From the NCBI RefSeq assembly GCF_008000995.1, contig NZ_CP042827.1, forward strand, positions 1-38,372: a stretch of 38,372 bases of DNA, read 5' to 3'. The position numbers and the translations under genes are program-made. This DNA comes from Ruania zhangjianzhongii. GTDB taxonomy: Bacteria; Actinomycetota; Actinomycetes; Actinomycetales; Beutenbergiaceae. Under the pieces are notes generated by a model that searched no databases, was not told where the DNA came from, and saw only the letters and a list, made by a program, of their open reading frames with translations. Positions 1-38,372 of the stretch are shown here, one piece after another (positions within the stretch are counted from its first letter, which is position 1; the number at the start of each line of letters is the position of its first letter).

Positions 1-9
1 CATCCCTAC

Positions 10-39
10 ATGCTAGCCCGCTTTCTTTCATGCTGGCAA
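10..39 (-). promoter_or_regulatory. Putative leaderless promoter of parA
   Basis: On the minus strand a -35-like TTGCCA (39-34) is followed after 18 nt by TAGCAT (15-10), a TANNNT -10 box. Six nt later comes the ATG formed by bases 3-1. That ATG is in phase with the ParA frame that runs off the other end of the window (38372 downward) if the ends are joined. The spacing gives a transcript starting at or within a base of the start codon, so leaderless. This rests on circular closure, which is inferred. Confidence 0.5.
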
Positions 40-44
40 GCATG
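29..44. repeat. Inverted repeat, candidate par operator
   Basis: CATGCT-GGCA-AGCATG is a perfect 6-bp-arm inverted repeat. It overlaps the proposed parA -35 box and lies between the two copies of a 14-nt direct repeat (16-29 and 48-61, GCCCGCTTTCTTTC). Its position suits an autoregulatory operator for one of the partition or KfrA-like proteins; the binding protein is not known. Confidence 0.45.
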
Positions 45-70
45 CACGCCCGCTTTCTTTCTTTCTAGTT

Positions 71-111
71 ACGTTACGTCTTTCGTTTTACGTCTTCCGT
101 TTCGTTACGTC
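71..111. repeat. ACGT-rich repeats, candidate KfrA operator or centromere
   Basis: ACGT occurs at 71-74, 76-79, 90-93 and 107-110. TACGTC occurs three times, at 75-80, 89-94 and 106-111, in a T/C-rich pyrimidine tract that is markedly less GC-rich than the rest of the window. The array sits between parA and a KfrA-like gene, where parS centromeres or KfrA operators normally lie. The function is inferred from position only. Confidence 0.4.
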
Positions 112-123
112 ATTGTGTAGAGT
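95..123 (+). promoter_or_regulatory. Putative leaderless promoter of the KfrA-like gene
   Basis: TTCCGT (95-100), 17 nt, TAGAGT (118-123), then six nt to the ATG at 130. The -10 to start distance leaves no room for a leader or a Shine-Dalgarno site, as is common in Actinobacteria. It overlaps the ACGT repeat array, so repression by a protein bound there would be direct. Confidence 0.5.
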
Positions 124-129
124 GACGCT

Positions 130-1161
130 ATGAGCGAGCAGCAGACAGACCAGCGCACGTGCCGCTTCCCGGGGTGTTCTCGTCCGGCGATGCCAGCGGG
201 GGCCGAGACGGGCCGGCCACCGGAGTATTGCGACGATCCCCAGCACACCCGGGCCGCAGCGTGGCGTGCTCGACGGCGGCTCGCGGCAGCGGACGGTGAG
301 GTGGCTGCCGAGGAGGCCCGTCCGGTCGACGCGGCGCGCCAGCGCGCGAGTGAGATCACCGGTCAGGTCGCCGGCATGATCGAGCACCTTGGGCAGCAGC
401 TCACCACACTCGTCGATGAGTTGCGCACGGTGAGCGACCCGGAGGCTGTCGAGGCACAGATCGAGTCCATGACCACCGAGGCCGCGGAACAGGTCGCCAG
501 CGCCAACGCCCGCGCCACCCGTGCGGAACAGGTACAACGGCGGGCCGAGGCCGATCGCGAGGAGGCCGACGCCGCGGCAGCCGAGGCGGCGGAGCAGGTC
601 GAAGAGCTGACCGAGAGTCTCGGCAGGGCCCGCGACGAGCTATCCGAGGCTCGGGCGGCGGGGGAGGGGCTCGCGGAAGAGATCGCCCGCACGCGTGCGG
701 ATGCCGAGAGCGCCCAGGCCGAGGCCGACCAGGTGCGCGCCGACCTCGAAGCCGTCAAGTCAGAGATGGCTGCCGTGGTAGGTGAGCGCGATACTGCACG
801 CAGTGAGGTTGAGGATGCTGAGCGCCGCCGGAGCGAGGCCGAACAGCGCGCCGCCGTCGCGGAAAGTCGTGCCAAGGCTGAGGGCGACCGTGCCAAACGG
901 GCTGAAGCCGAGACAGCCGATGTACGTGACCAGCTGGACTCCACCCGCGACGACTTGGACCGCGCACATGAGTCCATGGCTGAGATTCGCGGGACGCTGG
1001 CCACGGTCACGGCAGAGCGCGACTCCGCCCGCAGTGACGTAGAGCGCGAACGGGGCCACGGCGAGCAGCGGGTGACAGATGTCCGTGAGGTCTATGACCG
1101 CCAGGTCGAGCAGCTCCGGGCGGATGTCCAGCAACTCAGGCGGAGCAAGGGGAAAGAGTAG
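130..1161 (+). CDS. KfrA-like coiled-coil DNA-binding protein
   Basis: A 343-residue acidic protein. Residues 11-39 hold a Cys-x4-Cys...Cys-x4-His arrangement (C11, C16, C34, H39) followed by a basic stretch (AAAWRARRR), which looks like a small zinc-binding DNA-contact domain. From about residue 70 to the end it is almost uninterrupted Ala/Glu/Arg heptad-type coiled coil. A DNA-binding head plus long coiled coil is the plan of KfrA-type plasmid proteins, which help segregation or regulate partition genes. It is divergent from parA across a repeat-rich region, which supports a role in partition or autoregulation. The start at 130 follows a leaderless promoter. The zinc head differs from the classic KfrA helix-turn-helix, so the assignment is structural analogy, not confirmed homology. 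Confidence 0.7.
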   Translation: MSEQQTDQRTCRFPGCSRPAMPAGAETGRPPEYCDDPQHTRAAAWRARRRLAAADGEVAAEEARPVDAARQRASEITGQVAGMIEHLGQQLTTLVDELRTVSDPEAVEAQIESMTTEAAEQVASANARATRAEQVQRRAEADREEADAAAAEAAEQVEELTESLGRARDELSEARAAGEGLAEEIARTRADAESAQAEADQVRADLEAVKSEMAAVVGERDTARSEVEDAERRRSEAEQRAAVAESRAKAEGDRAKRAEAETADVRDQLDSTRDDLDRAHESMAEIRGTLATVTAERDSARSDVERERGHGEQRVTDVREVYDRQVEQLRADVQQLRRSKGKE

Positions 1162-1275
1162 TGATGGGCAGGGGGGCTCTGCCGCCGATGGCGCTGAGTG
1201 CGGGCGCGGGAGCGTAGGTGTGCCCTGCATACGTGGAACAGACGTTCTATGCTGGGGTGGTGACTGGTGAAGGCC

Positions 1276-1294
1276 GGCACCCGGATCGGGTGCC
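1276..1294. repeat. Perfect 8-3-8 inverted repeat
   Basis: GGCACCCG-GAT-CGGGTGCC, upstream of the small protein beginning near 1368. There is no T-run on either side, so an operator or small hairpin is more likely than a terminator. It has the same 8-3-8 geometry as the palindrome at 3431-3449, but a different sequence. Confidence 0.5.
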
Positions 1295-1367
1295 GATGCG
1301 TGATCGTGCAGAGACTCTCCCGCCCGCGGCGGTGGGTGAGCCGACGACACAGGCGAGTGAGCCAATT

Positions 1368-1537
1368 GTGGTCAGAGTGTGGGTGAGCCGTCCTCGGCAG
1401 GGCGTCGTGCGGGCAGAGGGCCGCGCGATCGCCTGGACCGGCGGGCGGCGCAGGTCGAGCTGGTTGATGAACACGGACGTTCAGAGCGTGTCTGGGTGTG
1501 GGCGAACGCGGTCGAACGCGTCGGCCGCGGCCGGTGA
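1368..1537 (+). pseudogene. Small basic protein interrupted by a frameshift
   Basis: Read from GTG 1368 the frame gives VVRVWVSRPRQGVVRAEGRA and then enters low-quality sequence. The neighbouring frame gives QVELVDEHGRSERVWVWANA and ends at TGA 1535-1537. Adding one G to the GGG run at 1443-1445 joins them (WTGGAAQVELVDEHG) into about 56 residues; 170 nt plus one is divisible by three. The repaired product looks like a compact beta-rich, SH3-like domain with a conserved-looking DEHG and VWVWA. The function is unknown to me. The start is uncertain: GTG 1332 and ATG 1218 are in frame upstream. Confidence 0.45.
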
Positions 1538-1634
1538 TCACGGTGTGCCGGACTGAGCACACCGAGGAATGGATGGCAAGGGAGGGGCGGTCAGGTAGCG
1601 ACCGCTGAGCAGCCGGCGGTGCGGTCGTGCGTGC

Positions 1635-2243
1635 TCACGTGCTCGCTGCGGTGGTGCTGGTGAGGAGCAGGTTGCGCCGTCCGAGGCGCGTGAGGGTGAG
1701 GCCGGCGGTGTGTGCTTCGCTGATGTAGCGGGCGCGGACTGCGGGGTTGATGGCGCGCACGAGGATGCTTCCGTGCTCCCGTAGTAGTTGGTGGCCCAGG
1801 GCTTGCCTGAACGCGGTGCCGTGCCCGGCGCGTGCGAAGTGGTTGAACGGTGACGGGTGGTGTTTGCGGGGCCGCACGGCGGCGAAGGCGGTGCGCGATG
1901 GGGTGGTCCAGACTCGCCCGCCCTGCACTCGGGCGAGGAGCACGTTCGCTGGTCCGCCTACCAGCACGGTGGTGCCAAGAGTGGCGAGGCCGGCCGCGAT
2001 CAGGCCGCCACTCAGTAGTGCGATCGGGCCTAGCGCGGAGGTGATCCAGCAGAACCAGATAATGACGGCCGCGTCCGCGAGGCAGATCAGGCCGAGCATC
2101 ACGTAGGTGCTGAGGGTGATGAGCAGCCGTGCGCGCGAGGGCCGTGGGCGCACCGCGAGGGCGGCGGTCCACGCGAGTCGGTGAAGTCGCGCCTGGGTGT
2201 TTAGGTCCGTCATGGGGACTTGGATCAGGTCTGAGGGTGTCAC
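1635..2243 (-). CDS. Hypothetical membrane protein
   Basis: 202 residues with a basic N-terminus, a hydrophobic block at about residues 38-108 that can hold two or three membrane segments (TYVMLGLICLADAAVIIWFC, then GPIALLSGGLIAAGLATL), and a soluble, basic C-terminal half. The GTG start at 2243 overlaps the TGA of the Rep-like gene (GTGA), so the two are translationally coupled and probably transcribed together. An internal ATG at 2213 is an alternative start. I do not recognise the family. Its position directly after the replication gene suggests a maintenance or copy-control accessory, but that is only positional. Confidence 0.6.
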   Translation of the reverse strand: MTPSDLIQVPMTDLNTQARLHRLAWTAALAVRPRPSRARLLITLSTYVMLGLICLADAAVIIWFCWITSALGPIALLSGGLIAAGLATLGTTVLVGGPANVLLARVQGGRVWTTPSRTAFAAVRPRKHHPSPFNHFARAGHGTAFRQALGHQLLREHGSILVRAINPAVRARYISEAHTAGLTLTRLGRRNLLLTSTTAAST

Positions 2244-3340
2244 GAGGCACCATCTCGAGTTCTGCTGCCGCTAAGAATGGCTCGGATGGTGGCCATCGCG
2301 CTCTCGCGTGCGGCGCTGTGGCGGGGGTCGGAGCTGAGTTCTGTGCGGGCGCGGGCGCTCTCCTCGGCGCGGGCCTTGGCGCGGCGCGTGCTGCGGAGTG
2401 CTCGGCGGCGGCCTTTTGGCTGGGGGAGCGGCGCACGGTGCCTTCGGCGGTGCGCCAGGCACGCAGCCGGTACGTCAGCCAGGCGCCTACGTTGGTCACG
2501 CCGTGGTCGCCGTCGTGGGGCCAGGTGCCACCGGGCTTGCGGTCGATGGCTAGGTGCACGTCGCCCACTGTCCATCCGGCGAGGAAGAACTCTCGGCACA
2601 CCGATCGCACATGCTGGGTGCTGATACGACGCAGCACCGGGAGGCGACGTTGTAGCTCGGCAGCAGCGCGCAGCATCTCTTCCTTGCCGCTTGGCGGTAC
2701 GGAGGCTGGCCATGCTGCGAGCTGTCGCCAAGCGGCTCGGTGTGGTGGCCGCGGAGCGGCCTGAGAGCCGGTGCCGCGGAGCGGCTCCGTTCGGGTTCGG
2801 GACTCTTCGCGTGCGCGTGTGCGGGGGGATGCGTTAACCCTTTCCAGGGGAGGGGTCTCATATTCATCCACACCTGCCTCGTCGTCGACGAGCTGAACCG
2901 GCGAGACCTGGCACAGCACGTAGACGGCCACCTCGTTCGCCGGGTCTCCCTGGCCGTTGGTGGAGGGGACTTGGCTGCCGGCCACGAGCCGCTTCGACAG
3001 GCGCCCTCCGGGGGCGAAGATTCCACGGCGGCCGCTGGCGACCACACCCAGCAGGCCCCATCGTTGAAGATCGGCTAGGTGACGGGCGACGGTGGCTCGT
3101 GAGCGGCCGGTCCGCTCCCAAGAACGCCCATGATGGTGCCGTGGTGCGCGTTGCATCGCTGCGTTCGAGCAGCGCCAGGGCGAGGGCGTGCAACGTGGCC
3201 CGCCGGTCCGTGCGGAGCAGCTCGGCATCGGCTCGCTCGTCCACCAGCGCCACCCACCCTGACGCGCGGCGAATACGGATAGAACCGTGCGGGATCGCCG
3301 CTGCGATCGCTAGGGGAGTGCGCTCCCTGCGAACGTTCAC
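2240..3340 (-). pseudogene. Replication-initiator-like wHTH protein, two frameshifts
   Basis: Three frames join into one protein of about 366 residues. The N-terminus (GTG 3340, VNVRRERTPLAIAAAIPHG) continues in one frame to about 3120. The middle carries a clear helix-turn-helix (RTGRSRATVARHLADLQRWG) and a C-terminal alpha-rich part (VRSVCREFFLAGWTVGDVHL, then VGAWLTYRLRAWRTAEGT). After about 2400 the frame changes again for the tail RARTELSSDPRHSAARESAM, ending at 2240. One extra G near 3110 and one lost base near 2400 account for both breaks, and the total length is divisible by three. HTH proteins of this plan with a 'YRLRAWR' region are typical of actinobacterial plasmid replication proteins. 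Rep is my best guess because nothing else in the window could initiate replication; a transcription factor is the alternative. Confidence 0.55.
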
Positions 3341-3430
3341 CCGCCGCCGGCGGGCGACACGCGGTGTCGGGGATGGGTGTTGTGGTAGCGGTGGTGCCGC
3401 TGAGGTTGCTATGGTGACTCCCAGCGATTG

Positions 3431-3449
3431 AACGCACCAAGGGTGCGTT
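3431..3449. repeat. Perfect 8-3-8 palindrome upstream of the Rep-like gene
   Basis: AACGCACC-AAG-GGTGCGTT lies about 90 nt upstream of the proposed Rep start. It could be a Rep operator, an iteron-like site or part of the origin. No further copies are visible nearby, so an operator is the more conservative reading. Confidence 0.5.
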
Positions 3450-3506
3450 GATCTGGGGCTCTCACCTCCCGCCGCCAAGCAAGAAGGGTGAGAACCTTCG
3501 GACTTT

Positions 3507-3532
3507 AGGGCCGGCCCTACGGGGCCGGCCCT
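3507..3532. terminator. Strong hairpin, probable terminator
   Basis: AGGGCCGGCCC-TACG-GGGCCGGCCCT forms a perfect 11-bp stem with a 4-nt loop, just past the stop of the RHH-like gene (3545, minus strand). CTCGCTTTAT follows on the plus strand; there is little T-run on the minus side. It most likely separates the 3545-3808 transcript from the rep transcript. Confidence 0.65.
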
Positions 3533-3544
3533 CGCTTTATGTCG

Positions 3545-3808
3545 TTATGCGCTCTTCTTGAGCTGCTTCACCTCCTGCGCGCTGAGCAGCGCCTCCTGCT
3601 CGGAGTCAGCGGTAGGTAGCCAGTCGCCGCGGCCGTTCGCGAGATCCTGCTCGGCGTGGGCGATCATCGCCTCGATGAGCGCCCACTTGGACGCACCCGT
3701 GGCCACCGCGAGGTTCTCGAAACTGTCCTTGACCTCGGGCTGGACTTTGACGAACAAACCGACCACGTCAATCGCGGAACCACGTGCCCGCCGAATCTTC
3801 GCTGCCAT
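3545..3808 (-). CDS. Small RHH-like DNA-binding protein
   Basis: 87 residues. Residues 16-50 (VVGLFVKVQPEVKDSFENLA, then ATGASKWALIEAMIAHAEQD) fit a ribbon-helix-helix fold: a short beta strand followed by two helices. The rest is an acidic tail ending KQLKKSA. Such proteins serve as copy-number repressors, antitoxins, partition adaptors or relaxosome helpers. The ATG at 3808 is preceded by TACTGT (3821-3816) at leaderless spacing and by a perfect palindrome at 3824-3835, so autorepression is likely. There is no adjacent toxin, which argues against an antitoxin role. Placement beside rep favours copy control; this is an inference. Confidence 0.65.
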   Translation of the reverse strand: MAAKIRRARGSAIDVVGLFVKVQPEVKDSFENLAVATGASKWALIEAMIAHAEQDLANGRGDWLPTADSEQEALLSAQEVKQLKKSA

Positions 3809-3815
3809 GCAGGCA

Positions 3816-3835
3816 ACAGTAGGGATATAGATATC
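3816..3835 (-). promoter_or_regulatory. Leaderless -10 box and palindromic operator of the RHH gene
   Basis: On the minus strand TACTGT (3821-3816) lies seven nt before the ATG. Immediately upstream is GATAT-AG-ATATC (3835-3824), a perfect 12-bp palindrome in the -35/-10 spacer. A dimeric RHH protein bound there would block its own promoter. No convincing -35 is visible. Confidence 0.45.
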
Positions 3836-3841
3836 GGCAGC

Positions 3842-3854
3842 GGGGGATGCCCCC
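3842..3854 (-). terminator. Short GC hairpin after the wHTH regulator gene
   Basis: GGGGG-ATG-CCCCC, about 65 nt beyond the stop of the regulator gene. The stem is short and there is no T-run, so termination is possible but weakly supported. Confidence 0.25.
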
Positions 3855-3917
3855 TCGGCGTGTCGGCCCCACTCGAAGGTGGCACCCGTGGCCTTCGTGA
3901 GCGGCGAGCGTGTGGAG

Positions 3918-4328
3918 TCAGTCGCGGTGCAAGAGGGAGCGGAGCCCGTCGAGGTGCTCGTCGATGGCCTCCACGTCCAGGGCGGAACGCGGCACGAGAA
4001 ACCCCAGATGTGCGCCGAGGGTCTTGTAGACCTCCTCGGTCTTGTCGCGGTTGAGCCGGTACTGCGGTCGGGTGCCGCGGCGATCGCCAGGCGGCTGGTC
4101 GACGTCGACCAGGCCGAGCTCCTCGAGGGCCAGGAGGTGGCGGCCCACCAGAACAGGCTCGAGCGAAGTGGCTTCCACGATCTGCCCGCGCGTCTGCTTC
4201 TCTCCTGGGGCCAGTGTGGCCAGGTGTCCCAGGATCGCGACCCGGGCCTTGTTGCCGAAAATTTCCACCGCCATGGACACGTCCTCTCGCATGTGCGGCG
4301 GCAGCGCATAACTCGGCATGGGCTCCAT
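3918..4328 (-). CDS. Winged-helix transcriptional regulator (ArsR/MarR-like)
   Basis: About 136 residues from ATG 4328. Residues 15-100 form a wHTH: VEIFGNKARVAILGHLATLA (first helices), GQIVEATSLEPVLVGRHLLA (recognition helix region), then a wing, DRRGTRPQYRLN. The C-terminal third is helical and could dimerise. It has no cysteine or histidine cluster, so a metal sensor is unlikely. It is divergent from the nrdH-led transfer operon, with a shared control region containing an inverted repeat (4358-4380) and a repeated ACATCGAG, so it probably controls the transfer operon and itself. An upstream in-frame ATG at 4388 would add 20 residues and would use up the operator-like region, so I prefer 4328. 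Confidence 0.7.
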   Translation of the reverse strand: MEPMPSYALPPHMREDVSMAVEIFGNKARVAILGHLATLAPGEKQTRGQIVEATSLEPVLVGRHLLALEELGLVDVDQPPGDRRGTRPQYRLNRDKTEEVYKTLGAHLGFLVPRSALDVEAIDEHLDGLRSLLHRD

Positions 4329-4357
4329 GATGCCTGGCCTACCTCGCGCTCGGCGCC

Positions 4358-4380
4358 CTCGACTGAGTACACACATCGAG
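4358..4380. repeat. Operator-like inverted repeat in the divergent promoter region
   Basis: CTCGA (4358-4362) and TCGAG (4376-4380) flank a GTAC-containing centre. ACATCGAG at 4373-4380 recurs at 4443-4450, just before the nrdH ribosome-binding site. Two copies on both sides of the intergenic region suit binding by the adjacent wHTH protein. Confidence 0.4.
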
Positions 4381-4401
4381 TAAAACATGCACCATATGCC
4401 C

Positions 4402-4430
4402 TAGACAAGGTCCAAGAAGTCGCATAGCGT
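4402..4430 (+). promoter_or_regulatory. Putative promoter of the transfer operon
   Basis: TAGACA (4402-4407), 17 nt, TAGCGT (4425-4430), leaving a leader of about 28 nt to the ATG at 4465. The ribosome-binding site GAGGGAGGA sits at 4448-4456. No other promoter-sized gap occurs between 4465 and about 16.4 kb, so this could drive the whole transfer operon. Confidence 0.5.
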
Positions 4431-4464
4431 ACTTTTAAGTGGACATCGAGGGAGGACGAGTCCC

Positions 4465-4899
4465 ATGGCAGCGAACGATTCAAGGGCGGTGCGGCCGCCG
4501 ATGACGGTCTACAGCAAGCCCTCCGGATGCATCCAGTGCGATATGACCTACAAGGTACTCGCCAGGGAGGGGTTGGTGGAGGGGGTTCACTACTCCAGAG
4601 TTGACATCACCGAACCAGCGAACGCCGACCAGTTGGAGTACATCACCGAGGAGCTGGGGTACGCCCAGGCACCGGTCGTGGTGATCAACGCTCGCCAGCA
4701 CTGGTCCGGTTTCCGCCCAGATCAGATCAAGCGCAGTGCACAGTGGGTGCGAACCAACACAGCCACCACCGGCGGCCCCGACCTCGACGGTCGCCAGCAG
4801 TGCCGCGCGATGGATCAACGGTTGCGTGAGAGCCACCCTTCTGATGCGGACGGGCTTCCCTCGCCCGCAGACGTGGCCGGTCAAGGGTTGTACGTCTGA
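4465..4899 (+). CDS. nrdH: NrdH-type glutaredoxin-like redoxin with C-terminal extension
   Basis: 144 residues. Residues 12-95 are a thioredoxin-fold NrdH: the active-site C22-I-Q-C25 after TVYSKPSG, a cis-Pro segment YAQAPVV, and the signature WSGFRPD at 80-86. NrdH proteins normally reduce class Ib ribonucleotide reductase (NrdEF), using thioredoxin reductase. Usual length is 75-80 residues; here about 50 extra, hydrophilic residues follow with a further cysteine. The ATG at 4465 has a good GGAGGA site. It is the first gene of the transfer operon, 18 nt before ssb. There is no reductase gene in the window, so it would serve a host enzyme, perhaps to supply dNTPs for strand synthesis, or reduce disulfides of transfer proteins. 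Confidence 0.85.
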   Translation: MAANDSRAVRPPMTVYSKPSGCIQCDMTYKVLAREGLVEGVHYSRVDITEPANADQLEYITEELGYAQAPVVVINARQHWSGFRPDQIKRSAQWVRTNTATTGGPDLDGRQQCRAMDQRLRESHPSDADGLPSPADVAGQGLYV

Positions 4900-4917
4900 G
4901 GAGATGGGGAGAGGTCG

Positions 4918-5328
4918 ATGTATGACACGGAACTGACGGTGGCGGGCAACCTGACCGCCGATCCTGATCTGCGATTCGCGCCAAGCGGCGCCGCGTCCGC
5001 CCGCTTCACCCTCGCCTCGACGCCGCGCGTGTTCGACTCCCGCACCGGGCGATGGGCAGATGGTGAGACTCTGTTCATTCGCTGCGTGGCGTGGCGTGAT
5101 CTGGCAGAGAATGCTGGAGAGTCGCTGTCCAAGGGAGTGCGGGTCTTGGCCCGTGGTCGCCTGCGTCAGCGCGAGTACGAGACATCGGCGGGGGAGCGTC
5201 GGCAGGTCGTGGAGCTGGAAGTCGATGAGTGTGGACCGTCGCTACGGTTTGCCACGACCTCGGTGAGCCGGTCCCGGCGGAATCCTTCCACCTTGAGTTC
5301 GGAATGGAGTTCTAACGGTGACCAGTGA
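4918..5328 (+). CDS. ssb: Single-stranded DNA-binding protein
   Basis: 136 residues with a typical OB fold: ELTVAGNLTADPDLRFAPSG at the N-terminus, then ARFTLAST, the FIRCVAWRDLAENA core and GVRVLARGRLRQREYET. The C-terminus (SSEWSSNGDQ) lacks the acidic DDDIPF-type tail that recruits host repair proteins, so it is a plasmid-type SSB that mainly coats single strands. It follows nrdH by 18 nt with a GGGGAGAGG site, and its last 11 nt overlap the next gene. It would protect the transferred strand during conjugation or replication. Confidence 0.9.
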   Translation: MYDTELTVAGNLTADPDLRFAPSGAASARFTLASTPRVFDSRTGRWADGETLFIRCVAWRDLAENAGESLSKGVRVLARGRLRQREYETSAGERRQVVELEVDECGPSLRFATTSVSRSRRNPSTLSSEWSSNGDQ

Positions 5329-6523
5329 TCCGCGTCCCCCGCTCTTTGGCGGCGCTGAGCGGGTGCAGTCCTTCCAGGAGGCCGCGCCAGCCCCACCGCT
5401 TTCGCCCTTCCCCGGGGCTGTACCCCAGCCGCCCGACGAATCTGAGGCGGTGCCCTCAGACTGGCAGCCTGACCCCGTTAACGTGCCACCGCAGTCGATG
5501 CGACCTGCTCCACACCAGGAGGCGGTCAGCGGCGGCGAGGCTCCTGCGACTCGCCGGGCGCGCCGTGCGGCCGAGCTGATGGAGCCCGACCCTGCAGCAT
5601 CGCAGCTCCCGTTGACGGGGTGGCGGCGGGCGGTGCGGACGATGACCTTCGGCTTGGCCTCACCTTCGCCCGATCCACGGGTGGTGGAGTGGCATGCTGA
5701 CCGGGCGGCCGTCAACGCCAACTTTCCGCGGCTGCTGACGGCCATGGTGGCGAACCCCAAGGGTGGTCGGGGCAAGACCCCGCTATCGCTGCTTCTGGCT
5801 GCCGCATTCGGGGAGCTGCGTGGCGGGGGAGTGTGCGCCTGGGACAACAACGAGACTCTGGGCACGATGGGAATCCGCACGGAGGTTGGGCCGTACCGGA
5901 CGACGGTTGTGGACCTGGTGGATGACCTGGACAGGTTCGAGCACGTACGTGCTCGACGTGGCGATCTCGGCCAATACACCCACCATCAGGCCGCCGGCCA
6001 TTTCGATGCGCTGATCTCAGATGAAGACCCGACTCGGATGGCGATGGTTGACCGGGAGCAGTTCGAGCGCATTCACGAGCTGCTCGGCCGGTTCTACAAC
6101 ATCATCATGATCGACACCGGCAACAACCCGAAGGCGGCGAACTTCGTGGCCGCCCTGGCGGCCTCGGACGTGTTGGTGATCCCGATCCAGTGGACTCGTG
6201 ACTCAGTCGTGACCGCCGGGCGACTGGTGGACCAGCTGCGCGAAGCCGGCCGGGAGGACTTGGTGGCCTCGGCCGTGACCGTGGTCTCGGACAAGGGCCA
6301 GTCCTTGAAAGCATCCCCGGAACAGGTGGCCTCGTGGCGGGAATGGTTCACCGACACCACCGGCAGCATCATCAACGTGCCCTTCGACCCGCACATCGCT
6401 GAGGACGGTGTGCTGCGCTGGGATGCGCTGCAGGAAGGCACCCAGAGAGCCCTCGTGCGGGTCGCGGCCGCGATCTCGCACGCGTTCAGTCACCGCGTTT
6501 CACAGACAGGAGTACGGCAGTGA
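5318..6523 (+). CDS. ParA/MinD-like ATPase of the transfer operon
   Basis: 401 residues. The first 110 are Pro/Ala-rich and probably disordered. A deviant Walker A, NPKGGRGKTPLS, follows at about residue 146, then the switch-like CAWDNNETLG and the Walker B-like IIMIDTGNNPKAANF, and a C-terminal helical part. It is a P-loop ATPase of the ParA/MinD class. Unlike most ParA proteins it has a proline after GKT and a long N-terminal extension. It sits in a transfer operon and not beside a centromere, so it probably positions or licenses the secretion apparatus. The GTG start at 5318 overlaps ssb, and the end overlaps the next gene as GTGA. The genuine partition ParA is encoded at the other end of the window. 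Confidence 0.8.
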   Translation: MTSDPRPPLFGGAERVQSFQEAAPAPPLSPFPGAVPQPPDESEAVPSDWQPDPVNVPPQSMRPAPHQEAVSGGEAPATRRARRAAELMEPDPAASQLPLTGWRRAVRTMTFGLASPSPDPRVVEWHADRAAVNANFPRLLTAMVANPKGGRGKTPLSLLLAAAFGELRGGGVCAWDNNETLGTMGIRTEVGPYRTTVVDLVDDLDRFEHVRARRGDLGQYTHHQAAGHFDALISDEDPTRMAMVDREQFERIHELLGRFYNIIMIDTGNNPKAANFVAALAASDVLVIPIQWTRDSVVTAGRLVDQLREAGREDLVASAVTVVSDKGQSLKASPEQVASWREWFTDTTGSIINVPFDPHIAEDGVLRWDALQEGTQRALVRVAAAISHAFSHRVSQTGVRQ

Positions 6524-6834
6524 TCGAGCCGATCATGATGGATATCTTGGCCAGCGGGAATCCCTTCGATGGCGTCTCACCAGACTTCGGACTGTGGGGA
6601 GGAGCGTTCACCGAAACGTGGCAGCGCCTGCTCGCCGGGGTGTGGGGTGTCGCCGTAGTCGTGACGGCATTCCTCGCGATCAAAGCAATCGTGTCGATGG
6701 CTAACGCCAAGGACGACAACCCGGCCATGTATCAGCAATCGAAGACCTCAGCACTGCGCACGGGTGCCGCCGTGATCGGACTACTGCTCCTTGGAGTCAT
6801 CTACACGGGCATCTTCGTCTTGACGGGGGTGTGA
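6520..6834 (+). CDS. Small two-TM transfer protein (VirB2/VirB3-like)
   Basis: 104 residues, starting with GTG at 6520 inside the previous stop (GTGA). Two membrane segments: about residues 38-60 (LLAGVWGVAVVVTAFLAI) and 80-103 (TGAAVIGLLLLGVIYTGIFV), with a short charged loop (NAKDDNPAMYQQSKTSALR) between. Size, topology and place in front of the VirB8- and VirB6-like genes match the small pilin-like or VirB3-like subunits of monoderm type IV secretion. Sequence alone does not separate VirB2 from VirB3. Confidence 0.65.
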   Translation: MIEPIMMDILASGNPFDGVSPDFGLWGGAFTETWQRLLAGVWGVAVVVTAFLAIKAIVSMANAKDDNPAMYQQSKTSALRTGAAVIGLLLLGVIYTGIFVLTGV

Positions 6835-7505
6835 TGAGCTCGTCGACGCCATTCCCGAAGCGACCCAAGTGGCCGCTGGTGACCGCGGGCGTGGTGGTCC
6901 TCGTGGTCGCCGCGCTCCTTGGTGGATGGTGGCTCGGCCGCGACCAAGGCGGTGACCCACCCGAGAACACCACCACGCCGCCGAGCCCCACCGACACCAC
7001 CGCCGCGGACGGGCAGGTCGACGGCTGTCTCGGAGGGCCCGACCGGACCCCTGAGATGGTGCTCGCCGCCCAAGAGCAAGCCGACGTCGCCTCGGACGAG
7101 GAGGGCGTTGCATTCGCCGCCTCACTCATGCGGTGGTTTTGGCAGGAGCCCTGGGCCGAACCTACGGATGCTCAGCGCACCGCGATCGTGGCCGAGCACG
7201 CGGATTCCAGCATCCCGGAACTGTTTGAGTCCGCTGCCGACTCGGTAGACGCAGACACCTCGAGGTGGGTCTCCACCAGCGGCGCCCTCTGGTACGTCGA
7301 GTCGTCTACGGCGGACGAATTGGTTGTGAGTCTAGCGCTGCTGCCGGTGATCGACGGGGAGTTAGCGACAGACTCCCGCATCCAAGCGACCCTGACGTTG
7401 ACGCGCTCTGACGGAGTATGGCGCTGGTCCGCCTTCGAAGCCCAGATGCGCGACTACGAGGACATGGAGTCGATCGGCACTGCCTTTACCAGCGGGTGCG
7501 GCTGA
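6834..7505 (+). CDS. VirB8-like single-pass transfer protein
   Basis: About 223 residues from ATG 6834, which overlaps the previous stop as TGATG (a GTG at 6831 is also possible). A cytoplasmic basic N-terminus, one membrane helix at about residues 15-36 (WPLVTAGVVVLVVAALLGGW), a Thr/Pro-rich linker, then an extracytoplasmic domain rich in Trp and acidic residues (RWFWQEPWAEP; WRWSAFEAQMRDYED). This topology and the NTF2-like look of the outer domain resemble VirB8/TcpC-type scaffold proteins. Two cysteines (CLGG; SGCG at the end) may form a disulfide outside the membrane, which fits an NrdH-like redoxin in the same operon, though NrdH itself would be cytoplasmic. Confidence 0.65.
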   Translation: MSSSTPFPKRPKWPLVTAGVVVLVVAALLGGWWLGRDQGGDPPENTTTPPSPTDTTAADGQVDGCLGGPDRTPEMVLAAQEQADVASDEEGVAFAASLMRWFWQEPWAEPTDAQRTAIVAEHADSSIPELFESAADSVDADTSRWVSTSGALWYVESSTADELVVSLALLPVIDGELATDSRIQATLTLTRSDGVWRWSAFEAQMRDYEDMESIGTAFTSGCG

Positions 7506-9080
7506 TGTCGGGGGAGAACCAGCCCTGGTGGCAGACCGCTCTCGAGACGGTTGCTGGCGTGTCAACCGTGAGTCGCGATGGCGCAGATTCTGCAGCGTCG
7601 ACGTTCTGGGACACCGCCATGTCGCTTACAGGGGTCGGGCCGACCGTCGCCTCAGCTGCCCGTGCGGCTGATTTTTTTAGTGATCCGCCGGGGTGGTTGC
7701 TGGAGCAGTTGGAGACGTTCACGTCGTGGTTGGCGGGGTCGGTGATGCCGTCGTTGGTGGAGGCGACGAAGCCAGACTTGTCCGCGGAGTGGTTCTTGTC
7801 GGCGTATGCGGTCACGTTCGGGCTGGCGTTCTTCGTGATGGCGGTGCTGTCGATCTTGAACCTGGTTCGTTTGGCGTCGGGGTCGGTTGCTTCTGCGGAC
7901 GTGGTGGACGCGCTGACGTATCAGGGTGTGTGGTTCTTCCTTGGGTCGATGGTTGGCCCGCTGGTCGGGTACATGGTCGCGCAGGTGGTCGGCGCTGCCT
8001 CTGATGCGTTGCTGGGGTGGGCTGTTCAGGACAGTGTTGAGGGGGTGGTGGCGCGACTGCAGGAGTTCGCCGACACCGAGGGGTTCCTGCCGGAGGCCGG
8101 CGGCTGGCTGCTTGCGGTCGCTGTCCTGTTATTCCTGATCATCGGCCTGGTGCTGGTGGTCCTTGCCCATCTGATCGCACTGGTGACGTTGTACTTCGTC
8201 GGGGTGCTCTTCCCGTTGACGCAGGTGTGGCGGATGGACCCAAAGCGCCGCGGATTGGCGGACTCGGCGGTGATGGTATGGCTGTGCATCCTCGCCTCTC
8301 ATGCACTGGTGTTTTTGTTGCTGGGGATCGCCTTCCATTGGGTTGGTGATGCTGGGTTCGCATTCCTCGCCGACCCGGGGATGAACTCTGTCGCCCAGGC
8401 GCTTGCTGCAGGGTTTGCGATGATCCTCGCCGGGGTCTCGCCGCTGATGTTGTTCAAGTTGGCGAAGGTGCTGCCGTCAACGGCTGGGCAGGCCGGCCCA
8501 TCGCTGTCCTCCGGGCGGCAGGCGCCGGCAGCGGCGGTGGGAGCAAGTCGCTGAGCGATCACGCCCAGGCGCAGCAGGCAAGTACTGCAGACAGTGCCTC
8601 GAGCGGCGCGGCCGGTGGAGGCGGGGGAAGTGAGTCCACCCCTTCGGGTGGGCAGGGTGAGTCTGGCGGGTCGGGGTCTGGAGAACAGCAGCCCGGGGCG
8701 CTGGAGCAGCGCGCGAACGAGCACCGGTCTGGCCTCAGCGGTGCCGGAAGTGGCACTGGCGCTGGGCAGTCCTCCGCCGCGCTTCCTCTGGCGGTGATGG
8801 TGTCGGAGCCGCTGGCGCGGCTCGAGGCGGGGCCACCGCCGCCAGTGGTGCGGGCGGTGCCGCCGGTGGCGCCGCTGGTGGTGCGGGAGCGGCCGGGACC
8901 GCGACAGTGGCTGAGGGCGCTGCCACCGGTGGCAAGCTCGGTCCGGTCGGCGCCGCCGTGGGTGCTGGCCTGGGAGTTGCTGCTGCCGGTGTGAAGAAGG
9001 CGTGGGACACCACTGTGGACACCTCGCAGAAGGCCGGCGAGACCGCTTCCCAGGACATGGGTCGCGAGGAGGTCAGCTGA
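7505..9080 (+). CDS. VirB6/TrbL-like polytopic transfer protein, two frameshifts in tail
   Basis: The start ATG 7505 overlaps the previous TGA. The first 345 residues hold about six membrane helices (LSAYAVTFGLAFFVMAVLSI; WFFLGSMVGPLVGYMVAQVV; LLAVAVLLFLIIGLVLVVL; a Trp-rich outer loop), the plan of VirB6/TrbL channel proteins. The uninterrupted frame ends at 8554, but the coding pattern continues. A Gly/Ser/Ala/Gln-rich tail runs in a second frame to about 8785 and in a third to TGA 9078-9080, ending VKKAWDTTVDTSQKAGETAS. Two added bases restore 1578 nt (525 residues), and the repaired stop overlaps the next ATG like all its neighbours. The tail is probably disordered and cytoplasmic. Confidence 0.75.
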
Positions 9081-10669
9081 TGCGCACGTCCAGTATTGGT
9101 GGGGACGCCGCTCACCGGGGCTTGTTCGGTCGCTCCACGGTGCGGTCACGGACGATGATGGTGATCGTCCCGGCGGCGCTGGTCATTGCTGCGCTGGGGG
9201 ACACCGCGGGCCTCTGGGTTGCCGCTGGCCTGGTGGTGGTCGCGCTGCTGCTGACGGCATCGACTCCTCGGGGCACGCTCGTCGAGCGAGTGGTGCGCTG
9301 GTGGCGCTGGCGATCGAAGGTGCGTTCGGGTCTGACACGGTTCAGCCCCTTCGATGATGCTCTGTGGGAAGAGCTGGTGGGTCGCGGGTGGCGTCACCGC
9401 AAGGAGGCGGCCGCTGTCAGGGAGTGGCCCGATGGGTGCGAGGGTCTGGGCTGGCTCCAGGCAGAGGCCGGGAGGCCGGGCATCGCGTGGCAGACCCCAG
9501 TGGGGGAGGAGCCGTACCTGTCGGTGTGCTGGGCTGTGGGTGGCCAGCACCGTGGGGTGGAGTCGGATGAGTCGGTCGAGACGGCCGCCGCGGCAGTCTC
9601 GCAGTTCCTGGAGTCGTTCGCGCCGGAGCTGCGGGCACCGCAGGTGGCGCAGATCTTGACCAGGGTGCTGCCGCCGGATTCGGCTCTGCACGAGTCCTGG
9701 ATCCTTGATCGGATGGACACCTCCGCCCCGGAGGTGGTGCTGCGCTCCTACGATTCCGCGTTGCGGATGCTGTCCAAGGGTGCGCTGATCCAGCGGCACT
9801 TCGTTGTGATTCGGTGGCCGCTGACGGCTGCTTTCAAGGCGGAGGCGGCACGGTATGGCCTGCGCCAGCGTGGGTGGCGAGAGTTCATGGCGACGGAGAT
9901 CGAGACCATGCAGGGTGTGCTGGGACCGGCCTTCGGTGGGGCTCGACCACTATCTGCCCGGCAGACCGTGGCGGTGATACGGCACATGCAGGACCCGGGG
10001 CGGCCGATCGACCAGGTCACGGACGTGGGCTTGCTGGATGTGGGGGAGCCAGCGCGGGAGGAGTACGGGGCATACGTGGTGACCGGGAGTGATCCACTCA
10101 CCCGACAGCCGGCGGAGTGGTGGCACACCACGGGGATGATCACCTCGGAGGGGCTTTCGAGTGAGGAACGTACCTCACTGTGGTTGTTGCCGATGCTTAC
10201 GGGCATGCCCGATCAGATCATCCGGACCATCTCGTTCCAGATCCTGACGCGGCCGGCGGAGGGGGCCAGGGTGCGGGCTCGTCGGGCGGTGACGCAAGAC
10301 TCAGCGAACATCAACGCCGCGCGGGAGAAGGGGCGTCTGGTGGATGACGAGGACGCGGTGACGTTGACGGCGGCGCAGCGGCGCCGAGCGGACCTGCGTC
10401 CAGGACAGCCGCACCATGGCGCTGAATGGGTCGGATACGTGACGCTCTCGGCCCGCTCCCGGGAGGAGTTGCGCCGCGCGGTACGTGTGGTGCGTGACCG
10501 GTTCGCTACGGCGCTGGGTGCCAAGGTCGAGTGGCTCGACACCTACCAGGCCGCTGCGATGGGCTGCACCTGGCCCCTTGCGCGGGGCATCCGCCCGAGC
10601 GGGATGGATGCCTCGGAACGTCTCGCCGGAATGCTGACGGGTAAGTCTTCGAAGGAGTCGCTGACATGA
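9080..10669 (+). CDS. SCO6880-type transfer protein (VirB4 N-terminal half)
   Basis: 529 residues from ATG 9080, which overlaps the repaired stop of the VirB6-like gene; an ATG at 9002 in the same frame would lie inside that gene's tail. Two adjacent membrane helices near residues 25-60 (MMVIVPAALVIAALGDTAGL; LVVVALLLTAS) are followed by a long soluble part containing EEPYLSVCWAVGGQH and GYVTLSARSREELRRAVRVV. There is no Walker A. Proteins of this type in Streptomyces-like elements fuse a PrgI/VirB3-like membrane part to the N-terminal domain of VirB4 and pair with a separate ATPase. Here the next gene encodes that ATPase and overlaps by four bases. Confidence 0.8.
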   Translation: MRTSSIGGDAAHRGLFGRSTVRSRTMMVIVPAALVIAALGDTAGLWVAAGLVVVALLLTASTPRGTLVERVVRWWRWRSKVRSGLTRFSPFDDALWEELVGRGWRHRKEAAAVREWPDGCEGLGWLQAEAGRPGIAWQTPVGEEPYLSVCWAVGGQHRGVESDESVETAAAAVSQFLESFAPELRAPQVAQILTRVLPPDSALHESWILDRMDTSAPEVVLRSYDSALRMLSKGALIQRHFVVIRWPLTAAFKAEAARYGLRQRGWREFMATEIETMQGVLGPAFGGARPLSARQTVAVIRHMQDPGRPIDQVTDVGLLDVGEPAREEYGAYVVTGSDPLTRQPAEWWHTTGMITSEGLSSEERTSLWLLPMLTGMPDQIIRTISFQILTRPAEGARVRARRAVTQDSANINAAREKGRLVDDEDAVTLTAAQRRRADLRPGQPHHGAEWVGYVTLSARSREELRRAVRVVRDRFATALGAKVEWLDTYQAAAMGCTWPLARGIRPSGMDASERLAGMLTGKSSKESLT

Positions 10670-12149
10670 GCCAGGACGTGCGTTCGGGGAGCGAGGCCCG
10701 CGAGGACGAAGGACCGGGCGGGCGTCGTGCCCGCCGGCGACGAAGCGAGACCCAGGTGGAGCCCCCCGCCGGCCCGCCGACGGGGATCGTGGGCGGTGAG
10801 TTCTTCGACGACTCCGGTCAGGTCCTCAAGCGGTTCCAGGGGCGGGGATGCCGGCACGGCCCCGGCTGTGGCTGGCCCGGCGAGGCTACTACGCTCCCCA
10901 GCCGGTCGGGGCCTCCACGACGACCCGGCAGGCGGAGATTCTCAACCCCGCGATCATTGGTGAGCCCACGGGCGCGAAGGGAATTCCGCAGGGACGCGAT
11001 GTGCTCTCCCGCGCGATCGTCGCGCACGACCCAATCACGGCCTACCCGCACCTGGTCTCCTCCACCAACGTCGCGGTGATCGGCGACGTGGGGGCGGGCA
11101 AATCCACGTGCACGAAGTGCAACTACGCGCTTCGTGCACTGGCGCTGGGAGACCGTCAGGTGGTGGTCTACGACCGCAAGGACGAGAGTGGCGAGGGCGA
11201 GTACTCCGAACTGACCCGCTTCTATGGCAACGACCCGCTGAAGTTCAGCGTGGAGCCAGGAGCGGACACGGCGCGGTTGAACCTGCTCGACCCGTCAGTC
11301 GGGCTGGTTCGCGGAGACAGCGGGCAGCTGCGGTTGCTGCGGACAGTGTGCGAACTAGCCCGCGGCTCAGAACTCAACGAGGTAGAGCGGGAGGCGCTGC
11401 GGGCGGCCTATACGCTGACCCGGCAGGAGGTGGACCACAGGATCCCCACCTTGGCCGACCTGGGGGAGCGGCTCGGCCTCATCAGGTCAGGGGACTACGC
11501 CGACCACTCGGCCGCCGCCAAGGAGCGGCTGCACCAGGCAGGCCTGTTAATGCGGTACTTGATCAACGACTTCCTGGCCGAGTACGGCGGGGTGTTCGAC
11601 GGAGACACCAGCTCGGCGTTCCAGCTGAACAGCCGCCTGACCTCCTTCGACATCTCACAACTTCCCGCCGACGGTCCGATCATTCCCGCGGTGATGGCAG
11701 TGGCGAACATGTGGCTGACGGGGCGGATTCGCACCCAGCGCCGAGCGGGAAACCGGATGAAGACCCACGTGATCGCCGAGGAGGGCTGGCAGTTCAGCTC
11801 CGGACCAGTGGGGGAGATGCTCCGCGCCGATACCAAGTTGCACCGAGGGCTGGGGATGTGCCTGGTGTTCGTGTTCCACAAGATCGCCGATATCCCGGCC
11901 GACTCGCCGGCACTCGCGCTGATCCAGGAGGCCCAGACCGTTCACATCTTCCGGCAGACCAGACCTGCCGACGCCGCGCGCTGCGGGGAGATGTTCGACC
12001 TGGCACCCGATGCGCGCCGCACGATCATGGAGCTGCCCACCGGGACCTCGCTGCTGAAGATCGGCGGCGCGCGTGAGGTTCAGGTCGAGGGGGTCTTGAC
12101 CCCTGAGGAAGCCCGGTTGACCAACACCGACTCCGCGCTGGTCTCATGA
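10666..12149 (+). CDS. VirB4/TraC-like transfer ATPase (C-terminal half), one frameshift
   Basis: The Arg-rich N-terminus (ATG 10666, MSQDVRSGSEAREDE) and the main part from about 10848 (MPARPRLWLARRGYYAPQ) are in different frames. One added G in the run at 10844-10847 joins them to exactly 495 codons. The Walker A GDVGAGKST lies at 11082-11108, an arginine-rich DRKDESGEGEYSE follows, then a helical insertion, and Walker B-like VIAEEGWQFSSGP with a C-terminal VFVFHKIADIP helicase-like motif. It would power substrate transfer and pilus or channel assembly at the membrane. It pairs with the SCO6880-type gene just upstream, so VirB4 is split in two. Confidence 0.85.
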
Positions 12150-12745
12150 GCACGCGGTGGTGCGATCGAGGGGCGCTGTTGCAGGTGACCGGTGCGGTCG
12201 CTGTAGCCATAGCGCTGGCGGGCGGGTGCGCGGCTACCGCACCAGAATCGCCTACACCAGCGGCCACCGCACCGGCGGCGACGGAACAAGAGCAGGAGCC
12301 TGACCCCTCCTCGCCCTCGGCGACGGACCTCGTGGCGTCTGAGGAAGCGAGCGAGTCTGCCGCGCCGAGCCCGCCGCCGGCACACCCAGACCCTACTGAT
12401 TCGGCCGCGCCACTGCCGACCTGGGACTCTGCCGCGGAGGAGCGTGCCGAGGACCAAGCATTGGCCTTCATACGTGCATTTCTGCGCACCGACCTGTCCC
12501 GGGGGGACTGGTACGCCGGGATTCGCGGCTTCCTCTCGGCGGATGCGCAGGAGAAGTACACGACCGTCGATCCGCGCAACGTGCCGAGCACCGAGATTGT
12601 GGGCGGCGCGGCAGTTGTGGATGCCTCGTCGGTGTTTCTCGCGAGCGTGGAGGTTCCCACTGGCGCTGGCGTGTTCGCGGTGACGCTGTCCCGCTCCGAG
12701 GTGGGAGAGGACTGGGTCGTTGAGCGTGCGGAGTTGCAGCAATGA
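12146..12745 (+). CDS. Lipoprotein with NTF2-like outer domain
   Basis: 199 residues. The signal peptide ends in a lipobox (VAIALAGGC, Cys28), so it should be anchored to the outer leaflet of the membrane. A Pro/Ser/Glu-rich spacer of about 70 residues reaches away from the membrane. The last 95 residues (EERAEDQALAFIRAFLRTDL, then GGAAVVDASSVFLASVEVP and VVERAELQQ) resemble the NTF2-like folds of VirB8/TcpC relatives. The start ATG overlaps the previous TGA, and its end overlaps the hydrolase gene (ATGA). It probably forms part of the outer channel or guides the hydrolase. Confidence 0.75.
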   Translation: MSTRWCDRGALLQVTGAVAVAIALAGGCAATAPESPTPAATAPAATEQEQEPDPSSPSATDLVASEEASESAAPSPPPAHPDPTDSAAPLPTWDSAAEERAEDQALAFIRAFLRTDLSRGDWYAGIRGFLSADAQEKYTTVDPRNVPSTEIVGGAAVVDASSVFLASVEVPTGAGVFAVTLSRSEVGEDWVVERAELQQ

Positions 12746-13839
12746 AGGCCGTCGTGGGTGTCAGCGGTGTGGCGCTGATCGTGGCCTTCGCCTTCGGCGG
12801 CATCGTGGTCCTGCTGATGGTCAGCGGCGGGCACGAGGGCCCGGCCGCTGCCTCACCGATGCGTGCCTGCACCCAGGGCCAGGCGCTGAGCGTGTCCGAG
12901 GAGCAGGTTCCGCCCGAGTTGCTGGAGGAGTTCAGTCCCGAGCAGCTGAATAATGCCGCGGCGATCATGTCTGCCGGTGCCGACCTCGGGGCATCCCGAG
13001 GTGCGCAGACGATCGCGGTCATGACCGCGCTCGGTGAGTCCACCCTGGTGAACATTGACTACGGCGATTGGGAGACCAGCGGGGTGCGCAACCCCGACGG
13101 TAGCCCGACCTCATCGCTGGGGCTGTTCCAGCAGCAGGAGTGGTGGGGCACTCAGCAGCAGCGTATGGACCCCTACACTGCGGCCACACTGTTCTACCAA
13201 GGCGGGCGCGATGGCTCCCCAGGGCTGCTCGATACCCCCGGGTGGGAATCCATGGCACCGACGCTGGCGGCGAACTCGGTGCAAGGAAACCTGGACCCGG
13301 ACCACTACAGCGAGTACTGGCCGGCGGCGGCGCGGATTGTTGCCGGCCTGGCGGATATCGACGTCGAGCAGGTGGACTGCACCATCGGTGGGGCTGGGGT
13401 CAGCTCCGGGCAGTGGACAACCCCGCTGCCGGGGTCCTCCGTGACGTCCACCTTCGGGCAGCGCGTCAACCCGGTGACCGGGGTGCTGAGCCTGCATGCG
13501 GGGGTGGACCTGCCGGCGGCAGCTGGAACGTCCATCCTCGCGGCTGCCGATGGTGTAGTCACCCACACCAGCTGCGAGGCCTGGCAGGGGCGATCCCCGT
13601 GCCAGGTCCTCGTGGACCACGGCGAGGTCGACGGGCACAGCGTGTGGACTCTGTACGTGCACATGTATCAGTCCGGGGTGCTGGTCAGCCCAGGCGATCA
13701 CGTCAACGCAGGCCAGGCGATCGCGTTGGTGGGCTCCAACGGTCAGTCCACCGGTCCGCACCTGCACTTCGAGGTGTGGATCGACGGGAGCGCCACCGAG
13801 CCAACCGCGTTCATGTCCACCATGGGTGTGGACCTGTGA
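12742..13839 (+). CDS. Lysozyme-like plus M23 peptidase wall hydrolase
   Basis: 365 residues. One N-terminal membrane anchor (about 5-28, VGVSGVALIVAFAFGGIVVL), then a lysozyme-like transglycosylase domain at about 70-215 with candidate catalytic Glu99 (MTALGEST) and SLGLFQQQ, then an M23 metallopeptidase domain at about 228-358. Zinc ligands are visible: H252 and D256 (LHAGVDL) and H340-x-H342 (GPHLHFEVW). The two activities would cut glycan strands and peptide cross-links, to let the transfer channel cross the thick Gram-positive wall. It is the VirB1 counterpart of this system. Confidence 0.9.
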   Translation: MKAVVGVSGVALIVAFAFGGIVVLLMVSGGHEGPAAASPMRACTQGQALSVSEEQVPPELLEEFSPEQLNNAAAIMSAGADLGASRGAQTIAVMTALGESTLVNIDYGDWETSGVRNPDGSPTSSLGLFQQQEWWGTQQQRMDPYTAATLFYQGGRDGSPGLLDTPGWESMAPTLAANSVQGNLDPDHYSEYWPAAARIVAGLADIDVEQVDCTIGGAGVSSGQWTTPLPGSSVTSTFGQRVNPVTGVLSLHAGVDLPAAAGTSILAAADGVVTHTSCEAWQGRSPCQVLVDHGEVDGHSVWTLYVHMYQSGVLVSPGDHVNAGQAIALVGSNGQSTGPHLHFEVWIDGSATEPTAFMSTMGVDL

Positions 13840-13852
13840 GAGAGGGGCAGCA

Positions 13853-15766
13853 GTGAACGACCTCGGAATGAAGCTGGTGCTGATCGGGGGCGGGGCAGCA
13901 TTGGCCGTGCTGGCCAGCCTGCATGCGGCCGTAGCCGTGGTCGCTGCCCTAGGAGACGGGCCGGTGCCCGGTCCGATGGACACGATCACCGTTGTGTTCT
14001 CCAGTCCCACGAACCCCGTAGCAGGGTATGAGGCTGCGCTCTCGCCCGTTGCGGTCTACACCGTGTGGGCGCTGCTCCTCCTGGGCATCCTGGCGGTCGT
14101 TGTGCGGGTGGCCACGCGCGCACGACGGGAACGCACTCGGTCGGCGTCGAAACGCCGACAGGCGCTGAAGATCGCCGATCTTCCGGCGCTGCGGGGCAAG
14201 GCTGCTCGAAAGCGAGCCCGGCGGATCCTGGCAACCGCGACCAAGGGTGAGGAACTGAGTACCGAACTACTGACGGTGCCGTTGGGTCGGGTTGATGGAG
14301 TGGAGTTGCACCTGCAGCACGAGGACGCGGTCCTCGCCCTGGCTCCCCAACGTAGCGGGAAGTCGTCGGGCATTGTGGTGCCGCGGGTGCTGGATGCACC
14401 CGGACCGGTGCTGGTCACCACCACCAAAGGCGATGTCGTGCTCACCACGGCGGTGAGTCGGTCATCGCGTCATTGCCCGCCGAAGCCAGTAGGAAGCCGA
14501 TGGACACTTTGGCGTGACCAGACCCGCAAGGCGCGCCACTGGGCGCCGAGGCCGCACGCCACCGGTGAGGTGCTCGCCTTCGATCTTCGAGACGTGACCG
14601 GGTGGCCCGACAAGGCGAACTTCGACCCGGTCGCTGGGTGCGAGGACCCCGAGGAGGCCATTGCCCGCGGCAAGGCCCTTGGCAGCGCGAGCACACCGAG
14701 TGGGGGAGGCGGGGGCAACAGCGCCTGGTTTCAGGCGCGGGCGGGCGAGGTCCTCGGGTACTACCTGCACGCGGCCGCCATCAAGCCTGACGGTGGGTCC
14801 ATGCGCGACGTGGTGCGCTGGGCCGCTGACTTCACCGACAGTGAGCCGCAGCGAATCCTGCAGGCCTCACCCACGGTGGGCGACGCAGGGTGGGCGGACA
14901 AGCTCCGTGCCCGCACTCAGGGCCGTGCGGGAGAAACCGTTGACTCTCTGGCCATGACCCTGTCGGGAATCCTCGCTCCGCTGGATTCTCCCCGTGTCCT
15001 CGAGGCACTATGCCCGCCGCTGGGTCAGAACTTTGACGTCGAGCGCTTCCTCGACGGGGCTAACACCCTCTACATCGTCTCCGAGGCCGGCGAGGAGGCT
15101 CTCGCCCCGCTGCTGACGATGCTCACCGACTACATCATGCGCACGGCGCAGCGAGTGTCGCAGACCCGGCCAGGTGGACGCCTGTGGCCGCCGTTCTCAC
15201 CCATCCTGGACGAGGTCACTAACATCGCCCCCCTGCCCCACCTGGACCAGTTCATGTCCGATGCCGGCGGCCGGGGGATCTGCCCGGTCGTGGTGGTGCA
15301 ATCCAGGTCCCAGCTGCGGCACCGGTGGGGGAGAGAGCAGGCGGAAGCCATTCGCGGTAACGCCACGGCACAGTACTACCTGCCGGGCATCACCGAGGAA
15401 GACCTCCAGCAAGATCTGTCCCGAGCCGTGGGCACCTACGAGGTCACGCGCACCACCACCTCCAGCGGCAGCAGTGCCGGGTCAGGGCCATCGGTGAGCA
15501 CATCCGCCAGCTGGGAAGACCGGATGCGCCCCGACGAGGTCCGTGCGATCCCCGATCAGCAGGCCCTCTTCTTCTATCGCAACCTGCGCGCCGGACTAGT
15601 GAACCTCCCACCATGGTGGGAACGCCCCGATGCCGCCTGGATCAGGGAATGCGAGCACATCGCAGAGAAGCTCACCGGGCGCAACGCCGATGCCCTTCGC
15701 CGCCGGCGGGAGACACCCATCCCGGCGCCCGCAGTAGCAACCAGCGAGGAAGGAGCGGAGGCATGA
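13853..15766 (+). CDS. VirD4/TraG-type coupling protein
   Basis: 637 residues from GTG 13853, preceded by GAGAGGGGCAG; an earlier ATG at 13826 lies inside the hydrolase gene. Two membrane helices (about 8-33 and 65-86), then a RecA-like motor with Walker A-like APQRSGKSSG at 164-173 and Walker B ILDEVTN (Asp453-Glu454), and a C-terminal region ending in a disordered tail. It couples the relaxosome to the secretion channel and pumps DNA. Between residues about 204 and 245 there is an unusual basic, Trp-rich insertion (CPPKPVGSRWTLWRDQTRKA) where relatives usually go directly to 'vFDl..vTGWPD'. Confidence 0.9.
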   Translation: MNDLGMKLVLIGGGAALAVLASLHAAVAVVAALGDGPVPGPMDTITVVFSSPTNPVAGYEAALSPVAVYTVWALLLLGILAVVVRVATRARRERTRSASKRRQALKIADLPALRGKAARKRARRILATATKGEELSTELLTVPLGRVDGVELHLQHEDAVLALAPQRSGKSSGIVVPRVLDAPGPVLVTTTKGDVVLTTAVSRSSRHCPPKPVGSRWTLWRDQTRKARHWAPRPHATGEVLAFDLRDVTGWPDKANFDPVAGCEDPEEAIARGKALGSASTPSGGGGGNSAWFQARAGEVLGYYLHAAAIKPDGGSMRDVVRWAADFTDSEPQRILQASPTVGDAGWADKLRARTQGRAGETVDSLAMTLSGILAPLDSPRVLEALCPPLGQNFDVERFLDGANTLYIVSEAGEEALAPLLTMLTDYIMRTAQRVSQTRPGGRLWPPFSPILDEVTNIAPLPHLDQFMSDAGGRGICPVVVVQSRSQLRHRWGREQAEAIRGNATAQYYLPGITEEDLQQDLSRAVGTYEVTRTTTSSGSSAGSGPSVSTSASWEDRMRPDEVRAIPDQQALFFYRNLRAGLVNLPPWWERPDAAWIRECEHIAEKLTGRNADALRRRRETPIPAPAVATSEEGAEA

Positions 15767-16322
15767 GTGAGGACGAGAACAATGCAAACCAGCGCGAGTT
15801 TGACCGCCTCCAGGGTCAGATTGATGACCTGACGGACATCGTGGCCACACTGGTAGAGCGGGCCGCCGGCACACCCGAGTCTGAGGCCGCCGCCCCCTGG
15901 TCCTGGCGCGCCACAACCGGGGAACGCCGCGAGGCCCTGTGGGGGAGCTCACGCGCTGGGTCGAGTGGCACAACGAGCGGTACGGGCGAGTCAACCCGGA
16001 CTGGACGATTCATCCGTGTTGGTTCCGTCACCCGGCCGTGGTCGAGCACCTGACAGCGCTCATGGTCGCCTGGCGCGCCGCATACGAGTCCGACAAGCCC
16101 TCACGCGAGGCCGCCATCTGGCATGACCAGATGAACAGCATCCACACCCGGATGACAGGGGCGGCCTGGGGGTTCAAGAACTGTGCCGGCGGACATCGAG
16201 AGCCCGCGGAACAACCTACCGATAGCGATCCTGAGGCCCTCGCCGCGCACATCGCGGCGGACGTGCAGGCACATCCAGATACCGTCCCGGCCGTCAGTTC
16301 ACTGCGATTGGCGCAGTCATGA
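15763..16322 (+). CDS. Hypothetical transfer-operon protein (DUF4913-like), one frameshift
   Basis: The ATG at 15763 overlaps the TraG stop and has a strong GGAGCGGAGG site. The N-terminus (REFDRLQGQIDDLTDIVATL) is a short coiled coil. The main domain begins in another frame: LTRWVEWHNERYGRVNPDWT, then IHPCWFRHPAVVEHLTALMV. One extra G in the run at 15941-15945 joins them (EALWGELTRWVEW) into 561 nt, 186 residues. Tryptophan-rich WVEWHNERYG...WIHPCWFRHP patterns occur in small proteins after TraG in actinobacterial elements. The function is unknown. The end overlaps a downstream ATG as ATGA. Confidence 0.65.
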
Positions 16323-16447
16323 CCAGCGCGGCCGCTGTGCCTGCTGCTCACCCGAGCGCGCACCGGGTTCATGCCGGGTATCCACACGTGACCGGTATTG
16401 TGCAACGCTATCCACAGTATGCGCGCTGGAAGTTGAGGAGGGGTGAG

Positions 16448-16765
16448 GTGGCCGCGGACTATCCAGAGATGAAGATTCCTACCTCGCCCCAGAGCACCGC
16501 CATGGAGCACCTGCGCGGCGTGCTCCACGCCATCTCCACCCAGGGCCGGCCAGGCCTGGCTTCGTACGCGATGATGGCCTACGCCCTCATCTCCGAGGTA
16601 ACCCCGCCCTACCCACCACCCCCCGAGCTACCCGCAGCCCCCACACTCACCGAGGCTCAGGCTGCGCTCGATGAGGCACTGGTAGCCGCAACAACACCGC
16701 GTGAGATGCTCCGACTCGTCGACGCCGGGGACATGCTCAGCGGCGCGGTCGAGGATGACGAATAG
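16448..16765 (+). CDS. Hypothetical small transfer-operon protein
   Basis: About 105 residues from GTG 16448, chosen because GAGGAGGGG lies five nt ahead. The same frame is open from ATG 16319, which overlaps the previous stop but has no ribosome-binding site; that start would add 43 residues of mixed composition. The protein has a helical first part (AMEHLRGVLHAISTQGRPGL), a Pro-rich hinge (PPYPPPPELPAAPTL), and an acidic helical end. The family is not recognised. It is two bases from the next gene, so it shares its transcript. Confidence 0.55.
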   Translation: MAADYPEMKIPTSPQSTAMEHLRGVLHAISTQGRPGLASYAMMAYALISEVTPPYPPPPELPAAPTLTEAQAALDEALVAATTPREMLRLVDAGDMLSGAVEDDE

Positions 16766-16767
16766 CC

Positions 16768-18144
16768 ATGCGCGCGTGGCAAGTGCAGGACATCGCCGAC
16801 ATCGCCCGCCACTGGGCGATGTCGGCGCGTGCAGACCTCACCGAGGCACTCACCGACGAGCGGATGAAGGGCCTCGTGCTGGCCACTCGCCAGGAGACCA
16901 TTGACCTCGCCGAAGCCATGACCCTTCGTGCCGGTGTCTACCACCCTAAGCAGCTCGCCGAGCGCAAACGTCCCCCGACCGTTCGCGAACTCGAGAGGGA
17001 CCCCGCGCGGGCCTTCGCCGGCCTCCTGCAAATCTACCCCCGCCCGGCCCTGTCGCAGCTGCCCGCTGACGTTCTGCGAGGCGAGCCACACAACGAGACG
17101 GAGGCCACGTGGCGGCATGTTCTCGACCTAACTGTCGCGGGCCGAGAGCGCGGAAGAGCCGATGGCGAGCTGGCGAGCTCAGAAGAGAAGTGGCGCACCC
17201 TGGCTGACGCCACCGCCCTGGCAAGCATCGTTGCGATCGCCGACGAGCACGCCCAGCTGATCGATACTGACGGTGCGGGCGAATACGCCTACGGCATGAG
17301 CAGAGCGCTTCGATTCGCCGCACAGCACGTACAACGACTCGCGGGCCTCCCCGGCGAGCGTGGCGACGACACTGGTCTGACCCCTGCCGCCCGTCCCGTG
17401 CGCGTCACCTCGGCTGCAACGCTGCTCGAAGCACAGCGGCGACTCGTGACGTTCATCCGCGATGATGACGCCTCGCCCACCACCGCGGCCTTCTTCGCCG
17501 CGGCTCATGAGACCGTGCTGGAGAAATTGGGAGAAGTCACCCCTAGCCCGCCAGGTTGGGTCGAGCAGACTCGCGAGCAGCTCCGCGGCATCAGCATCCG
17601 CGAGCTGAACACCATCCGTCCCGAAGCAACGCCGCGGCGCGCCACTGGGCAACTTGTGAGCATCGTGCAGTACCTCAAGTCAGCACCGGTGACCGAAGTT
17701 GCTCCAATCGCGCGTGTGAGCCTGGCTGCGGCTGCGGCAGGCATCACCGCGGCCGCAGCCAGGACTCACACTGAACTTGCAGGCAAAGATTGGGTGATTT
17801 CGCACGGTGTCGTCGCCGATACCCAGGAGATCCTCTGGCAGCCGACCCGCGCACCCCATGACCCACCGCGGCTGGCCACGGCACTCGATGCGGCCTCAGC
17901 TATCGCATCCCCCCACGCCGAAACCCCCGCCAGGCCCGAGCCAACCCGCGCGGCCGCGTTGCTCGAGGATGTGCTGGCGCGTCAGACACAACGTCCAGTC
18001 TCCCCAGGTCAACGTCCCGGCGACGACACGGCGGCGCGTCTGCGCCAATTGCAGGAGAAGCTCGCAGCCGATCCCAGGGAGCGCGCGGCCTCGTTTGAGG
18101 AACCGCAACAGCCCTCTCGCGGACCCGCACAGGGCGGAATCTGA
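16768..18144 (+). CDS. Hypothetical helical protein at the end of the transfer operon
   Basis: 458 residues, mostly alpha-helical and Ala/Arg/Glu-rich, with no signal peptide and no clear membrane helix. An Ala-rich, mildly hydrophobic segment lies at about residues 313-330 (VSLAAAAAGITAAAART). A Pro-rich hinge at about 370-400 leads to a C-terminal charged helix (ARLRQLQEKLAADPRERAAS). No catalytic motif is recognised. Its place after the TraG gene suggests a cytoplasmic accessory of transfer or entry exclusion, but that is only positional. Its stop is two bases from the convergent stop of the RES gene, with no terminator between. Confidence 0.6.
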   Translation: MRAWQVQDIADIARHWAMSARADLTEALTDERMKGLVLATRQETIDLAEAMTLRAGVYHPKQLAERKRPPTVRELERDPARAFAGLLQIYPRPALSQLPADVLRGEPHNETEATWRHVLDLTVAGRERGRADGELASSEEKWRTLADATALASIVAIADEHAQLIDTDGAGEYAYGMSRALRFAAQHVQRLAGLPGERGDDTGLTPAARPVRVTSAATLLEAQRRLVTFIRDDDASPTTAAFFAAAHETVLEKLGEVTPSPPGWVEQTREQLRGISIRELNTIRPEATPRRATGQLVSIVQYLKSAPVTEVAPIARVSLAAAAAGITAAAARTHTELAGKDWVISHGVVADTQEILWQPTRAPHDPPRLATALDAASAIASPHAETPARPEPTRAAALLEDVLARQTQRPVSPGQRPGDDTAARLRQLQEKLAADPRERAASFEEPQQPSRGPAQGGI

Positions 18145-18146
18145 GG

Positions 18147-18848
18147 TTAGCTCCCCTCGGCCCAGTTCAGTCCGTGTAGTCGGAATGCCGTGACGAGTTC
18201 CGGATGATCGGGGGGCAGCGCCACGGGGCGGAGGTTGGACAGGTGGGGGCTGACGCTGGGGTCGCCGGCGTGCTCGAAGATCGCCCAGAGTTCGACCTCG
18301 TCGCCGTGGCGAGAGGCAAAGCGGACGCCGGCGACTTCGGTCGTGGCGTGCAGGTGCGTGGCGACATGCTGGGTCAGCTCCCGCGGTCGAGCCCGTCGTA
18401 GCGCGGCCGCGTCGAAGTCGGGCTGGCCGAGCCGGTAGGCGAGTGCGATGAACGTTGGCCGTAGAGCGGCGATCGACTCCGTCGCGGTGACGTCGCAGAA
18501 CGTGCCCCGCAGGGTGGCTGAGGCCGCCTCCCGGGGCTGCAGCCAGCTGTAGGGCACGTGGCCGGCCGGTGCAGTGGGATAGGCTTCGTCGTCCTCGATG
18601 CCGGCCATCTGCGCTGTCAGTGCGGGGTCTGGGCGGAAATGCGCAAGCACCTCCAGCAGGCAACCGAGCAGCGTCGATCCGGCGTAGGTGGTGCGGAAGA
18701 CGCCTCGGTGGTCATCCCACCGGCCGGGGAACCGGCCGTCAGTTCCGGCGAACTCCCAGCCGGCCCACGCCCAGGGGGCCGGCGCGTACCCGATCCTGTA
18801 GACCTGTTGGTCTACAGGGAGCAGGACCAGCTGAGGCGTTGCCGGCAC
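18147..18848 (-). CDS. RES-domain toxin (NAD+ degrading)
   Basis: 233 residues from GTG 18848, four bases after the antitoxin stop. RES features are clear: VYRIGYAP near the N-terminus, GRWDDHRGVF with Arg43, TTYAGSTLLGCLLEVLAHF with Tyr55 and Glu66 eleven residues apart, as in known RES toxins, and a late Ser-containing segment. RES toxins (MbcT, Res) use an Arg/Tyr/Glu/Ser site to break down NAD+, by phosphorolysis or hydrolysis, and stop growth. The gene order antitoxin-toxin and the short gap are typical. On a plasmid it would provide post-segregational killing or phage-triggered growth arrest. A longer frame begins upstream at 18947 but overlaps the antitoxin. Confidence 0.87.
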   Translation of the reverse strand: MPATPQLVLLPVDQQVYRIGYAPAPWAWAGWEFAGTDGRFPGRWDDHRGVFRTTYAGSTLLGCLLEVLAHFRPDPALTAQMAGIEDDEAYPTAPAGHVPYSWLQPREAASATLRGTFCDVTATESIAALRPTFIALAYRLGQPDFDAAALRRARPRELTQHVATHLHATTEVAGVRFASRHGDEVELWAIFEHAGDPSVSPHLSNLRPVALPPDHPELVTAFRLHGLNWAEGS

Positions 18849-18852
18849 GTGC

Positions 18853-19248
18853 CTAGCCAACGGCAGCGAAGGCTCGCGCGGCCGCGAGGACCAGCGGGCC
18901 GACCGTCGACAGGTCACCCTCGCGCAGCAGCCGCGCAGGGGCCACATCCTCCAGCTGGGGGTTCATGCCTTGGAACCACGCCTGCACCACGGCGGCGGTG
19001 TCTTTCTGACGCAACAGCGCTGTGATCTGGTAGACGGTGCGCAGCCGGTTGATTACCTCGGTCGACGGCTCCCGGGTACCTTCGGCCCACTGCCTGACCG
19101 CACGCGTCTCGGTCACCGAGCCCAGGTAGGCGACCAGCTTCGCACCCAGGCTCTCGCGCAGCCGCGTCACCAAGTCGGCGGTGCTGAGCCGCATCGACTC
19201 CTCGTAAGCACGAAGGTCCGCACGGGGCCCGCTCGTAGTCGTCGTCAT
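18853..19248 (-). CDS. Xre/MbcA/ParS-type antitoxin of the RES toxin
   Basis: 131 residues. An HTH-like N-terminal part (LVTRLRESLGAKLVAYLGSV; ETRAVRQWAEGTREPSTEVI) is followed by a C-terminal segment VVQAWFQGMNPQLEDVAPAR, then LLREGDLSTVGPLVLAAARA. The order 'W....NP.L....P..LL..G....V' is the toxin-binding C-terminus of MbcA/ParS/Xre antitoxins, whose tail plugs the RES NAD+ pocket. It should bind its own promoter; direct repeats spaced 12 bp apart (19298-19317) lie just upstream. Start ATG 19248 follows TGAGGAC, which is unusually close; the exact start is uncertain. Confidence 0.82.
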   Translation of the reverse strand: MTTTTSGPRADLRAYEESMRLSTADLVTRLRESLGAKLVAYLGSVTETRAVRQWAEGTREPSTEVINRLRTVYQITALLRQKDTAAVVQAWFQGMNPQLEDVAPARLLREGDLSTVGPLVLAAARAFAAVG

Positions 19249-19297
19249 GTCCTCAGCATCTCACGCCACGACGACTCTCACAAGCGCAAACCTTGCT

Positions 19298-19317
19298 AGA
19301 TCACATCCAAGATCACA
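19298..19317. repeat. 12-bp spaced direct repeats, candidate antitoxin operator
   Basis: AGATCACA at 19298-19305 and again at 19310-19317, one helical turn plus about two bases apart. They lie 50-70 bases upstream of the antitoxin start. A dimeric Xre protein could bind both copies. No convincing -35/-10 could be fixed, so the link to autoregulation is positional. Confidence 0.4.
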
Positions 19318-19349
19318 CCGCCGATAACACCCGTTATGTCATTACCTAG

Positions 19350-19373
19350 TCTGCGTATTGCATCATATGAATC
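19350..19373. repeat. 24-nt direct repeat, left copy
   Basis: This copy matches the one at 21517-21540 at 23 of 24 positions; the shared core GCGTATTGCATCA is followed by T here and G there, then ATGAATC. The two copies bracket 19.4-21.5 kb, which holds three genes of unknown function. Candidates are attachment-site duplication from an insertion, or a repeated regulatory site. There is no recombinase in the interval. Confidence 0.6.
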
Positions 19374-19445
19374 ATCTGTAGTAGGCCCGAAACACCAGCC
19401 AGTCTCCCTCCCCAAACAGCGGGGCCCGGGAGTAACGTCCTGGCC

Positions 19446-19943
19446 ATGGACCTACGTGCGCAACTGGCCGGCGATCTGCGCGCAGCCATGACACGCGTTG
19501 CTGCGTCGAGCCAGAACCGGGACGAACTACGGCGCGCACTGGTCGAGACGCTGTCTCACCTATTCGCTTGGCGAGAGTACGAGAAGCGCGAATTTACAAG
19601 TCGAACCGGGCAGCGCATTCAGGGCCTGGCCGACACCGACGCCGAACACGGCCTGTGGGTGGAGGCACTGCTGCTGTGGCGGATCGTCGCCGAACATCAC
19701 CCTGAGCAACTGGTCGAACTACGTGTGGCGCCTCTGTTCCTTGGACGGCGGACCTTCTTGAGTGAATGGCTGTACCTCGGAGCGAACCTGTGCCTAGTCA
19801 ACTGGGACGAAATCCCTGAACGCATCCGAACGGATCGAACGCCGCGGTCAATATTCTTCCGCGACTGGCTCGCTGGTCAGCCCATCCTTCCGGCGTTCGG
19901 CATCGCCGCTCGGTGCCTCGAATCCGTGAACGCCGCGCCGTAG
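19446..19943 (+). CDS. Hypothetical protein in repeat-bracketed cassette
   Basis: 165 residues, helical, with Trp-rich stretches (HGLWVEALLLWRIVAEHHPE; FLSEWLYLGANLCLVNWDEI). TAACGT at 19433-19438 lies seven bases before the ATG, so it is probably transcribed leaderless. No domain is recognised. It might be an effector or regulator of the cassette, but nothing in the sequence shows catalytic residues. Base composition is less GC-rich than the transfer operon and codon use includes more A/T-ending codons, consistent with separate acquisition. Confidence 0.55.
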   Translation: MDLRAQLAGDLRAAMTRVAASSQNRDELRRALVETLSHLFAWREYEKREFTSRTGQRIQGLADTDAEHGLWVEALLLWRIVAEHHPEQLVELRVAPLFLGRRTFLSEWLYLGANLCLVNWDEIPERIRTDRTPRSIFFRDWLAGQPILPAFGIAARCLESVNAAP

Positions 19944-20052
19944 TCGCCGCGCCGACCCATGACCCTCGGGCCTAGCTTCGCGGCACCCTGACCCGGTACA
20001 GACAGTTCTCTGAGCGCCCCCGCGGAGCGCGCTTCGAAGCTAGAATTGGTCT

Positions 20053-20967
20053 GTGGATGAGCACCGCTACCCCGTTCCACCCGAGGTCAGCCGAGCATTC
20101 ACGGAAATCTCGCATCGCGCCCGCTTCATCCAGCACATGTTTCAGTCGGTCAGCGACCCAGCGCCGGGGTCAAACTTCGCCAACGTTGACGCCCGATACC
20201 CATTCGAGAAGGTATCCGACCGGGCGCGGCACTATGTGAGCTCGGCACTGGAGCACCTCATCATGTGGGCCGACTACGCGGCCCCACTGAAGTTTCATCC
20301 AGAGCAGACGACAACCTTCACCATGCGACCGGCGCAGACACTGGCAAGAGCCGCACTCGAGAGTGGAGCGCAGGCAGTCTGGTTACTAGACACGACCGAC
20401 CCGATCGAGTGCCTCCGGCGACACCTGAGCCTGATCCGATGGGACCTGTCCGAATACCGCAAGAGTCGCCTTGATGCCGTCGGCAAGGCAAGGGTCAGAC
20501 TACTGGACGAGGAACTGGTCGCCCGCGTCGCGCCCGTCTTCACAGAAGAACAGGTTCGCCCACCTAATGGCTACCTGTGGGTCATCCAGCAAGCGTGCCG
20601 ACCAGGCGACCTCGACTTGGATGCGGCGTCCGCCGAACGGCTTTGGCGCGCCGCTAGCGGTTCCGCACATGGCATGTACTGGACGAACCTCGAACTGACT
20701 TCGATCGAAGTGGGCGAAGAGTACGAGCCTGGACACTTCCGCACAGTCACCACGCCCGATCCGCAACCGATGGCTGATGTGTTGGAGGCCAGTAGCAAGG
20801 TCGTCACCTACGCAGCGCTGAAGTACGTGATGTACTCGGGCGAAGATCCTGCGCCACGCATTGCACGTGCCCGGGAGTGGCTCGCAGAGCGCGTCCCACT
20901 GAAACCGGGAGCCGCGCCGGATGTACGCAACCGCCTGGCATCGGGTGTCGGGAGCGAGGAATGGTGA
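20053..20967 (+). CDS. Hypothetical protein in repeat-bracketed cassette (HEPN-like features)
   Basis: 304 residues from GTG 20053, with TAGAAT (20041-20046) six bases ahead, so leaderless. Predicted mainly helical: VSRAFTEISHRARFIQHMFQ, SSALEHLIMWADYAAPLKFH, TLARAALESGAQAVWLLDTT. Late in the protein comes RLWRAASGSAHGMYWTN, a Ser-Ala-His-Gly turn followed by a hydrophobic strand. The architecture, with an Arg and a His several residues apart in a helical bundle, is reminiscent of HEPN-type proteins (R-x4-6-H), here R..SGSAH. That is suggestive and not proven. The stop overlaps the next ATG (ATGGTGA), so the two are co-translated and probably function together. Confidence 0.6.
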   Translation: MDEHRYPVPPEVSRAFTEISHRARFIQHMFQSVSDPAPGSNFANVDARYPFEKVSDRARHYVSSALEHLIMWADYAAPLKFHPEQTTTFTMRPAQTLARAALESGAQAVWLLDTTDPIECLRRHLSLIRWDLSEYRKSRLDAVGKARVRLLDEELVARVAPVFTEEQVRPPNGYLWVIQQACRPGDLDLDAASAERLWRAASGSAHGMYWTNLELTSIEVGEEYEPGHFRTVTTPDPQPMADVLEASSKVVTYAALKYVMYSGEDPAPRIARAREWLAERVPLKPGAAPDVRNRLASGVGSEEW

Positions 20968-21446
20968 GCCGGAAGGCCTGGGTGATCACCTGCCTAGTCC
21001 ACGACCTCACTTTGGCCATTCCCGACGTAGTTTCGGGAGCGCCACTCATCATGCTCCCCGGCCGCACTGCTCGGGAACGGATCGAAGGCGCGATGATTGC
21101 GGCGTCTCAGCTACTCACCAGTTCGAACCCGTCGGTGATGGTCCGAGCGTTGCGGCCACCTCGGGCCGAGCAGGCTGAGTGGGACCACCTCGGCCTTAGC
21201 GCTCGACTTGGCCTCAATCCGCAGATCCTCGCTCACCACGCCACCCTCCGATACCGACAGAACTCAACGACTGAGGAAGTGACTGAGGTCGTTTCGTACT
21301 CCTTCTCGCCATGGGTCACCCACCACGAGATCAAGACCTTGGCGATGCAGATGGAGGCAGACAGCAGTGTCGACCTCACTCAGGGGTTCGACGATGCTCG
21401 CCGTCAGCTGAGGCGCCACACCCGGACGTGGTCCCGGCGAAACTGA
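20961..21446 (+). CDS. Hypothetical partner protein in repeat-bracketed cassette
   Basis: 161 residues from ATG 20961, which overlaps the previous stop and has a GAGCGAGGA site. Alternating short strands and helices: VSRKAWVITCLVHDLTLAIP, LLTSSNPSVMVRALRPPRAE, VTEVVSYSFSPWVTHHEIKT. The C-terminus is basic (RRQLRRHTRTWSRRN). No family is recognised. The overlap and the basic tail suggest a small nucleic-acid-binding or modulatory subunit of the 304-residue protein. An upstream ATG at 20877 is in frame but lies deep in the previous gene. Confidence 0.55.
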   Translation: MVSRKAWVITCLVHDLTLAIPDVVSGAPLIMLPGRTARERIEGAMIAASQLLTSSNPSVMVRALRPPRAEQAEWDHLGLSARLGLNPQILAHHATLRYRQNSTTEEVTEVVSYSFSPWVTHHEIKTLAMQMEADSSVDLTQGFDDARRQLRRHTRTWSRRN

Positions 21447-21804
21447 TCAGCCTGTAGCCCTCATCAATGGCGCGACGAATAGTGTTCACGCGAATACTGC
21501 TGGCTACCAGTCGTACTCTGCGTATTGCATCAGATGAATCGCCGCCGGTCCCCGATCGACGTCCTGCTGGCGATGCGTCGGCCGAGGCTCTGGCCTGCGC
21601 AGACGCCTGGCCACGTCCAGGGTCGGGCGGGCAGCGAGACGCCCGGTACGCTGTAGCGGCTACCTCGCCTATGAAGGCATGCCGCTGACCAGCGAGAACA
21701 TCGCAGACGTCTCATCTGATGCATCATTGAGGCATCGGGTGTAGCCGCGGGCCAGCGTCGGCAGTGCGAGGCAAGGTCGAAGCTGCAGTGAGACAATCAC
21801 GCGG
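21447..21804. other. 358-bp gap with right direct repeat and short inverted copy
   Basis: There is no convincing gene. It holds the right copy of the 24-nt repeat (21517-21540). An 11-nt piece of that, GCATCAGATGA (21527-21537), recurs inverted at 21712-21722. On the minus strand a short open stretch reads VNTIRRAIDEGYRLIS (about 21499-21452), resembling the end of a DNA-binding or recombinase protein, but it has no start and may be chance. GACAAT (21792-21797) just before GTG 21805 is a leaderless -10 candidate for the next gene. Confidence 0.4.
21517..21540. repeat. 24-nt direct repeat, right copy
   Basis: Partner of 19350-19373, with one mismatch (G for T after the core GCGTATTGCATCA). 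It lies 70 bases past the end of the third cassette gene. Part of it is repeated inverted 175 bases downstream. Confidence 0.6.
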
Positions 21805-22665
21805 GTGACCGACCTATGGACCCCGCCGGATCTCTCGCCTGAGGAGGCTGCCGCCTTCGTCACGCCTGGTGTAGGGCTTCCTACGCACGCGCGGGAGCCA
21901 TTGCTCCGCTGGATCACTAACGGCAAGTACGACCACGACCCCTTCCGATGGTCGGTGATGGTTGACTTCCAGAACGCATCTCGCCAAGACCATGGCTTCC
22001 TAGTGCAGAACGAGATACGGACAGGTGACGCCATAACCGCGCTGCGGAAGTTGGACTTGAAGCGCCTGACGTATCTGCTCGACTACCTGCTCATGCTCCA
22101 GCGCCCGGTGCCGGGCTTTCGGCCAAACCCGCCAGATCGTGTCGAGGCTCTCGACGCCATCCTGCGGGCAGCCGGCGCTGGATGGCGGGTAGGTGATCGA
22201 GGTGGTCGGTGGGGGCTCGTCGCCGCAGTGAACACTGGCGTAGAGCGAGTCGTTGCAGAGGTTGTGTCGTCCGCGGACCGAGCTGCAGCGTTGCTCAAGT
22301 CAGCGTGGGATGCCGCGTTCGGCGTGACCCCTCAAGCGAGTCACGCATACCATGACGCCGTGCGAGCCGTTGAGGTCTACTCCTGCCCTCTGTTCTCGAC
22401 AAAGGACAAGTCAGCGACACTGGGCAAGGACATCGCGGTCATCCGAAGCAGACCAGAGGCCTGGAGCTTTGCGCTAGCTGGGTCGCGGAACTCGACGGGC
22501 GTTGAGCAACTTGTCTCAGCGATGCAACTTCTGTGGCATAGCCACACTGATCGACACGGCAGGGAGGACTACGAGGATGTGTCGATCGAGGCGGCGCGGG
22601 CAGCTGTGCTGCTGGCTTCCACGTTGGTGGGATGGTTCTCTCTAGGACTCGTCAAGCGCTCCTGA
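21805..22665 (+). CDS. Abortive-infection-like protein
   Basis: 286 residues from GTG 21805, seven bases after GACAAT, so probably leaderless. The N-terminal half is helical with a Trp/Tyr-rich patch (REPLLRWITNGKYDHDPFRW). The C-terminal half contains SHAYHDAVRAVEVYSCPLFS, KSATLGKDIAVIRS, and late HSHTDRHGREDYEDVSIEAA followed by VLLASTLVGWFSLG. A helical domain that conserves an acidic 'AVRAVE' helix and a late Arg-His-Gly turn resembles Abi C-terminal/HEPN domains, which are RNA-cutting effectors in phage defence. This is based on pattern, not a search. It converges on the DUF262-HNH gene. Confidence 0.55.
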   Translation: MTDLWTPPDLSPEEAAAFVTPGVGLPTHAREPLLRWITNGKYDHDPFRWSVMVDFQNASRQDHGFLVQNEIRTGDAITALRKLDLKRLTYLLDYLLMLQRPVPGFRPNPPDRVEALDAILRAAGAGWRVGDRGGRWGLVAAVNTGVERVVAEVVSSADRAAALLKSAWDAAFGVTPQASHAYHDAVRAVEVYSCPLFSTKDKSATLGKDIAVIRSRPEAWSFALAGSRNSTGVEQLVSAMQLLWHSHTDRHGREDYEDVSIEAARAAVLLASTLVGWFSLGLVKRS

Positions 22666-22693
22666 AAGTTGGCCGGCATCCCCTAGCGACCTC

Positions 22694-22712
22694 GGCGGCC
22701 GCGACGGCCGCC
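22694..22712. terminator. Hairpin between convergent genes
   Basis: GGCGGCCG-CGA-CGGCCGCC is a perfect 8-bp stem with a 3-nt loop in the 90-bp gap between the convergent genes ending at 22665 and 22756. No T-run follows, but the position suits a bidirectional terminator. Confidence 0.5.
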
Positions 22713-22755
22713 CGATCTCGCGGACCCGAGAGCTGATCATGAAGTCGAGGCGGCG

Positions 22756-23886
22756 CTAAAAGTCGCCCTTCGAGCGGTTGCAGGCGACGCACAGCATCTG
22801 GCAGTTCTCGGGGATGGTCCTCCCTCCCTTCGACCAAGGCACGATGTGGTCGGCATCCATCTCTTCGATACCGAACTTCTTTTTGCCGTCGCTGTTGCCG
22901 GGCGTCTTGCACCGGTCACCGTTGGCGCAAAGCCCTCGCTGCCTCTCGTACGCCTCGCGTCTCTGCCGGTCATCGAACTTCCGGATCTTCAAATGCCGTT
23001 CGTCCCCGTCGAGGACATATTCATAGATGCCGGGATGGGAATCCACGTCGAGGTCCTGCATTAACTCTGAGACTCGTGCTTCCATCGCGTCCGGGTCGTA
23101 CTCCGTCTCGCCGAACCGCCTGAACAGGTCGCCCCAGTCGACCCGCTTCATCTCCTTGCCTCGATACACGGAGAACGTGGCCATGACCCAGTCGATCACG
23201 GCCTGGAAGTGGTCCCAGAGCTCTTGGGCGTCCGGGTCGTGCTGGTGAACCTGCATATAATCTTTGATCTGGCCCGGGGACACCCAGTCGATCGCCTTCT
23301 CCAAGAGTTCTTGCCGGATCGGGCTCCCCGTAACGTACTTCGAAGCCAGTTGGTACGCGGGGCCGCCCGGACGGGAGAAGATCCGCTTCGCATGCGCCAA
23401 CCAGGGGCCCGTATAGATGGCGTTGCGTAATTCCTGTTCGGTGAGCGTCTCGCCAGCGATGTTGACGATCTCGAACCAGGCGAGCTTCTCCTCCTCGGTT
23501 CCCTCGCACAGGTACACCATTAGCTCGTAGTCGAGGATCTGCTGCCGTTGGGTCGGGGAGAGGTTGTGGAATCCCTTCGGGTTGCCGTCGACATCCACCG
23601 AGAAATGTTCGGCGACGTACTGGCAGAAACTGATCGTGCGTTGCTGGCCGTCCAGGACTTCGATGGTGCCGTCATCGTTCTGGGCCCAGTACATCACGTT
23701 GAGCGGGTACCCGTTCCTGATGGTGTTGATCACCAGGTCGCGCTGGGTGGTCTTGTAGACGAACTCACGCTGGTAGGGCGGGCGAACGTTCAGCAGCCCG
23801 TCGTAGGCGACCACCCCCTCCTCCTGATTGTCCACGAACCCGGCGGCCACCTCGCCAACAGTCACGCCGATCGGTTCGATCTTCAC
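22756..23886 (-). CDS. DUF262 (GmrS-like) and HNH endonuclease fusion
   Basis: 376 residues. N-terminal DUF262: RPPYQREFVY at 35-44, then EVLDGQQRTISF with the family's DGQQR at 79-83, which is related to ParB/Srx-type nucleotide-binding folds. The C-terminal HNH nuclease has C320 and C326, then DADHIVPWSKGG (344-355), N361, and C366-x2-C369, giving a zinc-stabilised beta-beta-alpha-metal site. The combination corresponds to a fused, short GmrSD-like enzyme; GmrSD is a type IV endonuclease with nucleotide-stimulated cutting. The GTG start at 23886 overlaps the methyltransferase stop by four bases (GTGA), so the two are coupled. The presence of a cognate methylase suggests restriction of unmodified DNA, unlike classic type IV enzymes. 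Confidence 0.85.
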   Translation of the reverse strand: MKIEPIGVTVGEVAAGFVDNQEEGVVAYDGLLNVRPPYQREFVYKTTQRDLVINTIRNGYPLNVMYWAQNDDGTIEVLDGQQRTISFCQYVAEHFSVDVDGNPKGFHNLSPTQRQQILDYELMVYLCEGTEEEKLAWFEIVNIAGETLTEQELRNAIYTGPWLAHAKRIFSRPGGPAYQLASKYVTGSPIRQELLEKAIDWVSPGQIKDYMQVHQHDPDAQELWDHFQAVIDWVMATFSVYRGKEMKRVDWGDLFRRFGETEYDPDAMEARVSELMQDLDVDSHPGIYEYVLDGDERHLKIRKFDDRQRREAYERQRGLCANGDRCKTPGNSDGKKKFGIEEMDADHIVPWSKGGRTIPENCQMLCVACNRSKGDF

Positions 23887-25007
23887 GAAACGCCCCCGAT
23901 CCGGCGGATGACGACCCGTTCGTAGACACCCCGGTAGCGGTCCTTGGCGATCGGCACAAAGAACTTCCCCGTGCCGCCGACCCGGTTGCCCTTCGCGGAC
24001 ACGTACTGGTCCGGCTCGGCGTACTTCGCCATCGGCTCGGCGAGCTTGGTGCTGATCCCGACGATCTCGAACTGTTCAGGGTTGTAACGGTCGAGGAACG
24101 TGATCGGCACCCCCATGTGCCCCTCGTAATCCATCGGAATGTCGGACGCCCTGTCCACGTCGATCCCGTCATAGTTCACGTAGGTCGGGTACTCCTCAGG
24201 CGAGTACCTCTTGTACAGCACCATGTTCTGATGCCGCCTCGTGGTCTCCAGGTTCGTGTACCAATAGACACGGCCCATGCTCTGGTACTTGACGCCGTCC
24301 TCGATCTTCCAGCGTTCCTTGGTCTTGATCGTGTATTCGTCCGGCACCCGGAACCACTTCGTTCCACCGTTCTCGTACCCGAACCACACCTTGTTCTGGA
24401 CGAAGAGCGGAAAGATCGAGGAGTATTTGGCCGCATTCTGGTCCCCGAGCACCAGGAACTGCTTGCCGTGGTCGATCAGCTGGGCGATGAACTCCCGGAA
24501 CAGGCTGAATGGAGGGTTGGTAACGACGACGTCGGCCTCCTCGAGAAGTTCGATGGCCTCGCGGCTCCGGAAATCACCATCGCCCTTCAGTGGAGTCATC
24601 ACGTTCGCATCGTGGCGAAGGAGGTGCTCGACGTCGCTCAGGTCGATCGCGCCGTCATCGTTACGGTCGGGCACCTCGCTGATCTCCACCTTGAACACGT
24701 CGCGGGGACGTTCTGCCTGCAACCCGGCCGCGTCGAACAGGGAGAGTTGCTGACCGGTGATCGGCGAGCCGGCGTAGGAGGTTGCGCTCAACTTCCGCAG
24801 GCCGAGCTGGTTGAAGTTCATCGCGAAGAACTTGAAGAAGTTGCTCTCGAACGGGTCGTCGCAGTTGCAGAACACAGTCTTGCCCTTGAACTGAGGGCGG
24901 TAGTGCCGAAGCTCGGCCTCGATGTCGACAAGTTGCGTGTACCACTCGTCCAGAGCGCTCCGGTTGCGCGCACTCAGCGCCTCGTTGCTAGCCAATCCTT
25001 GCTCCAC
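23883..25007 (-). CDS. EcoRI-family adenine-specific DNA methyltransferase
   Basis: 374 residues from GTG 25007. It shows the EcoRI-methylase family pattern: FCNCDDPFESNFFKFFAMNF at 46-65, then LRKLSATSYAG, and the catalytic motif IV NPPF at 164-167 (VVVTNPPFSLFREF). It would transfer a methyl group from AdoMet to N6 of adenine in its site. The sequence specificity cannot be read from the protein. Downstream and overlapping is the DUF262-HNH gene, and both are on the minus strand. It is 139 bases from the stop of the relaxase gene, and I saw no clear ribosome-binding site at the correct distance. Confidence 0.87.
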   Translation of the reverse strand: MEQGLASNEALSARNRSALDEWYTQLVDIEAELRHYRPQFKGKTVFCNCDDPFESNFFKFFAMNFNQLGLRKLSATSYAGSPITGQQLSLFDAAGLQAERPRDVFKVEISEVPDRNDDGAIDLSDVEHLLRHDANVMTPLKGDGDFRSREAIELLEEADVVVTNPPFSLFREFIAQLIDHGKQFLVLGDQNAAKYSSIFPLFVQNKVWFGYENGGTKWFRVPDEYTIKTKERWKIEDGVKYQSMGRVYWYTNLETTRRHQNMVLYKRYSPEEYPTYVNYDGIDVDRASDIPMDYEGHMGVPITFLDRYNPEQFEIVGISTKLAEPMAKYAEPDQYVSAKGNRVGGTGKFFVPIAKDRYRGVYERVVIRRIGGVS

Positions 25008-25146
25008 CTCTTCGCATGTTCAACCAACTGCAGCCATCCTAGGTGTGCCGGCTAAGGCGGGCAGGCTCGATGTCCGAACTGAACTACAGCGAGACCTGAT
25101 CCGCCGGGTCTCGACCGTCGGGCCTGGCCTCGTACGGGTTGGCCTG

Positions 25147-26423
25147 TCACATGGTCGGTCCGCGGTCGCTGGGGCCTGATTGGTCGTGCCCGGGTGGCGG
25201 CTCGTTGACGGGGTTCTGGCGCTGGTGGTCGTGCTCGGCGAGCAGCTGCTGTAGTTCGTGCAGGTGGGACTGGTCCGTGGTGCCGGCGTCGGTGAGTTGG
25301 TCCAGGTTGTGTCGCATGTCGGAGAGGCGTCTAGTTCGGGCGGCTGCTGTGAGGGCAAGGTGGTCATCACGCGGTTCGGCGGTCACGAGTGTCTCCAAGG
25401 CAGAGCGCGCGGTGTTGTACGCGCGTTCTTGGACGTCGTCTGTTGGAGCGCTGCCGAGGATCTGATCGGTGCTGGTGATGCCGTAGCGATCGCGGTACGC
25501 GGCGATCGCGCGCACCCGTCTGCGCCAGGTGTGCCGTCCTTCGGGGGCTTCGGGGGCAGGGACGATGCGTGCGGCCCAGGGTTCCTGGTCATGTTCGACT
25601 CGGTCGACGAGTTGGTCGAGGCGAGCGTCGATCAGGTCGGCCTGGCGGACGATCCAGGCGCGCACTGCTTCGTCGAGCATCGGCGGTCGTGGGGCGAGCT
25701 GTGCGTGCTCGCGCTGGTCGAGGACGACTTCAGCGACGGCGAGTGGGTCCATGCCCGGCCGGCTGGCGAGGTAGCCAGCGGCCGCGGTCTGCTGCTGCAC
25801 CGGCAGACGGCTGACGGCGCCGAGCACGGCCCGCATGGCCCCGACGCGGCCCTCGGGACTGTCCAGGTCGAACTGGGACAAGCCGACGTCAATGGCGGTG
25901 TGCGTAAGGGGTCGAGCGTCGGTGATGGCCTGGACCACCTCGGCGTGACGGCCCTCCTGCACCAGGTCACCGGGGTCGTTGCCCGGGAATGCCGCAGCGC
26001 GAACGTTGGCTACTTCGGCTCCCGTGAGTTTGTCCCAGAGCCGAGTCGCGGATTGCCGGCCGGCAGCATCGTTGTCGAAGCCCACGATCATGGTGGCGAC
26101 CGCATCGGGGTGCAGGCCGCGCAGCTGCTCCAGCTGCTCCTGGGTCACTGCGGTGCCGCACGGCGCCAGTGGCACCACCATGGTTCGGGCCGCGGCGCGT
26201 ACCGCCTCGACGTCGGCGGCCCCCTCCAGCAGCACCACGGGGACACCGGCGGCGATGGCCTCCCGCCCTGCTGGGTCGAGCCCGTAGAGGGTCGCGGACT
26301 TCTCGTAAGCGGGGTGGGAGGGGTGGTTAACGTACTTCGGGGCGCGATCATCGCTCGTGGCCGGGTTCGCACGGGCGGTGACCGCCACGACCGCACCGTC
26401 GCTGTTGTGGATCGGGAAGACAC
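25147..26423 (-). CDS. TraA relaxase, C-terminal primase part (Toprim)
   Basis: This is the C-terminal third of the same gene as the helicase and relaxase parts, in a third reading frame after a lost base near 26420 (repair gives RDRVVFPIHN). It begins with a DnaG-like catalytic core (FPIHNSDGAVVAVTARANPA; then PKYVNHPSHPAYEKSATLYG) and goes on to a Toprim domain with Glu in VVLLEGAADVEAV and Asp-x-Asp in IVGFDNDAAGRQSA. There is no zinc-finger N-terminal DnaG domain. A C-terminal helical tail (about 500 nt) ends at TGA 25147. A primase attached to the relaxase would prime second-strand synthesis in the recipient after transfer. Confidence 0.8.
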
Positions 26424-29054
26424 GCGGTCGCGGAAGCGATCGATGAGGCGGCCGTCGCGGGTTCGTGTTGCCACACCGGCAGTGATCAGGTCCTCGTCCG
26501 TGTAGCCGGCCGCTTGGAGGTGTTCGACCAGCCGGGTCCAGCTCGCTGGGGCGCGGCCGTGCTCGGCGTGGGCCAGCCCGCGCCCGGTCAGGTAGTCGGC
26601 GGTCCAGTCCTCCTGGCCTGCTGCTTGCTGTTGCCACCATGCCCATGCCGCGGCGTTGATGGCGATCGCCGTAGCGGCCTCGGGTGTCGGCTCTGTGGGT
26701 TCTTTGGCGCCGGGCGCCGTGGCCTGCGGCGCGGGTTCGTCGGTGGGTGGGGCGCTGATCCAGTCGGGCAGCTCGTACCCGTCCGCAGCAGCGGCGTTCG
26801 CCGGCGGGGGCCCGAGTCGGTGGTGCAGCACCTGGGCCACCGACTTAACCCCGGCCAGTTCTCGCTCGTTCATGACTTCGCGTAGCAGTAGCGTCGGGTC
26901 GGCGCCGGCGGCTTCGTGGGTGGCCAGGCGGGTCGCCAGTGCCCGCCACGCTGGGTCGGCGATCACGGCGTCTGCGGCCGGCTTGGGCAGTGCGTGTCGC
27001 ACCACGGCCTGCAGCCGGGCGTCTCGGCCTGGTTCGAGGGACTCGGCGATCGCGTCCTCATAGGCGGGTACCAGGGTGGCCAGGCTGACGGCGTCCTCGT
27101 GCTCACGGAGTAGTACGCCGAGGGCGGCGCTTTCGTCGCCCTCGGTGCGGATCATCTGCATCAGCGCGTCCCGTGCGGCACGGGCGGGATCGGTCTGCTC
27201 GTGCGGGTCGGGTTCGATCAGGTCGCGGGTCTCGACATAGGCGCGGTTGTCGAGTCGGCCGCGGGTCAGTGCCGTGTAGAGCAGGTCACGGGTCGAGCCG
27301 CGGTTCAGTACCGCGTGGCAGGTGTCCACGGTCAGGCCCTGGGCCCGGTGGATCGTGCTGGCGTAGCCGAGCTCGGTATGCGCGGTCACGTATCTGCCCG
27401 GCAGCACCGTCCGGGCACGGGTGCGTAGGTGGCGCACCCGCAGCGAGCCATCCTCGTGCACCTTCTCCACCCGCCAGAGGTCGCCGTTCTTGACGTAGTC
27501 GGTCTTACCCGCCCGCAGCCGCCGGTCGTTGTGGCGGGTCAACACGGTGTCGCCGCGGCGACAGGCCAACCCGTCGCGCAGATCCACCGCCTCGCTCCCC
27601 CGCACGTCCCCCGCGGCGATGCGGTGCAGCTGGGCGCGCTCGTTCAGGGCGCGTACGTCCTCGGCGCGGACCGCGAGCATCAGCGAGGCGCGGCCACGGT
27701 CGGTGTCCTGGCGCCAGGCGGCGTAGGCCTCCTCCAGCAGCCCGTCCACCGCTCCCCCGCGTACCCGGTCGGCTTCGATGTAGAAGTCCAGTGCGGTGAC
27801 ATCGCCCGTCCGTAGCCGCAGCGATGCCTGCGCCTCTCCCTTCGTGGCGAAGCGGTGGACCTGGCGCAGCTGGACCGAGCCGACGACCTGCTCCACCAGG
27901 CGCACCGCTCCCCCGGCGCCGACCGCGTTGAGCTGGGCCGGGTCGCCCAACAGCCGCACTCCGGCGCCCGCGTCGGCGGCGATGGCCGCGGCGCGCTGCA
28001 GGTCGAGGGTGCCAGCCATAGCCGCCTCGTCGACGAGCACCAGGGTGCTCTCGTCCACGGCGAAGTTGGCGGTGGTGCTGTCCTCGGTGTGCTCGTGCAG
28101 GAACTTGGCCAGCGTCTCGGCCTCGATGCCGAGCTCCTGGCGTAGCACCGCGGCCGCGGCCGCGGACGGAGCGAGGGCAAGCACGCGCACGCCGCCCGCC
28201 GTCGCGGCCGCGACCAGGGCACGCATGGCTGTCGTCTTGCCGGCCCCGGCAGGGCCGATGCCTACCTCGATGCGTCGGCCGCCGCAGGCGAACCGGCGCG
28301 CCAGGGCGCGCTGCTCGACGCTCAGCGGGCGCTTCTTCGATGCGGCGTCGAGTCGGTCCAGGACGCTCTCCACGAGGTCCTCGGCCACGCGGGGGCCCGC
28401 CTCCTCGGTGGCCGTGTCGACGAGCTGCTGCTCGGCATCGATGACTCGCGGGTGGCTGTAGAGCATCGCCCCGTGCACCGAGTACACCGAGGACCCGTCC
28501 GCGCGAGATAGCGTCTTCGGTGTCGGGTTCACCTCCTCCGGGCTTAGCTGCGTGGACGTAGCCAGCACCGCATCCGTGATCGTCTGCTCCATCGCCGCCG
28601 CGTCGAGGACAGGCACTGGCAGGTCCCGCATGATCCGCTGGACCTCGGCGCGCACGTGCCACTGGTTCCAGGTGGCGCGCCGTTCGATCAGCGCGCCCGA
28701 GACACGCTGTACGACCTCCTCGGCCGTCAGCTCCGGCCCCTGCTCCGCTGTCGCGCGTCCGAGGCTGCTGTGCAGCATCTGCTCTACCGCGTGCTGGTCA
28801 CCGAGCACGCGGGCGGCCCGGTCCCGCCACTGCCCCACTCGTTCGGACAGCGGCCGCAGGTCCTCCTTCGGTCCCCGCGTCTGCAGGGTCGCCTGCTGGG
28901 CGAGCCGGTGCTGTGCCGCCCGGTCAGGGTCGCGCCCGTGCTGGGCGCGGTAGGTCTCTACCAGGGTCGCGTAGGAACGTTCGATGTCGGCGCGGCGGGA
29001 GGAGAACTCCTCCCGCACACTCTTGTCGATGCCGACGATCTCGCGCACCGGCAT
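26424..29054 (-). CDS. TraA relaxase, central helicase part
   Basis: The middle, longest open part. After MPVREIVGIDKSVREEFSSR at the junction comes a RecD/TraI-type helicase: Walker A GPAGAGKTTAM (about 28230-28262), Walker B LVLVDEAAMAG, motif III LLGDPAQLNAVGAGG, and the late motifs GYASTIHRAQGLTVD and LYTALTRGR. It would unwind DNA 5' to 3' from the nick. It sits between the relaxase frame (above 29055) and the primase frame (below 26423). Adding four bases in total restores one frame of 1,631 residues. Confidence 0.85.
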
Positions 29055-30038
29055 CCCCCGTCCGCTCGTGCCTCGGGCGCGAACTCCACCCCGAGGCGGG
29101 CCTTCAGCTCGCGCTCGACGTTGCCGTTGTAGCGTTCGGAGGCCGCCACGCCGAGGGCGTGCAGCACCCGGCCGTCCAGGCTCAGCCACCGCCCGTCCAC
29201 GTCCGGATCTGCCGAGCGTGCCTGCACCCGGTTGGAGACGGCCACGTGGGTGTGCAGGTTCGGGTCGCCCGCCCGGGAGTCGAGGTGATCGAAGGCCGCA
29301 GCGATCAGTCCGTGGGTGTCGACCTGCTTGACTCCCCCTGCGCCGAGCCGGGTCAGCCCGGCCTCCTTCTCCACCCATGCCAGGGCTTCCCGCCAGGCGG
29401 CACGGTGTGCGTCGGCGACCTGTGCCTGCACCGGTTCATCGGCCAACGCCCACAGCGTCGAGACGCTCTTCGCGGGGGTGAACACCAGGTCGTAGCCGGC
29501 GACCGGGTGGCGCTGCTCCCGGCCCACGCTGGCGAGCAGCTGTGCCACCTGCGCATCACTAACCGGCCCCTCATGCAGCCTGCCGGAGACCTGCCGTGCG
29601 GCCGCCCATCGCAGCTCGTCCCGCTCCGGCCCCGGCAGCGGGTCGCGGTCATTCTCGGCCTTGAACGAGGCGAACAACGACGACAGCAGCTCGCCGTAGC
29701 CGTAGTCATCCGGCGGGTCGTACCGGGCGAACCTGCGCCCGAGCTGGGAGGCCGGTCGGCCTCCTTCACGCTCGCTCCGGCAATGAGGGCTTCGCGCTCG
29801 ATGCGCTCTGCATCGGGGTGCCGCCCCTCCCCGAACAAGTTCTTCATCTGCGACTCGTCCACGACCCCGGACACGTCGAGTCCGGCCAGCCCGGCACCCA
29901 CTCCCCCGGCGGGTTGCCGTGCTGCAGGTAGTACGCCGACAGGTCCTCGCCCCGTTCGCGGGCGACGTCGGCGGAGGCGACCTGCCGGGTCAGGTAGGTA
30001 TAGCCGTCCCCTGCGTGCAGGACGTGCACCGTCATCAT
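29055..30038 (-). CDS. TraA MobF-type relaxase, N-terminal part, two internal breaks
   Basis: Three short frames join. The N-terminus MMTVHVLHAGDGYTYLTRQV (ATG 30038) contains the likely catalytic tyrosines. After one G is added to the run at 29903-29907 it reads GGVGAGLAGLDVSGVVDESQ. Another break near 29750 leads to QLGRRFARYDPPDDYGYGEL, and the next part has VFTPAKSVSTLWALA and the metal-binding triad FDH...DPNLHTHVAV, the 3H motif of MobF/TrwC relaxases. A fourth break in the C-run at 29055-29059 leads to the helicase part. It should cut one strand at oriT and form a 5'-phosphotyrosyl link. A GGGAGGTGA site lies about 10 bases before the start. Confidence 0.8.
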
Positions 30039-30070
30039 GACGCAGTGTCACCTCCCTGTTCGGCCTGCCT

Positions 30071-30191
30071 CACACTGTAGTGCAAGAGGTGTGTCAATCC
30101 TGAGAGTCTGGACATTCCTTGAATGATGGGTCTAGGTTCGACACAAGGAACTCAAGTTCTACGGGTTGTCGAGAGTGTGACTAGGTGTCGA
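30071..30191. other. Candidate oriT
   Basis: This gap between the relaxase gene (minus) and a plus-strand accessory gene holds three nested signals: CACT-GT-AGTG (30073-30082) inside CACAC/GTGTG (30071-30075 and 30089-30093); GAACT-CA-AGTTC (30148-30159); and TCGACAC (30138-30144) paired with GTGTCGA (30185-30191), with CTAGGT repeated at 30132 and 30181. Inverted repeats next to a MobF relaxase gene are where the nick site usually lies. A TTGACA (30097-30092, minus) is available as a -35 for the relaxase. The nick base is not identifiable. Confidence 0.5.
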
Positions 30192-30213
30192 GGTCAAGGG
30201 GTGGGTCTGGATC

Positions 30214-30576
30214 ATGGCTGGTAAGACAACTGCTCAGGTAGAAGCACGACAGCGTGCCAGGCAAGCACGCCTGGCATTGGACGCCGAACGCATCGCACGT
30301 GAGGAACAGGTCGATGACGCTGCCGCCGACTACCTGCTCCTAGCCGATGAGCGCGCGACGCTGCTTCAGTCCGTGCACGCGGTCGAGGAGCGCATGCTCG
30401 CGCCGGTCACCCGGCTCGTCGAGCTCGGTGAGTCGCGGCGCCGCATCCTCGCGCTGCTGAACCTCGAGGCCGACGATGCCCGCCGCGTCAGCGGCCACAT
30501 TCGCAGCCTCAAAACGAACGCCGAGCTGGCGGCCACGAGAAGTGGCGGCGCCGTCGAGACTGGTCAGCAGGGCTGA
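30214..30576 (+). CDS. Small charged protein, possible relaxosome accessory
   Basis: 120 residues, highly charged helical: TTAQVEARQRARQARLALDA, then VEERMLAPVTRLVELGESRR, then a second helix ending GHIRSLKTN. AAGGGGTGGG at 30196-30205 precedes the ATG. It is divergent from the relaxase across the candidate oriT, where MobC- or TraB-like nicking accessories are normally coded. Length and charge pattern fit a small DNA-binding or relaxase-binding helix bundle, but no known motif is visible. The next gene begins six bases later. Confidence 0.6.
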   Translation: MAGKTTAQVEARQRARQARLALDAERIAREEQVDDAAADYLLLADERATLLQSVHAVEERMLAPVTRLVELGESRRRILALLNLEADDARRVSGHIRSLKTNAELAATRSGGAVETGQQG

Positions 30577-30581
30577 CCCTC

Positions 30582-31085
30582 GTGCCCGGGCCCGCAGACG
30601 GTAGCCTGTGGATCGAACGGCCGGAATGGCTCGCCGCGGCTCTCGATGCTGAGGGTGTTAGGCGGCGGTACTGGTCCAAGGTCTACGCGCCCTCCCCCGA
30701 AGGGTGCTGGTACTGGACCGGTGCCGTCAGCGGCAAGGGCCACGGCCGGTTCTGGATCGGTAACGGGCACGTGATCATCGCCCACCGGTTCGCCTACGCC
30801 CTCGCACACCCAGGCTCGACGTTGCCCGCGGTGGTCGCCCACGAGTGTGACAATCCGCTCTGTCAGAATCCCGGTACAGGTCACCTGCACGCCTCCACAC
30901 ACGCCGAAAACCGGGCCGAGTGGTCGCAACGGCGCTTCACGATCGCCAGCCCACTACGCGATGCCCGCGGCTCCCTCGGCCGCGCGATTGCCCTGCGGGG
31001 CGCCGCCCGCAGGCGGGCTCAGCTGGACGCTACCGCGGCCGCCGGCCTACGCCCCCTCGACCGCGATCAGCCGCCGCTGTGGTGA
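30582..31085 (+). CDS. HNH endonuclease (homing-type)
   Basis: 167 residues from GTG 30582. The phage/homing HNH pattern is complete: CWYWTGAVSGKGHGRFWIG, HRFAYALAHPGST, VVAHECDNPLCQNPGTGHLH (His and Asn of the active site with the Cys ligands) and STHAENRAEW. The C-terminal 50 residues are basic and probably bind DNA. Such free-standing nucleases move themselves or cut competitor DNA. Here it lies next to the candidate oriT and may be a selfish insertion or part of plasmid exclusion. It is followed by a hairpin at 31084-31111. Confidence 0.8.
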   Translation: MPGPADGSLWIERPEWLAAALDAEGVRRRYWSKVYAPSPEGCWYWTGAVSGKGHGRFWIGNGHVIIAHRFAYALAHPGSTLPAVVAHECDNPLCQNPGTGHLHASTHAENRAEWSQRRFTIASPLRDARGSLGRAIALRGAARRRAQLDATAAAGLRPLDRDQPPLW

Positions 31086-31111
31086 GGGCCCGTAATGAGC
31101 CACAGGCCCTC
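31084..31111 (+). terminator. Hairpin after the HNH gene
   Basis: GAGGGCC (31084-31090) pairs with GGCCCTC (31105-31111), a 7-bp stem with a 14-nt loop, directly at the HNH stop. There is no T-run, so termination is uncertain. From here to 31256 I see no gene. Confidence 0.35.
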
Positions 31112-31256
31112 CGAGTGGCGACCGTCCGCCGGCGGGGCCTGACGGCACGCCACATAGGCTCCGGCTGCATCCAGGCACGCCGTGCGGATGGCATCGCTCG
31201 CGCCGTGGGTTAGAGGTGTGGGCCTTCTTGTGCCGGGCTGGGCTGGCGCTGTGGGG

Positions 31257-33098
31257 TCAGCTCCTCCTCGTGAGCGTCTGGTTCGCTGGTGCGGTCACGT
31301 AGCCGGCGGAGGCTCTCGTGGGTGGTCTCGCGGGTCTCCTGGGTGGGTGTGGCGGTCTGCGCGGCGCGGTCGCGTAGTCGTCGGAGTCGCTCGCGGGTCC
31401 TGTCGTGGGCGTCTCGCTCTCGCCGGGCTCGGGTGGATCTTGGAGTGCGGGCGTGTCGGTGGGTTCTTGGCCGGCCAGGCGTTGGTTGATCCGCGCGGCG
31501 TGCGCGCGGGCGAGGTCGAGCTCGTCGGCGAACGGGAAGAGGGCTCCGAGCCGTGCGTCGGCTTGTGAGATGGTCTTGTGTGCCTGGTCGAGCTCGCTGT
31601 TGACGGTGGCGTGGGTGTGGGGGATGGCTGTGACCTTGTTCTCCAGCTGCCTGATGATGCCGAGGTTGGGGCTGAGGGCGTTCTCGGCCAGATGTGTGCT
31701 TGCTGATCGGGGTACGTCCTGGAGGCTGAGTTCGTAGCCGTTGTGGAAGTGGCTGCTGATGCGTTCGGCTATGACGGTCTGCCCGCCGATCGTGGCGAGG
31801 TCGGTTGCTCCGCGGCCGGGGGTGGGGCCTGATTCCCTGAGGGTTGTGGCGAGGGCTTCGGCGGCGTCGGCGCGTCTGGTGTAGGGGGTGCCGGCCACGG
31901 TCATGTGGAAGTTCTCGCCGCTGGTGTCGATGCTGCGTGCCTGCGCGGCCTGGAGGGCTTCGGCGTGGTGTTGGAGGGTGTCGATGGCGTCGGAGGCCAT
32001 GCGCCGGTTGTACTCCAGGGTGGTTTGGGCGCGGTGGTGGGCGCGTTCCTGGCGGGTGAGCTTCTCGACCTTGGCGTCGATCTCGGCCTTCTCCAGCAGG
32101 AGGGGGTTGCCGGAGGCGATGGCCTTGGCTTCGGTGGCCGACAGGGCGGTGTCACCGATGTCTTCGATCTCGCGCATGTCCAGGCGCCCGCGCATCAGCT
32201 GGGCGATGAACTTGGCCTTGCGGGCCACTGTCTGCCAGGTGTAGGCGTCGAATGATCCCTCGACCACGTACCGGTACAGGGCGACTTCCTCGTTCTGGTT
32301 GCCCTGGCGGATGGCGCGGCCGTCGCGTTGCTCGACGTCGGCCGGGCGCCAGGGACAATCGATGTGGTGCAGCGCGCTGACGCGGTCCTGGACGTTGGTG
32401 CCCATTCCCATCTTCTTGGTCGATCCCATGAGCACGGCGACGTGCCCACTGCGGGCGGCCGCGAACAGGCGGGCTTTCTCGGAGTCGTTCTTGGCCTCGT
32501 GCATGAAGCGGATCTGACCGGCGGGCATGCCGCGGTCGATGAGCTTGGACTTGAGTTCGTGGTAGGCGTCCCAGTGCTCATCTGATGGGGTGCCCAGGTC
32601 GCAGAAGACCAGCTGGAGGCTTCCCGGCAGCGGGCTTGGGTTTCCGTCGGCGGCGAGGTACTGGTTGGCGGCGTTGGCCTGCCAGTGGGTGGTGATGGTG
32701 TCGGCGACGGCGTCGAGCTTGACCGGCCCTGTGGGCTCCTCTGCGCCGTCGAGGAGGCGTAGGTCGAGGGCCGCGGCTCGCCCGTCGGTGCTGACCTTGA
32801 GCATGTTGTCGGTCTCGCGGTCCACCAGGCGCTGGGCGATGGCGTCGGCGCGATCGGCGATGTGCTCGATGTAGGCCTGCAGCTCGTTGGTGGGTTGGAT
32901 GAGAACGGTCTCGGCGGCGCGTTGCCCGTCGCTGGCTCTGGCCGTGATCGCCGGGGTGGGCAGGTTGAGGTCCTCGGCGGTCTTGACGTCGGCGAAGGTG
33001 TGCCACAGGCGTAGCAGCTCGGGGACGTTCTGGAACCGGGAAAAACCTGGTCTTCTGTCGGAAGTCGCCGGCCGCGTCCCATCTTCGATCTCGGTGAG
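31257..33098 (-). CDS. Giant methylase-helicase, SNF2-type C-terminal half
   Basis: About 613 open residues after the frameshift near 33098 (FGQ then LTEIEDGTRPATSDRRPGFS). It contains the helicase second lobe: LVFCDLGTPSDEHWDAYHEL, VLMGSTKKMGMGTNVQDRVS, HHIDCPWRPADVEQRDGRAI and RQGNQNEEVALYRYVVEGSF, typical of phage- and plasmid-borne SNF2-like proteins fused to DNA methylases. A helical region and a Pro-rich tail follow, ending at 31257. It is the C-terminal part of the gene starting near 36.33 kb. Such proteins (DarB-like) are thought to protect incoming DNA from restriction. Confidence 0.75.
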   Translation of the reverse strand, partial: LTEIEDGTRPATSDRRPGFSRFQNVPELLRLWHTFADVKTAEDLNLPTPAITARASDGQRAAETVLIQPTNELQAYIEHIADRADAIAQRLVDRETDNMLKVSTDGRAAALDLRLLDGAEEPTGPVKLDAVADTITTHWQANAANQYLAADGNPSPLPGSLQLVFCDLGTPSDEHWDAYHELKSKLIDRGMPAGQIRFMHEAKNDSEKARLFAAARSGHVAVLMGSTKKMGMGTNVQDRVSALHHIDCPWRPADVEQRDGRAIRQGNQNEEVALYRYVVEGSFDAYTWQTVARKAKFIAQLMRGRLDMREIEDIGDTALSATEAKAIASGNPLLLEKAEIDAKVEKLTRQERAHHRAQTTLEYNRRMASDAIDTLQHHAEALQAAQARSIDTSGENFHMTVAGTPYTRRADAAEALATTLRESGPTPGRGATDLATIGGQTVIAERISSHFHNGYELSLQDVPRSASTHLAENALSPNLGIIRQLENKVTAIPHTHATVNSELDQAHKTISQADARLGALFPFADELDLARAHAARINQRLAGQEPTDTPALQDPPEPGESETPTTGPASDSDDYATAPRRPPHPPRRPARPPTRASAGYVTAPANQTLTRRS

Positions 33099-35402
33099 GT
33101 CTGGCCGAAGGTGGCCGCCCACCCGTCGAAGCTGGTCACTCCCGCCTTCTCCAGCAGGTCGGGCGTAGATACCGCTGAGTGACGTAGGCCTCGGTGATGG
33201 AGTTGGCCAGCGGCGTGGCGGTGGCCAACGTCGCCACGCGCTTGCCGTGCCGGGAGCGCAGATACTCCAGCTTCATGTGCAGGTCCGAGGCCTGGTCGCT
33301 CCCGGCGATGTTGGCGTCGGGGATGCTGGACTCGGTCATGAGGGTTCTTGAATCGTGCGCCCTCATCGACGAGCAGGTAGTCGATGCTGTGTCCTCGAGA
33401 GGTGATGCCTGGGTCTCGGGGAGCGTCGAGCTTCTTCTTCTATGTATTCCTCTTTGCGCAGGATCAGCTTCTCGATGCGCTTCACGCTCAGATCGGCGCC
33501 TTGCTCACGGGCGTGCTCCAGGCTCGCGCGCAGCTGCCAGTTCGCGGTCGATGTACTCGGCTGCCGTCTGGGGTGAGGTCCCGATGCGCTTGAAGGCGCC
33601 GTGTGTGAGCACGATCGCGTCCAGTCGTTGGCGGCGGCTCGTGCGACGAACATGCGGCGTCGTTCCCGGTCAGGTCACTGCTGGAGGCGGCCAGGATGCG
33701 TGCTGGGGTAGGCCTGGAGCCACTCGCGGGTGAACTGCTCGAGCATGTGGTTGGGCACGATCGCTGCGGGTTTGCGGACGAGTCCCATCCGTCGCATCTC
33801 GTGGGCGCCGACCACCATCTCGAGGGTCTTGCCTGCGCCGACCTGATGGAACAGGCCGGTGGCCGGCTCGGCGATCATGCGGGCCACGCCGCGCGCTGGT
33901 GCGGGCGCAGAGAGAGTGTCTCGGACAGTCCCGGCAGGCTCAGGTAGTCACCTGCCTGGTCGTAGTCGCGCAGTCTGATTCGCGTTGAAGCGGCGGTTGT
34001 AGTCGGCGGCTAGTGCGCTGGCGCGCTCGGGCTCATCCCATACCCACTCGCTGAACTGCTCCTGCAGCTGCTGTGCCTTGACCTGGGCGGCCTCGGTCTC
34101 GACCGGGTTGAGAACGTAGCGCTTCGTGCCATCGTCGGCGTCAACACGGTCATGGACGAGGACCGGTGACTGGGCCATCAGCTGCTCAGCGATCCGGCCG
34201 GCGCTCTTGCGCTCGGTGCCCCATTCCTCGGTGGCGGCCAGGCCGTGGTCGCCGCCGCGGACCTTCCACTGTCCCGGCAGGGGGTTCTCGACCCGGACGT
34301 AGCGGTCGTCCAGCAGTTCGGCCAGGAATGCTGGTGGACCTCCGGGGGGATCCACACCGCGCCCAGGCGTGCGCTGATCTCCTCCGGTCCCAGGGGCTCG
34401 GGCAGCACCTCCTGAAGGGCCTCGACGTTGGCCGATACTGCGGGTCCTTCTCGGCGGCCTCGCGGGCGTGGTCGAGTTTGGTGTAGATGTCCCGGAGAGG
34501 TAGTCGGGAGCATGGACGAGCTCGCCGGTGGCGGGGTCGTCATAGGCCAGCGTGCCTAGGGCCGCGCGTGCGGCGCGCGGGTCGGTGCGCAGCAGGTCGG
34601 CGATCCGCTCCAGGTCCAGGCGCCCGCTCTCGTCGAGGCTCAGCGCGATCGCCTCGGCCGGGCTCTCGCTCCCTGGACCTGCGGCCGGGGCGCGAGGGCG
34701 CGCTCGGTCAGGAACGTGGCCGGGTTGGCGCTCTGGTCGGCATCCTCGAAGTTCTCCAGCGCCATCACCAGAGCGTGGTGTGGGTCGGTCTTGAAGGTGT
34801 GCATCACCGGTGGCCGGTGGCGGGCCATGCTCTCCTCGCCGAGCACCAGCTCGCCCGCTTCGTCGCGGATGGGTTCGCCGGTGGCCTCATCCAGCACCTT
34901 CTCGAACCTGCCGGTGCGGCGCAGCTCGTACCGGTTCAACGGGCCGTACTCGCCGACGTAGGCGTCATAGGCTGCGTGCAGCTCCTGTCGCTGCTGCTGC
35001 AGTACGGGCGTGTCCTGTGCCTCGCCAGCTTCGGCTTCCAACAAGTTCCGGGCCTGGTCGCGCAGTCCGATCAGGGCCCGTAGCTCGCGTGTCTGGGTCT
35101 GTGGCACGGCCAACGGCTCGAGCATGGCGTTCTTGACCACATGGAACTCCCCCGGCCGTTCGCCGAGGAGGATGGTGCCGTCCCAACGCTGGCCCTCGGG
35201 GGCGAGCACTGCGGTGCTGGGTGTGGCCTGTGGTCCGTCCGCGCGCTCGGTCACCGTCAGGTCCTGCTGGTGGCCTGCGCGAGGAGGCCGGCCAGCCGCT
35301 CTGCCATGAGCAGGTGCGTGGGCTCGGCCTTGTCGGGCTGCACTTGCAGGGTGTCCTGGCCGTACATGCCCTGTCCGAGGGTGCAACTGTCCTAGGACGA
35401 GC
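33099..35402 (-). pseudogene. Giant methylase-helicase, heavily frameshifted middle
   Basis: At least eight frame changes in 2.3 kb. Recognisable pieces in order: GQGMYGQDTLQVQPDKAEPT; LAPEGQRWDGTILLGERPGE; NRYELRRTGRFEKVLDEATG; ANVEALQEVLPEPLGPEEIS; the helicase Walker A piece TGLFHQVGAGKTLEMVVGAH (near 33,830); KPAAIVPNHMLEQFTREWLQ; IVLTHGAFKRIGTSPQTAAE; a DEGA Walker B (YLLVDEGARFKN); and KRVATLATATPLANSITEAY. All belong in a single order and strand, so this is one gene with indels and not several genes. Some joins need an inserted base and some a removed base. Confidence 0.65.
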
Positions 35403-36330
35403 TCAGGGTTCAGTTGCCAGTAGGTGTTGATCTTGACCTGCTGGCATCGACGGCACCGGGGTGACCGTCTCCCATGAGGTGTCGCGTTTGGGTTCGCCAG
35501 GCATCCGGCGGCGAAGGATCACCAGGTCGGTGACCGCCTCGGTCCCGGCCGCTCGTTGATGAGCCCCGGTGGGCAGGCGTACTGCTCCGACCAGATCGCC
35601 CATGGCGTTCATCTCCCGCCGGGCGGCCGGGTTGGTGGCATCCATCGTGTAGCGAGAGGTCAGCACGGCCACTACCCCGCCGGGCCGGGTCAGCGCCAGG
35701 GCCTTGATGATGAAGTAGTTGTGCATCGAGTGCCGGCCGGGGTTGAACTCCGGGTCGTGCAGGACGATATCCCCGAAGGGCACATTGCCCACAACGGCGT
35801 CTGCCACGCCGCGGGGCAAGCGCGTGTCAGCGAAGGACTCGGTGCGCACGGCGGCCTCGGGGTACAGGCCGCGCGCGATCGTCGCCGAGATGGGGTCGAG
35901 CTCGATCCCGGTCATCTTGACCCCTGCGGGTGCCATGCCGATGAAGGTGCCCGAGCCAGCGCCCGGCTCGAGCACCTCCCCCGCGGTAAGCCCCAAGCCG
36001 GCGACCGCCGTCCAGATCTCGCGGACATAGGCCGGATCGGTGTAGTGGGCGTTCAGGGTCGTGCGGCGCGCGGCCGCCCACTCATCGGCACTGAGTAGCC
36101 CGCGCAACTGCTCGCGCTCGTTCTCCCATTCACCGTTGCTTTCATCGAAGACCTGCGGTATCGCTCCCCAACTCGACCAACGCGCCATCACCTGCTGTTC
36201 TGCCGCCGTGGCTGGCCGGCGGTCGCGCTCGAGGCGCTTGGCGAACTCGATCGCTGCGATATTGGCCCGGAACCGTGCTCGAGGACTCGCGGGCGCGAGG
36301 TCTTCCTGACTCTCCGGCCGGAAGCTGGCT
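35403..36330 (-). CDS. Giant methylase-helicase, N-terminal DNA methylase part
   Basis: The first about 300 residues: FRPESQEDLAPASPRARFRA, QQVMARWSSWGAIPQVFDES, then a Rossmann methylase with GEVLEPGAGSGTFIGMAP (AdoMet-binding motif I), GIELDPISATIARGLYPEA and the catalytic GNVPFGD (motif IV, with NVPF instead of NPPF/Y), and LTRPGGVVAVLTSRYTMDA. It ends at 35403 at a frameshift. No ATG, GTG or TTG lies between the stop of the gene before and the conserved part, so the true start may also be affected by an indel. N6-adenine methylation of the plasmid DNA is the expected activity. Confidence 0.78.
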
Positions 36331-36334
36331 CCGA

Positions 36335-36868
36335 CTACTGCGCCGGCCCTAGTTCCTGTAGCTGCAGAATGCGGTCGCGAACCTCCGCCTCGCTCATCTG
36401 TTGCGGGTCCACGGCCTCGATCAGGGGCCGAAGCTTGTGCAGGTAGGTCAGCTGGTCCTGCTGCTCCTGGCTCAGGATCGGCTCCGGCCAGCCCTCCATC
36501 TCGGCCAGGTTCTGCGCCTGGTCGTTGATGTGGTCGATCAGCCTCGGAATGTCGGACGGGCTCGGCAACTGCGCCAGCAACTCCTCCAGCTCCTCGGTCA
36601 GGTCGGTCTCGACCTGGACCGAGTACACCTGATCGGTCAGGGCTACCTCCTCGGCCTGGCGCCGAATCGCCTTGAGCTGTCCCGCCTTCTCCAGATATGG
36701 CAGGTCCGCCGGCAGCTCCGCCTCCAACCGGCTCGCGGCCCCCTCCACCTGGGCCGCTATCGACTCCCCCACCTGGGTGAAGTAGGTCTGGGGGTCCTCC
36801 AGTGCCGCGTACCGGGCCGGTGCGTGCTTCATCCAGTGATCGCGCGCCATCATCCCGTACCTGTTCAT
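36335..36868 (-). CDS. Hypothetical conserved partner of the methylase-helicase
   Basis: 177 residues from ATG 36868, with GGGAGG five bases upstream. N-terminus NRYGMMARDHWMKHAPARYA is very conserved among actinobacterial mobile elements in the same position, directly before a methylase-helicase gene. The rest is acidic and helical (SRLEAELPADLPYLEKAGQL; TDLTEELEELLAQLPSPSDI), rich in coiled coils, with an acidic C-terminus. It probably interacts with the helicase. The function is not established. Its start overlaps the repaired stop of the preceding small gene (ATGA). Confidence 0.7.
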   Translation of the reverse strand: MNRYGMMARDHWMKHAPARYAALEDPQTYFTQVGESIAAQVEGAASRLEAELPADLPYLEKAGQLKAIRRQAEEVALTDQVYSVQVETDLTEELEELLAQLPSPSDIPRLIDHINDQAQNLAEMEGWPEPILSQEQQDQLTYLHKLRPLIEAVDPQQMSEAEVRDRILQLQELGPAQ

Positions 36869-37031
36869 CGGGCCTCCCAGCATCGAATAGGGTGCCTTGC
36901 TCAGCAAGGGCGGTCTCTGCGGGCGTAGGAGGGGCCCATCGGGCCTCATCGACTCGCGCGTCGGCCTCTGCCTCGCTGAGAGCCCAAAGGTCGAGCGACT
37001 GTTGCCCATCGATCTCGCGTCGTCGCGCCAT
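36865..37031 (-). CDS. Small hypothetical protein, one frameshift at its end
   Basis: The ATG at 37031 has a strong GGAAGGGTGG site. It encodes ARRREIDGQQSLDLWALSEA and TPAETALAEQGTLFDA, then the frame runs on without stopping through the next gene. Adding one G to the GGG run (36876-36878 on the plus strand) gives GTLFDAGEAR* with a TGA overlapping the next ATG, for 55 residues; 167 nt plus one is divisible by three. Short proteins ending in 'LFD' occur before the NRYGMMARDHW gene in such elements. The function is unknown. Confidence 0.55.
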
Positions 37032-37094
37032 GCCACCCTTCCTGTCCCCAGACAGCGACAGGCTAGCAACACCCGCGACCGCGGCTGATCGTAT

Positions 37095-37247
37095 CTACAG
37101 CACCTCATCGGGTTCCGTCCTCCCCTTTCCGCCTTTCGCTAGCCGTTGCGACAGACCCGTGAGCACGATGAGGACGAGGACCGCTGCAACGACCCGTGAT
37201 AACGCATCGGCTAACGGCTCGGGAAAGTGCGGGGTGACGTCTGGCAT
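37095..37247 (-). CDS. Fifty-residue single-TM peptide
   Basis: 50 residues. ATG 37247 is preceded by GAGGG and begins five bases after the stop of the RHH gene. One membrane helix (LADALSRVVAAVLVLIVLTG) and a basic end (SQRLAKGGKGRTEPDEVL). It is small and easily overlooked. It may be a plasmid-stability peptide or a membrane anchor for the partition complex. There is no toxin evidence beyond size and topology. Confidence 0.5.
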   Translation of the reverse strand: MPDVTPHFPEPLADALSRVVAAVLVLIVLTGLSQRLAKGGKGRTEPDEVL

Positions 37248-37251
37248 GCCC

Positions 37252-37608
37252 TCAGCCCCAGACACGCCTGATGGCCTGCTCGATGGCCGCGCGCTGCGTA
37301 AGCCGCTCACCGCGGGCGCGGGCGGCGGAGACGGCGGCATCGAGCAGTTGCACGACGTCGGGGGCGACCCTGACGCTGAGCTGCACGGTCGCCGCGCGTG
37401 CGGCAGGGGGCGATGCTGTGGGCATCGCACGCGCCGGCGACAGATCCGCAGTGGGGCCAGGCTTCGACGTCGGTGCCTTCTGCTGGGGTATCGCAGGTGC
37501 CTGCTGTGTTGCTGTGGTGGGTGTGGGCCGGGGATCGATGGGGTCCACGCTCTCGTCGGCCGCTGGCCGTGGCCGGCGTCGGAGCGAGGCGGGCCGCTCT
37601 TCAGTCAT
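37252..37608 (-). CDS. RHH partition protein (ParB-like adaptor)
   Basis: 118 residues. A Pro/Arg-rich disordered N-terminus, then an RHH DNA-binding domain in the last 45 residues (TVQLSVRVAPDVVQLLDAAV; ARARGERLTQRAAIEQAIRR). RHH proteins directly after ParA act as centromere-binding adaptors in type Ib partition systems. The ATG overlaps the ParA stop (ATGA), so it is translationally coupled. The arrangement ParA-RHH argues that the repeats near bases 1-129 may be its centromere and operator. Confidence 0.78.
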   Translation of the reverse strand: MTEERPASLRRRPRPAADESVDPIDPRPTPTTATQQAPAIPQQKAPTSKPGPTADLSPARAMPTASPPAARAATVQLSVRVAPDVVQLLDAAVSAARARGERLTQRAAIEQAIRRVWG

Positions 37609-38372
37609 GCGAGGACCTCCTTAGCGAGCTGCGCATAGGCCGCGAGGACCTCTTGGCCCTTGCGGTATCGGCCGTACCACGTTCCGGCAAATCGGACCTC
37701 GGGAACGATGGCTAGCAGCGGCACGATGGGTAGGAGCAGTAGGCCGGTCTCGCGGAGCTGGTCAACCGCCTCGACCTCGGGGCGACTCATGAAGCCGGTG
37801 CCCTCGCGGGTGCATACGATGCCCGCCTCGATGAGGTCGACTGGCGCGCCCAGCTTCGCGCGGTTGCGCTGGAAGTGCTCGACCGTGTGGCGAGCACCGC
37901 CGACCCCGTCCACGCCATCGCCGTTAGCTTGCGCGGCGTAGACCACCCGGTCGGCGGCGTGCAGAGCGTTCAAGGTCAACGGGCCACCCTGGCGGTTCGG
38001 GCAGTCGATGACGACTACGTCGGCGACGACCCCCTCCAGTGCTGTGCGTAGGCGCAGCTCCGCGAAGTCAGCGCGATCGGCCTCGCGGTTGGAGACGCTG
38101 CGACCGCTGGGCACGACCCTGAGCGTGTCGAACCATGAACTCTGGACGGCGAGGTCCTCGACCCAACCGGTTGGCTCGGCCTCGGCGAGGATCGCACCGA
38201 CATGCAGCCCCTCCCCCACCGGCTCCACATCGAGCCACTTGGTGCTCGCTGCCCTCGGGTCCAGGTCAATCAGGATCGTGCGCTTGCCCTCGCTCGCGTA
38301 GATGGCAGCAAGGGAGACCGCGGCGGTCGTCTTCGTGACGCCGCCCGCTTCGCTGTAGACCATGACAACATC
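37605..38372 (-). CDS. parA: ParA partition ATPase, start codon at the other window end
   Basis: 256 residues if the window is closed in a circle: bases 3-1 give the ATG and the frame enters at 38372 (DVVMVYSEAGGVTKTT). Within the window an internal ATG at 38363 is also possible. Walker A is deviant, SEAGGVTKTT, without the signature lysine of KGGVGKT; then LIDLDPRAAST (A' motif), VVIDCPN (Walker B). This form is known from actinobacterial plasmid ParA proteins. It would move or position plasmid copies together with the RHH protein. Confidence 0.82.
   Translation of the reverse strand, partial: DVVMVYSEAGGVTKTTAAVSLAAIYASEGKRTILIDLDPRAASTKWLDVEPVGEGLHVGAILAEAEPTGWVEDLAVQSSWFDTLRVVPSGRSVSNREADRADFAELRLRTALEGVVADVVVIDCPNRQGGPLTLNALHAADRVVYAAQANGDGVDGVGGARHTVEHFQRNRAKLGAPVDLIEAGIVCTREGTGFMSRPEVEAVDQLRETGLLLLPIVPLLAIVPEVRFAGTWYGRYRKGQEVLAAYAQLAKEVLA

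Follow-up and report, generated by a model that had tools for sequence, protein, structure and literature searches.

An exchangeable cassette in an EcoRI-family methyltransferase may set the target of a partner DUF262-HNH nuclease

Introduction

In the locus described here, a nuclease with a GmrSD-type DUF262 domain is encoded directly behind an EcoRI-family adenine methyltransferase, an arrangement that raises the question of which of the two proteins chooses the DNA site that would be methylated and cut. An earlier note on this DNA had read the pair as a possible two-gene restriction system whose logic is standard for neither family, based on nucleotide-dependent cutting or on methylation that licenses or marks self; judged from sequence, both of these are possible. 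The claim of unusual logic stands insofar as a GmrSD-type NTPase domain is joined here to a cognate adenine methylase, which sets the pair apart from the characterised GmrSD/BrxU enzymes, whose substrate is modified DNA according to the accessible parts of PMC12707154 and PMC10952713. The claim must be tempered, since PADLOC already annotates the pair as type II. Here, we ask what the sequences of both proteins, and of their relatives in other genomes, say about where specificity lies.

Results

The window, the whole stretch of DNA that was analysed, is a complete contig of 38,372 bases from a genome of two contigs (5.1 Mb). The same contig encodes relaxase, coupling protein, SSB and ParA-like genes, and is therefore probably a conjugative plasmid. 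Two open reading frames, both on the minus strand and both with GTG starts, make up a compact pair of 2.25 kb: the methyltransferase, M (25007 to 23883, 374 aa), and the nuclease, R (23886 to 22756, 376 aa). Their junction reads ...TCGTGAAG..., with the TGA of M lying within the GTGA of R and bases 23883-23886 common to both genes, an overlap that suggests translational coupling of M and R. The features of the pair are as follows.

23883..25007, minus strand: M, adenine DNA methyltransferase of the EcoRI_methylase family, 374 aa, gene 1 of the pair (PF13651 and PADLOC MTase_II)
24507..24518, minus strand: NPPF catalytic motif of M, residues 164-167
24252..24386, minus strand: hypervariable exchangeable cassette of M, residues 208-252, about 45 residues, proposed target-recognition segment
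23883..23886, minus strand: overlap of M stop and R start, 4 bases, GTGA
22756..23886, minus strand: R, DUF262 (GmrSD_N) plus C-terminal HNH nuclease, 376 aa, gene 2 of the pair (Pfam, PADLOC)
23413..23787, minus strand: DUF262/GmrSD_N domain of R, residues 34-158, with QR 39-40, DGQQR 79-83 and FxxxN 138-142
22762..22881, minus strand: HNH nuclease domain of R, residues 336-375, with presumed catalytic D346 H347, N361 and N370

M matches Pfam EcoRI_methylase (PF13651) over residues 13-369 (E 5.5e-131), and PADLOC calls it a type II methyltransferase (MTase_II PDLC03297, E 7.1e-112) with a model that also matches M.EcoRI of the EcoRI locus L107. The NPPF motif is unchanged across 60 aligned M sequences, and a PDB profile search found no structure of an M of the EcoRI_methylase family. 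We take His235 and Cys223 of M.EcoRI to be tied to specificity, residues for which our literature search found no paper.

R matches GmrSD_N/DUF262 (PF03235) over residues 34-158 (E 9.5e-18) and HNH (PF01844) over residues 336-375 (E 1.2e-11), and PADLOC calls it a type II restriction endonuclease (E 2.3e-125). These are the only two kinds of Pfam family found in R at E <= 0.01, a threshold at which R matches no helicase, no DUF1524 (PF07510) and no PF02963, the last of which is found in the EcoRI loci L094 (E 4e-140) and L107 (E 1e-138); the related loci L002, L008 and L099 likewise have no PF07510 match and carry the PF01844 HNH instead. The QR, DGQQR and FxxxN motifs and the D-H-N-N residues of the HNH domain are identical in all 94 other R sequences, 17 of which were retrieved without motif patterns. 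The best structural match of R is BrxU, whose chain has 580 residues against the 376 of R, and in structural comparison the HNH domain resembles the HNH folds of AcCas9, McrA and a Geobacter HNH enzyme. The open reading frames, protein families, motifs and four-base overlap described in the earlier note were all confirmed.

In the genome samples, full-length R was always accompanied by M sequence. In a sample of 396 + 277 genomes, an M sequence lies no more than 1.2 kb upstream of full-length R in 25 of 25 cases, against 0 of 9 matches to DUF262 only, and the pair recurs in genomes labelled as more than a dozen phyla. M-R coupling is thus far beyond chance. The outcome that the earlier note had named as refuting, rare co-occurrence of the two genes in other genomes, was not seen, and the pair that had been suggested as a two-gene restriction system proves to be a real, widely conserved restriction-modification-like unit. 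Among 61 M-then-R pairs on genome contigs in which both genes are complete, with starts assigned by script, 21 have the 4-base overlap, 33 overlap in some way and 51 lie at most 24 bases apart. Distances among M and among R correlate (r 0.72 over 77 pairs; the null maximum was 0.34 in 2000), and the annotated flanks read at related loci show M and not ssp genes.

Across 130 non-redundant M sequences linked to DUF262-HNH nucleases, one of 13 windows stands apart: the cassette stretch, equivalent to residues 185-224 of M.EcoRI, tracks the remainder of M least closely (correlation 0.21, against 0.42-0.67 in the other windows) and is also the least conserved, at a mean identity of 0.25. R has no cassette-like window, with 0 of 17 windows falling below 0.54 in correlation with the rest of the protein. 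Clustered at 50% average identity, the cassettes form 34 clusters, 15 of them with at least two rows; the 11 clusters with at least three rows, which include EcoRI rows, require 51 changes on a tree of cassette-free M (109 rows) and 54 on a tree of R (103 rows). Similar backbones can hold different cassettes, as in 33 pairs with backbone identity above 0.72 and cassette identity below 0.3 (for example L033/L046: backbone 0.82, cassette 0.23, R 0.82), and the reverse case, cassette identity above 0.7 on backbones below 0.45, occurs in 45 pairs. By these alignments the cassette reassorts among M backbones, and we infer that it is the target-recognition segment of M.

The same comparisons show that R retains a weak link to the cassette. 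Given the M backbone, cassette identity and whole-R identity have a partial r of 0.14, and at backbone identity above 0.62, R identity is 0.71 with the same cassette (n=63) versus 0.64 with different cassettes (n=373), the same-cassette pairs also being closer in backbone (0.71 vs 0.67). Residues 204-211 of R are slightly more divergent in cassette-swapped pairs (0.081 against a label-shuffle 95% point of 0.068, over pairs that are not independent). Coupling between windows of M and R gave a highest partial r of 0.216 among several thousand window pairs, and in a second version a top r of 0.30 between 75-115 of M (M.EcoRI numbering) and 68-79 of R. Both peaks lie away from the cassette and may reflect the deep clade split or clade structure; we do not take window coupling as a sign of contact.

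The M family is common to DUF262-HNH nucleases and to R.EcoRI, and the EcoRI-linked methylases serve as a natural control. Six M sequences beside R.EcoRI hold one cassette allele (mean identity 0.785 in the cassette, 0.622 in the backbone), and none of their 15 pairs has cassette identity below 0.5; among DUF262-linked pairs matched for backbone identity, 1877 of 2186 do. None of 2000 backbone-matched sixes drawn at random reached the EcoRI cassette value, and neither did any of 74 nearest-neighbour sixes of equal or higher backbone identity. On this evidence the cassette is frozen when the partner is R.EcoRI; since the EcoRI-linked sequences are a single clade, the freeze counts as one evolutionary event. 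An R that reads its own site would forbid a cassette swap by M alone; R.EcoRI does read its own site, and the M beside it shows no cassette swap, matching that rule.

In the M tree, the clade of six EcoRI-linked sequences is joined first by the DUF262-HNH-linked M of L062 (100/99) and then by those of L064 and L084 (100/99). The six have their cassette allele in common with six DUF262-linked M sequences; the cassette in the window, whose allele also occurs in L012, matches that of M.EcoRI at only 25% identity. Identity to the M of L107 is 0.67 for L062 and 0.38-0.51 for a deep clade, and the R tree also recovers this deep clade, of five rows (support 100, quick tree). The M trees were built without an outgroup and drawn at the midpoint, with the long-branched L099 and L108 dropped between two tree versions. 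Midpoint drawing, the larger divergence among DUF262-linked M and the recurrence of the deep clade in R together suggest, subject to this rooting, that the EcoRI methylase is a late branch within the DUF262-HNH-linked enzymes. A screen for palindrome avoidance, covering the DNA of 80 relatives, was uninformative and is not support: GAATTC was not notably depleted, and in the 17 loci nearest the EcoRI-linked M it ranked 36 of 64 six-base palindromes, with 37 observed and 46.8 expected.

Among 97 non-viral R loci, eight have a broken M beside an intact R (L005, L023, L032, L061, L073, L079, L097 and L098), and two have a broken R with an intact M (L063 and L106). Junctions were inspected in seven of the eight (all but L098); the breaks in L061 and L097 fall at G8/G10 runs, and some of the apparently broken M genes may be sequencing errors or, in L073, reflect another genetic code for TGA. 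In-frame TGA codons in the Gracilibacteria loci L028 and L029, which we take to belong to a TGA=Gly code, were counted as unbroken, and in the viral loci L155, L158 and L165 M is incomplete within the contig. Lethality of R without M, as a simple rule, is weakened by the eight loci, and we accordingly make no claim that toxicity keeps R from occurring without M.

Discussion

We propose, with belief and doubt evenly balanced, that the cassette of M determines where both methylation and cutting occur, in a type III-like manner, and that R is an NTP-dependent HNH effector. M would methylate adenine (at N6, judging by its family) within a short sequence picked by the cassette and so mark self, and R, which has no matching recognition cassette, would work with M, either in a complex or when recruited by M on an unmethylated site. 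NTP binding or hydrolysis in the DUF262 domain would then gate cutting or nicking by the HNH domain. R would be largely inert without M, and for that reason M could be broken or phase-varied beside an intact R. On this reading R would follow M physically, depend on NTP and cleave. The exchangeable cassette, together with the membership of EcoRI's methylase in the same family, moves the favoured logic from one in which R recognises its own site to one in which the M cassette decides for both. A fuller account, which we put forward tentatively and rate somewhat short of even, is that an EcoRI-family M with a swappable cassette of about 45 residues programs an NTP-gated DUF262-HNH nuclease without specificity of its own, and that the EcoRI system branched off late, when an unrelated nuclease that reads its own site took over such an M, the cassette then being frozen at the GAATTC allele. 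In the literature searched, which left most subscription papers and REBASE entries outside, we found no description of such a restriction-modification type or of this pair.

The broken methylases bear on a classical type II reading, in which R alone recognises the site of M and cuts it if unmethylated, M blocks cutting, and DUF262 is a DNA-binding platform. Several points would fit: PADLOC calls both R and M type II; M.EcoRI, a member of the same M family, shields GAATTC from a classical type II enzyme (in the accessible part of PMC4081073); M sequence lies near each full-length R of the genome samples (25/25); and R has its weak link to the cassette. We nevertheless consider it improbable: an intact R with a broken M should kill, yet eight non-viral loci are in this state, the cassette changes while R stays alike (for example, 82% identity in R vs 23% in the cassette), and R has no window resembling a recognition segment. 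Type II restriction enzymes need no NTP, yet the NTPase motifs are invariant.

Cassette change would also be accommodated if R itself read 6mA through DUF262, in any or a loose sequence context, as in SspE-like licensing. Methylated self DNA would stimulate the NTPase and switch or release R, which would nick or cut unmodified invader DNA; M would need only to write 6mA, and the cassette would therefore be free to change. We hold this to be rather unlikely, as R would have to read 6mA almost irrespective of sequence, and Dam-type 6mA, which is widespread, would confuse such a reader. That R is instead a type IV nuclease cutting foreign modified DNA like GmrSD, with M doing a separate job such as anti-restriction or masking, is very hard to credit despite the fold similarity of R to BrxU and the action of the GmrSD family on modified cytosine (stated in the part of PMC12707154 available to us): such enzymes need no partner, yet M lies near 25 of 25 full-length R versus 0 of 9 DUF262-only matches, the start-stop overlap recurs, and R has no DUF1524.

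The pair shares features with several known systems. Its M belongs to the same family (PF13651) and PADLOC model as M.EcoRI, but the EcoRI nuclease is R.EcoRI (PF02963) and not DUF262-HNH, the EcoRI genes run R then M (L107, L110, L112, L114) and not M then R, and the cassette is frozen in the EcoRI clade but exchangeable in DUF262-HNH-linked M. R resembles GmrSD and BrxU in having DUF262 with QR, DGQQR and FxxxN and a C-terminal nuclease of the HNH kind; those enzymes combine DUF262 with DUF1524, whereas R has the PF01844 HNH, is coupled to a methylase and is shorter (376 aa vs 580 in the BrxU chain). SspE, too, joins a DUF262-type domain with DGQQR to a C-terminal nuclease, but SspABCD-SspE works with phosphorothioation, whereas here base methylation would be carried out by one EcoRI-family enzyme, and R has no DUF1524 match.

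Type III Mod/Res systems, as far as the accessible part of PMC8125046 describes them, also consist of two genes; their methylase has a swappable recognition segment at its centre, between conserved flanks, a role that the cassette presumably has here, and their nuclease likewise lacks an evident recognition segment; repeat-tract switching is possible in two of our loci. Unlike in type III systems, M here is PF13651, R has no helicase match, the cassette is only about 45 aa long, and a GmrSD-type ParB/Srx-fold NTPase plus HNH replaces the helicase-nuclease. A precedent for combining a type IV-like NTPase engine with protective methylation is LlaJI, which targets unmethylated DNA (in the portion of PMC1459862 at hand), but its engine is McrB/McrC-like and accompanied by two methyltransferases, whereas here DUF262-HNH is accompanied by one EcoRI-family M.

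If the M cassette sets both marking and cutting, the pair would be a compact 2.25 kb programmable restriction system found across bacteria, plasmids and phages, in which type III logic is joined to a GmrSD/SspE nuclease engine. M proteins with the GAATTC allele, such as those of L062 and L007, would then methylate GAATTC and direct the DUF262-HNH enzyme there. Our proposal would also give EcoRI an evolutionary setting, in that the usual partner of its methylase family would not be a type II enzyme. How a DUF262 nuclease beside a base methylase tells self from non-self would thus become a question of cassette exchange.

The gene pair and its setting

The earlier note had placed an EcoRI-family adenine methylase (M) and a DUF262-HNH nuclease (R) at 22756-25007 with four bases in common, and this placement is correct; both genes lie on the minus strand. 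They and a neighbouring gene are:

22756-23886, minus strand: R, 376 aa; GmrSD_N PF03235 at residues 34-158 and HNH PF01844 at 336-375 (Pfam)
23883-25007, minus strand: M, 374 aa; EcoRI_methylase PF13651 at residues 13-369, E 5.5e-131 (Pfam)
18147-19248: RES-domain gene, PF08808 E 8.4e-08, overlapped by an upstream ORF

R has no Pfam match to DUF1524 at E <= 0.01. PADLOC assigns both proteins to type II, R as the restriction enzyme (PDLC03418, 2.3e-125) and M as the methyltransferase (PDLC03297, 7.1e-112); with the Pfam matches, each is thus known to annotation on its own, and in the literature searched we found no earlier examination of their joint working. By eye, M residues about 116-135 form a stretch, DRNDDGAIDLSDVE, like an EF-hand or dockerin loop, which some relatives share and others lack; of all M regions, the one around this stretch couples most strongly to R 68-79.

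The window spans all of contig C1 (38,372 bases) in a two-contig, 5.1-Mb genome, and is probably a conjugative plasmid because it encodes a TrwC-type relaxase, a T4SS coupling protein, an M23 peptidase, an SSB and a ParA-like protein. GC content is about 0.61-0.63 at 19-25 kb, the stretch holding the pair, and 0.64-0.72 in the rest. Three nearby ORFs match no Pfam family; also close by is the RES-domain gene, which with its overlapping upstream ORF is possibly a toxin-antitoxin pair. M is the sole PF13651 match in its genome; a second DUF262 protein on the other contig (G000:C2:748501-749214, locus L010, a 678-aa frame) has no HNH match.

Methylase and nuclease recur together

The pairing proposed in that note is real, and recurs as a methylase-nuclease unit in plasmids, genome contigs, phylum samples and viral contigs. 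In a plasmid search 103 records match R, and in 41 of them the match covers at least 80% of the protein; an EcoRI-family M lies in the same record for 37 of the 40 R matches listed, the other three being E. faecium records left out of the check, and 35 M matches fall outside those listed. R matches at least 500 genome contigs; of the best 80, which were confirmed, 77 carry an M sequence at the same locus. M lies about 7.8 kb upstream of R at L040, provided that the genome's contig C1 is the same contig, and on a different contig at L066. Only L018, from a Lachnospiraceae genome, has no M in its genome (EcoRI-family profile, E 1e-5), and its R (5989-7080) is broken by a stop codon. Complete M-then-R pairs number 61 in this set, 33 of them overlapping, 21 by four bases; M and R distances correlate across 77 pairs (r 0.72).

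In evenly drawn samples, an M sequence lies upstream on the same strand for every full-length R: 8/8 in the window's phylum (396 genomes sampled) and 17/17 in that of L020, a locus with a related pair (277 genomes sampled). None of nine DUF262-only matches (75-86 bits) in both samples has an M upstream (25/25 versus 0/9, Fisher p 2e-8). The distance is at most 0.2 kb in 24 of the 25 and 1.2 kb, with an intervening gene, in genome G398. M is incomplete or frameshifted in three (G671:C89, at a contig end; G671:C145; G568), and a stop interrupts R in one (G616:C100). The best 80 of 167 matched viral contigs hold complete pairs in 66 cases (62 M-then-R, 4 R-then-M), an incomplete M in 10 (7 at the contig end), an R cut by the contig end in 2 and no space for M in 2; Flavobacterium phage laban6-1 has the pair in its annotated genome.

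Extra genes separate M from R at L020, L021, L030 (5021-5950), L062:5134-5997 and L058:783-1601, by eye one for a Fic-like and one for a DinD/BRO-like protein, and a predicted optrA gene does so on an Enterococcus dispar plasmid (L006:61-4699).

Exchange and breakage in the methylase

When M.EcoRI is aligned with its relatives, a block lying between two motifs, W-x-G and W-[FYL]-T, changes wholesale among close relatives. To analyze this cassette (window M residues 208-252), we took 143 pairs and dropped a row when its R was at least 93% identical to that of a kept row, which left 130 non-redundant DUF262-HNH-linked Ms. At 50% average identity the cassettes form 34 clusters, 15 with at least two rows. 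Cassette identity correlates poorly with the rest of M (r 0.21), the remaining 12 M windows giving 0.42-0.67 and all 17 R windows 0.54-0.72. In 45 pairs the same allele sits on backbones that are far apart (cassette >0.7, backbone <0.45), and in 33 pairs closely related backbones carry different alleles (cassette <0.3, backbone >0.72). On the cassette-free M tree, eleven common alleles require 51 changes, versus 73-76 in three shuffles; the R tree requires 54. From this variation we propose that the cassette is the recognition segment of M.

Across 97 non-viral loci, an intact R accompanies a broken M in eight and the reverse holds in two. The M frame changes exactly at a G8 run in one locus (L061:5634) and a G10 run in another (L097:1351), where phase variation is possible; G/C runs of at least 8 occur twice in 107.9 kb of M, never in 113 kb of R and three times in 828 kb elsewhere. 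These tracts resemble those of the mod genes of type III systems, which are phase-variable (PMC8125046). In Rothia (L079:5306), an in-frame TAG replaces a consensus Glu ahead of NPPF in M, with R uninterrupted. Single M breaks may be sequencing errors.

Relation to EcoRI

EcoRI's methylase belongs to the M family of the DUF262-HNH pairs. At L107, an E. coli plasmid locus, the PF02963 protein (E 1e-138) has 277 aa and the PF13651-type protein 326 aa, which agrees with the published lengths of R.EcoRI and M.EcoRI (PMC4081073); L094 is a second case (PF02963 E 4e-140). With plasmid loci L110, L111, L112 and L114, the six EcoRI-linked Ms form a single clade (100/99) in an unrooted M tree, to which the DUF262-HNH-linked L062 attaches first (100/99) and L064 and L084, likewise DUF262-HNH-linked, attach next (100/99). 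Their nesting in wider groups has support of 98/94 and 99/99 in an 87-row tree and is weak in an 89-row tree (bootstrap 61-66). In the R tree, a quick tree and likewise unrooted, L062, L064 and L084 fall within one 9-row clade (support 90). Because of divergence, we infer that the EcoRI nuclease would be the newcomer partner of this methylase family. R.EcoRI relatives at L113 and L115 adjoin other annotated methylases, which the EcoRI-family M profile does not match at 1e-5, so R.EcoRI has also switched partners. On a Lactiplantibacillus plasmid (L108:2180-4282), an EcoRI-family methylase (PF13651) is fused to a C-5 cytosine methylase (PF00145).

The six EcoRI-linked Ms served as a control: their cassette identity (0.785) exceeds that of the backbone (0.622), as in 0/130 nearest-neighbour sixes of DUF262-linked Ms. 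Cassette identity falls below 0.5 in 0/15 of their pairs, versus 1877/2186 pairs of DUF262-linked Ms whose backbones lie within the same range. Their cassette mean is reached by 0/2000 random backbone-matched sixes (maximum 0.58) and by 0/74 nearest-neighbour sixes with backbone identity at least that of EcoRI (maximum 0.62).

Where specificity may reside

Taken from sequence comparison, the evolutionary pattern argues that specificity would reside in the methylase. A variable recognition part in M beside a stable nuclease is expected if M recognition steers the nuclease, as in types I and III, or if the nuclease reads only the mark. We give roughly even chances to M-directed restriction, with putative physical contact between M and R; intact R beside broken M, with G8/G10 tracts at two of the breaks, fits it. 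Against it stand a small residual dependence of R on the cassette (partial r 0.14), a slightly raised level of differences at R 204-211, and R identity at backbone >0.62 of 0.71 for same-cassette versus 0.64 for different-cassette pairs, same-cassette backbones also being closer. An SspE-like R that reads the 6mA mark would account for most of the same facts; we hold it to be unlikely. A classical type II system, whose nuclease recognises the site by itself, seems to us more doubtful still: a change of M recognition alone beside a near-constant R is not expected there, and in the EcoRI clade, whose nuclease reads its own site, the cassette is frozen. A type IV nuclease with an accessory methylase is very improbable, and something else takes the remaining probability.

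The Corynebacterium glutamicum control genome matches both PF13651 and PF03235, and this species would be a handy test organism if the two genes adjoin. The pair is more telling than the earlier note described: a widespread unit, its parts annotated as type II, in which specificity is argued to lie in the methylase.
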